In this document: positions 1-64,000 of the stretch, in pieces
How positions within the stretch are numbered: the first letter of the stretch is position 1
How the letters are laid out: every line of letters starts with the position of its first letter
Assembly (NCBI RefSeq): GCF_900696085.1
Contig: NZ_CAADFC020000004.1
Coordinates: forward strand, 814,985 to 878,984
Direction of reading: 5' to 3'
DNA: 64,000 nt
Source of the DNA: Bradyrhizobium ivorense
Lineage (GTDB): Bacteria > Pseudomonadota > Alphaproteobacteria > Rhizobiales > Xanthobacteraceae
The notes under the pieces: model-generated
What the model saw: the letters and a program-made list of their open reading frames with translations, nothing else
Database searches by the model: none
Told to the model about the DNA's origin: nothing
Position numbers and translations under genes: made by a program

Positions 1-1058
1 TGCAAAAGCGGCATGACTATGTGCTGGGCTATACGGTGACCAAGCTCGCGCTGCAGGCGGCGGGCCTGGTCCGGAAGGCGCCGAAGCGTTCGGCGCACCG
101 TAAGAAGCGCCCACGCCGGCCGCTGCCGGGGATGCTGCTGCACCAGGACGGATCGCGCCACGTCTGGATCGAGGATCTGCCGGCGATGGACCTGATCGTG
201 ACGATGGACGATGCGACCAGCGAGGTCTACTCGATGCTGCTGGTCGAGGAAGAAGGCACGGCCTCGACGTTCCTGGCCCTGGGCGAGGTGATTGGCGAGC
301 GCGGCTTGTTCTGTGCGCTCTACACCGATCGCGGCAGCCATTATTTCCTTACCCCGAAGGCTGGCGAGAAGGTCTCGAAGACGCAACAAACCCAGGTGGG
401 ACGGGCTTTGTCGCATCTTGGGATCGAGCATATCGCAGCCTATTCGCCGCAGGCGCGGGGGCGCTCCGAGCGGCTGTTTGGCACGCTGCAGGACCGCCTG
501 CCAAAGGAGCTGCGGCTCGCCGGGATCAAGACGGTCGAAGCCGCCAATGCGTGGTTGAAGGCGCATTACATCGCCGAACACAACGCCGCATTTGCGATCA
601 AGGCCGAACAGCAAGGCACCGCCTTCGTTGCCGACCGCCACGAGGCCTGGCGCGAGGCGCTGTGCGTGATCGAGGAGCGAACCGTCGCCAACGACAATAC
701 CGTCGCATGGAAAGGTCGCCGGCTGCAGTTGCCGGAGAGCCGGCTGAGGCCTCACTTCGTCAGGGCCCTGGTGCGGGTGCATGAGTATCCCGATGGCACC
801 GTCAGCGTGTTCCTCGGCCCGCATCGATTGGCGAGGTTTAGCGCCAACGGACAGCAGATCAGCCCCGACGCGCCTCAGCCTGGCAGCGTGCTCGGAGCCG
901 TCAAGGACAAGCCCTGGCGGGCGCGCAAGCGCGCGTCCTTGACCGCTCCTGCGCGCGCCGCCGTCGAGAAAGCGCGGGTCGGGACGGAGAAACGGGCTTC
1001 AAATCGAACAAAGAAACCCGCCCCCAGGGCTGACCAGACCGCTCCATCCATGGCATGA
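1..1058 (+). mobile_element. Insertion sequence, right-hand portion only
   Basis: The transposase gene marks the right part of an insertion sequence whose left end lies outside the window. The right terminal inverted repeat cannot be placed without the left end. It should lie in the roughly 250 bases after the stop codon, before the His/Tyr-rich gene at 1309. Confidence 0.55.
3..1058 (+). CDS. ISNCY-like DDE transposase, 5' end cut by window edge
   Basis: The reading frame is open from the first bases of the window, so the N-terminal part (usually a helix-turn-helix region) lies outside. The visible part is an integrase-type DDE catalytic domain. Counting from the GTG at 21, the acidic residues are around D63/D64 (TMDDAT), D103 (YTDRGSHY) and E150 (RGRSERLF), followed by a basic, Pro/Ala-rich tail. 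The layout resembles large ISNCY/IS1202-type transposases that carry a C-terminal beta-rich segment (LVRVHEYPDGTVSVF). No frameshift is visible within the window. Assignment to the DDE superfamily is firm; the IS family name is from general recall of that group. Confidence 0.8.
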   Translation, partial: QKRHDYVLGYTVTKLALQAAGLVRKAPKRSAHRKKRPRRPLPGMLLHQDGSRHVWIEDLPAMDLIVTMDDATSEVYSMLLVEEEGTASTFLALGEVIGERGLFCALYTDRGSHYFLTPKAGEKVSKTQQTQVGRALSHLGIEHIAAYSPQARGRSERLFGTLQDRLPKELRLAGIKTVEAANAWLKAHYIAEHNAAFAIKAEQQGTAFVADRHEAWREALCVIEERTVANDNTVAWKGRRLQLPESRLRPHFVRALVRVHEYPDGTVSVFLGPHRLARFSANGQQISPDAPQPGSVLGAVKDKPWRARKRASLTAPARAAVEKARVGTEKRASNRTKKPAPRADQTAPSMA

Positions 1059-1308
1059 CAAACCCGGCGCTCCCGTCCACGCCTTCCGCGGGCGCCCAAA
1101 ACTCCAAAACGAAGGCGACAGATCACGAGCTACAAAAACACGACATCTTCACCCGCTACGGACAGCGGCCTGATCGACCATCGGCTAGCCACCGCCGGCT
1201 ACTTTGCATGGGGTTGTTTTTCGGCATTTTGGTAGAGCGCCCCTGCTCCACAGCAAAACGCCCGCTCGCATGACGCGAACGGGCGCAGCGGTTCGACCGG
1301 TCGAACGA

Positions 1309-1761
1309 TCAGTAGTAGCGGCGCAGCACGGGGCCGTGGCGGTAGCCATGGCGATAGCCATAGGCGCGGTAGCCGTAGTGCGGACGGTGGTACGCGGGCC
1401 GATAACCGTAGTGGCGGTAGCCGTAGTGGCGGCGATAGCCGTAATACGGCCGCGCGTAGCCCTCGCGATAGTAGGGACGCGGCGCCCAGTTGCCCGGACC
1501 GGTGTAGATCGGGCCCTGGTTGACGTAATAGTACTGCTGCGCCGGGCTGATGTAGTAGCGGTCCGGATCGGGCAGACGCTCGACGCCGGCCCAGCCGCCG
1601 CCGCATCCGCCGCAGCCACCGCCGTAGCCGTAGCCATAACCGTAGTTCGCGACCGGCGCCGAATAGACCGGCGGGGCGCAGAGATCAAAGCCACACGCCA
1701 TCGCGGGCGCGCTCGCCATCACGGCGACCGCCGCGATCAGTCCAGTCATCATTCGACGCAT
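1309..1761 (-). CDS. Secreted Gly/Tyr/His/Arg-rich protein
   Basis: This 150-residue protein starts with a clear Sec signal peptide (MRRMMTGLIAAVAVMASAPAMA). A Gly/Tyr/Cys-rich segment (YGYGYGGGCGGCGGG) follows, and the C-terminal third consists of imperfect HYGYR/YGYRH repeats rich in aromatic and basic residues. The start is supported by an AGGAGAGAG ribosome site. Low-complexity exported proteins like this are common in Bradyrhizobium; a structural or envelope role is possible but unproven. It lies 55 bases downstream of the next minus-strand gene, so the two are probably co-transcribed. Confidence 0.75.
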   Translation of the reverse strand: MRRMMTGLIAAVAVMASAPAMACGFDLCAPPVYSAPVANYGYGYGYGGGCGGCGGGWAGVERLPDPDRYYISPAQQYYYVNQGPIYTGPGNWAPRPYYREGYARPYYGYRRHYGYRHYGYRPAYHRPHYGYRAYGYRHGYRHGPVLRRYY

Positions 1762-1816
1762 TACTCTCTCCTGTCGGTATTTTCTGTCGGTTTGTCGTCG
1801 CGTAGCTCGTTGACGG

Positions 1817-2290
1817 TTATGGCCTCCTCGGCAGCGGCCGCGGGATCGGACGCGGATACGGCCGCGGCGGGCCGTTGAACTCCGGCGCGTAGATCACCGG
1901 CGGCGGATCCACCGGCACGTTGGACTGCGCCGGCAGCGGCGCGGACTGCGCCGACCATGATTCGTGATAGCTCTCGGCCGGCTTCGGCAGGCGGCGATTG
2001 GCCGGCGGCTCGATCTCGAGGCGGCCGTAGCCCGGCATGCGGCCGAGGCTTGGATAATAGTGGCCGACATTCGGCTCGGGCGAGATCGGGCGGCCGCCAT
2101 AGACGGTCGGCACCAGCGACTCGTTGCGGGCGAGCCCCATCGCGCTTTCGATCACGGCATAGGAGGCGTCGACGCCGTTGATGATGATCGGCACGCCGGG
2201 ACGCACCGGCACGACGATGTCGAAGCCGCCGCCGGCCGACGCCGCCGAGGTCGTCGCAGCCAAGATCGCCAGTGCAACGCCAACGCGCAT
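1817..2290 (-). CDS. Exported proline-rich hypothetical protein
   Basis: A 157-residue protein with an N-terminal signal peptide (about residues 1-20, cleavage near SAASA). The central region (FDIVVPVRPGVPIIING) looks folded, and the C-terminal half is Pro/Arg-rich (ending RPYPRPIPRPLPRRP). I do not recognise a family. It is the upstream member of a probable two-gene unit with the His/Tyr-rich gene at 1309. Both products are exported and low-complexity, which suggests a shared envelope role (inference). Confidence 0.7.
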   Translation of the reverse strand: MRVGVALAILAATTSAASAGGGFDIVVPVRPGVPIIINGVDASYAVIESAMGLARNESLVPTVYGGRPISPEPNVGHYYPSLGRMPGYGRLEIEPPANRRLPKPAESYHESWSAQSAPLPAQSNVPVDPPPVIYAPEFNGPPRPYPRPIPRPLPRRP

Positions 2291-2460
2291 GCCACCCTAC
2301 ATCCCGATTGTTCCGTCCCCACCCTAATCCAACGCCTCGGCGCAAGGGTTAAGGCCGCGGCGCGAACTGCCGGTAAGCCTAACGTGTAAGCATCACCATC
2401 AGGTCAATGCGTCCGAACGGGATCAGGAATCGTTAACGGCGGCCGGGATGCGTCGGCGCG

Positions 2461-3168
2461 TCAGGTGAAGGCGTTCTCGACGATCGAATGAATGCCGATC
2501 GCGATGGTGACGGCGCCGACCGCGACCTGGAGGCCGCGATTGGCCCAGGTCAGCCAGCGCGCCGAGGCCGCCAGCGGCAGCGCGATCACGCTCGACAGCG
2601 CGCCCATCCCGATCATCGAGCCGATGCCGAACAGCGCGACATAGCCAAGCCCGATCACCGGGGTCGGCGCCTGCGACACCGTCAGCACCAGCAGCGCCGC
2701 CGAGCCCGCCATGCCGTGCATCAGCCCGACCAGGAGCGTGCGCCAGCGGAAGCCGTGCGCATGGGCATGCGGCGCACGGGCGTGCGGCACGGTGCGCGAC
2801 AAGGTCTCGCCGGCATGGCTGTGGGCATGGAAATGCGCGGTGCCGTCGCCATGCGCATGGCCATGGAAGTGCACGCGGTCGCGCCACAGCCGCCACCACA
2901 CATGCGCGCCGAGGCCGACCAGCATGATGCCGACCGCGGTCTCGATCGGCTGCGCCACCGTCTCGGGGATCGTGCGGCCGAGCAGGATGGCGGCGCCGGC
3001 AAAGATGAACAGCGTCAGCGTGTGGCCAAAACCCCAGGTCAGGCCGTGCTTGACGATGTCACTGATGCTGGTGCGGCGCGCCGCGATGCTGGAGACGGCG
3101 GCGATGTGATCGGGCTCGAGCGCATGCTGCATCCCGAGCAGAAAACCAAGACCTAGAATACCGAACAT
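2461..3168 (-). CDS. NiCoT/UreH-like metal transporter
   Basis: A 235-residue membrane protein. Residues 14-25 (MQHALEPDHIAA) match the H-x4-DH signature of nickel/cobalt transporters, and GFGHTLTLF near residue 45 matches the second conserved histidine motif. A cytoplasmic loop around residues 98-140 is very histidine-rich (HFHGHAHGDGTAHFHAHSHA), as in RcnA/NiCoT-type proteins. About six transmembrane segments are visible. Transport of Ni2+ or Co2+, inward or outward, is likely. The NiCoT consensus aspartate before DH is replaced by E-P, so specificity is uncertain. No urease or hydrogenase gene is nearby. Confidence 0.8.
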   Translation of the reverse strand: MFGILGLGFLLGMQHALEPDHIAAVSSIAARRTSISDIVKHGLTWGFGHTLTLFIFAGAAILLGRTIPETVAQPIETAVGIMLVGLGAHVWWRLWRDRVHFHGHAHGDGTAHFHAHSHAGETLSRTVPHARAPHAHAHGFRWRTLLVGLMHGMAGSAALLVLTVSQAPTPVIGLGYVALFGIGSMIGMGALSSVIALPLAASARWLTWANRGLQVAVGAVTIAIGIHSIVENAFT

Positions 3169-3347
3169 CTCATCCCTGTCCGCGCCCCACCGGCCAGCGG
3201 ATCAAACACCAGATCGCCGGCCGTGTCAGGCCGGAAGCACAATTGACGCCATCGAGCGCGATACGATCGCCTAAACCGCATCAAGTCTGGGAGGCAAGGT
3301 CCTCGGCGCCGCAGGGCCCCTTTCCGGTCCGGTGGAACGGGCGCGGC

Positions 3348-3422
3348 TGGTGCCGGCTGAGGGGATTGAACCCCCGACCTTCAGTTTACAAAACTGCTGC
3401 TCTACCGCTGAGCTAAGCCGGC
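3348..3422 (-). tRNA. tRNA-Thr (anticodon TGT)
   Basis: The reverse complement folds as a 75-nt tRNA. The acceptor stem is GCCGGCT paired with AGCCGGC, the D arm is GCTC/GAGC, the anticodon loop is TTTGTAA with anticodon TGT, the T arm is GGGGG-TTCAATC-CCCC, and 3' CCA is encoded. The base pair at position 27-43 is a G-A mismatch. TGT reads ACA/ACG threonine codons. No neighbouring tRNA genes are present. Confidence 0.95.
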
Positions 3423-3616
3423 GAATGGCAAGGATTGCGCGGGCTCGCATAGCAGACTTGGCCGGTCAGGGCCAGAACCAGAAGCGGCGGTCCCCGCGCC
3501 GCCCGCGGCGTTGGCAGGAATCGTGGGATACCCTCCGCAAGACCACGCATGATCTCGTATTGATTCTGTCATTTCGGCCCGAAATCGTGTATGCAGTAGT
3601 GGGGTGGACTCAGCCA

Positions 3617-3805
3617 ATGACCTATTTGATCCTTGCCCGGGATGGCACCAGTCGAATCGTGCTGAAGCGCGACAGCGAGGACGCGGCCGCGAAGAAGGCG
3701 CATGAGTTGCGGGAGATGGGCTGGTTCGAAGTCGAGATCCGCGAGGATACGACGGCGTGCCCGGCTTCAGCCGCGCCAGGGGAGCGTTCACAAACGCTTC
3801 AATGA
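3617..3805 (+). CDS. Small hypothetical protein (62 aa)
   Basis: The frame stays open upstream across the tRNA antisense strand, but the sensible start is the ATG at 3617. The product begins MTYLILARDGTSRIVLKRDS and has a compact beta-alpha-beta look with a charged helix (EDAAAKKAHELREMGW). Domain-free proteins of this type are common in Bradyrhizobium (recall). Function is unknown. It lies just after the divergently transcribed tRNA-Thr. Confidence 0.6.
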   Translation: MTYLILARDGTSRIVLKRDSEDAAAKKAHELREMGWFEVEIREDTTACPASAAPGERSQTLQ

Positions 3806-3850
3806 ACCTTTCAAGACGCCTCCTTACCTAACGTGTGAGGAGCCGCTGCC

Positions 3851-4027
3851 ATGTCCGATACAGCCCACTATCGTTTCCAGTCCGATCAAGCCAAACGGCT
3901 GGCGCGTCAGGTCACCGACGCCGCCGTGCGCGAAAAGCTGCTCGAAATGGCCGAGGAGTACGGCCGCTACGCCGACCTGATCGAGGCCCGCGCCGCCGAA
4001 CACGTCGTCGCCGAGGCGGCGGCCTAA
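3851..4027 (+). CDS. Small helical hypothetical protein (58 aa)
   Basis: The ATG at 3851 opens a 58-residue frame, MSDTAHYRFQSDQAKRLARQ and onward, ending EHVVAEAAA. Two amphipathic helices are predicted by eye (SDQAKRLARQVTDAAVREKLL and EMAEEYGRYADLIEARAAE). A GTGTGAGGAG ribosome site lies 6-15 bases upstream. Small proteins of this type, often annotated as hypothetical, are frequent in Bradyrhizobium. No function can be assigned. Confidence 0.6.
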   Translation: MSDTAHYRFQSDQAKRLARQVTDAAVREKLLEMAEEYGRYADLIEARAAEHVVAEAAA

Positions 4028-4154
4028 GTTGATCAGCCTGTCCAGCGCTTTCACCCTTTCCCTTGAGGCATTGTCTTAACGCGCGCCCGCACCCGCTCGA
4101 AGACGCCTGAAGATCGCTTCGGAACCCCAAGGCCCCACACGCTGTTCTCCCTTC

Positions 4155-4358
4155 ATGAGAGGACGCGAAGTCACCTGGAACATGCTGCTGCTCGGCGCCT
4201 TCATGCTGCTCAGCGTTGCCGGCGCCGGCCTGGTCGCGGCGCTGGATTCGGCGCCGGCACCGGCCAGTGCAGCGTCCCGGCCGGCCGCCGCCGACCTGCC
4301 GCCGGTCCGGATCGTCGGTACCCCGTTCATCCCCAACACGAATCCGCGCCAGCGCTGA
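4155..4358 (+). CDS. Small single-pass membrane protein (67 aa)
   Basis: After a short basic N-terminus (MRGREVTW) comes one strongly hydrophobic helix (NMLLLGAFMLLSVAGAGLVA, residues 9-28). The periplasmic tail is Ala/Pro-rich and ends PFIPNTNPRQR. It could be an uncleaved signal anchor or a secreted peptide. I do not recognise a family. Coding character is supported by GC-rich third positions. Confidence 0.55.
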   Translation: MRGREVTWNMLLLGAFMLLSVAGAGLVAALDSAPAPASAASRPAAADLPPVRIVGTPFIPNTNPRQR

Positions 4359-4491
4359 GGCCTGGCCGGCAGGCCCGTGTCACAATTTTGTCACCGCGCC
4401 TACGAAACAGGCGTCTTCATCAACCATGATGATGATCAAAGCTTGATTCCGCAAAGTTGCTTTGCTGGAATCCGCGCGCTCAAGGTGCGCC

Positions 4492-4974
4492 ATGAAGTGG
4501 ATGCAGGAACGCGATCTGTTGATCGCGCAGACAATGGCCTTCGTACAGTCGGTGACGGGCAAGCGGCCCGACGCCGAGGCGCTGATGGCTGCGCCGTCAA
4601 AGGCCAATCCGCCCGCCCCCGCGCCACAGGTTGCTGTTCCGATCGCCGCGACACCGAAAGTCGCGGCCGACCCGGAAGCCGCCACGCCGTCCCCGCTGCC
4701 GGTGCCGACGGTGATCGAGGTGCCGCCGCCCGCGCCGCCTGCTGCGGTCGCTGTGACCGTCGGCGAAGCGCCGCCGGCGCCCGCGCCGCTGCCGCAATTC
4801 GCAACGCTCGACATCCGCGGCGACTTCGGCTCCGAGGTGCGGGCCCGTGTCGCGAATTTCCGCGCCAATCAGCAGCGCTTCATCAGGGAGCGCGAAGAGT
4901 ATTGCTCCTCCACCATGGCCAAGGTGCGCGCCGCGATCCGCGACAACAGCGAGCTGCCGCGCTCCGGCAAATAG
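4492..4974 (+). CDS. Hypothetical protein with Pro/Ala-rich linker
   Basis: About 160 residues. A short N-terminal helix (MKWMQERDLLIAQTMAFVQS) is followed by a long Pro/Ala/Val linker (roughly residues 40-100). The C-terminal charged helical part (VRARVANFRANQQRFIREREE) contains a single Cys. The ATG at 4492 is preferred to the upstream ATG at 4462 because the protein then starts at the folded helix; the ribosome site is weak either way. Family unknown. Confidence 0.55.
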   Translation: MKWMQERDLLIAQTMAFVQSVTGKRPDAEALMAAPSKANPPAPAPQVAVPIAATPKVAADPEAATPSPLPVPTVIEVPPPAPPAAVAVTVGEAPPAPAPLPQFATLDIRGDFGSEVRARVANFRANQQRFIREREEYCSSTMAKVRAAIRDNSELPRSGK

Positions 4975-5015
4975 CGCCCTTTCAAAGCGCGATCGTCATC
5001 GCGCTTTGGCTATTT

Positions 5016-5065
5016 GAGCACGATCTTGTCGGAAAACCGCTTCGCACTTTTCCGGATCATGCTTC
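5016..5065. repeat. Short imperfect palindrome, family D copy 1
   Basis: An imperfect inverted repeat of about 50 bases (CGATCTTGTCGGAAAACCGC ... TTTTCCGGATCATG). It overlaps the last bases of the hydrolase gene. Its inner sequence recurs in inverted form at 56620-56667 (CATGATCCGGAAAAGTGCGAAGC), so it is a dispersed element. Confidence 0.65.
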
Positions 5066-5912
5066 ACCGCCCGCCGATCTTCTCCAGCACCGGCAACAGG
5101 TGCTTGAGAAACTCGCCCGGATTTTCGCTCATCGGGAAATGGCCAAGGCCCTTCATGATGGTGGCCTCGCAGCCTGGAATGCTGTTCGCCACCGCCAGCG
5201 TCTCCTCCGGCGTGCAGGAATAATCGTATTCGCCGGACAGCAAAAACAGCGGGCAGCGGTTGGTGTCGATCTCGGCGACGCGGGCGCGGATGTCGCCGTC
5301 GATCTTGTAGAAATACAGATCGCCCTTGAACACGCCGGGGCCGCCTTGCATGTAGTGCCACAGCGTCTCCCACTTTTCGCTCTCCGGCGCATCGGGCCCG
5401 ACCAGGCCCGAGACGATGGCAGCCGCGACCTCGCCGCCATGCACGTCCGGCCGGTGCAGGAAATTCAGATCGTAGTAGGGATCGACATGCGCGCCGGCCT
5501 GCAGGCCGATGATGGCGCGAAAGCGCTCGGGATGCTCGAGCGCCAGATGCAGCGCGATGCGGCCGCCGATCGAGCAGCCCATCACGATCGGCTTCTCCAG
5601 CGCGAGCGCGTCGATCACGGCGAGGATCATCGCCGTGTATTGCAGTGAGGTGAGCTGATACTCTTCGTCATGCCAGCCTGACGGCGGCGACGACTTGCCG
5701 TGCCGGGGCATGTCGAAGGCGATGACGCGATGATTGCGGGTGATCCGCGGATCGTTCATCAGGCCGCGATATTGCCGCCCGTCGGCACCCGCGGTGTGCA
5801 GGCAGAGCAGCGACGTGCCCGCGCCGGCCTCCTCGACATAGAGGCGGTGCGCCCGGCCGGACAGATCGAGATGCATGTAGCGGCCGATGATCGGTTCGAA
5901 TTTTGCGCTCAT
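5064..5912 (-). CDS. Alpha/beta hydrolase
   Basis: A 282-residue alpha/beta-hydrolase-fold enzyme of unknown substrate. The nucleophile elbow is GCSIGG (after KPIVM, about residue 112), the oxyanion region is LHTAGADGRQYRG near residue 38, the acid is in LSGEYDYSCT, and the histidine is in GLGHFPMSENP near the C-terminus. Starting at MSAKF (ATG at 5912) gives a 4-base ATGA overlap with the stop of the SCP2-like gene upstream, which implies translational coupling. A role in degrading a lipid-like or aromatic ester is plausible given the partner, but unproven. Confidence 0.85.
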   Translation of the reverse strand: MSAKFEPIIGRYMHLDLSGRAHRLYVEEAGAGTSLLCLHTAGADGRQYRGLMNDPRITRNHRVIAFDMPRHGKSSPPSGWHDEEYQLTSLQYTAMILAVIDALALEKPIVMGCSIGGRIALHLALEHPERFRAIIGLQAGAHVDPYYDLNFLHRPDVHGGEVAAAIVSGLVGPDAPESEKWETLWHYMQGGPGVFKGDLYFYKIDGDIRARVAEIDTNRCPLFLLSGEYDYSCTPEETLAVANSIPGCEATIMKGLGHFPMSENPGEFLKHLLPVLEKIGGR

Positions 5913-6277
5913 GCCGCCACTCCGTCGCGGCGCAGTTTTGCCAGCGCGTCCTTGAAGTAGCGCAGGTTCGCCATGAACACCTGCAGGTCGCCTTCGGCCT
6001 TCAGCACCCGGCGCTTGATCAGCGCCATCACATCGTTGGAGCCCGGCGGCGGCCGCTGTTCGCAGAAACGGTCCCATTCCTCGCCTGAGGTGCGCAGCGC
6101 GAAGGTCGACGACGGCATCACGAACGGCCCCTTCGTCACCGACACGATGCGCCCCTCATGGATCGTGATCAGCCAGGCCGTGGTGCCGATCTCCAGCAGG
6201 AAGGTCGTCGTCAGGTAGCGGCCGCGCCGCACCAGGGAAGCATCGCCGTTCACCCGCTCCTGCAGCGCTTCGATCAT
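5909..6277 (-). CDS. SCP2/sterol-carrier-like small protein
   Basis: A 122-residue soluble protein beginning MIEALQERVNGDASLVRRGR. The TTFLLEIGTTAWLITIHEGR and VTKGPFVMPSSTFALRTS strands, followed by helices (DVMALIKRRV), resemble the SCP2 fold seen in lipid-binding or substrate-delivery proteins. The ATG at 6277 has a GGGAG site 7 bases upstream; a GTG at 6289 is less likely. It overlaps the downstream hydrolase by 4 bases, so the two form an operon. The SCP2 assignment is by pattern, not by a search. Confidence 0.65.
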   Translation of the reverse strand: MIEALQERVNGDASLVRRGRYLTTTFLLEIGTTAWLITIHEGRIVSVTKGPFVMPSSTFALRTSGEEWDRFCEQRPPPGSNDVMALIKRRVLKAEGDLQVFMANLRYFKDALAKLRRDGVAA

Positions 6278-6459
6278 GCTCGCTCCCACCCGGCAACGGT
6301 CCGCCTAATGGCAGGCCTTGTTATGCGGACAATGATGGGAGGATTGGGCGGGCCGTCAATTGCTGCCGGCGTCGCGGTGCCACGGCGTTTTCGCGTAGCG
6401 ATAGCGTTTTCGAGCGAAGTGGATGCCGGTTCGCGTAAAGAAAACGCGTCAAACAAACT

Positions 6460-6579
6460 TTAGAGCCAGGACCAGACCAGCGCGACGTTCGCGGCGCAGG
6501 CCGCAAGCAGCGCGACGGCGAGCGCGAGCTGCACGCGGTCATGGGGGGTCTGAAGGATCGCTCTCATGCCGAAGAGCAT
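6460..6579 (-). CDS. Tiny membrane protein (35-39 aa)
   Basis: This short frame encodes one hydrophobic helix (RVQLALAVALLAACAANVAL) ending VWSWL. It can start at MLFG (6579) or MRAILQTPHD (6567). The ribosome sites are weak, so this is a candidate rather than a sure gene. Similar small single-helix proteins are common in rhizobia. Confidence 0.4.
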   Translation of the reverse strand: MLFGMRAILQTPHDRVQLALAVALLAACAANVALVWSWL

Positions 6580-6783
6580 CCGGCGATTCTACCCGGAGAG
6601 TCCCGAGGATTCTTTTTTGCCGGATTTACCGCTCGTTAAGGACTCAGGCACGGCTCGCGAAAGGGCCGAAATGACTCATATTTTCAAGCGCTTGCTCACG
6701 GTTCCGTGACCGGACCCGCGACCTGAAACCAGCGGGCGGTGCTCGCGTTGTCGATGAATTGTCAGATTGGGGGAAGATGACCA

Positions 6784-7038
6784 ATGCCCTACGCGCTGTT
6801 CTACCAGGATGCCAAACTGAGCAAGGCCTATCCGACCGAGGCCGACGTCTGGAAGCTCGCGCAGAAGTCCGGCCTGGTGGTCGACGCCATCTCCGAGGAG
6901 GAGACATCGGTGCCCCGCCCGGTGCTCGACAATGATTACGAAATCCGCCCCTGCCAGCTCGACCCGAACGAGGACCCGGACAAGAACAAGGCCGACGCCG
7001 ATCGCGAAGCTCGTCTGGAGCCGCGGCTGAATTCGTGA
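6784..7038 (+). CDS. Small acidic hypothetical protein (84 aa)
   Basis: The product starts MPYALFYQDAKLSKAYPTEA and has a folded first half (ADVWKLAQKSGLVVDAISEE). The very charged C-terminal half is rich in Asp/Glu/Lys (NEDPDKNKADADREA). It is probably cytoplasmic. No family is recognised. The gene stands alone, about 200 bases from its neighbour on the left. Confidence 0.6.
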   Translation: MPYALFYQDAKLSKAYPTEADVWKLAQKSGLVVDAISEEETSVPRPVLDNDYEIRPCQLDPNEDPDKNKADADREARLEPRLNS

Positions 7039-7093
7039 GGTCGAGCAGTGCCCTCGCGCAAGCGCGGGCTGCAGCCGTCGGCGCTGAGAAGGG

Positions 7094-7333
7094 TTACGGC
7101 GTCGCCGTCGCCAGCGAGGCCTGCTCCGCGGCGAGCGAGACGCAGACCTTGCGCCGATGCAGGCCGCGGATCGCGCCGGTCACCTTGAGCACCTTGCCGG
7201 ACGGGCACGACGCATCCTGCACAAACACGACCTCATAGGGCGCAAGCGCCAGCGGTTCGGATTTCAGGATGGTCTGGGCAAGGCACGGCGCGCAGACCGC
7301 AGAGAGGATCAGCCCTAACGCAAAGCTACGCAT
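7094..7333 (-). CDS. Small exported protein, DUF6719-like
   Basis: Starting at MRSFALGLILSAVCAPCLAQ (ATG at 7333) gives a 79-residue protein with a typical Sec signal peptide. The mature part begins QTILKSEPLALAPYEVVFV and has two cysteines (DASCPSGK and RKVCVSL) that could form a disulphide. The longer frame from 7366 lacks a signal at its start. The DUF6719 label is from memory of Bradyrhizobium proteins and should be treated as tentative. Confidence 0.55.
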   Translation of the reverse strand: MRSFALGLILSAVCAPCLAQTILKSEPLALAPYEVVFVQDASCPSGKVLKVTGAIRGLHRRKVCVSLAAEQASLATATP

Positions 7334-7470
7334 GTTTGTTTGTCCACCAGCCCCGGCAAATCCCATAATAGCGCATCACGATGAAGGTTCCGTGCAATGC
7401 AGGGATTATTTTCTGCATTGCACGATCAGGCGTGAACGCCGGCTGAATGGCAGCCGTCGCGCCAATAAAA

Positions 7471-7494
7471 AAGGCCGACCCGAAGGTCGGCCTT
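7471..7494 (-). terminator. Intrinsic terminator of the outer-membrane protein gene
   Basis: A perfect 10-bp stem (AAGGCCGACC/GGTCGGCCTT) with a CGAA loop. On the minus strand it is followed by a run of T. It lies 26 bases after the stop of the beta-barrel gene at 7520. Confidence 0.85.
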
Positions 7495-7519
7495 TAGTCT
7501 TAGAGAGCGAACCTCTCGA

Positions 7520-8236
7520 TCAGTAGCGGGAGCCGGTCGGCCCGCCCCAACCGAAGCGGTAGTTGATGCCGACCTTGACGGTGTGCTCGTCGTTCCGGAA
7601 GCTCGTGCCGACGATGTCGGGCGGCCCCGCAGTGAAGGTGGTCTTGCCGAAATTGTAGTACTGGTACTCGGCCTTGGCCGACCAGTTCGGGGCGAACATG
7701 TATTCGAGGCCGGCGCCGACCGTATAGCCGTCCTTGTGGTTGCCGTCGGTGGTGAAGGCCGTCGGCACGCCGCCGACCGTGGCGTTGATGTTGGTGGCGT
7801 CGCGCCAGGCGTAACCGCCCTTGGCGTAGAGCAGCGCCGGACCCCAGGTGTAGCCGAACCGGCCGGTGACCGAGCCGAGCTGGTCGGTGTTGCCGGTCAC
7901 CAGCGTGCCGCCCGGGAATAGCGTGCCGTTGTTCGAGCCGCCGGTCAGCCAGGAATACTGCGCCTCGGCGCCCACCACCCAGTTCGGCGCGAACTGATAG
8001 TCGAAACCGCCCTGCACACCACCCAGAAAGCGCGCATCGCTGCCCATCAGGTTGGTGCCGTCGGTGAAGCCGCCACCGACATGGCCGCCGATATAGAAGC
8101 CGGTCCAGTTGTAGACCAGTGCCGGCGCGGTCACCGGCGGCGGTGCCTTGGTATAGGTGCGGGCCGGGATGTCAGCCGCGAACGCAGGGCTCGCAAGAGC
8201 GGCCAGCGCGACCGTGCCGAGCAATAACTTTTTCAT
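7520..8236 (-). CDS. Outer-membrane beta-barrel porin-like protein
   Basis: 238 residues. The protein has a signal peptide (MKKLLLGTVALAALASPAFA) and the Omp31/RopB-like pattern found in rhizobia: a short PAPPV-like linker, then NWTGFYIGGHVGGGF, alternating aromatic strands and Gly-rich turns (YNFGKTTF, KVGINYRFGWGG). Such proteins form small outer-membrane barrels, often among the most abundant envelope proteins. The ending GGPTGSRY lacks the usual C-terminal Phe but keeps an aromatic residue last. It is a single transcription unit with its own terminator. Confidence 0.88.
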   Translation of the reverse strand: MKKLLLGTVALAALASPAFAADIPARTYTKAPPPVTAPALVYNWTGFYIGGHVGGGFTDGTNLMGSDARFLGGVQGGFDYQFAPNWVVGAEAQYSWLTGGSNNGTLFPGGTLVTGNTDQLGSVTGRFGYTWGPALLYAKGGYAWRDATNINATVGGVPTAFTTDGNHKDGYTVGAGLEYMFAPNWSAKAEYQYYNFGKTTFTAGPPDIVGTSFRNDEHTVKVGINYRFGWGGPTGSRY

Positions 8237-8667
8237 CTCTGATCCCCGTTACGAACGTTGCGCTATCAAGACAAACAACGTGACCCCAATTGGGTTGCTT
8301 TGGGGCAATGCCGCAGCTGTGAAGTTCACGAACTGTGACGACGCCGCAACAAGGCCCGTTTGTTCCTTGTCACCGAAGGTTTTAAGCAGCCGCATTTCGG
8401 CTGCATGGATGTCGCAAATGCCTAAGGGCAGGTTCAGGGCTCGCCGAAAAGTGATCGGACATCACTAACGGGCCGGTGACGCCTCCCGGGTGCCCGACGC
8501 AATCAATCGCTGGAACAGATTGGGGCCGCTCGCGACTGGGTAGTTCGAACGACCCCAGCCAGCTCGTAGTCGTCTGGAAGAAGTGAGCCGACGCTCCAGC
8601 TACGAGGGACCCCGGTCATCGGTTTCGCGCGCAATGGCGGGACTGGCTTAAAATTGCGCCGGCAGCG
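8237..8667. other. Long noncoding stretch upstream of the porin gene
   Basis: About 430 bases without a supported gene. The right-most 100 bases of the porin side should hold the porin promoter, but I cannot place -35/-10 boxes with confidence. No strong hairpin or tRNA was seen. Confidence 0.4.
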
Positions 8668-9111
8668 TCAGCGCGTCATTTTCTCCAGCTCGGCGAACGG
8701 CCCGTAGGACGCCCCGCCGCAGGGCTCGGTGGCGTTCTCGAGGATGCGGTCGAGCCGGCCATCGACGAAGACGATGCCGCGCTCGCGCGAGGGGCGGTAA
8801 TTGCCGTCGGTATCCCTGGCGCTGTAGCGCAGGCAGACAACGTAGCGCAGCCGGCCGCCGACCGTGCGCTGCACCGGCTCGGCGATCGCAGCCTCCCGCA
8901 CGCCGACCGGATCGTTCAGATAGGTGCGCATGAACGCCAGGATCTGGGCGCGGGAGTTGGTCGGGACTGGCTGGTTGTCCACGCCGCGGTCGCCGGTAAA
9001 GGTAGTCGGCCCGCTGCTGTCGTCGCTGGTGAGGCAGCCGGCCAACGGAAGCGACAGCAGCATCGCCGCAAGTTTGGTTGCAATCCCCAGCTGAAATCTC
9101 AAGCGTCGCAA
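8668..9111 (-). CDS. Lipoprotein, hypothetical
   Basis: A 147-residue protein with a lipobox (LSLPLAGC, Cys near 26), so it is probably anchored in the envelope. The mature part has a folded region (RAQILAFMRTYLNDPVGVRE) and an Arg-rich beta segment with one cysteine in each of RYVVCLRYSAR and ATEPCGGAS. Similar lipoproteins are widespread in Bradyrhizobium without known function. It is divergent from the tetR gene and separated from it by about 175 bases. Confidence 0.75.
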   Translation of the reverse strand: MRRLRFQLGIATKLAAMLLSLPLAGCLTSDDSSGPTTFTGDRGVDNQPVPTNSRAQILAFMRTYLNDPVGVREAAIAEPVQRTVGGRLRYVVCLRYSARDTDGNYRPSRERGIVFVDGRLDRILENATEPCGGASYGPFAELEKMTR

Positions 9112-9260
9112 GTCCCTGATCCCCGGTGCGGGTCTCTTAAACCGCCGCGCCGTCGAAGGGAATTCGCAACTCGGTTATCCCCCGGCGGCATCAGGACCGG
9201 CCGGTCCGACCCGCGACCGCCTCGCCGCCGATGCGTCTTCACAGCGCCATTGACGCCCTT

Positions 9261-9281
9261 AAGACGATCGGTCATATTGAA
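9261..9281. promoter_or_regulatory. Operator-like site upstream of tetR
   Basis: AAGACGATCGGTCATATTGAA ends 5 bases before the tetR start codon. Its reverse complement matches the site at 9899-9919 in 18 of 21 positions. The repeat in inverted orientation on both sides of tetR suggests autoregulation together with control of the downstream reductase operon. Confidence 0.6.
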
Positions 9282-9285
9282 CGCC

Positions 9286-9864
9286 ATGGCGAGACCGAGC
9301 GTGAAAGAGAATATCGTCGCGGCGGCACTTGAGACCCTGCACCGGCAGGGTTTCAACGCCACCGGCGTGCAGGACATCACCGATGCGGCAGGCGTGCCGA
9401 AGGGCTCGTTCTACAATCATTTCGAGAGCAAGGAAGAACTCGGCATCGAGGTGATCGAGCGCTATTGGCAGCGCGCGCTGGCCGGCCTGGGCATGCTGAA
9501 CGACGCGAACGTCCCACCCATTGTCCGGCTCAAGTCATATTTCCGCGCCCTCGACGAAATCTCCCGCAAGAAGAAGTATGAGAATGGCTGCCTGATCGGC
9601 AACATGGCGACCGAGATGTCGGACCAGAGCCGCCCGATCCGCGAACGACTGGCCATCGTGATGGCCGCATGGACCCGCGGCATCGAATCCTGCGTCCGCG
9701 AAGCCCAGGCCGACGGCTCGATGCGGCGCGACATCGATGCCAGAATGATCGCCGCATTCCTGCTCAACGCCTGGGAAGGCACCGTCATGCGCAGCAAGGT
9801 CGACAAGGACCGCGCCGCGCTGGAGGCGTTCGAAACGGTGGTGTTCACCAGCCTCACACGATGA
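9286..9864 (+). CDS. TetR-family transcriptional regulator
   Basis: 192 residues. The N-terminal helix-turn-helix is typical TetR (IVAAALETLHRQGFNATGVQ ... GVPKGSFYNHFESKEEL). The C-terminal part resembles the AcuR/NemR-like group, with CLIGNMATEMSD. The cysteine in this motif is where NemR-like regulators sense electrophiles in other bacteria, so a reactive-electrophile signal is plausible. The ATG at 9286 is used because the MARPSVKENIV start matches the family. It lies 66 bases upstream of the Old Yellow Enzyme gene and is flanked by matching operator-like sites. Confidence 0.9.
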   Translation: MARPSVKENIVAAALETLHRQGFNATGVQDITDAAGVPKGSFYNHFESKEELGIEVIERYWQRALAGLGMLNDANVPPIVRLKSYFRALDEISRKKKYENGCLIGNMATEMSDQSRPIRERLAIVMAAWTRGIESCVREAQADGSMRRDIDARMIAAFLLNAWEGTVMRSKVDKDRAALEAFETVVFTSLTR

Positions 9865-9898
9865 CAACCCAAACCCGCAACACCTCGCTTTAACCGGC

Positions 9899-9919
9899 TT
9901 CAATATGACTGGTCATCTT
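9899..9919. promoter_or_regulatory. Operator-like site upstream of the OYE gene
   Basis: TTCAATATGACTGGTCATCTT lies 11 bases before the OYE start codon. It contains the imperfect palindrome ATGACTGGTCAT and mirrors the site ahead of tetR. It probably controls the OYE-led operon. Confidence 0.6.
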
Positions 9920-9930
9920 AGGAGCATCCG

Positions 9931-11049
9931 ATGAACCCTACGCTGCATTCTCCCCTCAAGATCGGTCGCCATCAGCTCGCCCACCGGGTGGTGATGGCGC
10001 CGCTGACGCGGATGCGCGCGTCCGATCCCGGCGCGACACCCGGCGCGCTCAACGCCCGATATTACGGACAGCGCGCGAGCCAATCCGGCCTCATCATCTC
10101 GGAGGCCTCGCAGATCTCCTGGCAGGGCAAGGGCTATCCGCGCACGCCGGGCATCCACTCCGACGAACAGATCGCCGGCTGGAAGGCCGTCGTCGACGCG
10201 GTTCACGCCAAGGGCGGCGTGATCTTCTTGCAGCTTTGGCACACCGGCCGCATCTCGCATTCCAGCCATCGCAGCGACCGCTCCCTCCCCGTCTCCGCCT
10301 CGGCGGTGGCGCCGGCCGGACAGGCGTTCGGCGTCGCGTTCGAGCGCCTGCCCTATGAGACGCCGCGCGCGCTGGAGACTGGCGAGATCGCTAATATCGT
10401 CGCGGACTACCGGCGTGCGGCGCGCAACGCGCTGGCGGCCGGGTTCGACGGCGTCGAGCTGCACGGCGCCAACGGCTATCTGATCGACCAATTCCTCCAG
10501 GACCGCACCAACCGGCGGACCGATCGCTACGGCGGCGGAATCGAAAATCGCGTGCGCCTGCTGCTGGAGGCGACCGAGAGCCTGATCGAGGTCTGCGGCG
10601 CCGACCGCGTCGGCGTCCGGCTGTCGCCGTTCGGCGCCGTCGGCGACATCGCCGATTCCGATCCGGCCGCGCTGTTCGGCCATGCGATCGAGGCGCTGTC
10701 GGCGCGGCAGATCGCCTATCTGCATCTGATCGAACCGCGGGCGAACGCCGGCATCCGCGACGGACTCAACCTCGAGGCGCCCGCCTCCGTCACCACGCTG
10801 TACCGCAAGCTGTTCAACGGCCCCTTGATCGCCTCCGGCGGCTTCACGCAGCAGTCCGCCGAAGCCGAGCTGAAAAACGGCAATGCGGATGCGATCGCGT
10901 TCGGCCGCGCCTTCATCGCCAATCCGGACCTGCCGCATCGCTTCGCGATCGGCGCGCCGCTCAACACCCCCGACGCCGGCACCTTCTATGGCGGCGGCGA
11001 GCGCGGCTACACCGACTATCCCGCGCTCGTCGCGGACGGCGTCGCCTGA
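9931..11049 (+). CDS. nemA: Alkene reductase, Old Yellow Enzyme family (NemA-like)
   Basis: A 372-residue FMN-dependent ene-reductase that uses NAD(P)H to reduce activated C=C bonds, for example in N-ethylmaleimide, enones and nitroesters. Seen in the sequence: the N-terminal strand RVVMAPLTRMRA, the substrate-binding pair in HGANGYLIDQFLQD (H and N about residues 174-177), and the FMN-phosphate region ASGGFT plus AFGRAFIANPDLP. Length fits the family. A ribosome site (AGGAGC) precedes the ATG. It is the first enzyme gene after tetR and is probably repressed through the operator just upstream. Confidence 0.92.
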   Translation: MNPTLHSPLKIGRHQLAHRVVMAPLTRMRASDPGATPGALNARYYGQRASQSGLIISEASQISWQGKGYPRTPGIHSDEQIAGWKAVVDAVHAKGGVIFLQLWHTGRISHSSHRSDRSLPVSASAVAPAGQAFGVAFERLPYETPRALETGEIANIVADYRRAARNALAAGFDGVELHGANGYLIDQFLQDRTNRRTDRYGGGIENRVRLLLEATESLIEVCGADRVGVRLSPFGAVGDIADSDPAALFGHAIEALSARQIAYLHLIEPRANAGIRDGLNLEAPASVTTLYRKLFNGPLIASGGFTQQSAEAELKNGNADAIAFGRAFIANPDLPHRFAIGAPLNTPDAGTFYGGGERGYTDYPALVADGVA

Positions 11050-11080
11050 GGGGATGTGAGCTTTTGTCCTCATCTACCGC

Positions 11081-11203
11081 TGTCATCGCCCGGCCTGTGC
11101 GCAATTGCGCACATGGACCGGGCGATCCAGTACGCCGCGCCCCCTCGCTTCTATCGCTGGCGTCTCTGGAATACTGGATCACCCGCATGCGCGGGTGATG
11201 ACA
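11081..11203 (+). repeat. Dispersed palindromic element, family A copy 1
   Basis: A 123-base mosaic of inverted repeats. It starts TGTCATCGCCCGGCC, contains the palindrome TGTGCGCAATTGCGCACA and ends CGCGGGTGATGACA. The same order of blocks occurs at 29312-29415 and, inverted and with the same 123-base length, at 38841-38963. Confidence 0.8.
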
Positions 11204-11268
11204 TCGAGCAAATTGAGCAAACCAACCCATCATCCTGAGTACGAACAAAAACAATCTGGAGGAAACGC

Positions 11269-12243
11269 ATGCTTGCGGTGCAGGTCGTCGATTACGGAAA
11301 ACCGTGGGAAGTCGTCAGAACGATGGAGGCCACCGAGCCGCCGTCGCCTCCCCCAGGACAGCTCAAGGTCAAGCTGCTGGCCGCGCCGATCCATCCGGCG
11401 GATCTGCTGTTGATGCGCGGGCTCTACGGCAAGCGCCCGTCGCTGCCCATGGGCATGGGTGGCGAAGGTGTCGCCTCCGTCGTCGATGTCGGCGAGGGCA
11501 CCGACTTCAAGCGCGGCGACCGCGTCATCATTCCCTACGGACATGATACCTGGGCCGATCATCTGACGATCTCCGCAAAACGCGCGGTCAAGGTGCCCGC
11601 CGGCATCGACGACGCGCAGGCGTCGATGGCGATGATCAATCCGTTCACCGCACGCCTGATGCTGACCGACTTCGTCGATCTCGCGCCCGGCGAGTTCGTG
11701 ATCCAGAACGCCGCGAATTCCGGCGTCGGTCGCGCGGTGATCGCGATCGCCAAAGCGCGCGGATTGCGGACGGTCAACGTGGTGCGCCGCCCGGAGCTGA
11801 TCGATGAGCTGAAGGCTGCCGGCGGCGATGTGGTGCTGGTGGATGGCCAAGACCTGCCGAAGCGCGTGGCCGCGGCAACCGGCAGTGCGCCGATCCGGCT
11901 TGGCCTCGAAGGCGTCGCCGGCGAAGCGATGCGCTCCCTCACCGGTACGGTCGCAGAAGGCGGCAAGCTGGTGGTCTATGCCGGCATGAGCGCGCAGCCG
12001 GCGGTGGCGTTTCCGCCGCATTTGATCTTCCGCGACCTCACCATCCGCGGTTTCTGGCTGATCAAGTGGTTCAGATCGGCGGATCCCAGATTGGTCGCCG
12101 AAATCCAGCACGAGGTGCTGCCGCTGATCGCAGACGGTTCGATCAAGGTGCCCGTCGAGCACATCTACCCGCTGTCGTCGGCCCGCGAGGCGATCAGCCA
12201 CGCGGCGCGCGCCAAGGGCAAGATCCTCTTTACCGCGTCCTGA
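11269..12243 (+). CDS. MDR-family 2-enoyl reductase-like oxidoreductase
   Basis: A 324-residue zinc-independent medium-chain reductase. It has an N-terminal GroES-like domain (AAPIHPADLLLMRGLYGKRP) and a Rossmann domain with the NADPH motif NAANSGVGRAVIAIAKARGL, which is close to the NxANSxVG pattern of mitochondrial-type trans-2-enoyl thioester reductases. Catalytic zinc cysteines are absent. The likely reaction is NADPH-dependent reduction of an alpha,beta-unsaturated carbonyl. The ribosome site CTGGAGG precedes the ATG. It lies 220 bases after the OYE gene, with repeat element A between, and 15 bases before the next reductase. Confidence 0.85.
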   Translation: MLAVQVVDYGKPWEVVRTMEATEPPSPPPGQLKVKLLAAPIHPADLLLMRGLYGKRPSLPMGMGGEGVASVVDVGEGTDFKRGDRVIIPYGHDTWADHLTISAKRAVKVPAGIDDAQASMAMINPFTARLMLTDFVDLAPGEFVIQNAANSGVGRAVIAIAKARGLRTVNVVRRPELIDELKAAGGDVVLVDGQDLPKRVAAATGSAPIRLGLEGVAGEAMRSLTGTVAEGGKLVVYAGMSAQPAVAFPPHLIFRDLTIRGFWLIKWFRSADPRLVAEIQHEVLPLIADGSIKVPVEHIYPLSSAREAISHAARAKGKILFTAS

Positions 12244-12258
12244 CCTCTGGAGTTCACG

Positions 12259-13269
12259 ATGCCTGCAAATCAGATGATCCTGCTCAAGCGCCGCCCGGTG
12301 GGCATGCCGACCGAGGCCGATTTCGAATTGTCCGAGCGCAGCACGGCCGGGCTCGCCGACGGCGAGGCGCTGGTGAAGACGCTCTATCTCTCGCTGGACC
12401 CCTACATGCGCGGGATCATGGACGAGAAGGATTCCTATCTCCCGCCGGTCAAGCTCGGCGAGGCGATGCGCGGCCACGTCGTCGGAATCGTGGTCGAGTC
12501 GCGGTCGGCGACGCTCGTGCCCGGCGACCACGTTCACGGCATGGGCGGCTGGCAGCACTACAACGTCGCCACTGCAGCCGGCACATGGCGCAAGATCGAT
12601 CCGGCGCTGGCGCCGTTGCCGGCCTGGCTCGGGCCGCTCGGCCTGCCCGGCTGGACCGCCTATATCGGCCTGATGGACCTCGCCTCACCGAAGCCGGGCG
12701 AGACGGTAGTGGTGTCTTCGGCGGCCGGTGCCGTCGGCACGGTGGCGGGCCAGTTGGCCAGAATCGCGGGCTGCCGCGTCGTCGGCATCGCCGGCGGCCC
12801 CGACAAATGCCGCTATGTCGTCGACGAGGTCGGATTCGACGCCTGCGTCGACTACAAGGCCGGCAATCTCATCGGCGACCTCGCCAAGGCCACGCCCGAC
12901 GGCATCGACATCAATTTCGAGAATGTCGGCGGCGCGGTGCTCGATGCGGTGTGGCCGCGGATGAACCGGTATTCCCGCGCGGTGGTGTCGGGCCTGATCG
13001 CACAATACAACCAGACTGCCCCCTCGCTCGGACCGGACTGGAGCACGCTCCTGCGCAATCGCATCAATGTGCGCGGCTTCATCATCTCCGACCACGTCGC
13101 GGAGATCCCGAACGCGGTCCGGCAGGTCGCCACGCTGTTGCGTGAGGGCAAGATCAGGACGCGCGACGACGTCGTCGATGGCCTCGACAAGGCGTCCTCA
13201 GCCTTCATCGGCATGCTGAACGGCAAGAATTTCGGCAAGCTGATGGTGCGCCTGGCCGGTGCGGAGTAA
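12259..13269 (+). CDS. NADP-dependent PTGR/CurA-like reductase
   Basis: 336 residues. This member of the leukotriene B4 12-hydroxydehydrogenase/prostaglandin reductase branch of MDR enzymes has the start LLKRRPVGMPTEADFELSE, LDPYMRGIMDEKDSY, the nucleotide motif SSAAGAVGTVAGQLARIAG, and the family block INFENVGGAVLDAVW. Such enzymes reduce reactive 2-alkenals and enones. Together with the OYE and the ETR-like gene it gives three parallel NAD(P)H-dependent C=C reductases in one operon. It starts 15 bases after the upstream gene. Confidence 0.88.
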   Translation: MPANQMILLKRRPVGMPTEADFELSERSTAGLADGEALVKTLYLSLDPYMRGIMDEKDSYLPPVKLGEAMRGHVVGIVVESRSATLVPGDHVHGMGGWQHYNVATAAGTWRKIDPALAPLPAWLGPLGLPGWTAYIGLMDLASPKPGETVVVSSAAGAVGTVAGQLARIAGCRVVGIAGGPDKCRYVVDEVGFDACVDYKAGNLIGDLAKATPDGIDINFENVGGAVLDAVWPRMNRYSRAVVSGLIAQYNQTAPSLGPDWSTLLRNRINVRGFIISDHVAEIPNAVRQVATLLREGKIRTRDDVVDGLDKASSAFIGMLNGKNFGKLMVRLAGAE

Positions 13270-13274
13270 CGGCA

Positions 13275-13724
13275 ATGACTTTCGCTGACAGCCTGCCGCC
13301 GCCGGCACTGACGCCGATCTGCGAGGTTCTTGCCGAGATGGGTGAGCGCTTCGCGTTATCAGGCACGCCGCTCGGCGAGCGCGCGGTGTCGGAGGTCAAC
13401 ACGCTCCGGATCAGCGGCCGCCGCCTGAACGCCTCGCTGGCGGGCAAGGCCGCGGCCGACTGGCTGATCGTGGCGCCCGACCGTTCCTTTGCCATGCTCG
13501 ACGTGCGCTTCACCGTGCGGACCGACGACGATGCGCTGATCTTCGTCCAGTACAACGGCCGCCTGCGCTTCTCGGCGACGGGACCGCACAGGGCCGTCGT
13601 CGCGCCGCGCTTCGAGACCGGCGATCCCCGCTATGGCTGGCTCAACAGCATCCAGGCGATCGGCACCGGCCTGTTCGATCCAGCGACGCGCCAACTCCGC
13701 TACGCCTTCTACGAGGTCGCCTGA
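13275..13724 (+). CDS. DUF3237 domain protein
   Basis: A 149-residue beta-barrel-type protein. The DUF3237 signatures are visible: a VNTLRISGRRLNASL stretch, DWLIVAPDRSF, FVQYNGRLRF, and the C-terminal FETGDPRYGWLNSIQAIGTG. The biochemical role of DUF3237 is not established, though members often lie beside reductases and degradative genes. It starts 5 bases after the PTGR-like gene, so it is the last gene of the tetR-OYE operon. A large hairpin follows at 13749. Confidence 0.85.
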   Translation: MTFADSLPPPALTPICEVLAEMGERFALSGTPLGERAVSEVNTLRISGRRLNASLAGKAAADWLIVAPDRSFAMLDVRFTVRTDDDALIFVQYNGRLRFSATGPHRAVVAPRFETGDPRYGWLNSIQAIGTGLFDPATRQLRYAFYEVA

Positions 13725-13748
13725 CCTCGTTCCGTGGCACAAGCGCAA

Positions 13749-13790
13749 CCGGCCCGCCGCCATTGGGGAAGCAATGGACGGGCGGGCCGG
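13749..13790. terminator. Strong hairpin between convergent genes
   Basis: CCGGCCCGCC pairs with GGCGGGCCGG, and the inner GCCATTG pairs with CAATGGAC, giving a stem of about 17 bp. It sits between the DUF3237 gene and the convergent His-rich gene. No T-run follows, so termination is likely but not certain. Confidence 0.65.
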
Positions 13791-13852
13791 GTCTGACATC
13801 CGAAGGACGCGGCGGGGCAATGTGGATCGAACCCGCGCCCTGCGGATCAGAT

Positions 13853-14182
13853 TCAGCCGCGCTTGGCCGGCGCGACGTGCTTGATCGCGACCTTGCCGTG
13901 GACGTGGTTGGTCGCGTGCTTCGGCGCCTTCACCTTCAGCATAGCCATGTGCTTGTGGTGGCGGTGATGGCGATAGTGCTTGCTGTGATGACCGCCCATC
14001 TTGGCGTTGGCGTTCTGCACCTTCGACGGCAGCTGCTCGCTCTTGATCACGGGAGCGGGCTTGGTCGCGGGAGCGGTCTTGGTCGCCGGCGCGGGCGTTG
14101 CGGCCTTGCCGGTCTCGGCGGCGAGCGCGGGCGCTGCGATCACGGACAAGGCAAGCAGCGCGGCGGAAATCGTCTTGAGCAT
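13853..14182 (-). CDS. Exported His/Lys-rich small protein
   Basis: Starting at MLKTISAALLALSVIAAPAL (ATG at 14182, GAGGAGGACC site) gives a 109-residue protein with a Sec signal. An Ala/Pro/Lys-rich linker (APATKTAPATKPAP) follows. The basic histidine cluster HHSKHYRHHRHHKH could bind metal ions such as Ni, Zn or Cu. The frame extends further upstream, but that part is not signal-like. Function is unknown. It is divergent from the TPR gene at 14504. Confidence 0.7.
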   Translation of the reverse strand: MLKTISAALLALSVIAAPALAAETGKAATPAPATKTAPATKPAPVIKSEQLPSKVQNANAKMGGHHSKHYRHHRHHKHMAMLKVKAPKHATNHVHGKVAIKHVAPAKRG

Positions 14183-14503
14183 GGTGGTCCTCCTCTTCGG
14201 GATCGAGAGGTGTCCGGCCGGATGGTCGGCCTCGCCGATCAGTGCATGCGACCGTAGCGGCCGCGCACTGAACCCGTTCTGAAGGGCGCAGACGGACTTC
14301 ATTCATCTGCATGACATTCATGTCATGTTCCGCGGGTGCGACAAAATCGTCAGTGCGACCGGGTCACACCAGTGCGACCGGGCTTACCGATCACGGGGAA
14401 TCGTCGGGGCGGCGGGAATGTTCCGAGACCATGGGTGTTCAAGTCAGCGGGCTTCGGTGTACGATTACCGAGCACGATCAGAAACGATCAGGAGCGACAG
14501 AGA
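14183..14503. promoter_or_regulatory. Divergent intergenic region with direct repeats
   Basis: About 320 bases between two divergent exported-protein genes. It carries two 13-base direct repeats (CAGTGCGACCGGG at 14351 and 14370, spaced 19 bases), a size that fits a regulator binding on one helix face. The regulator is unknown. Confidence 0.4.
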
Positions 14504-15046
14504 ATGAGAAAGACACGGTTTTTGACCCTCGCGGTGCTCTCGGCGGCCCTGGTGGCCAGTCCCGTCATCTCGGCCTATGCCGCGGGCGGCGACAATCCGT
14601 CACCGCCGGCGTCCGACAGCAACACCAAGGGCAAGAAGTCGAAGAAGGACAGGAGCTCGGCGATCGACGATCAGAAGTTCCTGGCCGGCTATCGCGCCGC
14701 CTACGCCACGATCTACGATCGTCACGACTACACGGCCGCGATCGATCAGCTGAAGGCGCTGGGCCAGGACGACCGCGCCGACGTCGCCAATCTGATCGGC
14801 TACTCCTATCGCAAGCTCGGCGACTACAAGGTGTCGCAGGTCTGGTACGAGCGCGCGTTGAAGGCCGATCCCGCGCATGTGCGCACCTGGCAGTATTACG
14901 GCCTGTGGCAGGTCGAACAAGGCAACCGCGATCAGGCGCAGTATCACCTGAACAAGATCGCCCAGCTCGCCGGCACCAACAGCGACGAATACCGCTCGCT
15001 CGCCGCGGCGATGGAAAAGCCCCCGGGCACCGGCCTCGTCTATTGA
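14504..15046 (+). CDS. Exported TPR-repeat protein
   Basis: 180 residues. It has a signal peptide (MRKTRFLTLAVLSAALVASP, cleavage near AYA), a Lys/Ser-rich linker (KGKKSKKDRSS), and then TPR-type helices (FLAGYRAAYATIYDRHDYTA, ALGQDDRADVANLIGYSYRK, WYERALKADPAHVRTWQYYG). It is probably a periplasmic protein-protein interaction module. The start is set by GAGCGACAGAGA upstream. The partner is unknown. A Rho-independent terminator follows at 15104. Confidence 0.82.
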   Translation: MRKTRFLTLAVLSAALVASPVISAYAAGGDNPSPPASDSNTKGKKSKKDRSSAIDDQKFLAGYRAAYATIYDRHDYTAAIDQLKALGQDDRADVANLIGYSYRKLGDYKVSQVWYERALKADPAHVRTWQYYGLWQVEQGNRDQAQYHLNKIAQLAGTNSDEYRSLAAAMEKPPGTGLVY

Positions 15047-15057
15047 GCGATGCGTGG

Positions 15058-15089
15058 GGTGGGCAAAGGCGCATAGCGCCGTGCCCACC
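15058..15089. repeat. Short palindrome GGTGGGCAAAGGCGC...
   Basis: An imperfect palindrome (GGTGGGCAAAGGCGC-ATA-GCGCCGTGCCCACC) directly after the TPR gene. From memory this motif is a frequent intergenic palindrome in Bradyrhizobium; only one copy was seen here. Confidence 0.45.
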
Positions 15090-15103
15090 GTGCTCGCTGC
15101 ACC

Positions 15104-15138
15104 AAGCCGGCCAGTCGCCACGACTGCGCCGGCTTTTT
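15104..15138 (+). terminator. Rho-independent terminator of the TPR gene
   Basis: AAGCCGGC pairs with GCCGGCTT, with an inner CAGTCG/CGACTG extension, and is followed by TTTTT on the plus strand. Confidence 0.85.
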
Positions 15139-15155
15139 GCTACCCATCCTACGGC

Positions 15156-16070
15156 CTACAGCCTGCGATCGGCCAACGTCGCCAGCTTCGCGGCATATGC
15201 ATCGAGCACGTCGTCTGCGCTATACGCCGGCCGCGCCGCAAAATCGTCGCGCAGGCCGAGCCCTGCCGATGTCCTGAGCCGCGCAGCCGTAGCCTCCGTC
15301 ATGATCGGCTGCAATCCGATCTCGCGCAGCCCCTCAACAACACCATCCATTTCCACCGCGCGGCGCTCGGCGTGCAGCACATCGGTACGCACGCACATGT
15401 CGACGAACTTGCTGTAGCGTGTCGCGTCCATCGGCTCGCAGATGCCGCGCAGCGCCTCGTTGCGCACGCCGGCGAGCGATGCGGCAGTCAGCGCTTCCAC
15501 GATCAGCGCCTCCATGCCTTTGGTCACCACGCTGCGCAGCATCTTCACCGCCGCCGCCGTGCCGGCCTGCGGACCGGCGAGCTCGATGGTGAAGCCGAGC
15601 GGCGCAAATGTCTCGGCGAAGCGCACCGCGCCCTCGCCGGAACAGTATAGCGGCACCGCGGCGCCGTAGATGCTGACCGCGCCCATCAGATTGGCATCGA
15701 CGAAGCTGCCGCCACGCGCCGCCACCGCGTCGCCGACCAGGCGCTTGGCCCTCGGCGTCGAGGCGTTGATGTCGATCACCAGCATACCCGGCCGGACCCG
15801 CGCGGCGATCGCCTGGCCGACCGGCACCGCTGTCGCGACCACCACCGCCGAAAACACGACATCGGCACGCGCCATCAGTTCGTGCAGGCTGTCGAGCAGC
15901 TCAACGCCGTGCGCCGCGGCCATGCTACGGAACGCCTCGGGGTATGGCGGATGGTTGGTTTTTCCTTCGCAAAACACCAGTGGCGCGGCTGCGCCTTTGC
16001 TGACGAGATGGGCCGCGAAGCACTGCGCTGCCTCGCCGAAACCGACAAAGCCGATCCTCTGTTGGGTCAT
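15156..16070 (-). CDS. NAD(P)-dependent dehydrogenase, 6PGDH/DUF1932 type
   Basis: 304 residues. The N-terminal Rossmann fold has RIGFVGFGEAAQCFAAHL (GxGxxA-type), and the DINASTPRAKRLVGDAVAAR and FVDANLMGAVSIYG blocks are typical of beta-hydroxyacid dehydrogenases. The catalytic Lys is in AAVKMLRSVVTKGMEALIVE, and the C-terminal helical domain fits DUF1932. The substrate is probably a small beta-hydroxy acid and cannot be specified. The ATG at 16070 has GAGGGTTGCG upstream; the longer frame from 16202 lacks coding character. Confidence 0.85.
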   Translation of the reverse strand: MTQQRIGFVGFGEAAQCFAAHLVSKGAAAPLVFCEGKTNHPPYPEAFRSMAAAHGVELLDSLHELMARADVVFSAVVVATAVPVGQAIAARVRPGMLVIDINASTPRAKRLVGDAVAARGGSFVDANLMGAVSIYGAAVPLYCSGEGAVRFAETFAPLGFTIELAGPQAGTAAAVKMLRSVVTKGMEALIVEALTAASLAGVRNEALRGICEPMDATRYSKFVDMCVRTDVLHAERRAVEMDGVVEGLREIGLQPIMTEATAARLRTSAGLGLRDDFAARPAYSADDVLDAYAAKLATLADRRL

Positions 16071-16238
16071 CGCAACCCTCCGCGTCATGCTGAGCGCCCG
16101 ATCGCTCGCGCTCGATCGGACAGCCGATACGAGGCAAGAAATGTGCCGGGGGATCGCGCTGCGTGGATGGGTAGTACGAAGCTGTGAACAGTCAGGCCGC
16201 AATCGGCGGCTCGGGCGCGCCGCGGCCGGTCTGCGGGT

Positions 16239-16508
16239 TTATGGATAGTGCTCGTTGCGCCGGTCGGGTTTCGGCCGATTTGCACCGACGGTGCTGCCGC
16301 CGGCATCGGGCTTGGCCGGACGCGCCGCCTGCTCGATCGGCGGGCCGCTGTCGCCGGTCTTCTTGTTGCTGTTCTGGGCCTGGCCCGTCGTCGTCACGTT
16401 AGCACCCTGCCCGGCCTGGGCGGGACCCGCCGAGGGACCCGAACTCTGCGCCAACACGGTTCCCGATACCACCAGTGCCGCCATCAGGATTGCCGCGTTG
16501 AGTCTCAT
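16239..16508 (-). CDS. Small exported protein (89 aa)
   Basis: Starting at MRLNAAILMAALVVSGTVLA (ATG at 16508) gives a signal peptide followed by a low-complexity Gly/Ala/Pro/Gln mature part (SSGPSAGPAQAGQGANVTTT) with a basic end (NRPKPDRRNEHYP). It lies beside the copper block and is transcribed in the same direction. There are no metal-binding motifs, so membership in that block is unproven. Confidence 0.55.
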   Translation of the reverse strand: MRLNAAILMAALVVSGTVLAQSSGPSAGPAQAGQGANVTTTGQAQNSNKKTGDSGPPIEQAARPAKPDAGGSTVGANRPKPDRRNEHYP

Positions 16509-16644
16509 GGAAGGGGTCCTTCTGCGCAAGATGCACAGCAACGCGCCAGCGCCGATCGCGTTCCCAGACGCGGCGCTGGCGCGGCAGAGTTAATGCTGAC
16601 CTAACGGCGGCCGCAGCCCGGAGGACCGGCGGCCGCCGCCGGCC

Positions 16645-16944
16645 TCACCTCGCCTTCTGGATTTTGGTGACGGTGTAGCCGGCATCGCCTCCCTCGGCCT
16701 CGAACTGGACCTTGTCGCCGACCTTGACCTGCTTGAGCAGGCCCGGGTCCTTGACGCGGTAGACCATCGTCATCGGCTCATCCATGCCGAGGCTCTTGGC
16801 CGGGCCGTGCTTGAGGGTGATCTTGCCGGCGTTCTCGTCGATCTTCTTGACCTCGCCGCTGATCGGCGCGGCCTGCGCGAAGGCCGAGCCCAATGCGAGG
16901 GCGAACATGGTGGCGGCGGCAATCCGGATCGTCTTGTTCATCAT
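16645..16944 (-). CDS. CusF-like periplasmic copper-binding protein
   Basis: 99 residues. After a signal peptide (MMNKTIRIAAATMFALALGS) comes one small OB-fold domain with the CusF pattern ISGEVKKIDENAGKITLKHG, then GMDEPMTMVYRV, then VGDKVQFEAE. CusF binds Cu(I) through one His, two Met and a Trp. Here the His (KHG) and the MTM methionines are visible, but the Trp before PEMTM is replaced by the GMDE segment. It is probably the distal gene of the copper operon that begins near 21096. Confidence 0.82.
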   Translation of the reverse strand: MMNKTIRIAAATMFALALGSAFAQAAPISGEVKKIDENAGKITLKHGPAKSLGMDEPMTMVYRVKDPGLLKQVKVGDKVQFEAEGGDAGYTVTKIQKAR

Positions 16945-16969
16945 GGCTGGTCTTTCTGTTCGCTGGTTG

Positions 16970-17431
16970 TCATTTCACGACGACGCGGCCGGTCATGCCG
17001 TAGTCGCGATGGTCGGGGATCAGGCAGGAATATTCGAACGTTCCGGCCTTGGTGAATTTCCAGACGATCTCCGCGGTCTTCTTCGGCGCCAGGCGGACGC
17101 CGTTCGGATCGTCATGCTCCATGTGCGGATGCTTCTTCATCACTTCGGCATGCTTCAAATTCTCCTCGGTGGTGGCGAGCAGGAATTCATGATCCTCGGT
17201 GCCGGCGTTACGGATCACGAAGCGGATCTGCTCGCCGCGCCTGACCTCGACGCGGAACGGCGTGAACTCCATCTCCTTCATCTCGATCTCGACCGTGCGC
17301 GACGGCTTGCTCGGATCGCCGGGCTCGCCGGCCGAGTAGGTTTCGTGACCGTGTTTTTCATGACCGCGCGAGGCCGCCGCGGTGACCGACAGCGCAGCCA
17401 GCGCGATGCCGATCCTGGTGAAGTGATTCAT
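16970..17431 (-). CDS. Cupredoxin-like periplasmic copper protein
   Basis: 153 residues. It has a signal peptide and then a His/Glu-rich stretch (HEKHGHETYSAGEPGD). The cupredoxin domain shows a type-1 copper site: His in EDHEFLLATTEE and Cys/His/Met in EYSCLIPDHRDYGMTG. A Met/His loop (KHAEVMKKHPHMEHDD) may add a second copper site. It probably receives or delivers copper or electrons in the periplasm next to the multicopper oxidase. A GGAGAAACG ribosome site supports the ATG at 17431. Confidence 0.87.
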   Translation of the reverse strand: MNHFTRIGIALAALSVTAAASRGHEKHGHETYSAGEPGDPSKPSRTVEIEMKEMEFTPFRVEVRRGEQIRFVIRNAGTEDHEFLLATTEENLKHAEVMKKHPHMEHDDPNGVRLAPKKTAEIVWKFTKAGTFEYSCLIPDHRDYGMTGRVVVK

Positions 17432-17485
17432 CGTTTCTCCATTTGGGTTTGATGCTGCTGTTTGTGAGACGACGGTTTCGATCCA

Positions 17486-18841
17486 CTACATCTTCATTCC
17501 CTTCATCGATGGCTTGGCCTTTCGCTCGGGCGCTGGCGGCGGCTGCCGCGCGGGCTCGGCGGCCGGCGCCTCGACCTCATAGGCGACGGTGCCGGGCGGA
17601 TGCTGGTACGCACCGGGGTCGGCGTAATCGTCGCGCGCGAGCCCGTCGCGGATCTTCATCACCGTAAACATGCCGCCCATCTCGATCGGCCCGAATGGTC
17701 CGGTGCCGGTCATCATCGGCAGCGTGTTGTCGGGCGCCGGCATCTCCATGTTGCCCATGGCCATGCCGGTCGATCCCATCACCATCGCGTCGGGCGCGAG
17801 CTTGCCGACCGCCTTCGCCAGATCCTGGCGCGACACGCCGATGAGGTTTCTGACGTCATGGCCCATCGCGTTCATGGTGTGGTGCGACTTGTGGCAGTGG
17901 AACGCCCAGTCGCCGGGATTGTCGGCGAGCATGTCGAACGCGCGCACCGCGCCGACCGGCACGTCGGTGGTGGTTTCCGGATATTGCGCACTCTCCGGCA
18001 CCCAGCCGCCGTCGGTGCAGGTCACCGCGAAATTGTGCCCGTGCACATGGATCGGATGGTTGGTCATGGTCAGGTTGCCGATCCGCACGCGTACTCTGTC
18101 GCCGAGCCGGATCGGCATCGGATCGATGCCGGGATAGACGCGGCTGTTCCACGCCCACATGTTGAAGTCGGTCATCTCGTTGACCTTCGGCAAATAGGTG
18201 CCGGGATCGATGAGGTAGCTGCTCATGATGAAGACGAAGTCGCGGTCGACCGGGCCGAACGCCGGATCGCGCGGGTGCACGATGAACATGCCCATCATGC
18301 CCATCGCCATCTGCACCATCTCGTCGGAATGCGGGTGGTACATGAAGGTGCCGCTGTGCTTCATCTCGAACTCGTAGACGAAGGTCTTACCGGGCTTGAT
18401 GTGCGGCTGGCTGAGGCCGCCGACACCGTCCATGCCGCTCGGCACGATCATGCCGTGCCAATGCACGGTGGTGTGCTCCGGCAATTTGTTGGTGACGAAG
18501 ATGCGGACCTTGTCGCCCTCGACCGCCTCGATGGTCGGGCCCGGCGCCTGGCCGTTGTAGCCCCAGAGATTGGCCTTCATGCCCGGCGCGAACTCGCGCA
18601 CCACGGGCTCGGCGACGAGATGGAATTCCTTCCAGTCGCCGTTCATCCGCCACGGCAGCGACCAGCCGTTGAGCGTCACCACCGGCCGGTAGTCCGGGCC
18701 GCTGGTCGGATGCAGCGGCGGCTGCATCACCGTTTTGTCCATGGTCGGCGCCTCCGGAATCGCGGCGGCCTGCACGCGCCCGCTGACTGCGCTTGCGGTG
18801 ACCAGCGCGGCGGTCCCCAAAAATCCACGTCGTGAATACAT
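17486..18841 (-). CDS. copA: Multicopper oxidase, CopA-type
   Basis: 451 residues with a Tat signal (MYSRRGFLGTAALVTAS), as expected for a folded, copper-loaded periplasmic oxidase. All copper-ligand motifs are present: HWHGMIVP, YHPHSDE, NHPIHVHGHNF and HCHKSHHTMNAM (type 1, 2 and 3 sites). The C-terminal quarter is Met/Gly-rich (DAMVMGSTGMAMGNMEMPAP) and ends KPSMKGMKM, typical of copper-tolerance oxidases that convert Cu(I) to Cu(II). The starting Met at 18841 removes an unlikely Arg/Pro-rich extension. It lies 13 bases after the TolC-like gene. Confidence 0.93.
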   Translation of the reverse strand: MYSRRGFLGTAALVTASAVSGRVQAAAIPEAPTMDKTVMQPPLHPTSGPDYRPVVTLNGWSLPWRMNGDWKEFHLVAEPVVREFAPGMKANLWGYNGQAPGPTIEAVEGDKVRIFVTNKLPEHTTVHWHGMIVPSGMDGVGGLSQPHIKPGKTFVYEFEMKHSGTFMYHPHSDEMVQMAMGMMGMFIVHPRDPAFGPVDRDFVFIMSSYLIDPGTYLPKVNEMTDFNMWAWNSRVYPGIDPMPIRLGDRVRVRIGNLTMTNHPIHVHGHNFAVTCTDGGWVPESAQYPETTTDVPVGAVRAFDMLADNPGDWAFHCHKSHHTMNAMGHDVRNLIGVSRQDLAKAVGKLAPDAMVMGSTGMAMGNMEMPAPDNTLPMMTGTGPFGPIEMGGMFTVMKIRDGLARDDYADPGAYQHPPGTVAYEVEAPAAEPARQPPPAPERKAKPSMKGMKM

Positions 18842-18854
18842 CGGCTGTCTCCGT

Positions 18855-20282
18855 TCAGTGATCGCCGCCGGCCGCCGACTGTGCGGACGAGGCGATGGCG
18901 GATGGTGTCGAGGGCGAACTGGTCGCGGCGCCGCCGTTGATCGCGGTCTGCAGGTCGGATTGCGCGAGCCAGAAATCGCGCTTGGCGTCGATCGCCGCGC
19001 GCAGCGATGCAAGGCGCTGCCGCGCCTCGGTCAGCAGCGCGAACACGTCGACCTGCATGCTCGAAAAGCGCAGCTGCATCTCCTCGGTGATGATCTGGCG
19101 CAGCGGCAGCACCTCGCGCTGGTAGTGGCTGGCAATGTCGTAAGCCGAACGGTAGACGCGGTAGGCGTCGCGCGCCTCGGAGCGGACGTTGACCGCTTTC
19201 TCGGTCAGGCGATTCATCGCCTGCCGGTAGGTCTCCGCCGCCTGGCGCACCCGCACCTCGCCGCCGTCGAAGATCGGGATCTGGAACTGGACGTCGAAGC
19301 CGCGCTCGCGGAACGGCGGGCTTTCCGGATCGTGCGTGCGCTTGTCGATCCCGGCGACGTCGAGCAGGGTGACGAAGCGCGTCGCCTCGGTGAGGTCGAG
19401 CGTCTTGGCGAGCGCGACGAGGTCCATCCGCGCAATCTGCAGATCGACACGATGGCTGACGGCATCGACTTCGATCGACGGCTGCTGCCGCGGCCGCCGC
19501 GGCAGCGCCGGCAGTGTGTTCGGGATCCGGAAGCCGAGGTCGCCGTCCCACAGCCCCATCAGCCGCGCCAGCCGCTCGCGCGCGCTCGCGGCATTCTGCC
19601 GCGCGCTGGCGAGGTCGGCGGTGATCTCGGCGTAAAACACCTGCTCGCGGGCCTGGTCGAGCTTGTTCATCGCGCCGGTCTCGCCGAGCTTTTTCGCAAG
19701 CTGCGCGGTCGATTCGGCGGTCGCCTTGGCGTCGGTGAGCAGCACGACCATCTCGCCAGCGGCAACCGCCGCGACATGCGCGCGCCGCACCTCGGCGGCG
19801 AGCCGCAGGGTGGCGAGCGCGGCGCGCAGCTGCGCCTGGCGGAACCGATCGCGCGCGATCTCGGAACGCGCCGGCAACGTCGCCAGCGCAAGGATGTCGC
19901 CGACCACCTGCCGCTCGACCTCGCTGGCGCCGTTGCCGGTGATACGCGAGATCGAGAACACCGGGTTCGGCGGCAGGCTTTCCGCGACGAGGTCGGTCTC
20001 AGCCAACGCCAGCTCGCTATAGGCCGCCTGCAGGCCCTTGTTGTTGAGCAGCGCGACCTGGACCGCGTGATCCGCCGTCAGGTTGTGCGCGAGCAGCCGT
20101 TTCACCGCAGCGTCGACGGTTGCGGCCTCGTCGGCGGAACGCACGAAGGCGACGTCCTTGCCGATGGCCCGCTCGGTCACGTCGGAGACGACGCCCATGC
20201 CGCGGTCGGCCGAGAACGAGGCGCAGCCGGCAAGCGCGGATGATGCCAGCAGCAGCAGCGGCGCGATGGTGCGATGTCGCAT
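18855..20282 (-). CDS. TolC-family outer-membrane lipoprotein
   Basis: 475 residues. It has a lipobox (LLLASSALAGC) and two TolC-type repeats of long amphipathic helices (ADHAVQVALLNNKGLQAAYS, RFRQAQLRAALATLRLAAEV, FQIPIFDGGEVRVRQAAETY). TolC/CusC-like proteins form outer-membrane exit ducts for export pumps. No RND pump or membrane-fusion partner is encoded nearby, so the partner must be elsewhere in the genome, or the protein acts in the copper block in another way. It has a good GGAGGG ribosome site and lies 9 bases after the small lipoprotein gene. Confidence 0.9.
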   Translation of the reverse strand: MRHRTIAPLLLLASSALAGCASFSADRGMGVVSDVTERAIGKDVAFVRSADEAATVDAAVKRLLAHNLTADHAVQVALLNNKGLQAAYSELALAETDLVAESLPPNPVFSISRITGNGASEVERQVVGDILALATLPARSEIARDRFRQAQLRAALATLRLAAEVRRAHVAAVAAGEMVVLLTDAKATAESTAQLAKKLGETGAMNKLDQAREQVFYAEITADLASARQNAASARERLARLMGLWDGDLGFRIPNTLPALPRRPRQQPSIEVDAVSHRVDLQIARMDLVALAKTLDLTEATRFVTLLDVAGIDKRTHDPESPPFRERGFDVQFQIPIFDGGEVRVRQAAETYRQAMNRLTEKAVNVRSEARDAYRVYRSAYDIASHYQREVLPLRQIITEEMQLRFSSMQVDVFALLTEARQRLASLRAAIDAKRDFWLAQSDLQTAINGGAATSSPSTPSAIASSAQSAAGGDH

Positions 20283-20291
20283 GGCGCCCTC

Positions 20292-20588
20292 CTACTGATT
20301 CGGCTTGGCCGGCGGCGTCACGCCGTCATTGCGCTCGCGCCACGGCAGCGGCGTCGCAGGACGCAGGCTGTCGTAAGGCGCAATGGTCGAGCGGTAGCCG
20401 ACGCCGGCCGTCCGCGCCGACGGGTCCGCCGGGTGGCCGGCCGCGACGGTTTGCCTGCCGTCGGACATGCAGCCGGCGAGCAATGCGGCCGCCAGCACGG
20501 CGGCGGTCCGCGTCAGGAAATAGAGTTGGGTGCGCCGGCCACGCCTTGTGGCCACGGCGGCGAGCCTCGCCCCGAGATGCGACAACAT
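20292..20588 (-). CDS. Small lipoprotein in the copper block
   Basis: 98 residues. A basic N-terminus precedes a lipobox (RTAAVLAAALLAGCMSDGRQ), and the mature part is short and Pro/Arg-rich (TIAPYDSLRPATPLPWRERN). It sits between the DUF2946-like gene and the TolC-like gene on the same strand with 9-base spacing to the latter. Operon membership is likely; function is unknown. Confidence 0.7.
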   Translation of the reverse strand: MLSHLGARLAAVATRRGRRTQLYFLTRTAAVLAAALLAGCMSDGRQTVAAGHPADPSARTAGVGYRSTIAPYDSLRPATPLPWRERNDGVTPPAKPNQ

Positions 20589-20661
20589 GGATCTGTCCCG
20601 ATCATCAATGAATCACAGGCCGCGCGCGATTGCGCGCCCGCGGCCACGACGTCAGCGATGA

Positions 20662-21096
20662 TCAGGCGATGGGGGGACGATAGAGCCGGGCCGGCGCCTC
20701 GCTGCGCAGGCCCTGAGAGGCCTCGGCGATGCGCGTCGCGATCGGATGCAGCGGCGCGGCAACCGACGGAAGATCGGCCGGCAGCGCCGACACGCACATC
20801 ATCGCGCAGCACGGCCCGGGCGAGTTCTTGCCGTCGTGGTCGTGCTTGGCGGGGATATTGGCATCGCTATCGGCGGCGTGATGCTGATGCATGGCGGCGT
20901 GATCATGCGCGGCGCCGCCGTCGTGGACCATCGCCACCGGCATCTCATGCGCATGCACCATGGCGACCGGCTGGACCTCGTCGGTCACGCACGGAAACGG
21001 CGCGCCGAACGCCAGCGCGAAGGACGGCGCGAGGACGCAAAACAGATAGGCCAGGATGATGGAACATCCCGCCCGCATCCGTCCCGACCTGTTCAT
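20662..21096 (-). CDS. His/Met-rich exported protein, DUF2946-like
   Basis: About 144 residues from the ATG at 21096 (alternatives at 21135 and 21078). After a hydrophobic signal segment (SIILAYLFCVLAPSFALAFG) comes a metal-binding region full of His and Met (AMVHAHEMPVAMVHDGGAAH, then DHAAMHQHHAADSD). Further on is a PCCAMMCVSALP motif, where the C-C-x-x-x-C arrangement suits Cu(I). It heads the copper operon, next to the CsoR-like palindrome. The DUF2946 label is by general resemblance only. Confidence 0.7.
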   Translation of the reverse strand: MNRSGRMRAGCSIILAYLFCVLAPSFALAFGAPFPCVTDEVQPVAMVHAHEMPVAMVHDGGAAHDHAAMHQHHAADSDANIPAKHDHDGKNSPGPCCAMMCVSALPADLPSVAAPLHPIATRIAEASQGLRSEAPARLYRPPIA

Positions 21097-21176
21097 TCGC
21101 ACCAACACGCGCCTTGCGCCTCCGATCGTCCGCAAGCTAGCCGCAAATCGGCTCGCTGCAAACCGCCGTCAGCTAT

Positions 21177-21193
21177 ATACCCCCACAGGGTAT
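21177..21193. promoter_or_regulatory. CsoR-like operator in the copper divergent region
   Basis: ATACCCCCACAGGGTAT has 6-base perfect arms (ATACCC/GGGTAT) around a 5-base centre. GC-tract palindromes flanked by AT like this are typical of CsoR/RcnR-type copper or metal repressors. It lies about 80 bases upstream of the copper operon start and about 170 bases before the divergent GDCCVxC gene. No csoR gene is in the window. Confidence 0.5.
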
Positions 21194-21362
21194 TGTTCAA
21201 TCCCGCGAATTCGTGTCGATACAAGGGAACTGCATCAAGCGAACCGCATCAAGCGCGCGGCATCACGATCGCGGCACACCACTTCCACGGCACGCGCGAT
21301 CCTGCAAGGATGGTGACGTCATGGTTCCCGGCCGCCGCGCCGGCGACATCATCCGGCATCGC

Positions 21363-21581
21363 ATGCAGCTCGTCTCGACCCTCATTTGCCCGGCTTGCGG
21401 ATTTGCCGCCGCGGAGACTATGCCGACCGACGCCTGCCAGTTCTTCTACGATTGCAAGGGCTGCGGCAGCCGTCTCAAGCCCAAGGCCGACGATTGCTGC
21501 GTGTTCTGCTCCTACGGATCGGTGCCCTGCCCGCCGGTCCAGACCGCAGGACGCTGCTGCGATCAGGCGCGATCGGCCTGA
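21363..21581 (+). CDS. GDCCVxC-domain small cysteine-rich protein
   Basis: 72 residues starting MQLVSTLICPACGFAAAETM. There are two paired-Cys sites (CPAC, and CKGC in FFYDCKGCGSRLKPK) plus the family motif region DDCCVFCSYGSVPCPPVQ, in which the usual G of GDCC is replaced by D. The family is known as GDCCVxC (seleno)proteins and is often found with metal or mercury resistance genes. A better ribosome site (AAGGATGG) precedes an ATG at 21321, so a 14-residue longer start is possible. It is divergent from the copper operon across the CsoR-like site, which suggests shared metal control. Confidence 0.75.
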   Translation: MQLVSTLICPACGFAAAETMPTDACQFFYDCKGCGSRLKPKADDCCVFCSYGSVPCPPVQTAGRCCDQARSA

Positions 21582-21606
21582 ACGCAGCAGCTTTGGCGCG
21601 GCGGCC

Positions 21607-23781
21607 TTACGCCTGTTTCAGCAGCGCCGGATCGATCGGCATCTTGCGCAGCCGCTTGCCGGTTGCGGCGAAGATCGCGTTGCTGATCGCCGGCACGATG
21701 CCCGACGTGCCGGTCTCGCCCATGCCGCCCGGCGGCTCCGTGCTCGGCACGATATGCACCTCGATCGCCGGCGCGGCGTCGATCCGCAGCATCTGGTAGC
21801 TGTCGAAATTGCCCTGCTCGACGCGACCGTCCTTCAGCGTGATCTCGCCATAGAGCGCGGCGGTGACGCCGAAATTGATGCCGCTCTGCAGCTGCGCCTG
21901 CACCGTGTTCGGATTGACCACGGTGCCGCAATCCATCGCGCAGACCACGCGGTGCACGCGCACCGAGCCGTCCTTGGCGACCTCGACTTCGGCGACCTGC
22001 GCGAGGTAGCTGCCGAACACGAATTGCAAGGACACGCCGCGGCCGCGCCCGGCCGGCAGCTTCTCGCCCCAGCCGGCCTTGGCCGCTGCAAGCTCCAGCG
22101 CCGCCTTGGCGCGCGGTGACTTGCCGAGCAGCGCGCGGCGATACGCTACCGGGTCCTGCTTCGCCGCCGCCGCCAGCTCGTCGATCATGCTTTCGGCGAC
22201 GAACACGTTGTGCGAGGGCCCGACGCTGCGCCAGAACGCGGTCGGAATGCCGGGCGGCTCGACCCGCACATATTCGACGTGGAAGTTCGGGATGTCGTAG
22301 ACCAGATCGATCGCGCCTTCGGTGGTATCCGGATCGAGGCCGTTGCGAAACACCGGCGGCGCCCAGCGCGCGAGCACCGACGATCCGGCGAACCGGTTGT
22401 TCCAGGCGACCGGCTTGCCCGCCGCATCGAGGCCGACGGAAATCCGGTCGAACCAGTACGGACGGTACATGTCGTGCTGGATGTCCTCCTCGCGGGTCCA
22501 CACCAGCTTGACCGGCGCGTCGACCTGTTTGGCGATCTGCACCGCGCGGATCACGCTGTCGACCTCGAGCCTGCGGCCGAATCCGCCGCCGAGCAGATGA
22601 TTGTGCACCACCACCTCCTCCGGCGGCAGGTTCAGCACCTTCGCCGCCACCGCCTGCGCGCGCGACAGCGCCTGGCTGCCGAGCCAGATCTCGCAGCCAT
22701 CCGCGCGCACATGCACGGTGCAGTTCATCGGCTCCATGGTGGCATGGGCGAGGAACGGCAACTGATAGGTCGACTCGACCCTGGTCGCCGCGCCCGCCAT
22801 CGCCTTGTCGGCGTCGCCGACATTTTGCGCCACCGCGCCCGGCCTGGTGGTGGCGGCCTCGAGCTCGCGCGCGATGTCCGCCGTGTTGAGCTTGGCGTGC
22901 GGACCGTCGTCCCACTCGATCGTCAGCGCGGCAAGGCCCTTCTTCGCCGCGCCCATGTGATCGGCGATGACGGCGACCGCATCGTCGAGCTGCACGATCT
23001 GGCGCACGCCCTTGACGGCTTTGGCCGCCGCGTCATCGACGCGCTTGACCTTGCCGCCGAACACCGGCGACTGCGCCAACGTCGCGACCTTGACGCCGGG
23101 CGGCCGGGCATCGATGCCATACATCGCGGTGCCGTTGATCTTCGACGGCGTATCGAGCCGCTTCGCCGGCGTGCCGATCAGCTTGAAATCGGCCGGGCTC
23201 TTCAGCGTCACCTGCTCCGGCACCGGCAGCTTGGCGGCATCGGCGGCCAGCGCGCCATAGCCGAGCTTGCGGCCGGAGGCGGCATGCAGCACCTCGCCCT
23301 TCTCGGCGCGGCAGGAAGCGGGATCGACTTCCCAGCGCTTCGCCGCGGCGGCGACCAGCATCGCCTTGGCGGTGGCGCCGGCCTTGCGCATCGGCTGCCA
23401 CGAGCCGCGCATCGCGTTCGAATTGCCGGTGGCCTGCACACCGAGCAGCGGATTGGCATAGAGCTTGTCGCTCGGCGGCGCGTGCTCGAGCTGTATCTGC
23501 TTCAGCTCGACCTCGAGCTCCTCGGCGATCAGCATCGGGATCGAGGTATAGGTGCCCTGCCCCATCTCGACATAGGGCATGGTCAGCACGATGCGGCCGT
23601 CGCCGCCGATCTTGACGAAGGCATTCGGCTCGAAATTGTCGGACGCGGCCAGCGCACCGTCGCCGCCGGCGAGCGGCAGGCTGACGCTGAGCAACAGGCC
23701 GCCGCCGGCCACCGCCGTCGCCCGGAGGAAATTGCGCCGCGACAGCTCGGCCGCGCGCTCGGAAAGATTCGTCAGCGTCAT
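21607..23781 (-). CDS. Molybdenum hydroxylase large subunit (IorB-like)
   Basis: 724 residues. The Tat signal (ERAAELSRRNFLRATAVAGG) points to export of a folded, cofactor-loaded enzyme. Molybdopterin-binding signatures of the xanthine-oxidase family are seen: the PYVEMGQGTYTS block, GGGFGRRLEV, PTAFWRSVGPSHNVFVAES, and the catalytic Glu in GGMGETGTSGIVPA. The layout (no FAD domain, separate 2Fe-2S subunit) matches isoquinoline 1-oxidoreductase-type and quinone-linked aldehyde dehydrogenases; the true substrate is unknown. The ATG at 23781 has GGGAGG upstream and lies 2 bases after the small-subunit stop. Confidence 0.9.
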   Translation of the reverse strand: MTLTNLSERAAELSRRNFLRATAVAGGGLLLSVSLPLAGGDGALAASDNFEPNAFVKIGGDGRIVLTMPYVEMGQGTYTSIPMLIAEELEVELKQIQLEHAPPSDKLYANPLLGVQATGNSNAMRGSWQPMRKAGATAKAMLVAAAAKRWEVDPASCRAEKGEVLHAASGRKLGYGALAADAAKLPVPEQVTLKSPADFKLIGTPAKRLDTPSKINGTAMYGIDARPPGVKVATLAQSPVFGGKVKRVDDAAAKAVKGVRQIVQLDDAVAVIADHMGAAKKGLAALTIEWDDGPHAKLNTADIARELEAATTRPGAVAQNVGDADKAMAGAATRVESTYQLPFLAHATMEPMNCTVHVRADGCEIWLGSQALSRAQAVAAKVLNLPPEEVVVHNHLLGGGFGRRLEVDSVIRAVQIAKQVDAPVKLVWTREEDIQHDMYRPYWFDRISVGLDAAGKPVAWNNRFAGSSVLARWAPPVFRNGLDPDTTEGAIDLVYDIPNFHVEYVRVEPPGIPTAFWRSVGPSHNVFVAESMIDELAAAAKQDPVAYRRALLGKSPRAKAALELAAAKAGWGEKLPAGRGRGVSLQFVFGSYLAQVAEVEVAKDGSVRVHRVVCAMDCGTVVNPNTVQAQLQSGINFGVTAALYGEITLKDGRVEQGNFDSYQMLRIDAAPAIEVHIVPSTEPPGGMGETGTSGIVPAISNAIFAATGKRLRKMPIDPALLKQA

Positions 23782-23783
23782 GA

Positions 23784-24245
23784 TCAACCTCCCGACTGCG
23801 CAGCTTGCTTGATCGCTTCGCGAATGCGCACGTAGGTGCCGCAGCGGCAGATATTACCCGCCATCGCGTCGTCGATATCGGCATCGGTCGGCTTCGGCTT
23901 GCTGGCGAGCAACGCCGACGCCGACATGATCTGCCCGGACTGGCAGTAGCCGCATTGCGGCACCTCGTGCGCGAGCCAGGCGTCCTGGATCTTCTTGCCG
24001 GCCGGCGTCTTGCCGACCGCCTCGATGGTTGTGATCTTGGAATCGCCGATGCTGTCGATCGTGGTGATGCAGGAGCGCACCGCGGTGTCGTCGAGATGCA
24101 CCGTGCAGGCGCCGCACAGCGCCATGCCGCAGCCGAACTTGGTGCCGGTCATGCCGAGCACGTCGCGCAGCACCCACAGCAGCGGCGTATCGCCGTCGGC
24201 GTCGACCGAATGACTGGTCCCGTTGATATTGATCTGGAAGGCCAT
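23784..24245 (-). CDS. 2Fe-2S subunit of molybdenum hydroxylase (IorA-like)
   Basis: 153 residues without a signal peptide, so it is probably exported with the Tat-tagged large subunit. The plant-type 2Fe-2S cysteines are in [18 protein letters not shown] and the later RSC. The second cluster is in [14 protein letters not shown] and [14 protein letters not shown]. It passes electrons from the molybdenum site to a membrane acceptor. No cytochrome c subunit is encoded beside it. The start at [10 protein letters not shown] removes a doubtful Arg-rich extension. Confidence 0.93.
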
Positions 24246-24437
24246 CGCGACACTCCTGTCCTGGTTCGGCCTGCAAGGACGCTCGCGCGGTCGCCCCCTC
24301 CGGGCGCGGTCGGCAAGCATTTCGCATCAATCCGGCGCGCTGGTCGCGCCGATTACTCACTCGTGGTAATAAATCCAATTCCGGCGCCGCGTTAGTGACG
24401 CCCTGTTCCATTATGAAAGAACCATTGGTTTATAATC

Positions 24438-25319
24438 ATGGACCGACTGACCAGCATGGCCGTATTCGCCAAGGTCGCCGATCTCGGCTCCTTCACCGCG
24501 GCGGCCAAGGAGCTCCGGATCTCGCCGACCATGATCGGCAAGCATATCCGCTTCCTGGAGGAACGGCTCGGTTCGCAATTGATCAACCGCTCGACGCGGC
24601 GGCAGAGCCTGACCGAGCTCGGCCGCAGCTACCTCGATCACTGCAAGCGCCTGCTGGAAGAGGCCGAGGCCGGCGATGCGCTGGTCGAGGAAGCGATGAG
24701 CGCGCCACGCGGCAAGCTCCGCGTCGCCACCTCGGTCGCGTTCGGCTCCTACAGCCTGGCGCCGGCGCTGGTGCGCTTCATGAAAATCTATCCCGAGGTC
24801 ACGGTCGACCTCGTGCTCAGCGACAAGATGGTCGACCTGCTCGAGGAAGGCCTCGACGCCGCGATCCGGGTCGGCACGCTGACCGACTCCACCATGATGT
24901 CGCGCGCGCTGTCGCCCTACACCGGCGTGGTCTGCGCCGCGCCGAGCTATCTCGCCGAGCGTGGCACGCCGGCGCATCCGCACGACCTCGCCGGCCATGA
25001 ATGCCTGCGTTATCCCGGCTGGTCGGACGGCCAGCGCTGGACCTTTCTCGGGCCCGACGGCGAAATCCATGTCGACGTCAAGAGCCGCCTCACCATGAAC
25101 AGCACCTTCGCGATCCGCTACGCCGCGCTCGCCGGCGCCGGCATCGTGTTGATGCGTGACGAGCTGCTCGCCGGCGATATCGCCGCCGGCCGGCTCAAGG
25201 TGCTGCTGCCGGACTACCGGACGCAATCCCGCGCCCGCCAGATCCTGTGGCCGAAGCACCGCAAGATGACGCCCAAGCTGCGCGCGCTGATCGATTTTGT
25301 CGTGGAGACGTATGGGTGA
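24438..25319 (+). CDS. LysR-family transcriptional regulator
   Basis: 293 residues. The N-terminal winged helix-turn-helix is clear (MAVFAKVADLGSFTAAAKEL, then SPTMIGKHIRFLEERLGSQL). A LysR substrate domain follows (PRGKLRVATSVAFGSYSLAP to IDFVVETYG). It is transcribed divergently from the molybdenum hydroxylase genes, 192 bases away, so it is the likely regulator of those genes. LysR T-N11-A boxes were not located with certainty in the gap. Confidence 0.93.
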   Translation: MDRLTSMAVFAKVADLGSFTAAAKELRISPTMIGKHIRFLEERLGSQLINRSTRRQSLTELGRSYLDHCKRLLEEAEAGDALVEEAMSAPRGKLRVATSVAFGSYSLAPALVRFMKIYPEVTVDLVLSDKMVDLLEEGLDAAIRVGTLTDSTMMSRALSPYTGVVCAAPSYLAERGTPAHPHDLAGHECLRYPGWSDGQRWTFLGPDGEIHVDVKSRLTMNSTFAIRYAALAGAGIVLMRDELLAGDIAAGRLKVLLPDYRTQSRARQILWPKHRKMTPKLRALIDFVVETYG

Positions 25320-25355
25320 GGCAGCAGGCTGCGCTTGCTGATCCTGAATGAATCC

Positions 25356-25928
25356 TCAGCGTGCGCCGCCGGGATGATCTGCCTCGTAGCGGGCAGCCGC
25401 CGCCTCGAACATGCGTCGCCTCTGCTCGCGGTCCAGGCGGTGTTCCTCGAGGGTCAGCGCGTCCCACTCGCTGCGTTCGGCGGCAAAGAAATCGCCGCCA
25501 TAGATGTGGATCGCGCCGGTCAGCCGATCGATCGGATTGATGACCGAGTGGATGATGTCGGCGCCGAACGCCACAGCGTCGCCTTCGCAAAGCGCCCGCG
25601 CGCCGGCGGCCTCGACCTTGTTTGGCGTATCGGGAATGCGGCGCCAGAAGATGTTGTCTTCGCGCCCCGAGTAAACGCCGATCATGGCCCACATCCGGTG
25701 ATCGTGCGGCATCACCATCATGCCTGGCGCCCAGACCACGTTGAGGATCGTGAGCTTGTCCGAATGGAACAGCGCGCGGCTTTCTGGGCGCGTCGGCTCA
25801 CCCAGCCCTCTGAGCACGGCCGCCGGGTCGGACACCGCGCGTGCAAGGACTTCACGAACCGCCTTGTGGGTAGGCTCCGCCGCAAAAGCTGCGCGACAGT
25901 CGGCGATGAATTGCTCGGGGTCAAACAT
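25356..25928 (-). CDS. Cysteine dioxygenase-like cupin protein
   Basis: A 190-residue cupin. The metal site is suggested by MPHDHRMWAMIGVYSGRE (H-x-H plus E/N) and the second-half histidine in FGADIIHSVINP, a pattern shared with thiol dioxygenases such as cysteine or 3-mercaptopropionate dioxygenase. The substrate is unknown. The ATG at 25928 has AGGAGAT upstream. It lies convergent with the LysR gene (36-base gap). Confidence 0.8.
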   Translation of the reverse strand: MFDPEQFIADCRAAFAAEPTHKAVREVLARAVSDPAAVLRGLGEPTRPESRALFHSDKLTILNVVWAPGMMVMPHDHRMWAMIGVYSGREDNIFWRRIPDTPNKVEAAGARALCEGDAVAFGADIIHSVINPIDRLTGAIHIYGGDFFAAERSEWDALTLEEHRLDREQRRRMFEAAAARYEADHPGGAR

Positions 25929-26270
25929 ACCAATCTCCTATGAGAGACCAATGGCTGCTAACTGGACCGTCTGCGAGCTGCCTCGCTTGAAGATTCCATG
26001 AACGCTTGAGCGACCGGGTCCCCTAACACACAACGGAGACAATCGGCTTGATGCGCACGCGCAAGTCCACCGCGGCGGCGGAACAAACTACCTCACCTGC
26101 TCCGCTTCGGCCATGCGATTTGCAGGCTCGGCATTTTGCGTTGCGAGACCGGCGCGCCATTCACAACACTTTTATTGCGACGCGTCGCGCGGTTCGCCTC
26201 CTTCAACTGGGCGACTTGCGTCTGTTGTTGTAGTCTTGGAGAAGCACCACGGACGTCACGAGGGTTTCAC
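25929..26270. other. Intergenic region between divergent genes
   Basis: About 340 bases with no convincing gene; short open frames here lack ribosome sites. The region should hold promoters for the cupin gene (minus) and for the Tat-protein operon (plus). No clear operator was found. Confidence 0.35.
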
Positions 26271-26762
26271 ATGACCGCCGTCCTACTCAACCGCCGCACC
26301 CTGCTCGCTGCCGGCGGCTCCGTGCTGGCAGCATCCGCGGTTCCCGGGCTGCTGTTGCCGGCCCGCGCGCAGAACCTCGCACCGACCGCCTCGATGCTGG
26401 GCGGGTCCAACAACTACCTCGCGGGCGCGCCGGTCGTGGAGCGGATCGGCAAGGGTGGCTTCTGGATGAGTGGCACGGTGCGTCGCGCCGGCGATGGGGC
26501 GCCGCTTGCCGGGCAGCGCATCCAGATCTGGGCGCACACCATCGAGGGCCGCGAGCATGAACCGCATAGTCATGGCGCCACGCTCACCGACAAGAACGGC
26601 GCGTTCCGTCTCGAGATTCCGCAGATCATTCCCGTTTTCGGCCAGCCGCATGGCCACCTCGCCTATGACAGCGGTGAATTCAAGACCGTGTTCCTGCGTC
26701 CTGTGATGGGGAGCCCCAAGGATACCAGCCTGGAGGCGCACTTCGTCCTGCAGCCGGCCTGA
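26271..26762 (+). CDS. Tat-exported dioxygenase-fold protein
   Basis: 163 residues. A twin-arginine signal (LLNRRTLLAAGGSVLAASAV) precedes a beta-sandwich that resembles intradiol dioxygenases (FWMSGTVRRAGDGAPLAGQR, ATLTDKNGAFRLEIPQI, PHGHLAYDSGEFKTVFLRP). Potential metal-binding histidines are H89, H96, H99, H101, H127 and H129. The pair of tyrosine ligands normal for intradiol enzymes is not evident, so activity may differ. The stop is 5 bases before the TTG start of the haem-type membrane protein gene, so the two are probably one functional unit. Confidence 0.72.
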   Translation: MTAVLLNRRTLLAAGGSVLAASAVPGLLLPARAQNLAPTASMLGGSNNYLAGAPVVERIGKGGFWMSGTVRRAGDGAPLAGQRIQIWAHTIEGREHEPHSHGATLTDKNGAFRLEIPQIIPVFGQPHGHLAYDSGEFKTVFLRPVMGSPKDTSLEAHFVLQPA

Positions 26763-26767
26763 CCGAG

Positions 26768-27421
26768 TTGCCAACGACCGGATGGAGATGGCCCCGGGTA
26801 ACCCTGATCTGGGTCGCCATTATTTTGGCCGTTGGCGTGCCGATCGCCGCCGCGGCGGCAAGCCCGTTGCTCGCGTGGCGCGATCCGCTCTACACCCTGG
26901 CCGGCTTCGCCGGGATCGTCGCACTCGGCGTCATGCTGTTTCAGCCTGTGCTGATCGGCGGATACCTGCCGGGACTGCCCGGCCGGATCGGCCGGCGCGT
27001 CCATCTGTTCACCGGAGCCACGCTGGTCGCGGCGGTGGTGATCCACGTCGGCGGCCTCTGGATCACCAGTCCGCCCGACATGATCGACGCCCTGACCTTC
27101 ACGTCGCCGACGCCGTTCTCCCCGTTCGGGGTGATCGCGATGTGGGCGATCTTCGCCGTCGCCGTGTTGGCCGCGTTCCGACGGCGGTTGGGACTGCGGC
27201 CGCGAACTTGGCTCTTCGCGCATAGGCTGCTTGCGATCGTCATCGTGGTCGGGAGCGTGGTCCATGGCATACTGATCGAGGGGACCATGGAGATGGTCTC
27301 GAAGCTTGCGCTTTGCGCACTGGTCCTTGCCGCGACCGTCAAGGTCATGGCGGATCTCTGGATGTGGCGAAGGCGCGCGCGGTTGCGCGACCGGACCGAC
27401 GTCGGCGCAAGCTCGGCATAA
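26768..27421 (+). CDS. Ferric-reductase-like haem membrane protein
   Basis: 217 residues, about six transmembrane helices. Two pairs of histidines spaced 14 residues apart on two helices (H79/H93 in RRVHLFTGATLVAAVVIHVG; H152/H166 in AHRLLAIVIVVGSVVHGIL) are the bis-haem arrangement of the YedZ/MsrQ and ferric reductase families. It would bring electrons from the membrane to the periplasm. The start is a TTG at 26768; no in-frame ATG is nearer. There is no cytoplasmic NAD(P)H-binding domain. It is coupled to the Tat-exported protein upstream. Confidence 0.72.
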   Translation: MPTTGWRWPRVTLIWVAIILAVGVPIAAAAASPLLAWRDPLYTLAGFAGIVALGVMLFQPVLIGGYLPGLPGRIGRRVHLFTGATLVAAVVIHVGGLWITSPPDMIDALTFTSPTPFSPFGVIAMWAIFAVAVLAAFRRRLGLRPRTWLFAHRLLAIVIVVGSVVHGILIEGTMEMVSKLALCALVLAATVKVMADLWMWRRRARLRDRTDVGASSA

Positions 27422-27438
27422 GGGGTGAGGAATACGCG

Positions 27439-28386
27439 ATGAAGCTGGTCTATTTCGATGATTTCAAGCTCGGCGTGCTGAAGGGCGACGCCGTGGTCGA
27501 CGTCAGTGCCGAGGTCAAGGACATCCCGCATATCGGCCCGGGCGATCTGATGAACGGGCTGATCGAGCATTGGGGCAGCTATATGCCGCGGCTCGAGGCG
27601 GCGGTCGCGCGCGGCACCGGCGTGCCGCTGTCCGGCATCCGCATCCGTCCGCCGGTGCCGGGCCCGCGCACCATCGACTGCATGGCGGTCAACTATATGG
27701 AAGATGGCACGCGCAGTGCGCCGGCGCCGATCAACGCCTTCCACAAATCGCCGAGCGCGATCATCGGCCACGGCGACACCATGGTGCTGCCCGACGTGCC
27801 GGCCACGATCTTCGAGGGCGAAGCCGAAATGGCGGCCGTGATCGGCAGGAAATGCAGCCATGTCAGCGAAGCCGAGGCGATGAGCTACGTGTTCGGCTAC
27901 ATGAATTTCGTCGACGGTTCGGCGCGCGGCCTGCCGCCGTCGAACAACGTGTTCTTCCAGACCAAGAGCCGCGATACCTTCGCGCCGATCGGCCCCTATC
28001 TCGTCACATCAGACGAGATCAAGGACCCGCAGTCGCTGCAGATCAGGCTGTGGAACAACGGTGTGCTGATGCAGAACTTCAACACCGACGACATGGGCCA
28101 CAAGATCGCCAAATGCATCGCCTGGCTGTCGAGCATCCACACACTGCTGCCCGGCGACATCGTCGCCACCGGCACCAATCACCGCGGTCTCAACCCGTTC
28201 ATGGACGGCGACACCATCGAGCTGGAAACCGAAGGGCTCGGCCGCTTGCGATTCGGCGTGAAGGACGAGCTGAAGCGCGGCTGGGCGCGCAAGACCCGCC
28301 TCCAGATCCACGAAGAGGTCAGTGAGAAGACCCCGGGCGCCTACCCGGATTACACCCCGCAGCTGACCGGCAAATACGCGAAGTAG
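27439..28386 (+). CDS. Fumarylacetoacetate hydrolase family protein
   Basis: 315 residues. The FAH-fold signatures are visible: TIFEGEAEMAAVIGRKCSHV (metal-binding E-x-E), GYMNFVDGSARG, TFAPIGPYLVTSDEI and LPGDIVATGTN. Members hydrolyse or decarboxylate beta-diketo or oxo-acids from aromatic catabolism. The ATG at 27439 is preceded by GTGAGG. It is 17 bases after the haem-membrane gene, so it may belong to the same transcript, although the link in function is not obvious. Confidence 0.88.
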   Translation: MKLVYFDDFKLGVLKGDAVVDVSAEVKDIPHIGPGDLMNGLIEHWGSYMPRLEAAVARGTGVPLSGIRIRPPVPGPRTIDCMAVNYMEDGTRSAPAPINAFHKSPSAIIGHGDTMVLPDVPATIFEGEAEMAAVIGRKCSHVSEAEAMSYVFGYMNFVDGSARGLPPSNNVFFQTKSRDTFAPIGPYLVTSDEIKDPQSLQIRLWNNGVLMQNFNTDDMGHKIAKCIAWLSSIHTLLPGDIVATGTNHRGLNPFMDGDTIELETEGLGRLRFGVKDELKRGWARKTRLQIHEEVSEKTPGAYPDYTPQLTGKYAK

Positions 28387-28395
28387 GCTTCGGGC

Positions 28396-28465
28396 GTAGC
28401 CCGCACGAGCGAAGCGATATGCGGGACCGCGTGTAACCCGCATGTCGCTTCGCTCATGCGGGCCA
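28396..28465. repeat. Dispersed palindrome, family C copy 1
   Basis: GTAGCCCGCACGAGCGAAGC...GCTTCGCTCATGCGGGCC is an imperfect inverted repeat of about 70 bases after the FAH gene. Related copies are at 38699-38801, 39995-40063 and 52554-52656. Confidence 0.7.
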
Positions 28466-28582
28466 CGCTTGCTTTCTGATCGATCTTGTCGTGGAGACGT
28501 ATGCGTGAGGCAGCCGGCGGACGAGGACGCGATCCCCACCCCGCCGACTGCCTCGATGTTGCGACCCAGGCCAATTTGGAGA

Positions 28583-28801
28583 TCAAGCGCCGAGGCTCAC
28601 GCCCATTCCCGAGCTCACGTGCGGTTTCTGATCGGGCGTGAACAGCCGTTGTGTGGCCTCGGCGTTCGTCGCGCAGCGCTCGAGCCAGCGAGCCACGAGA
28701 ACATCTATCCGCGCGGCGAATCGGCGTTGCGCCGCGGCCAGCACAAGCCGCGGGTCCAGGGTCTGATCGAATGGTCTCTTGACGTCGTTGCGGGCGTTCA
28801 T
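28583..28801 (-). CDS. Small hypothetical protein (72 aa)
   Basis: The product begins MNARNDVKRPFDQTLDPRLV and is mainly helical with many Arg (AAAQRRFAARIDVLVARWLE), ending SSGMGVSLGA. A strong ribosome site (GGCAGGAGGGCAGG) just before the ATG supports translation. No family is recognised. It lies alone in a repeat-rich gap. Confidence 0.6.
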   Translation of the reverse strand: MNARNDVKRPFDQTLDPRLVLAAAQRRFAARIDVLVARWLERCATNAEATQRLFTPDQKPHVSSGMGVSLGA

Positions 28802-29256
28802 CCTGCCCTCCTGCCGTTTCGGCGGAGGGAGCGGCCTGCGCCGAGTGTTACACTCTTGCCTTGCGGATCAGCCCGGCCTGGAGCTGAAAATTCGGACCTC
28901 GTGTCATCGCGGACACGCACGACCAATCGGCCAGCCGAATAAGCGGCCAGACGCGGGCGGCGGTCTCTACGATATCTGCGCGTGCGTTACGCATGACGGG
29001 TCCTCAAGAGTGCGGGCTGTTTCACCCGCGGCGAATGTGATGATCTAAGCGCAGAGAAAAGTCAGCGCGTCAAATGTTTTGTGGTTGCAAGGTGCGGAAT
29101 CGTCGCGCGCTTGCAATTTTCGGAACGCCGGCGCGGCCGACCGGGTTCGAAAATTTCCTGCCATCGTCAGGTGGCGAAAGTCGCGGCGGCTTGCTCGTCA
29201 TGTCCGTCTCCCCGGAAGGAGCCATCCCTGGGACGGGTCGGCATGTGAAACGAAAT

Positions 29257-29293
29257 GCAAAGCTCGGACAAATCATGTCACGAGAATGCGAAG
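29257..29293 (-). repeat. Short dispersed repeat, family F copy 1
   Basis: On the minus strand this reads CATTCTCGTGACATGATTTG then TCCGAGCTTTGC, very similar to 37867-37902 (CATTCTCGCGACATCTCTTG then CCCGAGCTTTGC). A shorter match is at 38988-39013. Confidence 0.55.
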
Positions 29294-29311
29294 CTATATC
29301 CCCCTCCACAC

Positions 29312-29415
29312 TGTCATCGCCCGGCTCGACCGGGCGATCCAGTACGCCGCGACCTCTCGGCTCAATCACTGCTGTCTCTGGAATACTGGATCACCCGCCT
29401 TCGCGGGTGATGACA
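29312..29415 (+). repeat. Dispersed palindromic element, family A copy 2
   Basis: Same block order as 11081-11203 (GTCATCGCCCGGC, CGGGCGATCCAGTACGCCG, TCTGGAATACTGGATCACCC, GCGGGTGATGACA) but lacking the central TGTGCGCAATTGCGCACA palindrome. Confidence 0.8.
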
Positions 29416-29511
29416 CCGCGGTTGTTGATGGTGAATCGAGAACCATCCCCAACGTCGTCCCGGCGCAGGCCGGGACGACACCGGAATTGGGCAGCGAGCG
29501 ACGCACTCCCC

Positions 29512-31086
29512 TCACCTCATCAGCGCCTCAACCTCTTTGCGGAACGCTTCGCGCGAGCCGTCGCGGGAGTAGAACATGTGGCCGCCGGGGTAGACCATGA
29601 GCTTGCTGCGATCACGGCCGGCGAAGGCTGGCAGCTGGTCGAGGATGATCTGCGAGGCGAGGTAGGGCGTGGCGAGGTCGAACAGGCCGTGGCCGATCAG
29701 GAGCTTGAGTTTTGGATCGAGCGCCAGCATCTGGCGCAGCTGCGTCACCGACTCCGCCGGGTTGATGCCGTGGCCGAAATCCCAGGCCTTGTTCACGCTC
29801 TCGCTGAGCAGATGATAGGAGCCGTCCGGCCGCCAGTTCAGCTTGCGCGTGGTGAGGTCGACGGCGGCGCTGGTGAGCGGCGCCATCAGGGGATCGCCGG
29901 AGGGATCGTTGAAATGGAAGTAGCTGGAGTCGGGATAGGGATCGAAGCCTTCGACCGAGGCATCGTAGCGTCCGGTCACCTTGCCGTTCTTGCGGTCGAA
30001 CTCGCGGCGGAATTCGCCGATGTCGAAGCGGCCGGCGAGCCGGCGGCTCACCGCGGCGTCGATGCCGGTCAGGCTTGCGACCTTGTCGGCGAGCCGCGTG
30101 GTGGCCTCGCTGTCGGCCTGGCCCTTGATGAGGTCGAGCAGGAAATCGCCTCGCGCGTAGCGCTCGACATCGGCGAGATCCTGGCGCGTCACCGGTCCCT
30201 TGGCCTGGCGCGCGACCGCGGCCATGGTCGGCAGGCTGTTGACGTATTGCAGGATGCTGGAGCCGGCATATTCGCGGAAGTCGAGCACCGGCGAGATCAG
30301 CACAAGGCCGCGGACGCCGACGCCCTGCTGCATCTGCAGATTGCGCACCACTTTCGGTCCGCGGATGCCGCCATAGCTTTCGCCGGCGACATATTTCGGC
30401 GACGGCAGCCGGTCGTATTTTTCCAGCCAGCGGCGGATCACCAGCGCCACCGCATTGGCGTCGCCGTCGACGGAAAAGAAGCGCTTGCGCGCCTCCTCGG
30501 ACGTGGTGACGAAGCGGCTGTAGCCGGTGCCGACCGGATCGACGAAGACGAGATCGGTGAAGTCGAGCCAGGTCTCACCGTTCGGCACGAGGTCGGGCGC
30601 TGCCGAGGACACTGCGCCGTCGCCCTGGAACGAGAGCCGCCACGGCCCGGCGCTGCCGAATTGCAGCCAGGCCGACGACGAGCCGGGACCGCCGTTGAAC
30701 AGGAACGTCACCGGGCGGTTCGCCTTGTCGGCGCCGTCGAGCTGGTAGGACGTATAGGCGATGTCGGCGAGCGGCTCGCCCTTGTCGTCGAACACGCGGA
30801 TCGAGCCGGCGGTGGCGCTGAAGGCGAGCGTCCGCCCGGGCAGCGCGACCTGTTGCTTGGTCGAGGCGTCCGGCGGCAGGCGGTGCTGTTCGGCGACAGG
30901 CGTGCTGGCGGGGGTGGCGGCGCCGGCCTCGCCGCGCCCTGCCCGCCCCTTCTGCCCCGCGGGGGCCTGCGCGCTCGGCGAGGGCGACGGCGATGGCTGC
31001 GGGGCCTCGTCATCGGCCCGGGCTGCGGCCGCCAGGCAGACCACCAGCAGCGCGGCCGCGAGCCGTGTCGCAAAACTGTTAGCCAT
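29512..31086 (-). CDS. Serine carboxypeptidase-like peptidase (S10)
   Basis: 524 residues, exported (signal MANSFATRLAAALLVVCLAA), with a low-complexity Ser/Pro linker (about residues 30-50). The peptidase S10 features are FLFNGGPGSSSAWLQFGSAG (oxyanion region), FVDPVGTGYSR, the catalytic Ser in VAGESYGGIRG, the Asp in GHGLFDLATPY and the His in YPGGHMFYSRDG. Such enzymes remove C-terminal residues from peptides in the periplasm or medium. The longer frame from 31185 is not signal-like. It is divergent from nadK. Confidence 0.9.
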   Translation of the reverse strand: MANSFATRLAAALLVVCLAAAARADDEAPQPSPSPSPSAQAPAGQKGRAGRGEAGAATPASTPVAEQHRLPPDASTKQQVALPGRTLAFSATAGSIRVFDDKGEPLADIAYTSYQLDGADKANRPVTFLFNGGPGSSSAWLQFGSAGPWRLSFQGDGAVSSAAPDLVPNGETWLDFTDLVFVDPVGTGYSRFVTTSEEARKRFFSVDGDANAVALVIRRWLEKYDRLPSPKYVAGESYGGIRGPKVVRNLQMQQGVGVRGLVLISPVLDFREYAGSSILQYVNSLPTMAAVARQAKGPVTRQDLADVERYARGDFLLDLIKGQADSEATTRLADKVASLTGIDAAVSRRLAGRFDIGEFRREFDRKNGKVTGRYDASVEGFDPYPDSSYFHFNDPSGDPLMAPLTSAAVDLTTRKLNWRPDGSYHLLSESVNKAWDFGHGINPAESVTQLRQMLALDPKLKLLIGHGLFDLATPYLASQIILDQLPAFAGRDRSKLMVYPGGHMFYSRDGSREAFRKEVEALMR

Positions 31087-31244
31087 GTCGTTCACTCCCT
31101 GCGCCCGGTAACGATTCCAGCCGCGAACTGCGTTAATTTGGCGGCTCCGGCGAGGCAACGGTCGATCGGGGGACCATCTCGACAAGGCCGCGCAGGATGT
31201 ATAGACGAGCGCGGCGTAGTCCGGGCCAAACGAGTTCGTGAGCG

Positions 31245-32024
31245 ATGAACAACGCCAAGCGGTATGACAGGATCGCCTTCGTCGCCAGCCCGAGCGCAGA
31301 AGCGCAATCGGCGCTCGCGCAGCTCACCGCCATGTACGGCAACCTTCCGGTCGACGACTCCGACGTCGTGGTCGCGCTCGGCGGCGACGGCTTGATGCTG
31401 CAGACGCTGCACGCCCATATGCGCACCGGCAAGCCGATCTACGGCATGCACCGCGGCACCGTCGGCTTTTTGATGAACGAGTATTCCACCCACGACCTGC
31501 GCGAGCGGCTGGCGTCGGCGCGGGAGTCCTTGATCAATCCGCTGCTGATGCGCGCCACCGACATTCACGGCGCCGTCCACCTGCATCACGCCATCAACGA
31601 GGTCGCGCTGTTCCGCCAGACTTACCAGGTGTCGAAGCTGCGCATCTTGATCGACGAGCATGAGCGGATGCCCGAGTTGATGGCCGACGGCATCCTGGTC
31701 GCGACGCCGGCAGGATCGACCGCCTACAACCTCTCGGCCCAGGGTCCGATCCTGCCGATCAATGCGGCGCTGCTGGCGCTGACCCCGATCAGCGCGTTCC
31801 GGCCGCGGCGCTGGCGCGGCGCGCTGCTGCCGAACTCCGCCTTCGTGGTGATCGAGGTGATCGAGGGCGAGAAGCGCCCGGTCGCGGCGGTCGCGGACCA
31901 TGACGAGGTGCGCGACGTCCGCCGCGTCGAGATCCTGTCCGACAAGACGATCGCGATGCGGATGCTGTTCGACCCCGGCCATTCGCTGGAGGAGCGTATC
32001 CTGCGCGAGCAGTTCGGCACCTGA
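31245..32024 (+). CDS. nadK: NAD kinase
   Basis: 259 residues. The enzyme phosphorylates NAD to NADP in the cytoplasm. The GGDG motif ([18 protein letters not shown], residues 46-49), the NE motif in [11 protein letters not shown] and the [18 protein letters not shown] loop are all present, and the length fits bacterial NadK. The ATG at 31245 (GTGAGCG upstream) starts [15 protein letters not shown]. Next on the plus strand is the response regulator gene, 155 bases later. Confidence 0.95.
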
Positions 32025-32026
32025 GC

Positions 32027-32071
32027 CATGGATCCGAAAAACCGGGTACCGGTTTTCCGAAGAGATCCATG
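32027..32071. repeat. Palindrome after nadK, family D-like
   Basis: CATGGATCCGAAAAACCGGG-TACCGGTTTTCCGAAGAGATCCATG is a long near-perfect inverted repeat starting 3 bases after the nadK stop. It is related to the repeats at 5016 and 56620 (GATCCGGAAAA cores) and may act as a transcription stop. Confidence 0.55.
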
Positions 32072-32179
32072 CAACAAGGAGGCGGCCCGGCCCGGCAACC
32101 ATTCATTAACCGCGGGCGGGATATGGTTAACGTGGGGTAATACCGCATTGGCGAGGTAGTGCCCGTTCAGGGCCGGACC

Positions 32180-32725
32180 ATGTATCGCATCGATTTCAAC
32201 AAGCTGCGATTTCTGATTTGCGACGACAATCCGCACATGCGCCGCATCCTGCGCACGCTGCTGCATTCGTTCGGCGCGCGCGAGGTCTATGAAGCCGAGG
32301 ACGGCGCCACCGCGCTCGAAATGTACACCCACTACGTGCCCGACATCGTCATCACCGACTGGTCGATGCCGATCTTCGACGGGCTCGAGCTCGCGCAGAT
32401 GATCCGGCAGCCGGAATCCAAGGGCAACCCCTATGCGCCGATCATCATGCTGACCGGGCATTCCGAGAAGCGCCGCGTCACGGTCGCGCGCGACGCCGGC
32501 GTCACCGAATTCCTGGCAAAACCGATCTCGGCCAAGGGGCTCTACCAGCGCATCCTCAACGTGGTCGCCAATCCGCGGCCGTTCATCAAGACCAAAACCT
32601 ATTTCGGCCCCGACCGCCGCCGCAACACCACCAACACCTATATCGGCCCCGAGCGCCGCGGCAGCGGCGAGGTCGAGGTGCTGCAGCAACCGTCGCTGCT
32701 CGAGAAGGCGCGCACCACTATCTAG
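32180..32725 (+). CDS. Single-domain response regulator with basic tail
   Basis: 181 residues. It is a CheY-like receiver with D15/D16 (LICDDNPHMRRIL), the phosphorylation site D60 (DIVITDWSMP), T92 (IMLTGHSEK) and K114 (FLAKPIS). There is no DNA-binding domain. Instead a tail of about 55 residues carries two repeats of a Y-x-G-P-[DE]-R-R motif (YFGPDRRR and YIGPERR). It is followed 9 bases later by an Hpt gene, so it likely works in a phosphorelay. Start ATG 32180 is preferred to an upstream GTG at 32159. Confidence 0.88.
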   Translation: MYRIDFNKLRFLICDDNPHMRRILRTLLHSFGAREVYEAEDGATALEMYTHYVPDIVITDWSMPIFDGLELAQMIRQPESKGNPYAPIIMLTGHSEKRRVTVARDAGVTEFLAKPISAKGLYQRILNVVANPRPFIKTKTYFGPDRRRNTTNTYIGPERRGSGEVEVLQQPSLLEKARTTI

Positions 32726-32734
32726 GATACCGCC

Positions 32735-33313
32735 ATGGCGAAAGAGAAGCCCGGGATGATCGAGGTCAAGAGTTTCGGCACCCATCACGTCATCACGCAG
32801 CCCAATCCGCTGCGCAAGATGCTGCTGCGCGTGCCGGACAGCGACCTCGACGATCCCGTGGCGCGCGCGGAGAAGGCGCTCGCCGGCCTGTCCGGCGAGT
32901 TCAAGCAATGGATGACGATCGAGGCCGACCGCCTCTCCGCGGCGCATGCCGCGATCAAGCGCGACGGCTTCAACGACCGCACCCGCGAAGAGCTGTTCCG
33001 CGCCGCCCACGACATCAAGGGCGACGCCGCGACGTTCGGCTATCCCTCGGCGGCGGCGGCGGCGGAGAGCCTGTGCCGGATCATCGAGCACGCGCCGGAT
33101 CTCGACGCCGTGCCGGCCGAGCTGATCGCCCACCACATCAACGCGGTGCAGGCGATCGTGCGCGAGCGCACCAAGCTCGACACCGCGGTGGTAGCCGGCG
33201 TGCTGAGCAAGCAGCTGCGCGGCATCGCCGACGAATTCCTGACCCACGCCAACCGCGACCGCCCCGAGCATCTCGAGGCGATTTTGGCGCCGAGCATCGT
33301 GCCGAACGAATAG
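32735..33313 (+). CDS. Hpt-domain phosphotransfer protein
   Basis: 192 residues. The Hpt motif is FRAAHDIKGDAATFGYPSAA with the phospho-accepting H92; surrounding helices (EFKQWMTIEADRLSAAHAAI, AAESLCRIIEHAPDLDAVPA) give the usual four-helix bundle. It lies 9 bases downstream of the receiver gene, which makes them a likely phosphotransfer pair. No histidine kinase gene is adjacent. An intrinsic terminator follows immediately. Confidence 0.88.
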   Translation: MAKEKPGMIEVKSFGTHHVITQPNPLRKMLLRVPDSDLDDPVARAEKALAGLSGEFKQWMTIEADRLSAAHAAIKRDGFNDRTREELFRAAHDIKGDAATFGYPSAAAAAESLCRIIEHAPDLDAVPAELIAHHINAVQAIVRERTKLDTAVVAGVLSKQLRGIADEFLTHANRDRPEHLEAILAPSIVPNE

Positions 33314-33340
33314 CGCCGCCGCGATTGCGGCGGCGGTTTT
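33314..33340 (+). terminator. Intrinsic terminator after the Hpt gene
   Basis: CGCCGCCGC-GATT-GCGGCGGCG followed by GTTTT on the plus strand, starting directly after the stop codon. Confidence 0.85.
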
Positions 33341-33367
33341 GCCGTTGCTCTCTCGCCGGGATGCGGC

Positions 33368-34546
33368 CTAGGCCGCGATCAAATCGTCGTAAGGCACGAC
33401 CGCAACGGCGTCTTCCGCGACCAGCTCGTCGCAGAACATCCGCGCATCCTCGCGCGCCGACTCGGTCGCAAACCGCCGCAGCAGGATCAGCAGCGGTTCG
33501 GCCGCCGAATGATCGGTTTCGCAATGGGTCAACACCCGCTCCACCATCCGCCGGTGCAGCCGCGCCGCACCGTCGCCGGTATCGACATAGCCGATCTCGT
33601 GGCTGGCCTCGAGCGCGACGCGGAACGCCGCATAGGTGGTTTCCGGCAGGCCGGCCTTGCGCAGCAGCGCCTGCAGCCCGCTGCCGCCGCGGTCGTTGAG
33701 CAGCGCGGAGACGCGGCCGTAGGGCAGCCCGGACAGTTCGGCGAGCGCGGCGCCGAACAGATCGAGATTGCCGGACAGCAGCGCGCGCAGGATCAGCCCC
33801 GCGGTGAGCTGGCCGGTGGCGCGCAGATGGGTGATCAGGTTCTGCATGTCGTCGCCGAAGGCGCGCGCGGCGATGTTCACCGTCGAGCGCTCCCGCGCCT
33901 CGCCGGCGATCCGTTCGGCGCGGTCGGCGCCGAGCCAGTTCCGCGCCACGACGAACTGCGCCAGCGTGTCGGACAGTTTTGCCACCAGCGCCATCCGGGT
34001 CACCGACGGCAGGTCCTCGAGCTCCAGCATCGATTCCCGGATCGCGGCGAGATGGCCGTGGCGCTCGACGATGCGGTCCCAGGAGAACGGCGCGAGCCCC
34101 GCATAGGGATTCTCGATCAGCTCCAGCGCCGCCGCCGCCGAGCCGACCTCGGCGATCGCGGCGGAGACGGAGGCCGGCAGGTTGATGCGGCGCGCGATCG
34201 CACATTGCATCTCGTCAGAGCCGGTCGCGACGATGTCGACCAGATCGGCATCGATCAACAGCGGCGAATGTTCCAGCACCGGCAGCGCGATCGCCGGCTG
34301 GTCGGCCGACAGCGCCCGCACGATCGCGGCCGGCGCCTCGGCACTGCGCGCGAAGACCTCGGCCATCGCCTGCCGCACCAAGGGCGACGGGTCGTCGAGC
34401 AGCATCAACAGCGCGCCTTCGGCGGCGATGCGGTCGTCCTCGGTGAGATCTGAAATCAGCCAGGCCCGCGCCAACGCTCGGGTGGCCTCCGCCCGCTCGC
34501 CTGCCGGAGCGGTTCTAATCCAACTAATGAACTGCCGAACGATCAT
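33368..34546 (-). CDS. DUF2336 domain protein
   Basis: 392 residues built almost wholly of alpha-helical HEAT-like repeats (TEDDRIAAEGALLMLLDDPS, SPLVRQAMAEVFARSAEAPA, HSPLLIDADLVDIVATGSDE), which match DUF2336. DUF2336 proteins are common in alphaproteobacteria and often lie near signalling or cell-cycle genes; their exact role is unknown. It is convergent with the Hpt gene. An imperfect CtrA-like box lies about 75 bases upstream. Confidence 0.85.
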   Translation of the reverse strand: MIVRQFISWIRTAPAGERAEATRALARAWLISDLTEDDRIAAEGALLMLLDDPSPLVRQAMAEVFARSAEAPAAIVRALSADQPAIALPVLEHSPLLIDADLVDIVATGSDEMQCAIARRINLPASVSAAIAEVGSAAAALELIENPYAGLAPFSWDRIVERHGHLAAIRESMLELEDLPSVTRMALVAKLSDTLAQFVVARNWLGADRAERIAGEARERSTVNIAARAFGDDMQNLITHLRATGQLTAGLILRALLSGNLDLFGAALAELSGLPYGRVSALLNDRGGSGLQALLRKAGLPETTYAAFRVALEASHEIGYVDTGDGAARLHRRMVERVLTHCETDHSAAEPLLILLRRFATESAREDARMFCDELVAEDAVAVVPYDDLIAA

Positions 34547-34619
34547 GGTCCTGCCGGCTTACGCAACGAAACGGCATCGGACTGCGATGCCCCCTAAAAC
34601 CAAAAATAAACCATGACGC

Positions 34620-34634
34620 TTAACAAAGGGTTCA
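34620..34634. promoter_or_regulatory. Imperfect CtrA-like box
   Basis: TTAACAAAGGGTTCA (TTAA-N7-TTCA) has one mismatch to the CtrA consensus TTAA-N7-TTAA and lies about 75 bases upstream of the DUF2336 start on the minus strand. It is weaker than the site at 35793. Confidence 0.3.
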
Positions 34635-34700
34635 CCATAAACGTTTGGGATTATTGACGTTTCGTTAATGCCGCCGCGTGCGACGGACGAGCGTCAAGCG

Positions 34701-35702
34701 CTAGCCGCTGTAGGTGCCGTTGGGATCGCTGAACAGGTCGAGCCGGCCAGGCGCGCGGACCGAAGGCGTCGCCGCTGACGTCAGCGAGGAGGAATTGCCC
34801 CACAATTCCTGCACCGCCGGCGAGATCGGCTGCGGGCGATCGCCGCCCTGGTACAGCGAGCGGAACGCCGGCACCGGCTGCACCGCTGCCGTGGTCGACG
34901 TCGCGCCGACCGGCGTGACGCCGCGCCCATCCGGGAAGGTCGAGAGATAGGACGCGGTGTCCATGGTCAGCGCCAGCGTCGGCGCTGCGCCCGCGACCGC
35001 AACCGGGTTCGTGGTGTCGCCGCCCGCCGCCGCGAACGCGGTCCGCGTGTCCTGCGAATTGGCCGCCGCGACATAGCGCGAGGTCAGCACCGAATAGACC
35101 TGCGCGACGCTGCGCGCGCTGCCGGACCTGTCGTAGAAGATCGATTGATTGGCGGCGGCGGCCTTCGGGAACATCGCCGCCGCATTGGTGCTCGGCGAAT
35201 CCTCGGCGCTCGAGATCAGCTTGGCGGCGCCGCCGACCCCCATGAAATGCGCCATATAGAGCTCGGCATCGGTCGGGCGGCGGCCGATCTTGCCGGTGAG
35301 CTTGAAGCTGTTGGACTGCGTCAGCACCGCTGCCATCGCGGATGCCGCATCCGGATCGTCGCGCAGCTTCATGATCGCGTTGCGCGCACTGGGATCGCTG
35401 ACCGAATAGCTGCCATCAGCATTCTTCGTGATGGCGTCGGCGTACTGGCTATACCCGAGTTGGCTGCCGGCTTCCTTGACGGTGCCGAGCCAGGTCTGGT
35501 CGATGAACTGAAACAGTCCGCGCGCCGACGAGGTCGAGGCAGAGGCCCGCGGATTGAAATTGGATTCCATCTTCGCGGTGGTCAGCAGGTATTGGAAGCT
35601 CGCGCCGGTGGTCGAGGCCGCCTGCTTGATCGAGCCTGCGATCTGCAGGCGTGAGCGGTCGGCACCTGCCGCGTTGGTGGCATTGAAGAGGTCGACCGCC
35701 AT
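34701..35702 (-). CDS. Lytic transglycosylase (SLT domain)
   Basis: 333 residues. The SLT-type lysozyme fold is seen at the start: FQYLLTTAKMESNFNPRASA with the catalytic Glu, SSARGLFQFIDQTWLGTVKE, and YMAHFMGVGGAAKLIS. It cuts peptidoglycan, probably during insertion of an envelope structure such as the flagellum. No standard signal peptide is seen at this start; a longer start at 35786 is possible. A CtrA-like box lies about 90 bases upstream, which would tie expression to the cell cycle or motility. Confidence 0.85.
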   Translation of the reverse strand: MAVDLFNATNAAGADRSRLQIAGSIKQAASTTGASFQYLLTTAKMESNFNPRASASTSSARGLFQFIDQTWLGTVKEAGSQLGYSQYADAITKNADGSYSVSDPSARNAIMKLRDDPDAASAMAAVLTQSNSFKLTGKIGRRPTDAELYMAHFMGVGGAAKLISSAEDSPSTNAAAMFPKAAAANQSIFYDRSGSARSVAQVYSVLTSRYVAAANSQDTRTAFAAAGGDTTNPVAVAGAAPTLALTMDTASYLSTFPDGRGVTPVGATSTTAAVQPVPAFRSLYQGGDRPQPISPAVQELWGNSSSLTSAATPSVRAPGRLDLFSDPNGTYSG

Positions 35703-35792
35703 CTCTTCGGTGCCTTTGTCCGGTGCCTTGCCGGTTCCCTGCCGGACGCCAGCAATCGGCGCCCATATGATGTCAACCTGCCGCAATTATGG

Positions 35793-35807
35793 TTAACGGC
35801 GCGTTAA
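35793..35807 (-). promoter_or_regulatory. CtrA-like binding box
   Basis: On the minus strand the sequence reads TTAACGCGCCGTTAACC, matching the CtrA consensus TTAA-N7-TTAAC. It lies about 90 bases upstream of the transglycosylase start. Confidence 0.6.
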
Positions 35808-35819
35808 GCCCCGCCGACC

Positions 35820-36248
35820 CTACTTGCGATAGACCTCTGCCGGGTCGAACAGCCGGTCGGCGTCGACGAACGACAGGATGACTGCGCCGCCCTCCGCCTT
35901 TGCCGCGCGATAGAAGCAGGAGCGGCGGCCGGTGTGACAGGCGGCGCCCTGCTGCTCGACCTTGAGCCACACCGCGTCCTGGTCGCAGTCCAGGCGGATC
36001 TCGACCACACGCTGGGTCTGGCCGGAGCTTTCGCCCTTGCGCCACAGCGCGCCGCGCGAGCGGCTGAAGTACCAGCCCTCGCCGGTCGCAATGGTCTTGC
36101 GCAACGCCTCGTCGTTCATATGCGCGACCATCAGCACGTCGCCGGTCGCAACATCAGTCGCGACGCAGGTGACGAGACCTGCGGCGTCGAACTTGGGCTG
36201 GAACGCCAGCCCCTCCTCGCGGTCGTGATCGTGGGTCGATGCGGACAC
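35820..36248 (-). CDS. hisI: Phosphoribosyl-AMP cyclohydrolase
   Basis: 142 residues from a GTG at 36248 with GAGG upstream; a TTG at 36263 would add five residues. The enzyme opens the purine ring of phosphoribosyl-AMP in histidine synthesis. Family blocks are [40 protein letters not shown], the metal-binding [17 protein letters not shown], and [12 protein letters not shown] with the zinc cysteines. It is a single-domain form without HisE. It lies 27 bases after folE on the same strand. Confidence 0.95.
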
Positions 36249-36275
36249 GGAAAACCTCGGCAAGACAACGCGAGG

Positions 36276-36971
36276 TTACCGGCTCGGTCCTCGCACCAGG
36301 GACAGGAAGCGCTGCTGCTCGGCGGGATTGTCACGGAACATCCCGGTGAAGCGGCTGGTGAACGTCGATGCGCCATGCTTGGCGACGCCGCGCACCGACA
36401 TGCAGGTATGCTCGGCCTCGATCAGCACCGCAACGCCGCGCGGCTTCAGCACCTCGTCGATCGCGGCTGCGATCTGCGCGGTGAGATGCTCCTGGGTCTG
36501 CAGCCGGCGGGCGAAGATGTCGGTCAGCCGCGCCAGCTTCGACAGGCCGACGACCCGCTCCACCGGCGTATAGGCGATGTGCGCCTTGCCGTAGAACGGC
36601 ATCATGTGATGCTCGCACTGCGAGGTGAACTCGATGTCGCGGATGAGAACGAAGTCGTCATAGCCGGCGGTCTCGCCGAAGGTGCGGTTGAGCACCTCGG
36701 CCGGGCACTGATGGTAGCCCTGATAGAGCTCGTCATAGGCCTCGACGACGCGGCGCGGCGTGTCGAGCAGGCCCTCGCGGCTCACATTCTCGCCGATATA
36801 GTCGAGCAGCGTCCTCACCGCCGCCTCGGCCTCGGCGCGCGACGGCCGCGGCTGGTCGGCACGGACGGCGGCCGCCAGGAATTCGGCGGGGTCGAGCTCG
36901 CCCGGACGGGCTTCAGGGGTTTTGGCGTCGGTCGGCTTGTTGGGGCGGATCGATTTGATCAAGGCGTCCAT
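36276..36971 (-). CDS. folE: GTP cyclohydrolase I
   Basis: 231 residues; converts GTP to dihydroneopterin triphosphate at the entry to folate synthesis. A variable N-terminal tail (to about residue 45) precedes the conserved core: [10 protein letters not shown], the zinc site in [28 protein letters not shown], the [14 protein letters not shown] block and [13 protein letters not shown]. The ATG at 36971 has GGAGAAGAC upstream. Probably co-transcribed with hisI. Confidence 0.96.
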
Positions 36972-37212
36972 GTCTTCTCCGTTCGACCGGCCCTGGCGCG
37001 CGCCTGTGGGCCGGATGTGTCACCGGGCAGACGGGGCGGATTTCACGCCGCCGGGCGCCTGAGTCCCATACTTATAGCACCGTCGCGAGCGGAGGTGGGC
37101 CGCGCCGGCCGCATGGCCGGACTATGTTTCCGGCGTTGCGGTCCATATATAGGACGGTGAAACGTAACCGCCAAGAGCGCCGGAAGCGCGCCGGAACCAG
37201 GCATCGGTCCCC

Positions 37213-37659
37213 ATGCTGAACGACATTTACAACAAGCGGATCATCGAGTTGGCCGGCAATATTCCGCGCCTCGGACGGCTCAAGGATCCCGACGCCAGCG
37301 CCACCGCCCACTCCAAACTGTGCGGCTCGACCGTAAAGGTCGACCTCAAGATGGACGGCGGCGTGGTCACCGACTTCGCCCATGACGTCAAAGCCTGCGC
37401 GCTCGGCCAGGCCTCGTCCTCAATCATGGCGAGCCACGTGGTCGGCTCCAGCGCGGACGAACTGCGCGACCTGCGCGAGACCGTCCGCAAAATGCTGAAG
37501 GACAACGGCCAGCCGCCGGCCGGCGGCAAATGGGCCGACATCGCCCTGCTCGAGCCGGTCCGCGACTACAAGGCCCGCCATGCCTCGACCCTCTTGACGT
37601 TCGATGCGGTTGTCGATGCGATCGGCCAGATCGAGGCCAAGGCGAAGCAGCCGGCGTAG
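37213..37659 (+). CDS. IscU/NifU-like iron-sulphur scaffold protein
   Basis: 148 residues with an IscU-type fold: LNDIYNKRIIELAGNIPRLG, C37 in HSKLCGST and C62 in VKACALGQASSSIM. The third cysteine typical of IscU is replaced by the ARHAST segment, so only two of the three cluster-binding cysteines are present. In alphaproteobacteria such proteins are linked with the SUF system. The ribosome site is weak. It faces away from folE across a 240-base gap. Confidence 0.88.
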   Translation: MLNDIYNKRIIELAGNIPRLGRLKDPDASATAHSKLCGSTVKVDLKMDGGVVTDFAHDVKACALGQASSSIMASHVVGSSADELRDLRETVRKMLKDNGQPPAGGKWADIALLEPVRDYKARHASTLLTFDAVVDAIGQIEAKAKQPA

Positions 37660-37702
37660 GCGGCCGTTGGCGCCGTTCGCGCGACGCAGCGCCCGCCAGA
37701 CC

Positions 37703-37857
37703 CGTCATCCCCGCGCAAAGGCGAAGCCTTTGTCGCTGGAGGCGCGAGCCCTTGCGAGCCTCGAAGGATGAATCGGCCACCAGCCGGGCCGTGCATCCTT
37801 CGAGGCTCGCGCAGCGGCGCAAGTGCGCCGCAAGGCTCGCGCCTCAGGATGACGGGA
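37703..37857. repeat. Large imperfect palindromic element
   Basis: Outer arms CCCGTCATCC...GGATGACGGG enclose a second pair (GCGAGCCTCGAAGGATG and CATCCTTCGAGGCTCGCG). It forms a 150-base hairpin-like intergenic repeat directly after the scaffold gene. Confidence 0.65.
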
Positions 37858-37931
37858 AACATAACTGGGCATTCTCGCGACATCTCTTGCCCGAGCTTTG
37901 CTCTTCGTTCCGCCCTCTCTGAAAACAGAGG

Positions 37932-38043
37932 GCGCAGGGAATGCCGGGTGCGCGCTGCACCCGCGGTCTCGCGTGCATGGGTAGAAAAAGAAACGCACAC
38001 GAGCATACAGGTTCAGCGGAGGCAACTCCGGCATTCCCTGCGC
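37932..38043. repeat. 16-bp perfect inverted repeat around an 80-base centre
   Basis: GCGCAGGGAATGCCGG at 37932-37947 is exactly mirrored by CCGGCATTCCCTGCGC at 38028-38043. The core between them codes for nothing visible. Confidence 0.7.
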
Positions 38044-38425
38044 AATGGCTTTACGGCTTATACGTGCTCACCCCGGCGAGACCGGGCTTTGTTGTCACCG
38101 TCCCGGCAACGACGCTTGCGCGTCGTGCAAGAAGACACCAACCATTGGGGCGTCAGGCCCACACGATTTCACCGTCCGCCCGGGACGTTCGTCTCGCGCG
38201 CCGCAGCGGCCACCGCATCTCACCGCAACACCCGTGACGATCGCGAAGCGCCCCTCAATCGGATGAGACGGGCGGACTATACTTTGAGTTGCCGTTCGGA
38301 TAAAGCGAATTATTTTCGCAGTAGGGACTTGCGCTGTCGGGCAACTCACTGATTAAATTCCTGCGGACAGCTCCGTCGCCGAGGGCAGGCTTTCATCGGT
38401 CAAGCCGCGCATCGAAGAGGCTCAC
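38044..38425. other. Probable dispersed intergenic element
   Basis: The block beginning TTTACGGCTTATACGTGCTC resembles, from memory, a repeated intergenic element common in Bradyrhizobium genomes (containing GAAGACACCAACCA and CACACGATTTCACCGTCCGC). No gene is supported. The last 120 bases become AT-richer towards the small ORF at 38426. Confidence 0.35.
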
Positions 38426-38689
38426 ATGGTGCGCGCAGTATTGATGACGAAGGAACAAATCGCGGACCTCGTCGAGGTGGCACGACGGGATGATATCCTT
38501 TGGACGAGCCTTAAGGACCGCGAAGTTAATCAACTTCATGAAGATGGATCAGCCAAGATACCGTCAATTTCAATGCTGGTCGAAGATTTCGTAAGTGCTC
38601 GATATGGCACCTCGCACACGTTTGCCGTCGGCACCTTGATAACAGCGCTTCGCAGGGCGGTCCGGCAAGAACTTGGATTCCCGATCTAA
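38426..38689 (+). CDS. Small hypothetical protein, atypical composition
   Basis: 87 residues beginning MVRAVLMTKEQIADLVEVAR (alternative start MTKEQ at 38444). It is charged and helical with a C-terminal segment (TFAVGTLITALRRAVRQELG). The codons are clearly less GC-rich than those of neighbouring genes (ATT, CAA, GAT, AAG common), suggesting recent acquisition. No family is recognised. It sits in the repeat-rich 37.7-41.7 kb stretch. Confidence 0.5.
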   Translation: MVRAVLMTKEQIADLVEVARRDDILWTSLKDREVNQLHEDGSAKIPSISMLVEDFVSARYGTSHTFAVGTLITALRRAVRQELGFPI

Positions 38690-38698
38690 GCGCACTCC

Positions 38699-38801
38699 GG
38701 CCCGAATGAGCGGCGCGATATGCGGGGTTCACCGGATGCCGCATGTCGCGGAGCCTGTCATCGGGCGCGCATTCGCGCGACCCGTTGGCTCATGCGGGCT
38801 T
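38699..38801. repeat. Dispersed palindrome, family C copy 2
   Basis: Begins GGCCCGAATGAGCGGCGCGA and ends CCCGTTGGCTCATGCGGGCT. The right half, inverted, matches 52558-52596 (AGCCCGTATGAGCCAACGGG then TCGCGCGAACACGCGCCC). Confidence 0.65.
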
Positions 38802-38840
38802 TCGCCAGGACGACAGTGGGTCCACTATCAGCAATCGCGG

Positions 38841-38963
38841 TGTCATCACCCGCGCATGCGGGTGATCCAGTATTCCAGAGACGGCAGTGATTGAGCCGAG
38901 AGGCCGCGGCGTACTGGATCGCCCGGTCCATGTGCGCAATTGCGCACAGGCCGGGCGATGACA
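38841..38963 (-). repeat. Dispersed palindromic element, family A copy 3
   Basis: An inverted copy of 11081-11203 with the same 123-base length, including the TGTGCGCAATTGCGCACA centre. The two copies differ mainly in a short block (CCTCGCTTCTATCGCTGGC against CTCGGCTCAATCACTGCC). Confidence 0.8.
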
Positions 38964-39286
38964 GTTGTGGGTGGGACGGCAGCTTGGCACTCTCGCGACA
39001 TGATTTTGGACACCTGAGGGCGGTCAACATCAGCAACGGCCGAAAGCGGGATAAGCGACGTTCCGGCTCCGAAAGCCCTCAAGCACCGGTTCCCGCCCGT
39101 TTGGAACGTCCGCGGCGGGCCGCCGTTGGAACGGTCGGGTGCCCGCCGCCCCCGACCTGGGATGGCCCCGGCTCTTCAATGCCCCTAAGCCCCCCGGAGC
39201 TGGGGCTGTCTCGGTACATGACGAGCCTGGCTTTGGTGCAGCGCCCTCATTGCCGATGGCGGTCGGACGCCAGCAGGAAAGAAACG

Positions 39287-39475
39287 ATGCCGGACGAGCT
39301 TGAGTACCAAAGTCACCAGCTGGCGGTCATCGAACAGCCCGGCGGCGGCTTCTTCGTCGAGATCACGCCGCCCGCGGGAGGCCAAATCATCCGGACCGTG
39401 ACGTATCAGAGCAGGCAGCAAGCCATCGCCGAGGCAAAGGCGAATATCGACAAGCACCCTCACGAAAGGCGCTGA
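39287..39475 (+). CDS. Small hypothetical protein (62 aa)
   Basis: Starts MPDELEYQSHQLAVIEQPGG with AGGAAAGAAACG upstream. It has a short beta-rich region (FFVEITPPAGGQIIRTVTYQ) and a C-terminal helix (SRQQAIAEAKANIDKHPHER). The frame opens far upstream through a repeat, but only this ATG has a ribosome site. Function unknown. Confidence 0.6.
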   Translation: MPDELEYQSHQLAVIEQPGGGFFVEITPPAGGQIIRTVTYQSRQQAIAEAKANIDKHPHERR

Positions 39476-39574
39476 TCACACCGGCTCGAAATCGCGATCT
39501 TCAAATCCCATAGCGTCTTCCACACGATTGAGCGACCGCAGACGGAAGCTGTCTTTGGCGAATCCACGCGCCAT

Positions 39575-39784
39575 TCACGGCCGAGGCTTGCCCGTATTCG
39601 TTGGTGTGACGGCGTCCGTCAGCGTCTGCTTTAGTTGTTCGGCCTGCTCCTTCGTCAGTTTCTCGGCAAAGCCGGCGTTCTTTAAAAACGCCGGCCCCTT
39701 GCGCTCCCGGTCGTAAACCATCCAGCCGGTGCCTCCTGTCCGAACGACGAACCTGGCCTGTCGTGGAGGTGCTTGGCTCAACAT
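39575..39784 (-). CDS. Small hypothetical protein with WMVYDR motif
   Basis: 69 residues. The beta-rich start ARFVVRTGGTGWMVYDRERK and GPAFLKNAGFAEKLTKEQAE fit a small family of rhizobial proteins with a GWMVxDR motif (recall, not searched). The charged C-terminus is helical. The exact start is uncertain. Confidence 0.5.
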   Translation of the reverse strand: MLSQAPPRQARFVVRTGGTGWMVYDRERKGPAFLKNAGFAEKLTKEQAEQLKQTLTDAVTPTNTGKPRP

Positions 39785-39994
39785 CTTCCCTCAAAATGAC
39801 GTGCTCTTCGGAATTTCCAGATGCCGTTGTGTGGGACCGTTCAGACCAGCCGGTGACCCGCAAAATGCACCTTCAGTTTCAAAACGCACTCAGCGGTGCT
39901 TTATTCCCGAACTGGGACACTGAAATTCCCAGCACAAAAACGAAGTGCAGGTTCTATGCCACTCGATGCCGTGCGTGCGGCAAACGCAGAAAGC

Positions 39995-40063
39995 GTAGCC
40001 CGCATCAGCGGAGCGATGTGCAGGGTTCACCGGTTTGCGCATGTCGCTGTGCTCATGCGGGCT
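39995..40063. repeat. Dispersed palindrome, family C copy 3
   Basis: GTAGCCCGCATCAGCGGAGC...GTCGCTGTGCTCATGCGGGCT; same arrangement as 28396-28465. Confidence 0.65.
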
Positions 40064-40472
40064 GCTCGCTACTCTCGCTACGCGCTCCGGAACAACACTG
40101 CCGGAGATGGCAGCAGAAAGGCCGCTGATGAAGCGGCCTTCCCTATGCGACCCCAGCAACATTAGGGGGCCTGTGCAGGGGCAGTTGCTGAGGCTCTACC
40201 GACCCGAGTGGCGCAACTGGGCAGGTGGACTTCCATCAAATGAATAGAGCGACGGCTGTTAATGCGACCGGACAAAGTCCGAGTACGACGATGCCCGCGC
40301 TGGAAATAACTTCGGACATGACGTGCGCCTCAATACAAGGCGCTCAACCTTTGACAAGGCGGCAACCACGCAAAGTGCAGTTCGTGCCATTCTTTCCCGT
40401 AATCGTATGGGAAGACACCCCGACCCAATGATCCAACGGGGCGGCGTTTCGCTGCGCGCTCCGCAACGACAA
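40064..40472. other. Intergenic region without supported gene
   Basis: About 400 bases downstream of the ClpP-like gene. Several short frames exist but overlap repeats and lack ribosome sites. Nothing else was recognised. Confidence 0.35.
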
Positions 40473-41396
40473 TCAATGATTGGCCGGCTGCCCCGGTGCC
40501 GGCGGCGGCGGCGCGGTGCCGCCGGTCGCCACGACCTCGGCGGTCTTGGTCGCCCGCACCGGCTGCGGCTGGGCCTCGCCGTCCGCCGCGCTGCTCACGA
40601 AGCGGTCGCGGTCCTTCGGCTTGGCGTCGGCGACGGGAGTGGCGTCGTCCTTGCGCGGCAGCACGTCGGCGACCGCATCCGTGGTGACGAGATTGGTCAG
40701 CCGCAATTCGTCGGCCGACAATTCGTGCAGATCCTCCCACGGCGGCACGCTGAGCGCGAGCGCGAGCAGCTCGCCTGCCCCGCCCATATCAAACGTGTAT
40801 TTGGCGAGCCGGCCGATGTCGCGCTCGACGATCATCAGGTCCTGCGCGGTGTAGCTTGCGGCCCGCGCGTCGTCGGCGCGGTCGCCCATCCAGATCTGGT
40901 GAACGCGGACATGGGCGGCTGGCGGCACGTAGCGGGTCTTGCCCGACAGCAGCAGGAACACGCACATCGACTCACAATAGGCCTCCGGCATCACGCCGGC
41001 GCGGTCGCCCGGCCCGGCCTGGCTGACGACGCTGGTGCCGACCGTGGTCAGCGCGCCCAGGCTGCGGAAGCGGCGGCCGAGCGCGATCGCGTCGTTGACG
41101 GAACCGCCGGAGGAATCGAGCACGATGGTGGCGCCATTGAGCTGGCGGCCGCGGGCGAATTCGTCGAATTCCTTCGGGCTGTCGGCGGTGATGATGCCGA
41201 CCGCCGACACCCAGCCCCGGCAATTCGGCTGGCAGGCGACCCAGCTGAACTTCATCGGCAGCTTGCGCTCCTCGAGGGTCGAGCCTGCGCGCGCCTGACT
41301 GCCCAGCGTCGTGACCGTGCCGGAACCTGCGATGCAAATCGCAACGGCGCCGAGCAGCGCCCAGCCGGGCAATGAAAGCGATCTCAGAAACGTCAA
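40473..41396 (-). CDS. Exported ClpP-fold protein (COG3904-like), copy 1
   Basis: 307 residues from a TTG at 41396 with GGAAGGA six bases upstream. A signal peptide (SLPGWALLGAVAICIAGSGT) leads to a crotonase/ClpP-like domain: CQPNC (55-59), VLDSSGGSVNDAIALGRRF, then a C-x-S-x-C motif (CESMC; S143) and a His 23 residues later (HVRVHQIW; H166). The Ser/His pair matches the ClpP catalytic layout; the cysteines could hold it by a disulphide in the periplasm. The C-terminal 80 residues are low-complexity. The substrate is unknown. A second copy with the same motif is at 48326. Confidence 0.75.
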   Translation of the reverse strand: MTFLRSLSLPGWALLGAVAICIAGSGTVTTLGSQARAGSTLEERKLPMKFSWVACQPNCRGWVSAVGIITADSPKEFDEFARGRQLNGATIVLDSSGGSVNDAIALGRRFRSLGALTTVGTSVVSQAGPGDRAGVMPEAYCESMCVFLLLSGKTRYVPPAAHVRVHQIWMGDRADDARAASYTAQDLMIVERDIGRLAKYTFDMGGAGELLALALSVPPWEDLHELSADELRLTNLVTTDAVADVLPRKDDATPVADAKPKDRDRFVSSAADGEAQPQPVRATKTAEVVATGGTAPPPPAPGQPANH

Positions 41397-41707
41397 GTTG
41401 GTTCCTTCCCCCAAGCCCCACTTCGCGAGTCAAAGGTCGCGAGCGGCGGTGGCAATGGCCCCATGTCAGCGCGCCATGATTCTGTCATCTGCGCGTTGCT
41501 GGAACGGTAGCGTTGCCAAGGCGAACCGTCCATAGGACCGCTTGCTGCAGCGCTACCGGTGCACTGCGATAATTGCGAACTGTGGCGTAAATATCTGCAG
41601 CAACTGAGTTCCTTGGCTTGGAACCCCCGCAAGACTACGTACATAGTGGGATCATGCTGCCGACAGATCATCCAACGTCACATCCTTCTCGATGCATCAA
41701 CGGATGC
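41397..41707. other. Intergenic region upstream of yidD
   Basis: About 310 bases between divergent genes; no repeat or RNA gene is seen. It should hold promoters for the ClpP-fold gene (minus) and for yidD (plus). Confidence 0.3.
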
Positions 41708-42022
41708 ATGGAGTGTGCCAGCTTCGTGCGCCGCCTGCCGCGCAATTTCGGCCGCGCGCTGATCTGGATCTACCGCCACACGCTGTCGCCGCTGGTCGGC
41801 TACAACTGCCGGCACCTGCCGACCTGCTCGGTCTATGGCGATGAGGCGATCGAGCGCTTCGGATTGTGGGGTGGCGGCTGGATGACCCTGGCGCGGCTGC
41901 TGCGCTGCCACCCGTTCGGCACGTCGGGAATCGACAACGTGCCGCAGACCAGGCCGCCAGGTGCGCGCTGGTACCTGCCCTGGCGCTATGGCCGCTGGCG
42001 CGGCGTCAACGAGAATGGATGA
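41708..42022 (+). CDS. yidD: Membrane protein insertion factor YidD
   Basis: About 104 residues beginning MECASFVRRLPRNFGRALIW. The family blocks are IWIYRHTLSPLVGYNCRHLP, TCSVYGDEAIERFG and LARLLRCHPFG. YidD is a small amphipathic protein that helps YidC insert membrane proteins. A longer start at 41654 (with GTGGGA upstream) is possible. It is not next to rnpA/yidC here. Confidence 0.9.
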   Translation: MECASFVRRLPRNFGRALIWIYRHTLSPLVGYNCRHLPTCSVYGDEAIERFGLWGGGWMTLARLLRCHPFGTSGIDNVPQTRPPGARWYLPWRYGRWRGVNENG

Positions 42023-42097
42023 GCGCGCATTGCTGCTGCGCGGAACTGTGGCGAAGCTGCCGCATTGTCGTGTTGCCCCTTTGGGGAGGAAACAACA

Positions 42098-42265
42098 ATG
42101 CGCTGGAAAATCAGCCACAATGGGCACGATCCCCGGCAGATCGATCTGCTGGCCGTGCTTGCGCTCCTCGTCCTGATCGTTGCCGCCTACGCCTACTTCA
42201 TCCACGACCCGGGCAAGCCGAACACCACAGCATTCATCGTGCCGAGCCAGAGCGTGAAGTGGTGA
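42098..42265 (+). CDS. Small single-pass membrane protein (55 aa)
   Basis: The ATG has a strong GGGGAGGA site 8-12 bases upstream. The product has one transmembrane helix (LLAVLALLVLIVAAYAYFIH) between a polar N-terminus and a short tail ending VPSQSVKW. It lies about 75 bases after yidD, so the two may be co-transcribed. Function unknown. Confidence 0.65.
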   Translation: MRWKISHNGHDPRQIDLLAVLALLVLIVAAYAYFIHDPGKPNTTAFIVPSQSVKW

Positions 42266-42270
42266 GACGC

Positions 42271-42655
42271 GCATCCGGGCTATGGTCTTCTCCTTCCCCT
42301 GAAAGGGGGAAGGTCGGGATGGGGGTCAGCCGCAGGCGACGGTGTCCATGGAGAGAGCAGATCCCCACCCGCTTTGCTCTGCGAGCAAAGCGACCTCCCC
42401 TTTTCAAGGGGAGGTGGGGGTCCGTGGCGCAACCGGCCCCGGATTGCGCTTCACTGCATCCGGACTACCGGTCTTCTCCTTCCCCCTGAAAGGGGGAAGG
42501 TCGGGATGGGGGTCAGCCGCAGGCGACGGTGTCCATGGAGAGAGCAGATCCCCACCCGCTTTGCTCTGCGAGCAAAGCGATCTCCCCTTTTCAAGGGGAG
42601 GTGGGGGTCCGTGGCGCAACCGGCCCCGGGTTTCGCTTCGCTGCATCCGGACTAC
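42271..42655 (+). repeat. Tandem duplication of a 186-base unit
   Basis: Two nearly identical copies start at 42271 and 42456, and a third begins at 42643. Each holds hairpins CCCCCTGAAAGGGGG and GCTTTGCTCTGCGAGCAAAGC and the block CTCCCCTTTTCAAGGGGAG. The two full copies are over 95% alike by eye, so the duplication is recent. Confidence 0.85.
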
Positions 42656-42664
42656 GGGCGCTCG

Positions 42665-43870
42665 CTAACGCCAGAACCAGAACGGCGGTGGCGGGAGCGG
42701 ACGCGGCTTGCGCGGCCGCGGCCTTGGCGGCGGCGCCGGCGCAATCTCCTCGGGCGCGGCCGCGGCCTCCGCGGCGCCGGTGCCGTCATCGGGCAATTTC
42801 ACCGACAGCAGCACATTGGATTCATGGGTGCGCCAGCGATAGCCGATGCCGAAATCGATCGGCTGCGCCCGGCTGAACAGCTGCGCGTAGGATGCCTGAT
42901 AGCGGCCGGGAAACTTGTCGATCGGACCGAGATAGCGGCCGAACGGGAAGAAGCGCCACTTCTTCGCATTGTAGTAGGTCAGCGGAATTCCGGAATCGTC
43001 CTGGATGATGGTCGCGCTGTTGGCGAGGATGAAGTTGCGCACCGTGGTGAAATTGCCGCCGTGCATCAGATAGGACGCGCTCTTGATCAGGCTGTTGCCT
43101 GGCGCCAGCGTCGCGCAAAACTTGAGGAAGCCGCTCGCCTTGACGCCGGAATTGGAGAGATCGGTCGAGAAGTAGTACAGCGTCTTCTCCACCCGGTCGG
43201 GCCCGGCAAACAGGATGCGGATGCCGCGCGCATTGCTGCGCGCCGACACGTCGGTGCCGACGGCCAAGGTGCCGTTGTCGTCGAGCGTGACCGGCTTGAC
43301 GTCACGCACCGTCTTGCCGGAGCGCGCCAGGAACACATAGAGGATCGGCAAGGTGCCGCCGACCTGGCTGGCATGCAGGTCGGTCTTCATGTTCTTGGTG
43401 ATGAAGAACGAGAAGCTCAGGATCGACTGCAGCGAATGTTCGACATTGGCGAGCGCCGCACTGAGGCCGCCGGGCGGCAGTCTGGTCAGGTCGGCAACGT
43501 TGCCGGGCGGCTCCAGCGCGCTCAGCACATAGGTGGTCGCCTTGCCGTAGAACGCGTCGGCGTAGAGGAAGTCGGGACCCGAGAACATGTAGAACATGGT
43601 CGGCTTCGGCGCGGCGAGATTGGCGTCGGACCAGGCGCGGATCTTCGACAATTGCCGCTGCTCGAGCTGGCCGAAGGCCGAGTCGAAAAATCTTGCGTGA
43701 CGCTGCCAGGCCGGGCTCTTGGTCAACGGCGTCAGCGGCGACTCCGCCGACGGCGCCATGCCGGCGAGAAAGCGTGCCGTATCGTCGGCCGTCACCTCGG
43801 CGGCGCGCGCCGCCGGCGCAGCCAGCAGCAGGCTTGCTGCCAGCGTCAACATCCTCACAAACAATGGCAT
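42665..43870 (-). CDS. Exported protein of unknown function (401 aa)
   Basis: Starts at the ATG at 43870, one base after the stop of the APC permease gene; a GTG at 43879 would overlap it. A signal peptide (FVRMLTLAASLLLAAPAARA) leads to a folded region (SKIRAWSDANLAAPKPTMFY to IGYRWRTHESNVLLSVKL). The last 40 residues are Pro/Arg-rich (PPPRPRPRKPRPLPPPPFW). I recognise no family name, but the spacing suggests co-expression with the permease. Confidence 0.75.
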   Translation of the reverse strand: MPLFVRMLTLAASLLLAAPAARAAEVTADDTARFLAGMAPSAESPLTPLTKSPAWQRHARFFDSAFGQLEQRQLSKIRAWSDANLAAPKPTMFYMFSGPDFLYADAFYGKATTYVLSALEPPGNVADLTRLPPGGLSAALANVEHSLQSILSFSFFITKNMKTDLHASQVGGTLPILYVFLARSGKTVRDVKPVTLDDNGTLAVGTDVSARSNARGIRILFAGPDRVEKTLYYFSTDLSNSGVKASGFLKFCATLAPGNSLIKSASYLMHGGNFTTVRNFILANSATIIQDDSGIPLTYYNAKKWRFFPFGRYLGPIDKFPGRYQASYAQLFSRAQPIDFGIGYRWRTHESNVLLSVKLPDDGTGAAEAAAAPEEIAPAPPPRPRPRKPRPLPPPPFWFWR

Positions 43871-43871
43871 G

Positions 43872-45242
43872 TCATTCACTACCCGGGCGTTCGCTTCTGG
43901 GATGATCGGGCCGCTTGCGGAAGATCGCGTAAATCACAAGGCCGGAAACCATGATCAAGGTACCAAGCGCCGACTGCAGCGGGCGTTGCGTCAGAAGATA
44001 GTACATCATGAAGGCGGTCACGAGCAGGAAAACCAGCGGTGTGATCGGGTATCCCCAGGCCCGGTACGGACGCGGCAGGTCGGGATGGGTGATGCGCAGC
44101 TTGATCACGCCCGCCACCGCAAAGAACGAACAGAACAGCAGCGCGAACTGGATGAAATCGAGCACCGCCTCGAAGCTGCGTGTGAGCAGCATCACGCTGG
44201 CCACCGCAAGCTGAAACAGGATGGCAGGGACCGGCGCGCCGCGGCTCGAGCGCCGCGCGAACAGCTGTAGCGCCGGGATGTCCTCGCCCATCGTCATCAT
44301 CACGCGCGGGCCGATCCACATCATCGCGGAGATCGAGGAGATCAGCCCGACGCAGATCATCGCGCCGACGATGCGGCCGCCGACCTCGCCGAAGATGTAG
44401 CTGCCGGAGATGCGGGCGACGTCGAGTTGGCCGGCGAGCTTGTCGATCGGCGCGGTGTGCAGGAACACCGCGTTGAGCGCCACGTAGAGCACCAGCACGA
44501 TCAGCGTGCCCGTCAGCATCGCGCGCGGCAGATTGCGTTCCGGCATCCGCATCTCGCCGATGATGTAGGTCGCGGCATTCCAGCCCGAGAACGAATACAT
44601 CACGAACACCAGGCTGATCGCGAACGGCGCGCTCAAGACCTGGCCGAGCGCGGCCGATGTCGGTGCGAACGAGGTCGGCTGCGGCGTCGCGATCACGAAG
44701 CCGGTGACCAGGAAGCCGACGATCAGCACCACCTTGAGGACCGTCGCGATCAGCTGGAAGGTCGAGGAATGCTTCACCCCGGTGAGCTGGACGATCGAGA
44801 CCAGCCACACCACACCGATCGCGAGCAGTAGCGGCGGCGCATCGGGAAGGATCGCGCGGCCATACTCGCCGAACGCCATCGCCGCCAGCGCGACCGGTGC
44901 GGCAAAGCCGACCGTCGCCGAAACCCAGCCGGCGACGAAGCCGAACGCCGGATGATAGGCGCGGCCGAGGAAATTGTACTCGCCGCTCGAGCGCGGAAAC
45001 ATCGCGCCGAGTTCGCCATAGGAGAACACGCCGCACAGCGCGACGATGCCGCCGACCGTCCACAGCAGCAGGATCGAGAAGCCGGAGGGGATGTCCTTGA
45101 CCTGAAAGCCGAGGCTGGTGAAGACGCCGACCCCGACCATGTCGGCGACGACGATGGCGGTCGCGGTCAGGACCGAAACGGTCGAGCCGGTGCCGGGAAA
45201 CGGGCCGCGCAGCGCCGCGCTTTCGGTGTGTGATGCCGCCAT
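43872..45242 (-). CDS. APC-family amino acid permease
   Basis: 456 residues, about 12 transmembrane helices. The first helix carries the APC signature TAIVVADMVGVGVFTSLGFQ, followed by FSYGELGAMFPRSSGEYNFL and the conserved FSGWNAATYIIGEMRMPERN. It probably takes up amino acids or polyamines in exchange or by proton symport. The ATG at 45242 has GAGGGGA upstream; the longer frame from 45281 is Arg/Gly-rich. A CtrA-like box lies about 75 bases upstream. Confidence 0.9.
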   Translation of the reverse strand: MAASHTESAALRGPFPGTGSTVSVLTATAIVVADMVGVGVFTSLGFQVKDIPSGFSILLLWTVGGIVALCGVFSYGELGAMFPRSSGEYNFLGRAYHPAFGFVAGWVSATVGFAAPVALAAMAFGEYGRAILPDAPPLLLAIGVVWLVSIVQLTGVKHSSTFQLIATVLKVVLIVGFLVTGFVIATPQPTSFAPTSAALGQVLSAPFAISLVFVMYSFSGWNAATYIIGEMRMPERNLPRAMLTGTLIVLVLYVALNAVFLHTAPIDKLAGQLDVARISGSYIFGEVGGRIVGAMICVGLISSISAMMWIGPRVMMTMGEDIPALQLFARRSSRGAPVPAILFQLAVASVMLLTRSFEAVLDFIQFALLFCSFFAVAGVIKLRITHPDLPRPYRAWGYPITPLVFLLVTAFMMYYLLTQRPLQSALGTLIMVSGLVIYAIFRKRPDHPRSERPGSE

Positions 45243-45550
45243 CGACCGTCCCCTCAAGCCGCCGCGCGCCGGAGCGCCCATCGTGCAGGCTCACGCCGCG
45301 CAATTCAAGCAGTGTTAACAAGGGTTTAAATCTGGACGTTGAGAGGTGCCAAGATACCACAATCCGATCAGGCCACCGAGTCTAACAAAGGCCTGGATCG
45401 CAAACGGGACAGCCCTCCCACAATCAAGACACGATTGGATGGTTTCATAATGCCTTCCGGATGTGGGGAAAGCTTCCGGAAGCTTAACGTGACCTCAACA
45501 CCGACAAGCTCAAATGCGTCGTTTGCCGGTGGGGTCAAGGCAACGGGTGG
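45243..45550. other. Divergent intergenic region of the permease gene
   Basis: About 308 bases, clearly more AT-rich than the flanks. It contains the CtrA-like box at 45315 and a GCTTCCGGAAGC palindrome near 45473. No gene is supported. Confidence 0.4.
45315..45329 (-). promoter_or_regulatory. CtrA-like box upstream of the APC permease gene
   Basis: TTAACAAGGGTTTAA (TTAA-N7-TTAA); on the minus strand TTAAACCCTTGTTAAC fits the consensus TTAA-N7-TTAAC. A chance match cannot be excluded. Confidence 0.4.
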
Positions 45551-46852
45551 ATGGTCGGGGCGCAACCGAAATTCGACGGCGATGATTGTGCGCGCGGGGT
45601 GATAGCACCCTCCGCGCCACGATTTGCTCGGTCGCGCCGGATCCTCGCCGCCGCGATCCTGCTCCCGCTTGCGCTGCCGCTCGCCCACTGCGGCAAGGCG
45701 CCGAACGCCGAGATGGTCGCGGCCAATTCCCAAGTGACCGGAGCGACCGGCGGCGACAGCTTCGAGGATCGCTTCCCGGCACCGCAATTCAGCGATCGCT
45801 TTCCGACCGAGAAGGAAAGTTTTGCGCCGTATCAGCGGACCGTCGCGCTCGCGCCGGCCCCGGCTGCGCCGGCGCCCAAGGCCGCGGCCTCGCCGGTCCG
45901 CCTCGCCTCGATCTCGCCGACCCTGACGCTGCCGCGCGCGACCGAGCGTGATGAGCTGACCACGCTGGTCAGCATGAAATCGTCAGCCTTCCCGTATTTC
46001 GGCAACAATCCGCGCAACGACGTCCCGTTCCTCAACGTCGGCAAGGGAGAGCGCCGCGGCCACCGCAGCCTCTCCGGCCGCGTCTACTGGCAGAACGAGA
46101 CCTACAACGACAGCCGCGTGCTGGTGCACGTGCCGGAAAGCTTTGACGCCGGCAAGCCGGGCGTGATCGTGGTGTTCTTCCACGGCAACGGCGCGACGCT
46201 GGAGCGCGACGTGCGCGACCGCCAGCTGGTGCCGCAGCAGATCACCGAGTCCGGGCTCAACGCCGTGCTGCTTGCGCCGCAAATGGCGGTCGATGCCGCC
46301 GACTCCAGCGCCGGCAAGTTCTGGCAGGCGGGCGGCCTCAAGCGCTTCCTCGACGAATCCGCCACCCACCTCGCCCGCCTCTACGGCGATCCCAAATCCG
46401 CGCAGACGTTTTCCAACATGCCGGTGGTGATCGTCGGCTACAGCGGCGGCTTCCTGCCGACCGCCTGGAGTCTCGCGGTCGGCGGCGCCACCGATCGGGT
46501 CCGCGGCGTGGTGCTGCTCGACGCCGTCTATGGCGAGCTCGACAAGTTCGCTTCCTGGATCGAGAAGAACCGCACCGGCTTCTTCATCTCGTCCTATACG
46601 CGCTACACCAGGCAGCGCGACCGCGAGCTGATGTCGATGCTGCGCGACAAGGGCATCACGGTCAGCGAGAGCATGCAGGGTCCGCTGCATCCCGGTAGCG
46701 TGGTATTCGTGCAGACGCGCGACGGCATCACCCATCGCAGCTACGTGACCCAGGCCTGGACCGAGCTGCCGATCAAGGAAGTGCTGACCAAGATGGCGGC
46801 AACGCCGGCGCTGACGCGGCTGGCGAGCGCCCCTGCAGCGGCGAGCCGCTGA
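45551..46852 (+). CDS. Exported alpha/beta hydrolase-like protein
   Basis: 433 residues. A hydrophobic N-terminal segment ends in a possible lipobox (LPLALPLAHC). A long Ala/Pro linker follows (about residues 98-125). The hydrolase domain has FFHGNGATLERDV, the nucleophile elbow VIVGYSGGFLP and LLDAVYGELDKF. The catalytic histidine is not certain. It may act on cell-envelope or extracellular esters. The start region is less sure than the domain. Confidence 0.78.
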   Translation: MVGAQPKFDGDDCARGVIAPSAPRFARSRRILAAAILLPLALPLAHCGKAPNAEMVAANSQVTGATGGDSFEDRFPAPQFSDRFPTEKESFAPYQRTVALAPAPAAPAPKAAASPVRLASISPTLTLPRATERDELTTLVSMKSSAFPYFGNNPRNDVPFLNVGKGERRGHRSLSGRVYWQNETYNDSRVLVHVPESFDAGKPGVIVVFFHGNGATLERDVRDRQLVPQQITESGLNAVLLAPQMAVDAADSSAGKFWQAGGLKRFLDESATHLARLYGDPKSAQTFSNMPVVIVGYSGGFLPTAWSLAVGGATDRVRGVVLLDAVYGELDKFASWIEKNRTGFFISSYTRYTRQRDRELMSMLRDKGITVSESMQGPLHPGSVVFVQTRDGITHRSYVTQAWTELPIKEVLTKMAATPALTRLASAPAAASR

Positions 46853-47082
46853 TCGCGCATTCAGCGCCGTGGACGCTGCCTCGGGGTTGCACAAAAATTG
46901 CTGTGTTGATGATCGAACGATTTGCAATGCGCGGCATTGTTTGCCTCGCGTGTGCACCATAGGGTGCTGATATTGGGACGACGATTTTTTGGGGAACGGC
47001 GGCATGGTCGACTTCGAAGGCGAGGCGCTGCAGATGCCCGGCGTGAACTTCAAGGCGGTGATGACGCGGATCGCCGATTGAT

Positions 47083-48246
47083 TTACTCGGCCGCGACGGC
47101 ACGCGCGGTGCGGCGCGGCCGCGTGATGATCACGATCGTCAGGGCCACGGCAACGAAAGCGGCTGCGACGTAGCCCGCGCTGTGCAGCCACTCGCGCGCG
47201 AACAGCAAGCCGCCGATCGCCGAGCCGACGGCCTGGCCGACATAGAGCACCGAGGTGTTGAGCGAGACCGACGCCGACGCAAACGGCGGCGCTGCAGCGA
47301 CGAGGCGCACCTGCTGCATCGAATTGGTCGATGCAAAGCCGAGCCCCCACAGCGCGACAGAGACCGCCATCAGCCCATAGACGCCGGCGCTCACGGCCCA
47401 GCCGGCGACGCCGGCCAGCAGCAGTCCGGTGAACAGCACCGAGGTCCGCCAGGCGCCCCAGGTGTCGACGATCCGCGTTGCGATCATGATGCCGACGAAG
47501 CCGCAGATACCGTAGAGCGCGAACACAATGCCGATGGCGTCAGAGCTCGCGCCGGTGAGCTTGGCGAGCAGCGGCCCCATGAAGGTGAACACCACGAACT
47601 GGCCGGACATCTGCAGCGTCGTGATCGCGAGCAACAGGACGATCATGCGGTTGCGGCCGAGATCGAGCCAGGTCCGCAAGTCGACCGGCACGCCCTGCAA
47701 GCCACCCGGCAACCGCCACCACAGCAGCGCGACGCTGATGAAGCCGGTCAGCGCGACCGCGCCATACGCCGTGCGGAATCCATAGCGGCTGGCGATGAAG
47801 GTGATCAGCGGCAGCCCGACCGCTGCGGCGAGCGACCAGCCGAGGAAGATGTAGGCGATGGTGCTGCCGCGCTTCTCCACCGGCACGATCAGCGCCGCGG
47901 TGCCCGCCGCCTGCGGCGTGTAGAGCACGCCGATCGCGAGCATCACCAAGCGGATGATCAGCAGACTGGCGTAGTCGGGCGCGACGGCGGAGACGGCGTT
48001 GGTCAGCGCCAGCACCAGCAGCGTCACCGTGAGCAGCGTGCGCCGCTCGATCCGGCTGGTCAGCCACGCCGTCACCGGCGAGCCCACGCACAGCACGATC
48101 GCGCCAAAGGTGATCAAAAGGCCCGCGGCATGAATGGTGACGCCGAGGCCGCCGGACAGTTCCGCGAGCATGCCCGCCGGCGCCATCACCGAGCAACCGG
48201 TGACGGTGTTGCCGAGCATCAGGGCGGTGGGAGCGAAGCGTTTCAC
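47083..48246 (-). CDS. MFS transporter (drug efflux type)
   Basis: About 387 residues from a GTG at 48246 (product starting VKRFAPTALMLGNTVTG); a later ATG at 48219 is possible. There are twelve helices, with the MFS loop motif near SPVTAWLTSRIERRTLL and a helix-4/5 region of the DHA1 type (RLVMLAIGVLYTPQAAGTAA, FLGWSLAAAVGLPLI). It probably exports small hydrophobic compounds by proton antiport. The frame upstream of 48246 is Arg-rich and unlikely to be translated. Confidence 0.88.
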   Translation of the reverse strand: MKRFAPTALMLGNTVTGCSVMAPAGMLAELSGGLGVTIHAAGLLITFGAIVLCVGSPVTAWLTSRIERRTLLTVTLLVLALTNAVSAVAPDYASLLIIRLVMLAIGVLYTPQAAGTAALIVPVEKRGSTIAYIFLGWSLAAAVGLPLITFIASRYGFRTAYGAVALTGFISVALLWWRLPGGLQGVPVDLRTWLDLGRNRMIVLLLAITTLQMSGQFVVFTFMGPLLAKLTGASSDAIGIVFALYGICGFVGIMIATRIVDTWGAWRTSVLFTGLLLAGVAGWAVSAGVYGLMAVSVALWGLGFASTNSMQQVRLVAAAPPFASASVSLNTSVLYVGQAVGSAIGGLLFAREWLHSAGYVAAAFVAVALTIVIITRPRRTARAVAAE

Positions 48247-48325
48247 CCGGCGTTGGTAGCAGACCGCAAGTTCGATGCAACTGCATCTAAATGCATGGCC
48301 GCCGGCCGGATCGCGCCCCTTGCGC

Positions 48326-49633
48326 TCACGGCGACGGCGTTTCACCCGGCGCCGCCCGGCCGCCGGATGGCGCGGCGCTGGCGCTCGAGGGCGTTGCAAT
48401 GGCGCTCGGCGGCGCCGCCGCCGGCGACGCGGTCGACGGCTTTGCGGCGGCCGGCGCCGCCGGGCACGACGTCATCAGTTGCGTCCACGCCGGCTCGAGA
48501 CCGGTGGTGTCGATGTCGAACGTCGCCGGATTCGGCTTGCCGTCGGAACCTTGCGTGCTTTCGTCGACCTGCAGATGAGGCTCCGCCAGCATCGCCTTAA
48601 CGGTGTCCGGCGTCACCGCATCGCTCCACACCTCGTATTTGCCGAGCCGCACCGCCAGTCTGCCGAACGCCACGGTCTTGCCGGTGCCGGCCATCATCGC
48701 CACCGTGCTCTTGCCCACTGTGCCCTCGTCGAACTCGCGCACGAACATCAGCCGCGCCCGCTCCCTGGTCTCGCAGAACAACCGCCACTCCAGCATCCGG
48801 AACGCGGCGCCGTCGCCGCGCTTCTCCAGCGCGATCTTGCGCACGTAGGGCCGCGCGACCTTTTCCAGGGTCCACATCGTCTCCGGCAACGGCCTTGTGT
48901 CGATCCCGAAGCGATACAGCTCCGGCCGCGTCAGCACGTGCATGCTTTCGAACTTCACCGTCTTGATCAGATCGTTGAGCTCACGCTTGATCCCCATCGC
49001 CGCGACGAAGGCGGCGCGATCGCGATCGGCGGTCACGAGCTGACGCTGCCGGTACGCCGCCACGATCTCCGGCGGCGGATGTCCGTGCACCGTGAAGGTC
49101 AGCCTCGAATTATGCACGGCAATGACGGCATCCGGCGCCACCTCGCGGCTGACAGCGCCGAGGAACAGATAGCCGCAAGCGGAATTGCACATCGCGTTGC
49201 GGGTGGTGAGCTCGGCCTCGACCTCGCCGACGGCATTCTTGATCGTCAGGCATTTGGCGTCGACCTGCGTGCCCGTGGCGCAGGCGCCGACGATGGTCCG
49301 GCCGACCCGGGCAATCGCCTTGCGGGCGCGGAGCAGCCGCGCGATGGCGTAGGACTGCTCGACATTGCCGCCCGGCGAATAGAGATAGATCGGCCGTTGC
49401 GTGTCCTTGACCTTGGCGAGGAAGCTGCGGATCCGCGCCGCGGCGCCGCGATCGATCTCGCCTTCGATTGCGATCCAGCGATCGCAGCCGGCGCCGCAGG
49501 CGTTCGCAGTGCCCTTGGCGAGGTAGATCGTCAGCTTCGGGGCAAATTCGACCTTCTCGGCAGGCGTCTCCTGCGCCCGCAACGCGCCGGAGATCGACAG
49601 CAAACCCACGAAAAACAGGAGACGGCCAAACAT
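48326..49633 (-). CDS. Exported ClpP-fold protein (COG3904-like), copy 2
   Basis: 435 residues with a signal peptide (MFGRLLFFVGLLSISGALRA). As in the copy at 40473 there is an N-terminal C-x3-C (CGAGC, 46-50), a Gly-rich strand-turn (YLYSPGGNVEQSYAIARLL), a C-x-S-x-C motif (CNSAC; S151) and a His exactly 23 residues later (VIAVHNSRL; H174). The C-terminal half is extra and ends in a Pro/Ala/Ser tail. The shared motif suggests a disulphide-braced ClpP-type active site in the periplasm. Overall identity to the first copy is low. Confidence 0.75.
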   Translation of the reverse strand: MFGRLLFFVGLLSISGALRAQETPAEKVEFAPKLTIYLAKGTANACGAGCDRWIAIEGEIDRGAAARIRSFLAKVKDTQRPIYLYSPGGNVEQSYAIARLLRARKAIARVGRTIVGACATGTQVDAKCLTIKNAVGEVEAELTTRNAMCNSACGYLFLGAVSREVAPDAVIAVHNSRLTFTVHGHPPPEIVAAYRQRQLVTADRDRAAFVAAMGIKRELNDLIKTVKFESMHVLTRPELYRFGIDTRPLPETMWTLEKVARPYVRKIALEKRGDGAAFRMLEWRLFCETRERARLMFVREFDEGTVGKSTVAMMAGTGKTVAFGRLAVRLGKYEVWSDAVTPDTVKAMLAEPHLQVDESTQGSDGKPNPATFDIDTTGLEPAWTQLMTSCPAAPAAAKPSTASPAAAPPSAIATPSSASAAPSGGRAAPGETPSP

Positions 49634-49841
49634 GAAATTTGCTGATCGCGAACCGCGGAAAATGGCGGCCGGACGTTAGACGACGCGCGGCGCAGCCGCA
49701 ACGGCAGGTCGCATGCGATGCAGCCGCCCGCGCAGGCCGAATTTCTTGATATTGCCGGATTGCAGGCGTCGAATCCCCTGCTATACCGCTGCTTTCCGCT
49801 TACCTGCGTTCGTTCGCAGGAGTGAGCCACAGGAGCCCTTG

Positions 49842-51887
49842 ATGCCCGATACGCCCAAATCCGAGTCCGGATTCCAGTACAGCCTCTCCAACCTCAAGCC
49901 CGCAGAACCCGTGCACAAGATCGCCCTCACCTTTCCGGATGGGGCGACGCGCGAATTCGCCCGCGGAACCACCGGCCTCGACATCGCCAAGGGCATCTCG
50001 CCCTCGCTCGCCAAGCGCACCGTCGCGATGGCGCTGGACGGTGTGCTCGCCGACCTCAACGATCCGATCGAGCAGGACGCCAGGATCGAGCTGATCAACC
50101 GCGAGGATCCGCGCGCGCTCGAGCTGATCCGGCACGACGCCGCGCATGTGCTGGCGGAAGCGGTGCAGTCGCTGTGGCCGGGCACCCAGGTCACGATCGG
50201 CCCGGTGATCGAGAACGGCTTCTATTACGACTTCTTCCGCAACGAGCCGTTCACCCCGGAGGATTTTACCGCGATCGAGAAGCGGATGCGCGAGATCATC
50301 GCGCGCGACAAGCCGTTCACCAAAGAGGTCTGGGATCGCGAAAAGACAAAACAGGTGTTCCGCGACAAGGGCGAGGCCTTCAAGGTCGAGCTGGTCGACG
50401 CCATTCCCGGCGACGAGCCGATCAAGATCTACTTCCAGGGCGACTGGTTCGATCTGTGCCGCGGCCCGCACATGACCTCGACCGGCAAGGTCGGCAACGC
50501 CTTCCGCCTGATGAAGGTCGCGGGCGCCTATTGGCGCGGTGATTCGAACAATCCGATGCTGACCCGGATCTACGGCACGGCGTTCGCCAGGCAGGAGGAC
50601 CTCGACGCCTATCTCAAGCAGATCGAGGAGGCCGAGAAGCGCGACCACCGCAAGCTCGGCCGCGAGCTCGACCTGTTCCATTTCCAGGAGGAAGGCCCGG
50701 GCGTGGTGTTCTGGCACCCGAAGGGCTGGACCATCTTCCAGCAGCTGATCGCCTATATGCGGCGGCGGCTGACCGGCGACTATGACGAGGTCAACGCGCC
50801 GCAGATCCTCGACAAGGTGCTGTGGGAGACCTCGGGCCACTGGGACTGGTACCGCGAGAACATGTTCGCCGCGCAGTCCGCCGGCGACGAGGCCGAGGAC
50901 AAGCGCTGGTTCGCGCTGAAGCCGATGAACTGCCCGGGCCACGTGCAGATCTTCAAGCACGGCCTGAAGAGCTACCGCGACCTGCCGCTGCGGCTCGCCG
51001 AGTTCGGCGTGGTGCATCGCTACGAAGCTTCCGGCGCGATGCACGGCCTGATGCGCGTGCGCGGCTTCACCCAGGACGACGCGCATGTGTTCTGCACCGA
51101 GCAGCAGCTCGCCGACGAGTGCCTCAAGATCAACGATCTGATCCTGTCGACCTACGCCGATTTCGGCTTCGAGGGCGAGCTCACCGTCAAGCTGTCGACG
51201 CGGCCCGAGAAGCGGGTCGGCACCGACGAAATGTGGGATCACGCCGAGCGCGTGATGGCAACCGTGCTGTCCGAGATCAAGGCCAGCGGCAGCAACCGTA
51301 TCAAGACCGAGATCAATCCGGGCGAAGGCGCGTTCTACGGGCCGAAGTTCGAATACGTGCTGCGCGACGCCATCGGCCGCGACTGGCAGTGCGGCACCAC
51401 CCAGGTCGACTTCAACCTGCCGGAACGTTTCGGCGCGTTCTACATCGACCATGACGGCTCGAAGAAGGTGCCTGTTATGGTGCACCGCGCGATCTGCGGC
51501 TCGATGGAGCGCTTCATCGGCATTTTGATCGAGCACTATGCGGGCAACTTCCCGCTCTGGCTGGCGCCGACGCAAGTCGTCGTCACCACCATCACCTCCG
51601 AGGGCGACGAGTACGCCAAGGTAGTGGCCGCCGCCGCGCGGCGGGCCGGCCTGCGGGTCGAGATCGACCTGCGCAACGAGAAGATCAACTACAAGGTCCG
51701 CGAGCACTCGCTGGCCAAGATCCCGGCCCTGCTTGTCGTCGGCAAGAAGGAGGCCGAGACCCATTCGGTCTCGGTCCGCCGGCTCGGCAGCGAGCGGCAG
51801 ACCGTGATGCCGACCGAGGAGGCGCTCGCCGCGCTGGTGGATGAGGCGACGCCGCCGGACGTGAAGCGGGCGCGGGCGGCCGCCTGA
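49842..51887 (+). CDS. thrS: Threonyl-tRNA synthetase
   Basis: 681 residues; charges tRNA-Thr. The TGS domain ([20 protein letters not shown]), the editing domain ([12 protein letters not shown]) and class II motifs are seen: [20 protein letters not shown], the motif 2 region [20 protein letters not shown] and motif 3 [20 protein letters not shown]. The anticodon-binding domain completes it. The ATG at 49842 with AGGAG upstream gives the usual start; the frame from 49713 is noncoding. Confidence 0.98.
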
Positions 51888-51924
51888 TCCTCACAATCGG
51901 TCTAAAGAAGGCTTTCACCGGCCC

Positions 51925-51953
51925 GGCCGTGCCCCTATCTCGAGGGCACGGCC
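51925..51953 (+). terminator. Hairpin after thrS
   Basis: GGCCGTGCCC pairs with GGGCACGGCC across a 9-base loop. It lies 38 bases after the thrS stop and has no T-run, so its stopping strength is uncertain. Confidence 0.5.
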
Positions 51954-51975
51954 ATCATTCCCTGAGGACATTTCC

Positions 51976-52539
51976 GTGCCCGATGCCATTGAACTTCTGA
52001 AGACCCGCCGCTCGATGAAACCGCGCGAGATGACCTCCCCCGGCCCGTCGGCGGCCGAGCTCGAGACCATTTTGACGATCGGCGCGCGGGTGCCCGACCA
52101 CGGCAAGCTCGCGCCGTGGCGCTTCATCGTGTTCGAGGGCGACGCCCGCGCGCGGGCCGGCGACGTCATCGCAAAAGTGTTCGCGCGGAAGAACCCCGGC
52201 GCGCCGGCGGCCGACATCGAGGTCGAGAAGAAGCGCCTGACCGATGCGCCGCTGGTGATCGGCGTGGTGTCGTTCACCAGGCCGCACCCGAAGGTGCCGC
52301 CGTGGGAGCAGGAATTGTCGGCCGGCGCGAGCGCGATGAACATCGTCACCGCAGCAACCGCGCTCGGCTACGGCGCCTGCTGGCTGACCGGCTGGTTCGC
52401 CTTCGACCGCGACGTGCTCGACGGCCTCGGCCTGAAGCCGGACGAAAAGCTCGCCGGCCTGATCCACATCGGCACCCCGACCAAGCCGAGCGAAGACCGC
52501 CCGCGCCCCGCGCTGTCGGATATCGTCACGCGGTTTTAG
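51976..52539 (+). CDS. Nitroreductase family protein (YdjA-like)
   Basis: 187 residues from a GTG with GAGGACA upstream. It has the FMN-binding Arg pair in LLKTRRSMKPRE and RVPDHGKLAPWRFIVFEG, plus the YGACWLTGWF segment, as in the small YdjA subgroup of nitroreductases. It would reduce quinones or nitro compounds using NAD(P)H. It follows thrS closely, with a hairpin between. Confidence 0.9.
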   Translation: MPDAIELLKTRRSMKPREMTSPGPSAAELETILTIGARVPDHGKLAPWRFIVFEGDARARAGDVIAKVFARKNPGAPAADIEVEKKRLTDAPLVIGVVSFTRPHPKVPPWEQELSAGASAMNIVTAATALGYGACWLTGWFAFDRDVLDGLGLKPDEKLAGLIHIGTPTKPSEDRPRPALSDIVTRF

Positions 52540-52553
52540 AACGTGGGGGCGCT

Positions 52554-52656
52554 GTAGCCCGTATGAGCCAACGGGTCGCGCGAACACGCGCCCGATGGCA
52601 GGCTCAGCGATATGCGGGACCTTCACCCCGGGTGTCGTTGCGCTCACCCGAGCTAC
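52554..52656. repeat. Dispersed palindrome, family C copy 4
   Basis: GTAGCCCGTATGAGCCAACG ... GCTCACCCGAGCTAC. The left part matches, inverted, the right end of the copy at 38699-38801. Confidence 0.65.
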
Positions 52657-52773
52657 GAGCGCTGGTGATTGCGGTCCGTCATTGCGAGGAGCGATAGCGA
52701 CGAAGCAATCCACGCTTCCGCGCATGCCGCACGATGGATTGCTTCGCTTCGCTCGCAATGACGGGGATGGCAT
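52651..52773 (+). repeat. Dispersed palindromic element, family B copy 1
   Basis: Arms CGTCATTGCGAGGAGCGATA and CTTCGCTCGCAATGACG enclose GAAGCAATCCACGCTTCCGC and ATGCCGCACGATGGATTGC. A longer second copy is at 53842-53993, in the same orientation, on the other side of the ModA-like gene. Confidence 0.8.
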
Positions 52774-52875
52774 CGTAGCCCGCATGACCCATTCGGACTT
52801 CGCCCCGGCCGTGGCTCAAATTCGCCGGTGATGCGATCGGAAGATAGTCGGCAGCGAGGTTTCGCCGCACGCGTC

Positions 52876-53655
52876 CTATTCGAACCCCTTTGCTTTCAGG
52901 ACGCTCTCGGCGCGAGGCGAGGAAAGGAACGCGACCAGCGCTCTTGCTGCGTCAGCGCGAGTGCTACCGGTCACGATGCCAGGGGCGAATTGAGTGTAGT
53001 TCTGAATCGCTGACGGCAACGGGCCAGCGAGCTCGACGGTTGGTTGAGCCAATATTTCGCTGATTTGATTGAATCCGATCTCGACGTCGCCGCTGGCGAC
53101 GCTTCCATACAGCTTTTCCGTTGGTGGCAGCAGCTTGGTCTTGGGCTTCATTTCCGCAGCGATGCCCAAACGTTCGAGTAGGCCGTCCACATAGATGCCG
53201 CTGGCACCCCCACCCGCCGGATCAGGGTAAGTAATCGATGCTGCGGCTAACACCGCGCGTTTGAACGCGTCGGCTGAGCTGATATCGGGCTTCGCGGCGC
53301 CCTTGCGCACAAATGCACCAACACCAACCTTCGCGAAGATGACGCGCTCGCCGGCGATGACCTTGCCTTGTGCTTGAAGTCGGTCGATCATTGGCGCAGA
53401 GCTTATTACAATATCGGCAGCTTCACCCTTTTGAACACGGTCCGCGACAGCACCCGCGGTTCCGTAGGCGACCGTTATTTTGTGTCCCGAGATCTTTTCA
53501 AAATCGGGTATCAGCGCGTCAATTGCCGGATGCAAAGCCACAGCGCTTAGAAGCCTGATCTCGGCGGCTCCGGCGATAGTCCCGGCAGTGCTGCCGAGCA
53601 AGGCAAGTCCCAATGCGATGGTCGCGGAGACACTCAGTATGTTGCACCGATTCAT
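52876..53655 (-). CDS. ModA-like periplasmic substrate-binding protein (orphan)
   Basis: 259 residues with a signal peptide (SVSATIALGLALLGSTAGTI). The type-2 binding-protein fold of ModA/PBP is seen in EIRLLSAVALHPAIDALIPD, GEAADIVISSAPMIDRLQAQ, SITYPDPAGGGASGIYVDGL and FAPGIVTGSTRADAARALVA. The ligand (molybdate, sulphate or another) is uncertain. No ABC permease or ATPase gene is adjacent. Codon use is visibly less GC-rich than in neighbouring genes, and the gene lies between two same-direction repeat copies. A GGAGGAACAAC site supports the ATG at 53655. Confidence 0.85.
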   Translation of the reverse strand: MNRCNILSVSATIALGLALLGSTAGTIAGAAEIRLLSAVALHPAIDALIPDFEKISGHKITVAYGTAGAVADRVQKGEAADIVISSAPMIDRLQAQGKVIAGERVIFAKVGVGAFVRKGAAKPDISSADAFKRAVLAAASITYPDPAGGGASGIYVDGLLERLGIAAEMKPKTKLLPPTEKLYGSVASGDVEIGFNQISEILAQPTVELAGPLPSAIQNYTQFAPGIVTGSTRADAARALVAFLSSPRAESVLKAKGFE

Positions 53656-53841
53656 GTTGTTCCTCCGTACAAACTATTTGAAAATGCCGGTCACAAATGC
53701 ACTTGCAGCTCAACGAGCCTTTGGAAGGCGCCTATTGCCGATAGCACCAGCGCTGCCTTGAAAAACGAGCGGGATTTGGCACGCGCCTGCGGGCGGCTTT
53801 CCCGTCAAGCTACCGCAGTTTGGGATCGCCCCGGAAGAGCC

Positions 53842-53993
53842 CTGCGCTACGAGCGCCGGTGATTGCGGCCCGTCGTTGCGAGGAGCTCGCAACAAAATTG
53901 CAGAGCAATTTGCGCTGAAGCGACGAAGCAATCCATGCTTCCGCGCATGCCGCACGATGGATTGCTTCGCTTCGCTCGCAATGACGGGGATAG
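53842..53993 (+). repeat. Dispersed palindromic element, family B copy 2
   Basis: Same flank and arms as 52651-52773 (TACGAGCGCCGGTGATTGCG, CGTCGTTGCGAGGAG ... TTCGCTCGCAATGACG) with about 29 extra bases inside (AACAAAATTGCAGAGCAATT). Confidence 0.8.
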
Positions 53994-54109
53994 GGCCGCA
54001 TCTGCGGTGTCATTGCCGGGCTTGATCCGGCAATCCATCGAGACAAGAGATTCTTGCAAAAGAAGATGGATGGCCGGGTCAAGCCCGGCCATGACGGGCG
54101 TGGGAACCG
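53994..54109. repeat. Palindromic repeat before the GGDEF-EAL gene stop
   Basis: CATTGCCGGGCTTGATCCGG ... GGCCGGGTCAAGCCCGGCCATGACGG is a further inverted intergenic repeat. It completes a 450-base stretch (53656-54109) that contains only repeats. Confidence 0.6.
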
Positions 54110-56593
54110 TCAAGCCGCCTTCGATGCGCGCTTGGCAAAGCCGGTCAGCAGCGCCGCGATCTCACTCCCCGGCTTCGCCGCGCTGAACAGAAAGCCCTGC
54201 ACCTCGTTGCAGCCTTCGGCGCGCAGCCAGTCGAGCTGGTCGACGGTCTCGACACCCTCCGCCGTCGTGGTGATCTTGAGGCTGCGGCCGAGGCCGGAGA
54301 TCGCGCGCACGATCGCGACGCAATCGGAGCGCCGCGCCAGGTCCTTCACGAACGAGCGGTCGATCTTGATCTTGTCGAACGGAAAGCTGCGCAGATAGCT
54401 CAGGCTGGAATAGCCGGTGCCGAAATCATCCATCGAGATGCTGACGCCGAGCTCGCGCAGCTGATGCAGGATCGCAAGGTTGGCCTCGGTCTCCGCCAGA
54501 AACACCGACTCGGTGATCTCCAGTTCAAGCCGCCGCGCCGGCAGGCCGGAATGCGCCAGCGCCGAGATCACCGCCTGGACCAGGTTGCGGCTGCGGAACT
54601 GGACCGGCGACAGGTTGACCGCGATCTTGACGTCGGCGGGCCACTTCATCGCCTCCGCACAGGCCTCGCGAAGCACCCATTCGCCGAGGGCCACGATCAG
54701 GCCGATGTCTTCGGCGACCGGGATGAACTCCGCCGGCGACACCATGCCCTTCTGCGGGTGTCGCCAGCGCAAGAGCGACTCGAACCCACTGATGCGGTCG
54801 GCCGCGATATCGACCAGCGGCTGGTAGTGCAGCTCGAACTCGCCATTAGAGAAGGCCGCGCGCAGGTCGCGCTCCATGTCGCGGCGCTTCTGCGCCTGCT
54901 GGTCCATCTCGGGTTCGAAGAAATGATGCGTGCCGCCGGCCTCGGACTTGGCGCGGTACAGCGCCATGTCGGCATTGCGCATCAGTTCTTCCGACGTCGT
55001 GCCGTCGCCGGGCGACAGTGCGATCCCGATGCTGGCGCCGACCACGACCTCGAGCCCGTCGATGTCATAGGGCGCGCTCAGGACCTCGATCAGCCGTTCC
55101 GCGAAGGCGCTGGCGTCCTTCGGCGACACGTCGGCCGCGAGCACGATCGCAAATTCGTCGCCGCCGAGACGGGCGGCTACATTGTCGCCCCGGACCTCCG
55201 CGCGCAGCCGCTCCGCGACCTGCTTGAGCAGCCGGTCGCCCATCGGATGGCCGAAGGAGTCGTTGACGTTCTTGAACAGGTCGAGGTCGACGCACATCAC
55301 GGCAACGCGCTTGTTGCCGGAGCGGCCGCGCTCCAGCGCCGCGCCGAGGCGCTCCTGGTAGAAGTCGCGGTTCGGCAGGTTGGTCAGCCCGTCATGGTGC
55401 GCCATGTGGGCGATCCGCGCCTCGGCGGCGCGACGCTCGGTGATGTCGACCACCGCGACCAGATAGCCGTCACTGCCATCGAAGGTCACCTTGCGCCCGA
55501 AGGTCAGCACATGGATCTCGGTGCCGTCGGCGCGGACGTGCCGCCAGTCGCGGCTGGATTGATAGACGTCGCCGATCTGCCGGAGCGCAGCGCTGTGCAC
55601 CGCCCATTCATCCTCCGGCCAGATCTCGCGCAACGTCATGCCGAGGAATTTTTCGCGGGCGTAGCCATAGTGCTGCACGGCAGCGTCGTTGACGCTCAGG
55701 AACGCCATGGTGTCGGCGTCGAACACCCACATCGGCATCGGGTTGTTCTCGAACAGCAGGCGGAACGACACCTCGCGCTGCTTCAGCGCGGTGACGTCGG
55801 AGACCGTCAGCGACAGCATGTCGCCGAACGCGGTGACGCCGAGCCGCAGACAGCGATCGCCGCTGTCGATCTCGAACTGTCCGCCGGGACCGCCGCCGAC
55901 GAATGCGCGCAGCCGGCCGATCACGTCGGGCGCCGCGAGCGGGTTGCCGCCGGCGCCGAGCCGGCGCCACAGCAGTTCGGTCGCGGGCTGCATCAACAGC
56001 CGTGCGGCGCCCTGGTTGAGATGGACGATCTGGAAGTCGGCCGGCTCACCCCGCGCATCGCGGATCGCGGCGAGCGACAGCACGCCCTCGTCGGTGGCGG
56101 AGAAGATCGTGTCCAAGAGATTGTACTGCGCGTTGCGCTCGTTGACGTAGACGCCGACCAGCACGCCGCCCCAGCGCGAGCGCGTCGGCAGCGCCAGCAC
56201 GTCATAGGTCCGCACCAGGCCGTCGCGCACGCAATGCGCCAAGGCGAGATAGGGCCGGCAGTTCTGGCGCGCGTTCGCCGCAGCTTCGGTCAGCGCGGTG
56301 GCGCAGTCCGGCGGCAGCGCGCCGAGCGGAATGTCCCAGCGCTCGTCGTTCAACCAGGTCTGGATGTAGCGGCCGGGTTGCGAGACGCGCAGCACGCCGT
56401 CGACGTCGCGCAGCAGCACGATATGATCCGCAAGACGGCCGAGGCTGCCGAGCATCACGTCTTCATATTGCGGCAGCTTCTCGCCGGGACGCACCGCCGC
56501 CTGCCACTTGCGCTGCAGAACCGGCACGTCAGCGAACATCTCGGAATTGAATTTGGCCGATGTCTTTGCTGATTTCTTGTTGGCCATCGCCAT
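54110..56593 (-). CDS. PAS-GGDEF-EAL c-di-GMP enzyme
   Basis: 827 residues, no membrane segments. An N-terminal sensory part (about 1-280) is followed by a PAS domain (about 285-400; FENNPMPMWVFDADTMAFLS), a GGDEF domain (about 405-565; intact VAARLGGDEFAIVL) and an EAL domain (about 575-820). The EAL signature reads ESL in GFESLLRWRHP, while the downstream metal and catalytic blocks (DFGTGYSS, KIDRSFVKDL, AEGVET) are kept. It could make and break c-di-GMP; which activity dominates is unknown. Confidence 0.93.
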   Translation of the reverse strand: MAMANKKSAKTSAKFNSEMFADVPVLQRKWQAAVRPGEKLPQYEDVMLGSLGRLADHIVLLRDVDGVLRVSQPGRYIQTWLNDERWDIPLGALPPDCATALTEAAANARQNCRPYLALAHCVRDGLVRTYDVLALPTRSRWGGVLVGVYVNERNAQYNLLDTIFSATDEGVLSLAAIRDARGEPADFQIVHLNQGAARLLMQPATELLWRRLGAGGNPLAAPDVIGRLRAFVGGGPGGQFEIDSGDRCLRLGVTAFGDMLSLTVSDVTALKQREVSFRLLFENNPMPMWVFDADTMAFLSVNDAAVQHYGYAREKFLGMTLREIWPEDEWAVHSAALRQIGDVYQSSRDWRHVRADGTEIHVLTFGRKVTFDGSDGYLVAVVDITERRAAEARIAHMAHHDGLTNLPNRDFYQERLGAALERGRSGNKRVAVMCVDLDLFKNVNDSFGHPMGDRLLKQVAERLRAEVRGDNVAARLGGDEFAIVLAADVSPKDASAFAERLIEVLSAPYDIDGLEVVVGASIGIALSPGDGTTSEELMRNADMALYRAKSEAGGTHHFFEPEMDQQAQKRRDMERDLRAAFSNGEFELHYQPLVDIAADRISGFESLLRWRHPQKGMVSPAEFIPVAEDIGLIVALGEWVLREACAEAMKWPADVKIAVNLSPVQFRSRNLVQAVISALAHSGLPARRLELEITESVFLAETEANLAILHQLRELGVSISMDDFGTGYSSLSYLRSFPFDKIKIDRSFVKDLARRSDCVAIVRAISGLGRSLKITTTAEGVETVDQLDWLRAEGCNEVQGFLFSAAKPGSEIAALLTGFAKRASKAA

Positions 56594-56619
56594 GGCACGC
56601 CCCGTTCACGCAAGCGCCG

Positions 56620-56667
56620 GAGCATGATCCGGAAAAGTGCGAAGCAGCTTCCCGGACGATAATGCTC
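56620..56667. repeat. Short imperfect palindrome, family D copy
   Basis: GAGCATGATCCGGAAAAGTG ... GACGATAATGCTC lies just upstream of the GGDEF-EAL gene. It matches, inverted, the element at 5016-5065 and could overlap its promoter. Confidence 0.6.
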
Positions 56668-56869
56668 AGGCAGAAGTTAGAGCGCGACGATGGTTCGACC
56701 CGATCGCGCCGCGCTTGTCCCCGCGGCATCCAAGTCAACCCCGCTTAACGCCATGTAAAAAAGGCCCAGTTCCGCGCATCGGCGAGCGATTATGACGGCA
56801 GAAATTGGTGTGATGGTTCGTCGGTCTTAGCGACTATGACAGTTGCATGAAATGCAGCGGCTGCCGCTG

Positions 56870-57949
56870 TCAGCGCGCGATGACCTCGACCTCGCCGTCG
56901 ACGCCGTTGACGACGTTGAAGGGCCGCTCGAACACCTTGCCCTCGTTCTTGGCGATGGCGCGATACTCGCCTTCCGAGAGCACGACGCGCGGGAACGCGC
57001 CGATCGATTCCTTGATGACGTCGCCGCCCGGCGTGATCACCGACCATGCGGTGTTGGCGAGCGCTTCGCCACCCTTCTCGCCGACCAGCTTCAGCGTGAT
57101 GACGGCGGCGCGATGGGTAACGGTGACGTCGGTCAGCTTGCCGGCGGTGACGCGGATATCGGAGCGCACCACCGAGTTGGCGTCGCCGTAGTTGGAGACG
57201 ATGTAGTAGGTGCCTTCCGGCAGCAGCGCGACGTCGCCGGCGGCGACGTTGGGCACCAGCGCACCGCGGTCCGAGCCGTCGAACTGGCTGCCCTTGAAAA
57301 TCGCAAACGAGATCTGGTTGCCGGGGATCTTGCTGCCGCCGACCCGGCCCTCGATCCGCAGGCCGCCGGCCGGCAGCACGAAGGACTCGCGGTCGGTCTC
57401 CGACTTCAAGCTGACGGCGCGCACCGCGCTGACCAGGCCAAGCGCGACATGGACGACGTAATTGCCCGGCGGCAGCACGATGTTGGGCGTCGCCCCGCGG
57501 TCCTCGCGGATCAGCTTGAAGGTACCGTTCTCGTCCGGCTTGTCGGCGAACACCCGCCACACCAGTCCGCCATTGATCGCGGGCAGGTCCTTGCCGTATT
57601 TCGCCGTCAGCGAGAGCACGGCCTGGGCCGAGGTCGGGGTGCCGGGCGGCGGCGGCGCCGGCGGGACCGTGGCGATCGACGGCTGGACGATGGTCGGCTG
57701 GCTCAGCGGGCCCGGCAAGGTCGGTGCGGATCCGGCCCCGGAGGGCGGCGCCAGATTGAGCGCCGGGGCGGACGGCGCCTCGGGGACCGAGGCCGGCGGA
57801 ACCGGCGGTGGCCGGTCGCTAAACCATTGAGCTGACGCGGAAGTAGGGATCAGGGCGAGTGCCATGGCGGCAAGCGCAATGAGCGGAAGCAGCCGCCTGC
57901 CCCGCCCGCATCCGCCGATGCCATTGCCGCCCCTGGAAGTCATCGTCAT
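56870..57949 (-). CDS. Exported beta-rich hypothetical protein
   Basis: 359 residues from the ATG at 57949. The signal region (LLPLIALAAMALALIPTSAS) ends before a Pro/Ala/Ser linker of about 75 residues. The folded part is a series of beta-sandwich repeats (LPPGNYVVHVALGLVSAVRA, LPEGTYYIVSNYGDANSVVR, LSEGEYRAIAKNEGKVFERP), a pattern like carboxypeptidase-regulatory or Ig-like domains. Homologues are common in Bradyrhizobium without known role. Confidence 0.78.
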   Translation of the reverse strand: MTMTSRGGNGIGGCGRGRRLLPLIALAAMALALIPTSASAQWFSDRPPPVPPASVPEAPSAPALNLAPPSGAGSAPTLPGPLSQPTIVQPSIATVPPAPPPPGTPTSAQAVLSLTAKYGKDLPAINGGLVWRVFADKPDENGTFKLIREDRGATPNIVLPPGNYVVHVALGLVSAVRAVSLKSETDRESFVLPAGGLRIEGRVGGSKIPGNQISFAIFKGSQFDGSDRGALVPNVAAGDVALLPEGTYYIVSNYGDANSVVRSDIRVTAGKLTDVTVTHRAAVITLKLVGEKGGEALANTAWSVITPGGDVIKESIGAFPRVVLSEGEYRAIAKNEGKVFERPFNVVNGVDGEVEVIAR

Positions 57950-58182
57950 GCTTTTCAACGAAAACGCGGCAAATTCAAGCCTTGGTGACGGCCGGGATGC
58001 AGCCGTCCCCCGCCAGGAACCCGCCGATCAAGCGGATGTTAGCTCCACGTCGCGGTCCAGTCACAATCCCTACCTACGGCGGTCAGTGGCCTGAATCATG
58101 CCTTCAGGACTAACCATGAAGATGGGCAAGTGTAGCGGAGCCGCGCTGCGAGGCCTAATCTCGTGCTGGCAGGAGATTTGTC

Positions 58183-59232
58183 GTGTTGGATAGCTGGATG
58201 GGCCGAGGCCACAAGAGCTCCGACGGCCCCGACAAGGTCGGACTGGGACCGGTCCGCCGCCCGGTGATCGGGCTCGCGCTTGGCGGCGGGGCCGCGCGCG
58301 GCTTTGCCCATATCGGCATCATCAAGACCCTGCTCGCCCACGGCATCGTCCCCAACGTCGTCGTCGGCACCTCGATCGGCTCGGTGGTCGGCGGCGCCTA
58401 TGCCGCCGGGCATATCGAGACGCTGGAGCAATGGGCCCGCAGCCTGCAGCCGCGCAGCGTGCTCGGCTATCTCGACATCCGCCTCAACGGCTCCGGCCTG
58501 ATCCGCGGCGCCAAGCTCGCCGCCGAGATCGAGGCGGCGCTGGGCCAGATCCTGATCGAGGATCTGACGGTCAAATTCGCCAGCGTCGCGACCGAAGTGC
58601 GCACCGGCCACGAGATCTGGCTGACCCACGGCCGCGTGGTCGACGCCATGCGCGCCTCCTACGCCCTGCCCGGCATCTTCGCGCCGGTCCTGATCGGCGA
58701 CCGCTGGCTGGTCGACGGCGCGCTGGTCAATCCGGTGCCGGTGTCGGCGGCGCGCGCGCTCGGCGCCGAGATCGTGATCGCCGCCAACCTCTCCAGCGAC
58801 GTGTTCGCGCACTCGACCACGATCTACAATCACGGTGCGGCAGCGCCGGCCCCCGAAGTGACGGTGGCGGTGACCGCCGAGGCCGAGATCGAACCCGAGC
58901 CGCCGAAACGCCGGTTCGGCCGCTTCTTCTCCGCCGAGCGCACCGTCAAGCGCGAGTTCTTCGGCAGCGCGACCCGGCCCGGCATCTCCAGCGTCATGGT
59001 CGACGCCTTCAACATCATGCAGGACCGCATCACCCGCGCGCGCCTCGCCGGCGATCCGCCGGACATGCTGATTTCGCCGCGCGTCGGCCAGATCGGCTGG
59101 TTCGACTTCCACCGAGCCGACGACCTGATCGCGCATGGCATCCGCGCGGCCGAGCGCGCCATCGGCGCGATCGAGGAAGCGATCGATATCCTGGTGCCGC
59201 CGTCCACCGGCAACGGCAGCGCGGGCAAATAG
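58183..59232 (+). CDS. Patatin-like phospholipase
   Basis: 349 residues from a GTG with AGGAGAT upstream. The oxyanion hole (ALGGGAARGFAHIG), the nucleophile motif (VVGTSIGSVVGG, G-x-S-x-G) and the catalytic Asp (VDGALVNPVPV, DGA) are all present, so it should be an active lipid acyl hydrolase. A variable insert (about 215-250) is charged. The substrate and location are unknown. It is convergent with the CBS gene, with only 2 bases between stops. Confidence 0.93.
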   Translation: MLDSWMGRGHKSSDGPDKVGLGPVRRPVIGLALGGGAARGFAHIGIIKTLLAHGIVPNVVVGTSIGSVVGGAYAAGHIETLEQWARSLQPRSVLGYLDIRLNGSGLIRGAKLAAEIEAALGQILIEDLTVKFASVATEVRTGHEIWLTHGRVVDAMRASYALPGIFAPVLIGDRWLVDGALVNPVPVSAARALGAEIVIAANLSSDVFAHSTTIYNHGAAAPAPEVTVAVTAEAEIEPEPPKRRFGRFFSAERTVKREFFGSATRPGISSVMVDAFNIMQDRITRARLAGDPPDMLISPRVGQIGWFDFHRADDLIAHGIRAAERAIGAIEEAIDILVPPSTGNGSAGK

Positions 59233-59234
59233 AA

Positions 59235-59663
59235 TCAGGCCGTCTTGATGTAGTCGCGCAGCGCTTCCTGCTCGAGCTCGTATTCCTGCACGCGCCACTT
59301 GACGATATCGCCGATCGAGATCAGCCCGACCACCTTGCCGTCCTCGACCACGGGCAGATGGCGGAATTTGCCGGTGGTCATCATCTCCATGATGCCGCTG
59401 ACCGTGTCGGACTCGCGGCAGCTCACGACCTTCCGCGTCATCACCGCGCTGACCGGCTCGTCCAGCGCGCCGGCGCCGCGTTCCCCGAGCACGCGCACGA
59501 CGTCGCGCTCCGAGAGGATGCCTTCAATCCGGCCCTGATCCATCACCAGCACCGCGCCGATCTTGCGTTCGCCGAGCAGCTTGACCGCAGCCGAAAGCTT
59601 TGCGCTCGGCTCGACGCTCATGATCTGGTGGCCCTTGGTATCGAGAATGGAGCGTACCGTCAT
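59235..59663 (-). CDS. CBS-domain protein
   Basis: 142 residues made of two CBS repeats (GAVLVMDQGRIEGILSERDV and RHLPVVEDGKVVGLISIGDI). CBS pairs bind adenine nucleotides and control partner enzymes or channels. No further domain is attached. The start MTVRSILDTKGHQIMSVEPS matches the family. The partner is unknown. Confidence 0.92.
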   Translation of the reverse strand: MTVRSILDTKGHQIMSVEPSAKLSAAVKLLGERKIGAVLVMDQGRIEGILSERDVVRVLGERGAGALDEPVSAVMTRKVVSCRESDTVSGIMEMMTTGKFRHLPVVEDGKVVGLISIGDIVKWRVQEYELEQEALRDYIKTA

Positions 59664-59852
59664 TGTCGTCTCCCTGAATCCGATCGCGTCCCCTTGCGCG
59701 GGGATCGAACCTGTTCGCCAGAGTCTTCAATCAACAGTTCCGCGCCGATTTCGGTTCCGGGGCGCGGTTGACAGCGGGGCTGTATGTCTCAGCCGGTTTC
59801 ATCTCGCGTTGTAAGGATGATGGAGGAATTCGCCGTGAGCCGCAAGCGGCGT

Positions 59853-60650
59853 TCAGACGCGGCCGGACTGGTCCACCGATGACGCATCTGCAGCATCATC
59901 CCGCGCGCGCGGCACCGGATCGAACAGCGAGAACAGCACGAGCCCGGCCAGGAAGCCGCCGATATGCGCCTGCCAGGCGACACTGACATTGTCGCCGCCG
60001 ATCGCCAGCGAGCCGACGCCGAACACGATGTTGACGCCGAACCAGATCGCCAGGAAGGCCAGCACGCGCCCGTTGCGCAGCGCGCGCGACAATGACAGCG
60101 CTGGCACCCGGGCCGCCGCGTCGGCATCGCCCCGGCTGAACGACAGGAAGCTGCCGCGGACGAAGGCAAAGCGGATCGCCGCCGCCATCGTGCCCGACAC
60201 CGACGCCGATGCGCCGATCATCGGTGCGATGGCGTGCTCATGGGTCAACAGATGCGCGAGCGCGCCGGCGGCCGCCGTCACCGCCATGAAGACGAAGAAG
60301 CGCACCGCGCCAAAACGCCGTGCCAGCGCGCTGCCGAACGGCAACAGCCAGAGCACGTTGAAGCCGATATGGGTGAGATTGGCGTGCAGCAGCGAATAGG
60401 TGACGAAGGTCCAGACCTTGGCGCCGTCGCCGCCTGGAAAGGTGACGTCGAGCAGCGTCGAATCGTAGCGCTTCGGGATGAAGCCGAAGACGTCGATGGT
60501 CCAATTCTCGAGCTCGGGCGGCAGCAGCACCCGCAGATGGATCACCGCAATCAACACGATGTAGGCGGTGAGCGCCGGCGGCAAGGTCAGGATCGGCTCG
60601 CGCGGCGCCTCCGGCGGCGGGGCGATCGGGGATTCGGGATGGGAGTCCAA
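59853..60650 (-). CDS. Rhomboid-family intramembrane serine protease
   Basis: 265 residues from a TTG at 60650 (product starting MDSHPESPIAPPPEAPREPI); the frame continues further upstream without a better start. The six-helix rhomboid fold is seen with HIGFNVLWLLPFGS, the catalytic Ser in GASASVSGTMAA and the catalytic His in AWQAHIGGFLAGL. It cuts membrane proteins within the bilayer. The start is the main uncertainty. Confidence 0.87.
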   Translation of the reverse strand: MDSHPESPIAPPPEAPREPILTLPPALTAYIVLIAVIHLRVLLPPELENWTIDVFGFIPKRYDSTLLDVTFPGGDGAKVWTFVTYSLLHANLTHIGFNVLWLLPFGSALARRFGAVRFFVFMAVTAAAGALAHLLTHEHAIAPMIGASASVSGTMAAAIRFAFVRGSFLSFSRGDADAAARVPALSLSRALRNGRVLAFLAIWFGVNIVFGVGSLAIGGDNVSVAWQAHIGGFLAGLVLFSLFDPVPRARDDAADASSVDQSGRV

Positions 60651-61010
60651 GGGGCCGACGACCTCGCATGCGGAATAAGCCTCAGATAGGCGGCTTTGGC
60701 GGCGCTGTGCAAGTGCACAATCGGGAAAAGAGTTTGGGCCGCGGCGGCTGAGGGCGAGCGGAGCTGCGTTTGCGGGTGCGTTGCAGCACGTCCTGAGAGG
60801 ATGGCCCGTTTCATCAACCCGCGGCAGCCGCAGAAGCGCGGCCGATTGCGGCTGCCCGGCTCGCATCGTCCCGCCCGGTTCGCTTCGCTGGCGCACAATC
60901 GAGGTCGGTGCAGGCATCCGCGCATGCCGCTCACGACAGCGCGGCAATCGCCGATCCCCTGCATTCGTACGCAGCGGTCGATGACGCGACGTGCCCGTGT
61001 GACAGAACCA
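60651..61010. other. Intergenic region with no supported gene
   Basis: About 360 bases between the rhomboid gene and the small-RNA candidate. Open frames here are shadows with no ribosome sites. Nothing else was recognised. Confidence 0.35.
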
Positions 61011-61047
61011 AAAAGAAAAAGGGAGGGGCGCTGAGAACACCCCTCCC
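61011..61047 (-). terminator. Strong intrinsic terminator on the minus strand
   Basis: GGGAGGGG pairs with CCCCTCCC across an 11-base loop and is followed on the minus strand by TTTTTCTTTT. No minus-strand coding gene lies just upstream of it, which points to a noncoding transcript. Confidence 0.75.
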
Positions 61048-61216
61048 GACTCTGCTGATCTTCTCGCGCCCCTGAGGGATCGGGGGTGCATCCCCACCCC
61101 TCCCCGCGCGACGACCAAACTGTTTGACGCCACCTGTAAACGTGCGACGCCGGCGCTTGGGGCAGCCGGCGCGAACGGGAATGCGCGGGACCCTACGCGG
61201 GCCGGCCGCGGTCGCC
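61011..61216 (-). ncRNA. Candidate small RNA
   Basis: A minus-strand transcript of about 200 nt is proposed. It would start near 61215, just after a CtrA-like box and a CTATAG sequence, and end at the terminator at 61011. The body has several strong stems (CGCCGGCTGCCCCAAGCGCCGGCG; GGGATGCACCCCC). The sequence is C/G-tract rich (GGGGAGGGGTGGGG), a type found in alphaproteobacterial regulatory RNAs. Translation in any frame gives no recognisable product. The 5' end is inferred. Confidence 0.4.
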
Positions 61217-61226
61217 AAGCCTATAG

Positions 61227-61242
61227 TTAAATTTACGTTAAC
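61227..61242 (-). promoter_or_regulatory. CtrA-like box
   Basis: TTAAATTTACGTTAAC fits TTAA-N7-TTAAC perfectly. It could control the small-RNA candidate to its left (minus strand) or, less likely because of distance, the PAS gene at 61390. Confidence 0.5.
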
Positions 61243-61389
61243 AGCGCAAAACCGTCGATAACGCGCCGAAAACGCGCCCCCGGCATGGACGCTGCAATGC
61301 CTTCCCTGCACAACAGAGAAGGGAAGGCGTTTGAGCGGAACCGGGACAGATGTGTCGTGGTGAGACAGGCGCCGGGCAAGGTTCTTTAG

Positions 61390-61944
61390 ATGAAACACTC
61401 GTCCAGCCGCGCGTTTTTCGCTTACTGGAATGCGAAGCGCGGCCCTGCGCGCGCACCCGACCGGAGCGAGTTCGAACCGTCAGCGGTGCGCGAGCTGCTG
61501 GCTGACATTTTCGTGCTGTCGTATGACGGCGAGGCCGGTTACCCGTTCCGCGTCGCCGGCACCCGCACCTCCGCCCTGCTCGGCTGCGACCTCAAGGGGC
61601 GAAGCTTCTCCGCCATGTTCAGCGGCGCCAGCCGTCGCGAGGTCGACGACATCATCACCTGCGTTGCGGAGGAGAGGCTGCCGGCGATCGCCGGCGTGAC
61701 CGCGACCACCGGGAGCGGCGCCAAGGCGCATCTCGAATTGCTGCTGCTGCCCTTCACCGCGCGCGTCCATGTGCCGGCGAGCCTGACCGGCCTGCTCGCC
61801 CCGTTCGAGGACGATGCCACGGCGCTGCGCGACCTGACGCTGACCTCATGGCGCTATCTGCATCCGCCGGAGCGGTTCGTGCCGCGTGCACTGCGAAAGC
61901 TCGCCATCGCGCGCGGCTTCACCGTCTATGAGGGCCTGAGCTAG
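61390..61944 (+). CDS. PAS-domain protein (PAS_5 type)
   Basis: 184 residues. The pattern FFAYWNAKRGPARAPDRSEF, ELLADIFVLSYDGEAGYPFR and the later FVPRALRKLAIARGFTVYEG match small alphaproteobacterial PAS_5 proteins. These hold only the sensor fold, so it likely works with a partner. It has a weak ribosome site. A CtrA-like box lies 150 bases upstream. Confidence 0.82.
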   Translation: MKHSSSRAFFAYWNAKRGPARAPDRSEFEPSAVRELLADIFVLSYDGEAGYPFRVAGTRTSALLGCDLKGRSFSAMFSGASRREVDDIITCVAEERLPAIAGVTATTGSGAKAHLELLLLPFTARVHVPASLTGLLAPFEDDATALRDLTLTSWRYLHPPERFVPRALRKLAIARGFTVYEGLS

Positions 61945-62006
61945 CGAGAGACGCCTACCCACGATGATGCTACGATCCACCGTTCACGAGGACGGAGCAT
62001 CATCGC

Positions 62007-62447
62007 ATGGACGCCGTGACGCCGCAGCGTGCCGACACGCATTCCCATATCGTTCGCCCGCAGGAGATGGAATGGCAGCAGACCCGCTTCCCGGGCTGCG
62101 AGGCCAAGACGCTGCTGTTCGATCGCAAGACCGGATTGATGACCGCCCTGATGCGCTTCGCGCCGGGCGCGGTGCTGCCCGATCATGAGCATGTCAATAT
62201 CGAGCAGACTTTTGTGCTCGAAGGCGCCCTCGTCGACAAGGAAGGCCCGGCCGAGGGCATGATTTGCGGCGCCGGCGAGTTCATCTGGCGCGAGGCCGGC
62301 AGCCGCCATGTCGCCTGGTGTCCGCAAGGCGGCCTGATGCTCGCGATCTTCCAGGTACCGAACAAGTTCTTCGAGGCCGACGGCCGCGTGGTCGATGCCA
62401 GCGGCCAGGACTGGGATGAGGCCTGGGGACATACGCGGAAGTCTTGA
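62007..62447 (+). CDS. Cupin-domain protein (ChrR-like)
   Basis: 146 residues forming one cupin barrel. The metal-binding residues are in VLPDHEHVNIEQTFVLEGAL (H-x-H and E) and the second-motif His in EAGSRHVAWCPQG. It resembles the C-terminal domain of ChrR-type anti-sigma factors and small stand-alone cupins. No ECF sigma gene is adjacent, so an enzyme or sensor role is open. Confidence 0.82.
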   Translation: MDAVTPQRADTHSHIVRPQEMEWQQTRFPGCEAKTLLFDRKTGLMTALMRFAPGAVLPDHEHVNIEQTFVLEGALVDKEGPAEGMICGAGEFIWREAGSRHVAWCPQGGLMLAIFQVPNKFFEADGRVVDASGQDWDEAWGHTRKS

Positions 62448-62580
62448 GGCCCTCGCCCTGCCCCGTCCTGCTTCCGGCGGCGCGCTTGCGCGGCGCGCCG
62501 TGGAACTCTATTAGCTGGTCCGCCGGGATGACGGGTCGCCTTCCCGCAGTTGGCATCCGCGGCCGGGCTGGCGCAGGGGC

Positions 62581-64000
62581 ATGTTTCGAAGCTCGATCAG
62601 GCAGAAGATCGTCGGCATCGCCGCGGGGCTGATCATCCTCGCGGTCGTGACCTCGCTGCTGTCGATGGTGATGGCGGGCCGCGTCGGCCATCTGCTCGAC
62701 GAACTCACTAACCGCTATATCCCCGCCTACGGCCATCTCGCCCGCGTCAATGTCCGCGCGCTGGAGCGCTCGCTGGCGATGCGGCGGATGATGATGGCGA
62801 AGATGCAGGGGCCGGCGGAAGACGCCAGCTACGAGACCGCGCGGAAATCCTTCGAGGAGATCGAGCCCCTGATCAAGCACGAGGCCGATGCCGCGCGCCA
62901 ACTCATCGACGCGATCATCGCCGATCCCTCGACGCCGTCGGACAATGCGGCGCTCGGGCGCCTCGATGACCGCATCGACAACGCGGTCAACGATCTCCTG
63001 GTGCGGCTGAACGCCGAGAACAAGACCTTGCTCGAGCAGATCGAGGCCAAGGACATTGCCGCCGCGCGCCAGACCTCGCTGCGCGCGGACGTGCTGCGCG
63101 ACGAGTTCAACACCAGGGTCGACGCCATCCGCTCCGACATGCTGGCCCAGGTCGCCGCCGCCGCGGCGACGGTAATGGGCGCCCAGCAGAACGCCATCAT
63201 CGTCTCGGCCGTCGTCACCGGCATCGCCGCGATCCTCGGCTTCGTGTTCGCGATGCTGGTCGGCAGCGGCATCACCGGACCGGTGATGCGGCTCCTGGAA
63301 GGCACCCGCGCGGTCGAGGCCGGCAAGCTCGACGGCAGCATCACCATCACGACCCAGGACGAGATCGGCCAGCTCTCGGCCGCCTTCAACCGGATGATCG
63401 AGACGCTGCGCAACAACCAGCGCATCCGCGAAACCTTCGGCCGCTACATCAATCCGCGGATCGCCGAAGGCCTGCTCGACCAGCCGGCGATCGCCGCCAC
63501 CGAAGGACAGCGCCGCGTCATGACGGTGATGTTCTGCGACATGAAGGGCTTTACGTCCTTGAGCGAAGGCGTGACGCCGCGCGGCCTGGTCAAGATCATG
63601 AACCTCTATCTCTCGACCATGTCGGAGCCGATCCACGCCCATCGCGGCATCATCGACAAATATATCGGCGATGCCATCATGGCCTATTGGGGCGCGCCGT
63701 TTGTCGAGGAAAACGAGCAGACCCATCTCGCCGCGCTCGCCGCGATCGACATGACCGGGCGCGTCGCCCAGCTGCGCAAGGATCTGCCCGAGCTGCTCGG
63801 CGTGCGCGCGATCCCGACCGACTGCGACGTCCGCATCGGCATCGCCACCGGCGAAGCGCTGGTCGGCAGCATCGGCTCCGAATTCATGATGAGCTACACC
63901 GTGCTCGGCGACACCGTGAACCTCGCCTCGCGGCTGGAGGGCGCCAACAAATATTACGGCAGCCGCAGCCTGATCTCGGAAGCCACCGCCGCCGGCTGCG
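62581..64000 (+). CDS. HAMP-adenylate cyclase, cut by right window edge
   Basis: The ATG at 62581 opens a frame with no stop before the edge (473 codons seen). Layout: transmembrane helix about 10-32, a periplasmic four-helix sensor region to about 200, a second helix about 204-228, HAMP about 228-280, then a class III cyclase domain. Cyclase signatures are MTVMFCDMKGFTSLSEGVTP (D320 metal site), IDKYIGDAIMAYWGAP (K360, D364) and LGDTVNLASRLEGANK. It would make cAMP in response to a periplasmic or membrane signal. Confidence 0.92.
   Translation, partial: MFRSSIRQKIVGIAAGLIILAVVTSLLSMVMAGRVGHLLDELTNRYIPAYGHLARVNVRALERSLAMRRMMMAKMQGPAEDASYETARKSFEEIEPLIKHEADAARQLIDAIIADPSTPSDNAALGRLDDRIDNAVNDLLVRLNAENKTLLEQIEAKDIAAARQTSLRADVLRDEFNTRVDAIRSDMLAQVAAAAATVMGAQQNAIIVSAVVTGIAAILGFVFAMLVGSGITGPVMRLLEGTRAVEAGKLDGSITITTQDEIGQLSAAFNRMIETLRNNQRIRETFGRYINPRIAEGLLDQPAIAATEGQRRVMTVMFCDMKGFTSLSEGVTPRGLVKIMNLYLSTMSEPIHAHRGIIDKYIGDAIMAYWGAPFVEENEQTHLAALAAIDMTGRVAQLRKDLPELLGVRAIPTDCDVRIGIATGEALVGSIGSEFMMSYTVLGDTVNLASRLEGANKYYGSRSLISEATAAGC

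Follow-up and report, generated by a model that had tools for sequence, protein, structure and literature searches.

Two adjacent forward-strand genes, here called A and B, lie in the 64,000-nucleotide stretch of DNA that was analyzed (the window). Gene A (26271–26762, forward strand; ATG start, TGA stop) encodes a 163-aa protein that is predicted to be exported by the Tat pathway and to adopt a divergent intradiol-dioxygenase fold. Gene B (26768–27421, forward strand; TTG start, TAA stop) encodes a 217-aa, six-helix membrane protein of the ferric-reductase-domain (FRD) type, which is predicted to carry two b haems. Exactly as described in the first-pass annotation, A precedes B with a gap of five bases (26763–26767).

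Linkage and distribution of the two genes

A scan of genome contigs confirmed 577 relatives, and adjacency was counted on the best 80 of these plus the other fetched loci. The 151 loci, which include repeats, yielded 122 distinct pairs; a script chose the start codons and thereby also set the gaps. A and B share the same orientation in all 122 pairs, and 119 of them show a gap of −50 to +30 bases, so that the regular adjacency on which the idea of a redox pair had been made to depend is indeed found in relatives. In two genome surveys, clear matches to A and clear matches to B fell into identical sets of genomes (11 of 385 genomes in one survey and 20 of 398 in the other), and among plasmid records both genes match the same eight. 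The uniform orientation together with the identical genome sets indicates that this linkage is not due to chance. No A lacking B was found by clear matches in the 385- and 398-genome surveys or among the 122 distinct pairs. Three of the 122 pairs (L038, L123, and L160) carry a broken- or interrupted-looking B next to an intact A, indicating that A may not always need B.

The pairing occurs in some soil and marine bacteria, and none of the phage records encodes A. Among the best 80 of the 577 relatives, the named ones that stand closest to A belong to Bradyrhizobium. Two entries of this set have titles that fall outside the Alphaproteobacteria, namely 'Frankia sp. RB7' (L103) and a Betaproteobacteria metagenome bin (L133), which may be mislabelled or mixed assemblies.

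Neighboring frames were clustered for 108 loci around A, 49 of which were assigned to non-Bradyrhizobium hosts, and the families were judged by eye. Among these 49 loci, the biggest third family is represented in 12, at scattered positions (offsets −4576 to +7988), and no third gene occupies a fixed place in more than six, so that A and B apparently constitute a two-gene unit. The families with a fixed place stem either from groups of loci whose gene order is shared over a longer distance (L102, L109, L116, L119, L120, and L132; L127, L128, and L130) or from a four-locus cluster whose frames overlap A itself. We read these families as inherited synteny, which names no pathway.

An upstream element of the TTCACAACA type (26160–26178, forward strand) is located ∼110 bp ahead of A and is conserved among Bradyrhizobium-like loci; it probably belongs to the promoter or operator of the operon itself. 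Words of this element are enriched upstream of A, with the top word present in 76 of 120 distinct upstream regions compared to 0.6 in shuffles. The source genome contains one exact match to the full element, at this locus, and one match with two mismatches; as there is no second exact copy, no regulon was found. Searches of the 120 upstream regions with consensus patterns for Irr, FixK/Fnr, EcfG, RpoN, RpoH, and ECF-type regulation as well as SoxR, LexA, RirA, and Fur-like boxes revealed nothing convincing; a loose RirA pattern occurs in 81 regions at no fixed position. Neither the neighbors (49 loci) nor the regulator patterns or papers provided a clue to the substrate.

Gene A encodes a predicted Tat-exported protein of the intradiol dioxygenase fold

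The A alignment comprises 88 of the 122 rows, sequences of at least 93% identity having been left out. The predicted Tat signal peptide (26271–26369, forward strand) carries twin arginines at residues 8 and 9 and an AxA cleavage motif at residues 31–33. R8 is found in 87 of 88 rows (with one gap) and R9 in all 88, and A31 and A33 are each at least 90% conserved, in support of the Tat signal proposed earlier. The mature part of the protein has no cysteine.

AlphaFold2 predicts a beta-sandwich, as had been suggested from the sequence (best mean pLDDT 82, with all 10-residue blocks from residue 51 onward at 85–98); the signal peptide is disordered, and two of the five models scored poorly (58–59). 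The model matches hydroxyquinol 1,2-dioxygenase (Z 13.3, rmsd 2.8, 126 residues) and a phage catechol dioxygenase (Z 13.3, rmsd 3.5, 133 residues). In the 50 rows of structural matches, the top 28 are intradiol enzymes and other transthyretin-like domains follow at 9.2 or below; protocatechuate dioxygenase alpha subunits are among the later rows (Z 8.4–8.5).

At the profile level, the nearest relatives detected are Tat-exported intradiol dioxygenases (hhalign E 4.3e-13, Prob 97.9), compared to a best E of 0.0048 among 20 column-shuffled controls. Upon removal of the first 59 residues from both sides, the match has an E of 5.6e-8, with a best path that stops before His127, the His-x-His motif being paired only upon realignment. 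The match to cytoplasmic intradiol enzymes of the same genome is weak (Prob 43, E 2.4e-4). The Dioxygenase_C family (PF00775) scores 14.4 bits on the A protein of the window, below its gathering score of 27.3, and gives weak matches to 84 of 88 A members at E ≤ 0.1 (best 2e-4). Sequence searches of solved structures returned nothing significant for either the A sequence or the A profile. Based on the structural match of the model and the hhalign match, A is placed in the intradiol ring-cleavage dioxygenase fold or superfamily.

Several weak matches (E 4.7e-5 to 9e-4) were rejected as relatives of A: L052, L053, and L167 are Tat-exported dioxygenases with tyrosines, L166 is a larger dioxygenase bearing tyrosines, L054 overlaps a dioxygenase that is 63% identical to L053, L051 overlaps a frame resembling RNA polymerase, and at L055 no frame resembling a dioxygenase was seen.

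The iron ligands are partly replaced in A

The two histidine iron ligands of intradiol dioxygenases are kept in A, and neither tyrosine ligand is found in any of the 88 rows, which extends to all aligned members the first-pass observation that obvious tyrosine ligands are lacking. The retained pair, His127-Gly-His129 (26649–26657, forward strand), is invariant in all 88 rows and aligns with the H-x-H ligands of the dioxygenases. At the first (equatorial) tyrosine position, every row has a glutamate, Glu95 (26553–26555, forward strand), which lies eight residues after the conserved Trp87 without a gap; it aligns with tyrosine in 22 of 22 aligned dioxygenases, and hhalign pairs these residues likewise. 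The second tyrosine position is occupied by I, A, V, N, or T. Moreover, A has gained an invariant histidine, His101 (88 of 88 rows; 26571–26573, forward strand), where the dioxygenases carry F, Y, R, or A, and which could act as a further ligand or a proton donor. Second-sphere positions are exchanged relative to the dioxygenases (Arg to Gln and Gln to Arg), and a loop is shortened by up to 13 columns. For the roles of the equatorial and axial tyrosines, Arg, and Gln, we assume those of protocatechuate dioxygenase, of which a Y408E mutant has been solved according to the title of the structure entry. With a geometry taken from the alignment, Glu95, His127, and His129 are predicted to form a metal site.

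The alpha subunit of protocatechuate dioxygenase encoded in the same genome, which we take to be non-catalytic, has Phe at the first tyrosine position, retains one histidine of the pair, and has no tyrosine ahead of its 'APHILL' stretch. This example indicates that a protein does not become a redox enzyme by tyrosine loss alone. The presence of an FRD partner goes along with the absence of the tyrosines: 30 genomes with tyrosine-type relatives of A contain 16 FRD genes, none of which adjoins a listed dioxygenase, and no B-type protein was found in 33 control loci scanned around tyrosine-type dioxygenases.

Gene B encodes a putative bis-haem membrane protein

The B alignment comprises 70 of 74 representatives, obtained after sequences of at least 85% identity had been left out; the rows omitted are L038, L116, L123, and L160, which are broken, interrupted, or mis-started. 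Six helices are predicted, and the protein ends after helix 6. The Ferric_reduct family (PF01794) matches 70 of 70 rows at E ≤ 0.1 (best 7.5e-11). When scanned alone, the B protein of the window reaches 26 bits against a curated Pfam cut-off of 28; in the genome search, where neighbors in frame are included, it reaches 28.6 bits and was counted above the cut-off. Judged by these matches and the six helices, B belongs to the FRD superfamily; none of its family matches is to a domain that binds flavin or NAD(P)H. Structural matches by a second aligner are of the FRD, b561, and NOX type (cytochrome b561, Z 16.0; SpNOX, Z 14.8), although Z values of ∼13–16 can partly be explained by the common packing of helical proteins. 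Foldseek gave no match for B at E ≤ 0.001 (best 0.027), and the sequence search of solved structures gave one match, to a designed protein (E 0.0065), and nothing with the B profile.

The two H-x13-H pairs noticed in the first-pass annotation correspond to His79/His93 in helix 3 (27002–27004 and 27044–27046, forward strand) and His152/His166 in helix 5 (27221–27223 and 27263–27265, forward strand). All four histidines, whose conservation had been named as decisive for the proposal, are conserved without exception in the 70 rows; in the omitted L116, the second pair is spaced by 15 instead of 13. Four invariant histidines predict two haems, and B is accordingly classed by its haem-type histidines as a putative bis-haem protein. 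His79 and His152 would ligate the inner, cytoplasm-side haem and His93 and His166 the outer, periplasm-side haem, with sidedness taken from the helix prediction and the positive-inside pattern. The third loop (residues 101–118; 27068–27121, forward strand) contains no K+R and two D+E, compared to three, five, and six K+R in loop 2, loop 4, and the C-terminus. It is predicted to be periplasmic and acidic, harbors the invariant residues D104, D107, T115, and F117, and represents a candidate docking surface for A.

Proposed function of the A–B pair

To our knowledge, few routes exist in bacteria for sending electrons to enzymes beyond the cytoplasmic membrane. With the linkage, fold, ligand replacement, and four conserved haem-type histidines found computationally, A–B appears to be a so far undescribed system that is driven by electrons and works outside the cell membrane. 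We see about an even chance that the two proteins are dedicated partners in electron transfer across the inner membrane, with the bis-haem protein B feeding the rebuilt site of A. B would be reduced from the cytoplasm or by the quinone pool, pass the electrons over its inner and outer b haems, and hand them to A, which would fold in the cytoplasm, leave via Tat, and dock on the acidic periplasmic loops of B. The iron of intradiol dioxygenases normally remains ferric. In A, replacement of the ferric-stabilizing tyrosine ligands would have created a 2-His/1-Glu center (His127, His129, Glu95, and perhaps His101), whose metal, most likely mononuclear non-haem iron, could now cycle between Fe(III) and Fe(II). 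The reduced center might then reduce an O2-derived oxidant such as peroxide or superoxide, or activate O2 for a periplasmic substrate. More tentatively, the intradiol scaffold may have been rebuilt into an electron-fed periplasmic 2-His/1-carboxylate non-haem iron enzyme that is powered by its own bis-haem cytochrome.

Alternatively, A could bind Fe(III) or Cu(II) in the periplasm for B to reduce before uptake, in the style of STEAP or ferric reductases, a reading that we consider rather unlikely. It would fit the membership of B in the FRD superfamily and the invariant His/Glu cluster of A, which would suit metal binding. Weak, sub-cut-off matches of A members to DUF4198, presumably a family linked to metal uptake (77 of 88 at E ≤ 0.1, best E 8e-4), point in the same direction, as does a Rhodovulum plasmid, where genes for haem/iron transport and TonB are found in the vicinity of the pair. 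However, families for iron or copper uptake were not seen to recur at the same position beside the pair among the 49 non-Bradyrhizobium loci inspected by eye, an Irr box is present in none and a Fur-like box in one of the 120 upstream regions, and A is devoid of cysteine.

Electrons could also flow in the reverse direction, with A oxidizing a periplasmic substrate, e.g., a phenol, and B feeding the electrons back into the quinone pool or the cytoplasm. b-type cytochromes can work in both directions, and the fold of A is that of an aromatic-ring enzyme. Canonical intradiol dioxygenases, however, need no external electron carrier, and residues that handle the substrate in those enzymes are changed in A (second tyrosine lost, Arg to Gln), which makes this direction improbable. 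In addition, well-studied FRD proteins such as MsrQ and NOX send electrons outwards, according to PMC5676040.

With still lower probability, A might be a structural or stabilizing subunit that has no metal site and is conserved only for its contact with B, B alone being the enzyme. Conservation is stronger in A than in B (mean pairwise difference 0.25 versus 0.39 in 63 loci), the fold of A includes common binding modules, and the alpha subunit of protocatechuate dioxygenase sets a precedent for ligand loss; yet a pure scaffold would not require His-x-His and Glu95 exactly at ligand positions in 88 of 88 rows. That A is still a ring-cleaving intradiol dioxygenase and B incidental, as its fold and closest detected relatives might suggest, is very improbable given the absence of both tyrosine ligands from every row, the Dioxygenase_C score far under its cut-off, and the failure to find A without B in two genome surveys and 122 distinct pairs.

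If the proposed electron transfer from B to A is true, an enzyme fold that is new in this role would join the clients of FRD membrane cytochromes, and the pair would represent a natural experiment in which a ferric, redox-silent site has shed its tyrosines alongside the gain of an electron donor. If the scaffold has indeed been rebuilt into an electron-fed enzyme, A would define a new class of periplasmic, electron-driven enzymes handling O2 or peroxide, with the tyrosines swapped and a wire added. The prediction names individual residues (Glu95, His101, His127, and His129 in A and the four histidines of B) and concerns two small proteins, which makes it directly testable.

Comparison with known systems

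We found no paper on the A–B pair in open-licence PubMed Central. The first-pass annotation had likened the arrangement to MsrP/MsrQ (YedY/YedZ), the periplasmic system for methionine sulfoxide reduction, which holds as an analogy of layout only, since in E. coli msrP-msrQ the gene of an exported catalytic protein is also directly followed by that of an FRD haem membrane protein. The proteins themselves differ. MsrP is a molybdopterin enzyme of the sulfite-oxidase fold, whereas A has an intradiol fold without a cysteine in its mature part and is not a molybdoenzyme. E. coli MsrQ matches PF01794 at 2.2e-16 and the MsrQ model NF003831 at 1e-71; in contrast, the latter model matches neither the B protein of the window nor three diverged B proteins, and a direct comparison of B and the E. 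coli protein shows no significant similarity. According to PMC3591440, YedZ/MsrQ has three haem-type histidines and is defined by an Arg in place of the first canonical His. B instead keeps His79 at this first position in 70 of 70 rows and has four histidines in all.

The 'MsrQ-like' flavinylation systems, as defined in PMC8238504, are recognized by a flavinylation-associated gene cluster with an FMN-binding domain or an ApbE gene. Like A–B, they use a PF01794 membrane conduit to serve an extracytosolic redox partner, but no FMN-binding or ApbE gene recurs beside A–B in the 49 loci judged by eye. The term 'dioxygenase' is absent from the main text of that article.

With the Tat-exported intradiol dioxygenases (PF00775; e.g., L052, L053, and L167), A shares the Tat signal, the fold, the core sequence, and His-x-His. 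It differs from them in Glu95, His101, the loss of the second tyrosine, the Arg/Gln swaps, and the shorter loop, and in having an FRD partner beside it, none of which was found beside these enzymes. Finally, B resembles NOX and the bacterial long-form ferric reductases such as SpNOX in its six helices and four haem-type histidines. In contrast to these proteins, it lacks the C-terminal FAD/NAD(P)H domain, and its electron acceptor would presumably be A.

Genes A and B form a tightly linked pair

Gene A (26271–26762, + strand) encodes a 163-aa protein with a twin-arginine signal and is followed, after a spacer of 5 bases, by gene B (26768–27421, + strand, TTG start), which encodes a six-helix membrane protein of 217 aa. 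The first-pass annotation had noted a Tat protein next to a haem-type membrane protein; our analysis confirms this observation and sharpens it to an undescribed, tightly linked periplasmic pair. A scan of genome contigs showed that the nearest named relatives of A come from Bradyrhizobium (best 80 of 577 relatives), and every one of the 151 loci fetched for an A relative scoring at least 100 bits also carried B on the same strand. These loci correspond to 122 distinct pairs, whose start codons, and hence gaps, were picked by script; the adjacency counts cover the best 80 of 577 confirmed A relatives from the wider scan, together with the other fetched loci. A and B are co-oriented in 122/122 pairs and the gap ranges from −50 to +30 bases in 119 of them, being exactly 5 bases in 41, so that the proposed adjacency holds among relatives. 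The three outliers are a −98 gap (L116), which is an artefact of a wrongly picked B start, a 170-base gap with a whole B frame (L121), and a 705-base gap in a metagenome-assembled genome with an interrupted B (L123). Distances between A proteins and between B proteins are correlated (r = 0.85, 63 loci), which fits co-inheritance of both genes.

Full A relatives were found in 11 of 385 genomes of the class, and B in the identical 11; four further genomes with only weak, different A matches were left out. Among 398 genomes of the phylum, A and B (E 2e-32 or better) each occur in the same 20, all belonging to the window's class, with weak matches only in two others for A and three others for B. 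Likewise, the same 8 of 72,556 plasmid records were matched by A and by B. A relatives are present in 25 of 60 related genomes, including 21 of the 36 from the same genus (counting the window's own genome of 9.4 Mb).

Genomic context of the pair

When neighbouring frames from 108 loci were clustered, any third gene with a constant position relative to the pair occurred in at most 6 of the 49 non-Bradyrhizobium loci. Such neighbours are confined to sets of loci whose gene order is conserved over a longer stretch, and the annotated plasmid neighbourhoods vary from one to another. Because a constant third neighbour is lacking, A and B look like a two-gene unit, and none of the neighbouring genes gives a clue to its function. 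Two sequences upstream of A are kept in Bradyrhizobium-like loci, i.e., an element at 26160–26178, of which the window's genome holds no second exact copy, and a block of the TGTTGTTGTA type ∼50 bp before the A start.

In five loci (L109, L116, L119, L120, L132) the pair lies between two isocitrate dehydrogenase-like genes of two different types, identified by eye; such genes are found at about −1.5 kb in five loci and at about +1.2 kb in six (L102 has the downstream gene only), probably reflecting a gene order common to related genomes. Among the annotated plasmid neighbourhoods seen, that of Rhodovulum plasmid pRGUI02 (L039) is the richest in redox genes: a divergent cytochrome b/b6-domain gene flanks the pair, genes for c-type cytochrome and FAD oxidoreductase come after it, and haem/iron-transport genes are nearby. 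In the window, the − strand at 25359–25928 encodes a 190-aa protein with a cupin-like histidine motif (PHDHRMW), which has no Pfam match over cut-off and no NCBIfam family and may be a thiol dioxygenase resembling cysteine dioxygenase. Close to A and B there is also a molybdenum-hydroxylase pair (21610–24320, − strand), a further exported redox enzyme; its large subunit (726 aa, twin-arginine signal) is related to aldehyde/xanthine dehydrogenases and is preceded by a 178-aa protein that reads like an iron-sulfur subunit.

Protein A is an intradiol dioxygenase relative with a predicted rebuilt metal site

A of the window falls below every Pfam cut-off. Its best structural model has pLDDT values of 85–98 in every block from residue 51 onward (two of five models were poor), and its best structural matches are intradiol dioxygenases (Foldseek E 5.5e-8; Z 13.3, rmsd 2.8 over 126 residues for VIA), whereas other transthyretin-like domains reach Z 9.2 at most and include the protocatechuate dioxygenase alpha subunit (8.4–8.5). 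In profile comparisons, Tat-exported intradiol dioxygenases were the nearest detected relatives (Prob 97.9, E 4.3e-13; best of 20 column-shuffled controls, E 0.0048), also after trimming the first 59 residues on both sides (E 5.6e-8). Matches to the cytoplasmic intradiol enzymes of the window's genome (E 2.4e-4, Prob 43) and to the transthyretin-related HiuH of E. coli (E 0.11) were weaker. In the tree, the A proteins group together as a single clade (100/100) whose stem is long (3.67 changes per column), with no single sister fixed within the Tat-exported group.

For comparison, we aligned 22 tyrosine-bearing dioxygenases, comprising 16 of the Tat-exported type (twin arginine visible in 14 of the rows as trimmed) and six enzymes of the window's genome, two of them near-copies. 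All 22 carry the first tyrosine ligand eight residues past a conserved tryptophan. At this position, in a gapless alignment, A has Glu95 (88/88 rows), and it retains the His-x-His ligand pair (H127 and H129, 88/88 rows), while the second tyrosine is replaced by I, A, V, N or T. An arginine conserved in the dioxygenases aligns to the invariant Gln125 of A (in other alignments to Gly124 or a one-residue gap), and the conserved glutamine of the following strand to the invariant Arg143; His101 is invariant in A and new compared to the dioxygenases. Thus, A is predicted to have an intradiol site with rebuilt metal ligands, in which the tyrosines were lost, Glu95 was gained and His-x-His was kept. 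The tyrosine ligands of intradiol dioxygenases hold the iron ferric, and many Fe(II) oxygenases bind their metal through a glutamate and two histidines. As a caution, the tyrosines and one histidine are also gone from the protocatechuate dioxygenase alpha subunit of the window's genome, which is not known to be catalytic; in contrast, A has both histidines and the gained Glu95. Near-identical duplicates of the protocatechuate 3,4-dioxygenase alpha/beta gene pair lie on contigs 4 and 43 of this genome.

Protein B is a four-histidine ferric-reductase-domain protein

The ferric-reductase domain (FRD, PF01794) was matched at E ≤ 0.1 by all 70 aligned B proteins, and B is the sole FRD protein detected in the window's genome. 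H79, H93, H152 and H166, the four histidines on which the first-pass annotation had based haem binding, are invariant (70/70 rows). In the copy at L116, the second pair is spaced by 15 residues instead of the usual 13. The B model (mean pLDDT 90) has long helices at residues 7–30, 40–64, 72–100, 119–136, 145–169 and 176–216 and resembles cytochrome b561 (Z 16.0, rmsd 2.9, 175 residues), SpNOX (Z 14.8, rmsd 4.5, 184 residues) and NOX5 (Z 13.5, rmsd 6.1, 183 residues); a Foldseek search with it gave zero matches at E ≤ 0.001. Loops 2 and 4 carry the positive charges together with the C-terminus, which places loops 3 and 5 in the periplasm; D104 and D107 of loop 3 are invariant.

The FRD partner tracks the rebuilt site

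As a control, 30 genomes with tyrosine-type Tat-exported relatives (tyrosines checked in aligned rows only) were searched with PF01794. None of the 16 matches, found in 15 genomes, lies at or near the dioxygenase positions listed for the 30 genomes: 14 are on other contigs, and the remaining two share a contig with a dioxygenase but are more than 500 kb from it (G073, G190). A B-profile search of 33 control loci, with flanks of at most ∼1.5 kb, gave zero matches. Conversely, PF01794 is present in 30/30 A-carrying genomes and matches at the A locus in 28; in the other two (G056, G747) the model misses B, which B-specific searches detect. Together, these searches indicate that the FRD partner tracks the rebuilt site and not Tat-exported dioxygenases generally.

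A possible periplasmic redox pair

We infer as the most likely mechanism that B binds haem and would draw electrons, either cytoplasmic ones or those of the quinone pool, into its inner haem (H79/H152), from where they would pass via the outer haem (H93/H166) to the metal of A, which would be docked on the periplasmic loops of B. Reduced A might then reduce an oxidant or activate oxygen. The B gene is apparently broken or interrupted beside an intact A in 3 of 122 pairs, which weighs against such a redox pair: L123, L038 (plasmid pSMR1-3), with an in-frame stop, and L160, where a frame reading like a transposase interrupts B close to the contig end. The main rival explanation is that the pair serves metal acquisition, A binding the metal and B acting as the reductase of A. 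Among the open-licence papers searched, none was found to name a function of the pair.

The first-pass annotation had likened the A/B redox pair to MsrP/MsrQ, an exported enzyme with a haem membrane donor. However, B does not match the MsrQ model, which E. coli MsrQ matches at 1e-71, and a direct comparison of B with E. coli MsrQ was not significant. According to a review of the FRD superfamily (PMC3591440), two or three of the four histidines are usual in short bacterial forms (three in YedZ), and the few that have four lie close to the long forms; B is short and has all four. To our knowledge, and in the open-licence papers searched, no intradiol-fold client has been reported for an FRD membrane cytochrome. 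The pair is thus of the same general kind as known systems of an FRD membrane cytochrome with an exported client, and differs from them in the fold of the client.
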